Shown here one piece after another: positions 1 through 6,957 of a DNA stretch of 6,957 nt. The stretch's first letter is position 1; each line of letters starts with the position of its first letter. The translations under genes and the position numbers were made by a program. This stretch comes from Candidatus Thorarchaeota archaeon SMTZ1-83 (lineage in GTDB: Archaea; Asgardarchaeota; Thorarchaeia; Thorarchaeales; Thorarchaeaceae). Where the stretch lies: contig LRSK01000070.1 in assembly GCA_001563325.1 (NCBI GenBank), positions 1 through 6,957 on the forward strand, in the 5' to 3' direction. A model generated the notes under the pieces. The model made no database searches and was not told the origin of the DNA. It saw nothing but the letters and a program-made list of their open reading frames with translations.

Positions 1-24
1 GCAGAGGCGAACGGAAAGAGATGA
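1..24 (+). CDS. Possible 3' end of an upstream gene (partial, seven codons)
   Basis: Reading from base 1 gives seven sense codons (AEANGKR) and then TGA at 22-24. That stop overlaps the ATG of the radical SAM gene as ATGA, the classic arrangement of translationally coupled genes in an operon. Genes further along this window also overlap or abut, so an upstream gene ending here is plausible. Seven codons cannot identify a product or prove coding. It could be a RiPP precursor, another modifying enzyme, or a chance open stretch. Frame 2 is also open across the edge but runs well into the radical SAM gene, which makes it less likely to be real. Confidence 0.25.
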   Translation, partial: AEANGKR

Positions 25-1349
25 AGCAAGAGTTATTCTTCGATGCCGACACCTTGGTCATTCAGAGAAGAGGAGATTTTTGGGTGTACAGTCCTTCTAC
101 GCAAAGATGGTTCAAGACAAATGAGCTGGCGGCGACGTTGATCAAGCAGCTCATTGAGGCACAAGGAAGGGTTCGCATAGATATGATGGCAAAGAAGGTC
201 TACAGGAAATATCACGTTGAGTTGACTAGCATCGAAATCCAGGAAATGACGCGGAATCTACTCAGAACAGGTGTGTTTTTCCCATGTCGGGACAGTCTGT
301 ACGCCTCTGTCCAAGACAGTCGCACTTTCCGCGAGATTCCCAAAGACACGCCGCTAAGAATAGCCTATCTTCACTTTACACACAGATGCAATTTCAATTG
401 CTGGTACTGTTATAACAGAGGGATTACTAAAGACTCATCTTCCGAGTTAGACTGCGCCGAATGGATAGGCATTATAGAGAAACTGAAGGCAGCCAAGGTG
501 GAAGAGTTTGTCATCACTGGAGGAGAGCCTCTGCTGAGAGCTGACTTGCATCAAATCCTGTCCGAAGCTTGGTCCGCTGGTATTCATTTCACTCTCCTCA
601 CCAATGGAAGTCTGTTGAATGGAGACACAATCGAGCGACTGAGCACGGTCGTTGATAGATTCGTGATGAGTTTTGACGGTTTCAGCAGAAACGCTTACGT
701 CGAGAATGGCGCTCCCACACGACAGCACAATGTCTTGACGGCACTGAAACTGCTTTCTCAACGCAGTCCAGAAAAGGTGCACGTGCGCACTGTGATAACG
801 AAAAGAAATGTTCACGAGATCGAGTACGTGAGAATGAGACTTAGAGAAGACTATGGCATTACCAACTACACCACGACGATCTTCTTGCCCAATTCTGTGC
901 ACGAAATAGATTTGATACCAAGCATCTCTGGTGATTACACATTCAGCGATCAATTCGCAGCAGCGTACGAACCGGACGTCAACAGACTAAAATGTGGCGG
1001 TGCTACCAGTATAATCGCTGTTGACTGTAGAGGCTGCGTCTATCCGTGTCAAAACTTCCTTGAAGAGGATGAATTCAGGATTTGCTCCATGTTGGATGAC
1101 AGTTGGCAACAAGAATTCCTGTCTTCGGAAACCAGGGAGATCTTCAGAAGCCTTTCCGTGGATGACGTCAGAATCTGCAGAGATTGTCCCTATAGATACC
1201 TCTGTGGAGGCGGATGTCCTGCAATCTCTTGGCACGTTTACCGCGATCTCCGAAGCCATCTACCGTTCTTGTGCAAATATTTAAGAAGGGTGGCGGTGGA
1301 AAGAATAGTGAGCACAAGAACGAAAGAAGTGTACAGGATTCTGCGGTGA
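21..1349 (+). CDS. Radical SAM/SPASM peptide maturase with N-terminal PqqD-like domain
   Basis: This 442-residue enzyme is predicted to bind a 4Fe-4S cluster that cleaves S-adenosylmethionine, plus auxiliary clusters, to modify a peptide or protein in the cytoplasm. Residues about 10-95 look like a PqqD-type winged-helix domain, the RiPP recognition element that binds leader peptides (pattern around WVYSPSTQRWFKTNELAA). The radical SAM core follows, with CNFNCWYC supplying C123, C127 and C130, and ITGGEP at 165-170. The C-terminal SPASM pattern is complete: C325-X12-G-X4-C343, then C386-X2-C389-X5-C395-X3-C399, then C418. C336, C339 and C355 are extra. The ATG at 21 is chosen because the PqqD-like domain starts almost at once and a GGAAAG stretch lies just upstream. 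SPASM enzymes with a fused PqqD-like domain typically make thioether, C-C or epimerised RiPPs. The exact reaction cannot be read here. A non-peptide SPASM role is possible but fits the PqqD domain poorly. Confidence 0.93.
   Translation: MKQELFFDADTLVIQRRGDFWVYSPSTQRWFKTNELAATLIKQLIEAQGRVRIDMMAKKVYRKYHVELTSIEIQEMTRNLLRTGVFFPCRDSLYASVQDSRTFREIPKDTPLRIAYLHFTHRCNFNCWYCYNRGITKDSSSELDCAEWIGIIEKLKAAKVEEFVITGGEPLLRADLHQILSEAWSAGIHFTLLTNGSLLNGDTIERLSTVVDRFVMSFDGFSRNAYVENGAPTRQHNVLTALKLLSQRSPEKVHVRTVITKRNVHEIEYVRMRLREDYGITNYTTTIFLPNSVHEIDLIPSISGDYTFSDQFAAAYEPDVNRLKCGGATSIIAVDCRGCVYPCQNFLEEDEFRICSMLDDSWQQEFLSSETREIFRSLSVDDVRICRDCPYRYLCGGGCPAISWHVYRDLRSHLPFLCKYLRRVAVERIVSTRTKEVYRILR
1335..1338 (+). promoter_or_regulatory. 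Possible ribosome binding site for an alternative GTG start of the ABC gene
   Basis: AGGA lies seven bases before an in-frame GTG at 1346-1348, which overlaps the radical SAM stop as GTGA. If used, it would couple the two genes and add eight residues to the exporter. The ATG at 1370 has no comparable motif at the right distance. Family N-termini nevertheless favour the ATG, so the choice is open. Confidence 0.35.
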
Positions 1350-1369
1350 AAAGTAGAAATCGAGACACC

Positions 1370-3079
1370 ATGCATGTCACCATCAGTGGTTACATCGCCA
1401 GATATAGATTCCGAATACTTGTGCTGATAGCCCTTGTCCTGTTGCAGTCTTTGTTTGCCTTTGCCATACCGATTATCGTTAGAGTTTCGCTGAGCAGCAT
1501 TCAACTTGGGGATATGTCGAATACATGCTTCGTCTGTTTCTTTCTCGTCTTGTTGGGTGCCTACCTCACGACGATGGGATACCACTTGTTCTTACTTAGG
1601 TTTTCCCTGGTCTTCAAACATAACGAACTGAAACGGCTATTTGAAGATCTCTTCCGGGCAAGACTCTCCCGCGTTCAAGAACTGGGGCCTACGTACTTCG
1701 CCCACAGGATACTAACAGCGGGCAGCAATTTCTTCAGCCTCATAGGAGACTCTTTTCCAAAAGCACTCGTTGCAGGGTTGGTGATCATTATCTCGCTCGG
1801 TCTTATCCTCTCTCTGAACAAGTTCGTTTTCTTGCTGTTTCTCGTCTTGATTCCTGTGAGCTATCTCAGTTACAGGAGATTGAATATGACACTCCAGAAA
1901 AAGAGCGATCAATTGCAGAGTGTGAGTGCACATAATATCAAAAATGTCATAGGCGTCGTCCAGAACCTTGAAGAAATCAAGCATCTATCCAACTACCACG
2001 TCTTTTCGGAACTCACAGGCCGGTACCTGTACGACCTCGAAAGAGCCAATGCAGATGTTGGCCGATATGCCCATCTGTTATCAACCACGATTCAGTTTTC
2101 GATCAGTCTGATCAGGAATGGGGTATTATTTCTTACGATCTATTACTTCTTAAGCAGCCGAATGGTATTTGCCGATATGATGTTTGTGAATCTCATCTTC
2201 TCAATCTACTTCACTGCTCTCTCCGAGCTGAATGGCATCAACATATGCAAGAGAGACACCGATGCATCTCTGGGTTTCGTCAACAGGGAAATTATCGCAC
2301 ATCGAGAAACTGACGCGGGAAGGGAAACCCTTGCATCCGTGGATCAACTGGCTTTCTATATCAAGCACTTTGCCTACACTCCTGGACAGGATATTCTGAG
2401 AGACATAAATTTGCAGATCAAGAAGGGTGACAGAATAGCCATTGTTGGCCACGTAGGTTCCGGAAAGACCACGTTGGTGAAGCTTCTGATGCGGTATCAC
2501 AACAATGGGGACAGCATTTCAATCAACGGAGTACCACTCTCTCTCTACACATTAGATAGTCTTAGAAGCAAGATCTACATCGTCCCACAACGTCCTCACT
2601 TGTTTCCTGGCAACATAAGAGACAACATAGTCGTTGGACTGAACAACGTGTGCAAGAAAAGACTCGACCGTGTCATAAGCCTGCCCTTCTTCTCCAGCTT
2701 CATCAGGGAGCTTCCCCTTGGCTTGGAAACGAAGGTAGGAGAGGACGGGTTTAGCTTGTCAAGTGGGCAGAAGCAGAAAATAATGATGGCCAGATTGCTC
2801 ATGCATGATCCAGAAGTGATAATCTTGGACGAATCGAGTTCATGTATGGACAGTTACTCTGAAACCGCCATCTATCACGCCATAGAAACACTTGGAAAAG
2901 ACAGAATAACGATAAGAATATCCCATAGGATGTCGACCATAAAGGACGCCAATACAATTGTCGTTCTAAGCCGCGGCAGAATAGTGGCTTCGGGTACGCA
3001 CCAACATCTACTGGCCACCTCGAGAGAATACAGAGAGCTATTCTCACCCCAACTGATTTCACAATTATGGAACAAGTAG
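1370..3079 (+). CDS. ABC exporter half-transporter (membrane domain fused to ATPase)
   Basis: This 569-residue inner-membrane protein is predicted to work as a dimer that pumps a substrate, here probably the modified peptide, out of the cytoplasm. The first ~290 residues hold about six hydrophobic segments (near 15-37, 51-75, 132-150, 151-167, 247-262 and 265-285). The ATPase domain fills about 325-560: Walker A GHVGSGKT (360-367), Q-loop Q407, signature LSSGQ (463-467), Walker B VIILDE with catalytic E488, D-loop SSCMD and switch H519. All catalytic residues are present, although the signature is LSSGQ rather than LSGGQ and the D-loop SCMD replaces the usual SALD. There is no N-terminal C39 peptidase domain, so it would not cleave a leader itself. 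The start is uncertain: the ATG at 1370 places the first helix at a normal distance, while GTG at 1346 is the main alternative. Lipid or drug exporters share this architecture, so the substrate is inferred from context. Confidence 0.92.
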   Translation: MHVTISGYIARYRFRILVLIALVLLQSLFAFAIPIIVRVSLSSIQLGDMSNTCFVCFFLVLLGAYLTTMGYHLFLLRFSLVFKHNELKRLFEDLFRARLSRVQELGPTYFAHRILTAGSNFFSLIGDSFPKALVAGLVIIISLGLILSLNKFVFLLFLVLIPVSYLSYRRLNMTLQKKSDQLQSVSAHNIKNVIGVVQNLEEIKHLSNYHVFSELTGRYLYDLERANADVGRYAHLLSTTIQFSISLIRNGVLFLTIYYFLSSRMVFADMMFVNLIFSIYFTALSELNGINICKRDTDASLGFVNREIIAHRETDAGRETLASVDQLAFYIKHFAYTPGQDILRDINLQIKKGDRIAIVGHVGSGKTTLVKLLMRYHNNGDSISINGVPLSLYTLDSLRSKIYIVPQRPHLFPGNIRDNIVVGLNNVCKKRLDRVISLPFFSSFIRELPLGLETKVGEDGFSLSSGQKQKIMMARLLMHDPEVIILDESSSCMDSYSETAIYHAIETLGKDRITIRISHRMSTIKDANTIVVLSRGRIVASGTHQHLLATSREYRELFSPQLISQLWNK

Positions 3080-4911
3080 TCGAACTGCTAGAGCACAGGT
3101 GTAAAGACGACCATCCGTTGAACACAATCGCCAGAATAAGGCAGATTATCCAGTCTCTTGGTATTCTGACAGTAGAAGATGAATGGAAGAACCCTCTGAC
3201 AGGTTTTCACTCAGTGAGTCTCAAAATCGCTCACACCAGTGTAAGAGTGAATGGAAAAGGAGTCACTCCTGAGTATGCTTTGGCGAGCGCCTACGGAGAG
3301 TTCATGGAGCGATTACAGAATCAGGCGCTGTTCCACTTTGACCGTGACTTCGATGAAACAGTGACCGATCATCTCAGTTTCCATCACTCGCCGGACGAGA
3401 AATGGTTGAGAATGGATGAACTGCGCGGAGAAATGCCTGATAGTATGTGTGACGTATTCAAACCTTCCGATTGGTCCGATGATGCAAATCTTAACTATCT
3501 GAACGAATTCTGCTCGGCTCAGGATACACGCGGTGTGAGCGATTTCTTAGTCATTCCCTATCATAGTGTAAATGCCGATTCATTGGTTTACCTGCCTCTG
3601 CTGTTCGTGAGGCATTTTTACGGTTCAAATGGGATGTCTGCAGGAAACACCGCTGAAGAGGCCCTCGTTCAGGGTCTATGTGAGATATTTGAAAGATATG
3701 CAAATAGGGAGATTCTCTCAGGCAAGATCACTCCTCCGACAATTCCCAAATCGCACCTCAAGAGATGTCGAGAGCAATATGCAATGATTCAGCGCTTGGA
3801 GTCTTTGGGATTTCAGGTGGTAGCAAAAGACTGTTCGATTGCCCGTGGTCTTCCTGTTGTAGCCTTGGTTTTCATACACAGCAAAACGAAGAAATACTTT
3901 GTCAAGTTTAGCTCACATCCATTCCTCCAGATAGCATTGGAGAGATGCCTTCTTGAATTCGTGCAGGGTGCGGATCTCAATGACACGCAAAGATTCCGTC
4001 CGTTTCAATACCTGTCAGCTGGTAACAGAATTGGCAATACCAGAAGAAATCTCTACACGATTTTTACAACAGGTGAAGGGTGTTATCCTAGCTCGCTGTT
4101 CAGTGACAGGTCCACTTACCCGTTCAATGAATCCGTATTCAAGGTCTTCTCCGGGAATGCGGGGATTCTGGACTACCTGATTGGATCTGTCAGACGGAGT
4201 GGGTTTGACGTGATAGTACGAGATGTCTCATTCTTGGGCATTCCGAGTTACCATGTGATCGTGCCTGGTCTTTCTGAAGTGTTCTCTTACAACAGAATGG
4301 AATTTAGGAGCATTGCCATTGGGCGTAGAGTAAGGAGAACAATCAGAAGTCTGGGGACTTGTACTGAGGACGATCTGAGAACCGCAGTTGAGTATCTGGA
4401 ACAACATTTCTCAGACGAGAAGTCAATTGCTGAACTCACTGGTTTGCCGGTGAGAGAAGCTTTCCCTTGGAGAAACCTCAAGTATGGAATGTTCTTGTCT
4501 GCTGCACTGTATCGGCTCAACGATCTCGCGCGTTCTCGAGAATACATAGAGAGGTATATAAGCTATCGCCAATCCCACAGCAAGGAAGACGATATGGGAA
4601 CCGTCTACTACAAGTGCATCCGAGACTATCTGGCAATCCTTTCGGAAACCGGCAGTGTTGAGAGAGCGTGTACGATTCTGCTTCCAATATACGGAGAGAA
4701 TCTCGTGAAGGAGATTATTGATGATCTGCGAGACCCTCAAAGTGTGCTCAGTCGGCACGGGACGGTGGCGTGCTGGAACTGCCGAGCATGCCATCTCGAA
4801 GAGCATTGCAGTTATCGGAGAATTAAAGACCTGCAGATCAAATTGAAGGATCGTATGGCACAGAATCCACTGGATCAGTCAAGTCTGAGCAACATCTTCT
4901 CTTCCAGATGA
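3067..4911 (+). CDS. YcaO-domain ATP-dependent amide-activating protein, E. coli YcaO-like
   Basis: YcaO enzymes use ATP to phosphorylate a backbone amide, giving azolines, thioamides or amidines. The 614 residues resemble E. coli YcaO (about 586) from memory, e.g. NGKG near 62-65, ALASAYGEFMER (71-82), NGMSAGNT (188-195), VQGLCEIFERY (201-211) and ALERCLLEFVQG (290-301). Residues matching the ATP/Mg ligands known in E. coli YcaO appear intact: E78, E81, S191, N194, E206, E209, R293 and E297. The region about 430-560 is probably helical, like the TPR-like C-terminal part of that branch. Unlike E. coli YcaO as recalled, the tail has a cysteine cluster (C569, C572, C575, C581). The C-terminus lacks the PxPxP motif of azoline-forming YcaOs. 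No E1-like or TfuA partner is in the window. The ATG overlaps the exporter's end by 13 bp without a visible ribosome binding site, suggesting coupled translation. E. coli YcaO is linked to ribosomal protein S12 methylthiolation, but the SPASM/exporter context favours a dedicated peptide substrate (inference). Confidence 0.93.
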   Translation: MEQVVELLEHRCKDDHPLNTIARIRQIIQSLGILTVEDEWKNPLTGFHSVSLKIAHTSVRVNGKGVTPEYALASAYGEFMERLQNQALFHFDRDFDETVTDHLSFHHSPDEKWLRMDELRGEMPDSMCDVFKPSDWSDDANLNYLNEFCSAQDTRGVSDFLVIPYHSVNADSLVYLPLLFVRHFYGSNGMSAGNTAEEALVQGLCEIFERYANREILSGKITPPTIPKSHLKRCREQYAMIQRLESLGFQVVAKDCSIARGLPVVALVFIHSKTKKYFVKFSSHPFLQIALERCLLEFVQGADLNDTQRFRPFQYLSAGNRIGNTRRNLYTIFTTGEGCYPSSLFSDRSTYPFNESVFKVFSGNAGILDYLIGSVRRSGFDVIVRDVSFLGIPSYHVIVPGLSEVFSYNRMEFRSIAIGRRVRRTIRSLGTCTEDDLRTAVEYLEQHFSDEKSIAELTGLPVREAFPWRNLKYGMFLSAALYRLNDLARSREYIERYISYRQSHSKEDDMGTVYYKCIRDYLAILSETGSVERACTILLPIYGENLVKEIIDDLRDPQSVLSRHGTVACWNCRACHLEEHCSYRRIKDLQIKLKDRMAQNPLDQSSLSNIFSSR

Positions 4912-4932
4912 GCACTGTGCTAACTCGTAACT

Positions 4933-4939
4933 GAGGGAG
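4933..4939 (+). promoter_or_regulatory. Ribosome binding site for the DUF5916-type gene
   Basis: GAGGGAG sits a few bases before the GTG at 4942 and is the clearest Shine-Dalgarno-like stretch in the window. An in-frame TAA at 4921-4923 limits how far upstream this gene can start. Together they fix GTG 4942 as the start, since the next in-frame ATG (5068) would remove the signal peptide. Confidence 0.6.
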
Positions 4940-4941
4940 TC

Positions 4942-6957
4942 GTGAATAGTATCACTGGTAAGCTCAGAGCGTTTGCAGGGACTCTGCCAATAATCGCCGG
5001 CGGGTTAGCCTGGACTTCTACTTGTAGTCAGGCATCATCTGTTGAGATAAACGAAATAGTCCTCCCTATGGTCGTGCCTGAGTCAACAGTGATAGATGGA
5101 AGCCTCACGGAACCATTCTGGACACGGGGCGCAGGAATCGATGAATTTGTGGAGGTTCTGCCAAGAGAGGGCGTGAGACCACCGGTCAATACGCGAGTTT
5201 GGCTGCTGCACGACGGTGAGAGTATCTATATTGGTTTCGTCTGTTACGAACAGAACATTTCCCGAGTCAGAGCTACTCTGGGAGACAAAGACCATTTGGA
5301 TAATGACGACTACGTCGGACTTCTTCTTGATACTTTCGATCAACTGCAGAGCGCCTACAAATTCGCTCTGAATCCCTGCGGTGTCCAAGTCGATGGGATT
5401 TTCTACCCCTGGGGAGAAACAGATCTCACTTTTGACACTCAGTGGGAAGGGAAGGCCCGCGTCTTGACAGATAGATGGGAAGCGGAGATCAAGATTCCCT
5501 TCAGCAGCATTGACTTCCCTGCCAAAGACGAACAGCACTGGAGGTTATACCTTGGCCGCACTCGTCCCCGGAAGTCGGTAGAGGAATATGCGTGGCCCTC
5601 GATCTCTCTTGATAAATCGGTTTTCTCTCAGCTTGGACATCTGTACGTGACAAGCAAAATCAGCTGGCAGGGAGCAATGGAGTTCCTGCCGTCCATGGTC
5701 GTTTTCCAAGGACGTTCTCTTATCGAAGAAGAATCTTCTCGGGATATTAGGAATCAACCTCTAGTTGTCAAGACTGGTGTGACAGGAGAATATGCGCCTC
5801 GCTCTGATCTCAACTTCGATTGGGCGATAAACCCGGACTATGCACAGATGGAAACTGATGCTCCTCAGCTAGATGTCAATACCACCTTTGCACTATTCTA
5901 TGCAGATAAGAGACCGATATTTATGAAAGGAAGTGATATATTTGAGTGCCCGGTTGATGTTGTTTACACACGTTCCATGAATGACCCAGCCTTTGTACTT
6001 AAATTTACCAGTAGATTAGGGAATACTTCTCTTGGACATATAATTTCCTATGACAAACATACGCCCTGGATTGTACCTTTTAGGCAGTACAGTTTTGCGC
6101 TCAAGAGCGAGAGGACGTCCCTGTCCAACATAGTCAGAATCCGACAGTCCGTTGGCGAGGATTCTTATATCGGAGGCCTTGCCACATCTCGTGAATTGAG
6201 CAATGGTTTCAGCCGCGTGGCAGGCGTGGATGGCAGTGTAGAATTTCTAAAGAACTGCGTCCTCAATTTTCAGCTACTCAAATCCTGGTACAAGGAGCCT
6301 CTCGACGCCAAGCTATTCAGCGGATATCACCAGCTCAAATTCAGCAAGCATACGTCCGCTTTCGACGGTGAGCGTTTCGATGGATTGGCATACACAATCA
6401 ACTTGTCTCGATGTGCACGAATGCTGAATTTCGGTTTCTCGACCACCGCATTTTCTCCAACCTTCAGAGCAGATAATGGATTTGTGAATAAGAACGACTA
6501 TATTGACATTGGGGGCTGGACCAGTCTTCGATTCGTCATCAATAATGGAGCTTTCGAGAGTGTTGTCCCTCAGATAAACGTTCTCCGAAGAACTGATTAT
6601 GCTGGCAGTTTCTGGAAAGATCACGTATGTTCTGCTCTTGCTGTGAGCTTTATCCGGCAAACCTATTTGGACCTATTCTGCACTCTGTCAAGAGAGGTAC
6701 ATCAGGAAATTGAATTCAGCAGCGTGTGGACGGTGGATGCACGGCTGAGTACGGATTTCAGCAAGGTTCTCTCAGGAGGAATTCGGTGCGAGTTCGGCAA
6801 ATTGATAGACTATTGCGCGCTTCCCCCTGCTCTCGGAAGCGTCAACAACAGCGGTTTGTGGTTTTCCCTTAGGCCCACAACACAATTCGGTTTAGGACTG
6901 GATGCAGAAAGATACTGGCTCTGGGACAGTAATAGCAAAGAGGTTTACGATGTAACT
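4942..6957 (+). CDS. DUF5916-type secreted/outer-membrane protein with CBM9-like N-terminal domain (3' partial)
   Basis: An unbroken frame of 672 codons runs from GTG 4942 to the window edge with no stop, so the C-terminus is missing. Residues 1 to about 32 form a signal peptide: basic K7 and R9, a hydrophobic stretch near 10-25, and likely cleavage after SQA. Residues about 50-240 match the CBM9-like fold that opens this family: IDGSLTEPFW (51-60), DNDDYVGLLLDTFD (120-133) and NPCGVQVDG (144-152). The family hallmark follows at about 294-334 (INPDYAQMETDAPQLDVN, then RPIFMKGSDIF). Members I recall usually read FFLEG where this one has FMKG. The rest shows alternating polar and hydrophobic strands typical of an outer-membrane beta-barrel. 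The molecular function of DUF5916 is not established; binding or passage of a glycan, peptide or other ligand is possible. It lies 30 bp after the YcaO gene with its own ribosome binding site and no terminator between, so co-transcription is likely. It could be a surface receptor, an outer-membrane export partner, or an unrelated neighbour. Confidence 0.85.
   Translation, partial: MNSITGKLRAFAGTLPIIAGGLAWTSTCSQASSVEINEIVLPMVVPESTVIDGSLTEPFWTRGAGIDEFVEVLPREGVRPPVNTRVWLLHDGESIYIGFVCYEQNISRVRATLGDKDHLDNDDYVGLLLDTFDQLQSAYKFALNPCGVQVDGIFYPWGETDLTFDTQWEGKARVLTDRWEAEIKIPFSSIDFPAKDEQHWRLYLGRTRPRKSVEEYAWPSISLDKSVFSQLGHLYVTSKISWQGAMEFLPSMVVFQGRSLIEEESSRDIRNQPLVVKTGVTGEYAPRSDLNFDWAINPDYAQMETDAPQLDVNTTFALFYADKRPIFMKGSDIFECPVDVVYTRSMNDPAFVLKFTSRLGNTSLGHIISYDKHTPWIVPFRQYSFALKSERTSLSNIVRIRQSVGEDSYIGGLATSRELSNGFSRVAGVDGSVEFLKNCVLNFQLLKSWYKEPLDAKLFSGYHQLKFSKHTSAFDGERFDGLAYTINLSRCARMLNFGFSTTAFSPTFRADNGFVNKNDYIDIGGWTSLRFVINNGAFESVVPQINVLRRTDYAGSFWKDHVCSALAVSFIRQTYLDLFCTLSREVHQEIEFSSVWTVDARLSTDFSKVLSGGIRCEFGKLIDYCALPPALGSVNNSGLWFSLRPTTQFGLGLDAERYWLWDSNSKEVYDVT

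What the first reader, a model, noticed from the sequence alone, without database searches (positions are those of the whole stretch)
21..4911. Compact operon pairing a PqqD-fused SPASM radical SAM enzyme, an exporter and a YcaO protein
Seen: three adjacent same-strand genes with overlaps or short gaps, and with all expected catalytic motifs. Known: radical SAM and YcaO enzymes co-occur in bottromycin and thiopeptide biosynthesis and in methanogen McrA modification, but there with radical SAM methyltransferases or other classes, and YcaO usually has a TfuA or E1-like partner. Inference: this is a RiPP or protein-maturation system in which backbone amide activation and SPASM-type crosslinking act on one substrate. 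I do not recall this exact gene set as a characterised class.
Basis: partly seen in the sequence, partly recalled or inferred. Interest (0 to 1): 0.75.

Follow-up and report, generated by a model that had tools for sequence, protein, structure and literature searches.

The report
Peptide-modifying operon with radical-SAM and YcaO
Three neighbouring genes encode two enzymes and an exporter that most likely cross-link, backbone-modify and secrete a small Cys/Gly-rich peptide; the same set seems to recur in other organisms, and a similar system was already worked out in a gut bacterium, so this is a new version of a known kind of natural-product pathway.

Summary
A SPASM radical SAM enzyme (21-1349) with a PqqD/RRE-like N-terminal fold, an ABC exporter without a peptidase domain (1370-3079) and a YcaO protein (3067-4911) form a tight operon. 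A DUF5916-like gene follows, and an upstream ORF is cut off by the contig end. Three other metagenome contigs appear to carry all three genes (inferred from matching contig lengths), and two clostridial loci (L002, L013) have relatives of both enzymes side by side. Relatives of the rSAM gene sit beside small C-x-C...Gly-rich peptides (9 of 20 loci; 0 in 208 kb of their far flanks); 2 of 10 scanned weakly match streptosactin precursors. The reading is a RiPP pathway: the rSAM cross-links the peptide, probably by Cys thioethers, the YcaO changes a backbone amide (thioamide or amidine), the ABC protein exports it. The YcaO looks optional: no YcaO was found in the draft genomes of three close rSAM-ABC relatives. 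New are the probable precursor type and a C-terminal Cys4 motif on an E. coli-type YcaO, absent from E. coli YcaO itself.

The parts
1..24 (+). C-terminal tail of an upstream ORF (frame 1 reads AEANGKR*), its TGA overlapping the rSAM ATG (ATGA); possibly the precursor gene, cut off by the contig end
   Evidence: translation, sequence; identity of the ORF is inference
21..1349 (+). radical SAM/SPASM peptide maturase, 442 aa
   Evidence: nearest solved structure CteB 5wgg by sequence profile and by fold
54..266 (+). N-terminal PqqD/RRE-like winged helix (residues 12-82: three strands, three helices)
   Evidence: predicted structure; no PF05402 hit
387..410 (+). radical SAM CX3CX2C motif (CNFNCWYC)
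   Evidence: C123 invariant, C127 and C130 at least 90% conserved in 43 rows
993..1274 (+). SPASM region, seven Cys (325, 343, 386, 389, 395, 399, 418)
   Evidence: five invariant, two at least 90% conserved; Pfam SPASM 18 bits, below its cut-off of 21.5
1370..3079 (+). ABC exporter (membrane + ATPase domains, 569 aa, no C39 peptidase domain found)
   Evidence: nearest relatives P0242-P0248
3067..4911 (+). YcaO enzyme with YcaO_C domain, 614 aa, E. coli YcaO type
3286..3312 (+). YcaO ATP-site motif SxxxExxER (residues 74-82)
   Evidence: S74, E78, E81, R82 invariant in 26 rows; assignment to the ATP site is recalled
3940..3966 (+). YcaO motif ERxxxExxQ (residues 292-300)
   Evidence: R293, E297, Q300 invariant and E292 at least 90%
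4771..4809 (+). C-terminal CX2CX2CX5C motif (residues 569-581); possible Fe-S or Zn site
   Evidence: 117 of the 120 listed homologues, window included; no CX2CX5C in E. coli K-12 YcaO
4942..6957 (+). DUF5916-like gene, incomplete at the contig end; possible outer-membrane protein of the same operon
   Evidence: (PF19313 20.7 bits, below cut-off 22.6), 30-nt gap; role is inference

Best explanation
A RiPP maturation and export operon. A short precursor, encoded just upstream and lost at the contig end (inferred), is bound by the RRE-like domain of the rSAM enzyme (fold predicted, binding inferred). The SPASM rSAM abstracts a hydrogen from the core peptide and forms cross-links, most likely thioethers from the Cys residues of a C-x-C segment to residues of a Gly/Ser/Ala-rich tail (inferred; about 60%). 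The YcaO enzyme uses ATP to activate one backbone amide and replaces its oxygen, most likely with sulfur (thioamide, about 40%) or nitrogen (amidine, about 30%), without a TfuA or E1 partner. The ABC protein exports the product, and the DUF5916-like protein may help it across an outer membrane (weak).
For: Operon and motifs. RRE-like fold; CteB as best solved relative. rSAM, ABC and YcaO rows with equal contig lengths on three other contigs, against 0 or 1 coincidences in each control comparison; the members of contig 6392 are the window's sisters in the rSAM and YcaO trees and the best ABC relative. C-x-C/Gly-rich peptides within 1 kb of 9 of 20 family loci vs 0 in 208 kb of far flank; StsA hits for 2 of 10 peptides scanned, E 3.2e-5 and 4.6e-5. 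Relative L002: peptide-rSAM-YcaO-S41 peptidase-ABC; L013: YcaO-rSAM-peptide-PqqD. YcaO pI 6.46, against 4.38 for E. coli YcaO. Itf precedent.
Against: No precursor-like ORF in the window. Of 80 rSAM-centred genome loci only 2 have this YcaO in the fetched flanks, many of which are cut by contig ends, and no YcaO was found in draft genomes G001, G003 and G004 of close rSAM relatives, so joint action on one peptide is not general. In the trees the rSAM/YcaO pairing is not clustered more than shuffled labels. StsA similarity is below the curated cut-off, and 8 of 10 peptides gave no hit better than E 0.02. The window rSAM is below the cut-off of each of the 25 NCBIfam families listed (of 95), so homology does not fix the bond type. 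YcaO genes of L166, L167, L168, L169, L192 and L195 have no A1-profile rSAM in the fetched stretch.
Confidence: 0.75

Rival explanations
1. The YcaO is a cyclodehydratase that turns the Cys residues of the C-x-C core into thiazolines, with the rSAM acting on other residues.
For: Azoline formation is a known YcaO reaction (PMC13063428 introduction passage); the precursors of L002 and L013 have C-x-C cores near a YcaO gene. Nostatin A joins azoles and a sactionine bond in one molecule, though its authors doubt that an rSAM makes that bond (PMC11583998 passages).
Against: No E1-like or dehydrogenase gene in the window; the SagD-type model TIGR03604 scores 58.3 bits against a 219.25-bit cut-off. 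The nearest YcaO of known function makes a thioamide and the nearest gene-set precedent an amidine. The related YcaO of L168 sits with two peptides that lack a C-x-C core.
Confidence: 0.18
2. Not a RiPP: the two enzymes mature a cellular protein or a cofactor peptide, as E. coli YcaO does with uL16, and the ABC protein is a bystander.
For: E. coli YcaO and a methanogen YcaO modify proteins (PMC13063428). No precursor-like ORF is visible in the window.
Against: Small peptides flank rSAM relatives. The YcaO is not acidic and is below the NF040716 cut-off (293.4 vs 700 bits).
Confidence: 0.12
3. The rSAM-ABC pair makes one product and the YcaO gene is an unrelated neighbour.
For: rSAM-ABC pairs without YcaO in L001, L003 and L004, in whose draft genomes no YcaO was found. 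YcaO genes without an A1-profile rSAM in the fetched stretch in L166, L167, L168, L169, L192 and L195.
Confidence: 0.04

Closest known systems
itf pathway of Bacteroides thetaiotaomicron (ItfA, B, D, E, F)
   Same: SPASM/twitch rSAM, ATP-dependent YcaO (described as fused to an [Fe-S]-recognition domain), ABC exporter, outer-membrane transporter gene (PMC11002830 passage)
   Different: ItfE has a C39 peptidase and ItfF is a TonB transporter; here the ABC has no peptidase domain and the last gene is DUF5916-like. ItfA ends in Ile-Thr-Phe; the precursor here is unseen and those of rSAM relatives are C-x-C/Gly-rich. ItfB itself was not fetched, so whether its YcaO is of this subfamily is not tested.
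Streptosactin and the StsA/StsB (GggA/GggB) sactipeptides
   Same: SPASM rSAM beside a small Cys/Gly peptide; peptides of L003 and L013 match StsA weakly; the L013 rSAM scores 215.7 bits to StsB
   Different: Window rSAM 97.3 bits against a 625-bit StsB cut-off; the streptosactin cluster is described with precursor, rSAM, protease and regulators (PMC8172795 passages; YcaO not mentioned in that paper)
CteB and SCIFF-type maturases
   Same: Best solved relative by profile (155.5 bits) and by fold (E 9.5e-20, TM 0.70)
   Different: 88.1 bits against a cut-off of 425 for TIGR03974
E. coli YcaO (uL16 thioamide synthase)
   Same: YcaO plus YcaO_C architecture; best solved relative (209.7 bits; E 9.9e-32, TM 0.77/0.82); acts in vitro with ATP, Mg and sulfide (PMC13063428)
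   Different: pI 6.46 rather than 4.38, and a C-terminal Cys4 motif that E. coli K-12 YcaO lacks; operon with a peptide maturase and an exporter
TfuA-YcaO thioamidated RiPPs
   Same: YcaO plus, in some actinobacterial clusters, a SPASM rSAM and standalone PqqD (PMC8120280 passages)
   Different: No TfuA among the window's ORFs
Nostatin A
   Same: A sactionine bond and YcaO-type azole chemistry in one peptide (PMC11583998 passages)
   Different: A lanthipeptide-like dehydration may give its bond, per the authors; other enzymes and precursor

Membership tests
RiPP biosynthetic gene cluster | precursor peptide gene next to the enzymes | tested here: inconclusive
   none in the window; the contig starts 20 nt before the rSAM; an ORF tail AEANGKR* overlaps its ATG; precursor-like peptides at 9 of 20 related loci
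RiPP biosynthetic gene cluster | RRE/PqqD-like domain for leader binding | tested here: met
   as a predicted three-strand, three-helix N-terminal fold; no Pfam PqqD hit; binding not tested
itf pathway | SPASM rSAM plus YcaO in one operon | tested here: met
itf pathway | ABC exporter with C39 peptidase domain | tested here: not met
   only ABC membrane and ATPase domains of an exporter found
itf pathway | TonB-dependent transporter gene | tested here: not met
   DUF5916-like gene instead; the contig ends inside it, so beyond is unknown
itf pathway | precursor ending Ile-Thr-Phe | not testable with these tools
   precursor not in the contig
StsB streptosactin maturase (NF045574) | score over the curated cut-off of 625 bits | tested here: not met
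   97.3 bits
SCIFF maturase (TIGR03974) | score over the curated cut-off of 425 bits | tested here: not met
   88.1 bits
SPASM-domain radical SAM enzyme | CX3CX2C plus the seven-Cys SPASM pattern (pattern recalled) | tested here: met
   but Pfam SPASM model 18 bits, below its 21.5 cut-off
YcaO superfamily | PF02624 over cut-off and conserved motifs | tested here: met
   174.8 vs 25.7 bits; motifs
E. coli-type YcaO acting on uL16 (NF040716) | over the 700-bit cut-off and acidic pI | tested here: not met
   293.4 bits; pI 6.46 vs 4.38 for E. coli YcaO
TfuA-YcaO thioamide synthase | adjacent or fused TfuA | tested here: not met
   no TfuA hit in the four ORFs scanned; beyond the contig unknown
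Linear azol(in)e peptides (SagD type, TIGR03604) | score over 219.25 bits and an E1-like partner | tested here: not met
   58.3 bits; no partner in the four ORFs scanned

The most novel reading that the evidence does not exclude
A RiPP class in which a Cys-Gly peptide receives both radical-SAM thioether cross-links and a backbone thioamide made by a partner-free, E. coli-type YcaO whose C-terminal CX2CX2CX5C site holds an Fe-S cluster that binds the substrate or supplies the sulfur, in place of TfuA.
Probability: 0.15. Interest if true: 0.75.

Novelty: new variant of a known kind. Interest (0 to 1): 0.42.

Why it matters
It links the E. coli-type YcaO branch, recently shown to thioamidate a ribosomal protein, to what look like secreted peptides, and gives concrete precursor-enzyme pairs (L002, L013) for testing what such YcaO enzymes do. 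If the Cys4 site is an Fe-S cluster involved in sulfur or substrate handling, it could explain how they work without TfuA. The chemistry of the pair cannot be read from homology, so the product could be a new bond combination.

Tried and rejected
Searching for the host: no whole genome is held. P0132 in 23 genomes of one archaeal phylum at E<=1e-40: 0. The rSAM profile in 247 genomes of the phylum of G001 at E<=1e-70: 1, G001 itself; in 347 of the phylum of G006 at E<=1e-80: 0. The viral scan for the rSAM gave only weak relatives (best E 1e-15) and none with this YcaO in the flanks; the viral scan for the YcaO gave one locus beside phage-like genes.

Rejected: membership of StsB, SCIFF, SagD and NF040716 (cut-offs not met); 'PqqD-fused' as a Pfam fact (no hit), kept only as a predicted fold; a precursor inside the window (none of 103 ORFs of 20 aa or more fits the pattern). 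In the trees the rSAMs next to a YcaO, and the YcaOs next to an rSAM, are not one clade and are not more clustered than shuffled labels (3 changes, 207 of 500 shuffles as low; 4 changes, 233 of 500); several rows have long branches. Bacteroidales genomes were searched to reach ItfB itself: 6 genomes, 0 hits; PF02624 in 295 genomes, 5 hits of which 3 were fetched and 1 (L192) is of this YcaO family; 3 genomes, 0 hits; 399 genomes, 2 hits. None could be shown to be ItfB. Nine paper searches listed no paper that I could recognise as describing an E. coli-type YcaO with a C-x-C sactipeptide-like rSAM system; the library lacks most subscription papers. Of the papers used I saw passages (PMC10352776, PMC11002830, PMC8172795, PMC8120280, PMC11583998) or abstract, outline, passages and section 30 (PMC13063428). 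The Clark and Seyedsayamdost atlas was not read, nor Data Set 3 of PMC13063428, which is said there to list RiPP neighbourhoods of this YcaO group.
Full report
WHAT IS THERE. The window holds an rSAM gene (21-1349), an ABC gene (1370-3079) and a YcaO gene (3067-4911) on the + strand, 20 nt apart and 13 nt overlapping, then after 30 nt an incomplete DUF5916-like gene from 4942. By its database entries the window is a contig of 6957 bases. Its first 24 bases read AEANGKR* in frame 1, with the TGA overlapping the ATG of the rSAM gene, so another reading frame ends there and is cut off. GC content is even over the four genes, 0.46-0.48. No Rfam match.

THE PROTEINS. The rSAM has the CX3CX2C motif and a complete seven-Cys SPASM pattern (the pattern is recalled), though the Pfam SPASM model scores 18 bits, under its 21.5 cut-off. 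In 43 aligned rows these Cys are invariant or at least 90% conserved. The predicted structure (mean pLDDT 90.1) starts with three strands and three helices, the make-up that PMC10352776 gives for an RRE (passage), although no PF05402 match was found. The best solved relative by profile and by fold is CteB; SuiB, SkfB and TigE follow by fold. The ABC protein has Walker A, Q-loop, signature, Walker B and H-loop motifs and no peptidase domain was found. The YcaO protein is closest among solved structures to E. coli YcaO and keeps the conserved YcaO motifs. It has a C-terminal CX2CX2CX5C motif, present in 117 of the 120 listed homologues, window included, and absent from E. coli K-12 YcaO. Among 12 YcaO proteins of the fetched loci, 5 have it in full (L013, L161, L166, L167, L195) and 2 only CX2CX5C (L169, L192); L002, L168, both of L181 and L196 have neither, so it is not tied to the rSAM pairing. 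Its CX2CX5C part has the spacing of C386-C389-C395 of the rSAM. Whether it binds Fe-S or zinc is not tested; ItfB is described as fused to an [Fe-S]-recognition domain.

IS THE SET CONSERVED? The protein database gives no neighbourhoods, so I compared contig lengths. Lengths 6392, 5889 and 9901 each occur for a family rSAM, a family ABC and a YcaO; 5486 for rSAM and YcaO; 5124 for rSAM and ABC. Of 42 family rSAM rows, 4 share a length with the 119 YcaO rows; of 77 lower rSAM rows, 0 do. Of 7 family ABC rows, 4 match a family rSAM and 3 a YcaO; the 109 typed lower ABC lengths match 1 family rSAM (5262) and 0 YcaO; the 77 lower rSAM rows match 1 of all 116 ABC lengths (5846). This is inference from lengths; the contigs were not read. 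Among the listed ABC hits the score falls from 414 to 225 bits after P0248 (only the 7996 candidates sharing most words were scored). In the rSAM and YcaO trees the proteins of contig 6392 are sisters of the window's (100/98 and 95/85).

GENOMES. Of 80 genome loci fetched by the rSAM profile, 2 have a YcaO of this family in the fetched flanks, L002 and L013; none of the 80 viral loci does. L002 reads peptide, rSAM, YcaO, S41 peptidase, ABC. L013 reads YcaO, rSAM, peptide, standalone PqqD. Close rSAM relatives in L001, L003 and L004 have an ABC gene nearby (498, 240 and 307 bits to the ABC profile) but no YcaO in the flanks, and no YcaO was found in those genomes (4 of 13 genomes searched have one: G002, G005, G007, G009; the records call L001, L003 and L004 MAGs, so they may be incomplete). 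So a peptide-rSAM-ABC core seems to stand alone and the YcaO looks like an addition. Starting instead from the YcaO: 4 of 291 genomes of one clostridial class (E<=1e-100), 6 of 150 of the family of G002 (E<=1e-50), 2 of 399 of the family of G1069 (E<=1e-25), and L192 from the PF02624 search of 295 genomes. Of these 13, 7 have an A1-profile rSAM in the fetched stretch (G002, G009, G613, G650, G666, G714, G1435). G002 and G009 were known from the rSAM scan; without them it is 5 of 11, and those five rSAM sets are distant (67-90 bits to A1, against 212 or more for L002 and L013 rounded down from 392.5 and 211.3; my family line was 200). For the L181 protein at 12199-13608 Pfam shows a radical SAM domain but no SPASM at E 0.01; the L196 rSAM has a CX2CX5CX3C segment. 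L161 (viral scan), cut just before its YcaO, is left out of the 13. L168 of Clostridium hydrogenum has a B12-binding rSAM, PqqD, ThiF and M50 genes.

SUBSTRATE. Small ORFs beside family rSAM genes share a C-x-C segment and a Gly-rich tail, for instance ...TRACQCLCSGLGGGAGGEK (L001)...FELHCLCGLSSGSGS (L002)...MEACACACGSKVGHGSGAMIS (L003)...MACACLCALGGSGSGAAAAVK (L013). With a fixed pattern, 9 of 20 family loci (200 bits or more to the A1 profile) have such an ORF within 1 kb (12 ORFs in 38.6 kb), against 0 in 208 kb of their far flanks; for the 60 more distant rSAM loci it is 1 of 60 near and 9 ORFs in 581 kb far. The pattern was written after seeing peptides, so the near count is not independent; the far count is a fair background. 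Of 10 peptides scanned, those of L003 and L013 match NCBIfam StsA (streptosactin precursor) at E 3.2e-5 and 4.6e-5, 23.8 and 23.3 bits against a 42-bit cut-off; the L002 peptide has only E 0.078 to a related model. Streptosactin carries Cys-Ser and Cys-Gly alpha-thioethers (PMC8172795 passages). No such ORF lies in the window, as expected if the gene is upstream; the AEANGKR tail is compatible with the tails of relatives but proves nothing.

MECHANISM. Shown: gene order, domains, motifs, predicted folds. Inferred: recurrence on the metagenome contigs; precursor binding by the RRE-like domain; thioether cross-linking by the rSAM; exchange of one backbone oxygen by the YcaO; export by the ABC protein. 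E. coli YcaO makes a thioamide on uL16 from ATP, Mg and sulfide, and members of its network group that are not highly acidic lie in contexts that suggest RiPP biosynthesis (PMC13063428: abstract, passages, section 30). The window YcaO has pI 6.46, and those matched to rSAM contigs 6392, 5889, 9901 and 5486 have 8.9, 7.13, 6.98 and 8.66, against 4.38 for E. coli YcaO; but the 120 listed homologues have a median of 5.56 and L013 has 5.6, so pI is a soft guide. ItfB makes an amidine (PMC11002830 passage). Hence thioamide about 40%, amidine 30%, azoline 18%, the rest other; these odds are judgement.

AGAINST KNOWN SYSTEMS. The itf pathway has the same enzyme pair with an ABC exporter and an outer-membrane transporter (discussed also in PMC10352776), so the gene set is a known kind. 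Bacteroidales locus L196 shows a parallel order in this YcaO family: GG-leader peptide with a CAC segment, rSAM, YcaO and a large ORF that looks like an outer-membrane protein (that last reading is mine). The window fails two tested itf features (C39 peptidase, TonB gene) and is not StsB, SCIFF, SagD or the uL16 YcaO by cut-off. It works like itf, with probable StsA-like substrates.

VERDICT. A RiPP-type operon that seems to recur; new variant of a known kind; interest 0.42.

Noticed in passing
L166:8079-8420 (opposite strand ORF at L162:1128-1445): Next to a clostridial YcaO (926.8 bits to A2) lies a 9-bp-repeat stretch that reads in one frame as SM/NAM triplets and in others as Cys-rich repeats; a possible repetitive substrate, or a repeat without a gene.
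   Followed up: no
L168:6723-18328: Clostridium hydrogenum cluster with a YcaO of this family, B12-binding rSAM, PqqD, ThiF and M50 genes and two small peptides without a C-x-C core; looks like another RiPP type.
   Followed up: partly
L181-L184: Four genomes of the family of G002 carry two YcaO genes each with three distant rSAM-profile hits; in L181 an ORF with a Nif11-like leader and GG site lies nearby (my reading of the sequence).
   Followed up: partly
L196:6742-12450: Bacteroidales locus: GG-leader peptide ending ...QQETCACDAIG, rSAM, YcaO of this family and a large ORF that looks like an outer-membrane protein.
   Followed up: partly
L161:1-1827: A YcaO of this family at the end of an IMG/VR contig followed by what look like phage genes; probably host DNA beside a prophage.
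   Followed up: no
P0004: 921-aa protein with two YcaO-like segments in tandem on a 4030-base contig; a fusion or an assembly join.
   Followed up: no
window 4942-6957: DUF5916-like gene 30 nt after the YcaO stop, probably the same operon; its link to peptide export is untested.
   Followed up: no
(P0055, P0132): Sources name Theionarchaea for a YcaO and an rSAM of these families, so the pair may also exist in archaea; contigs not seen.
   Followed up: no
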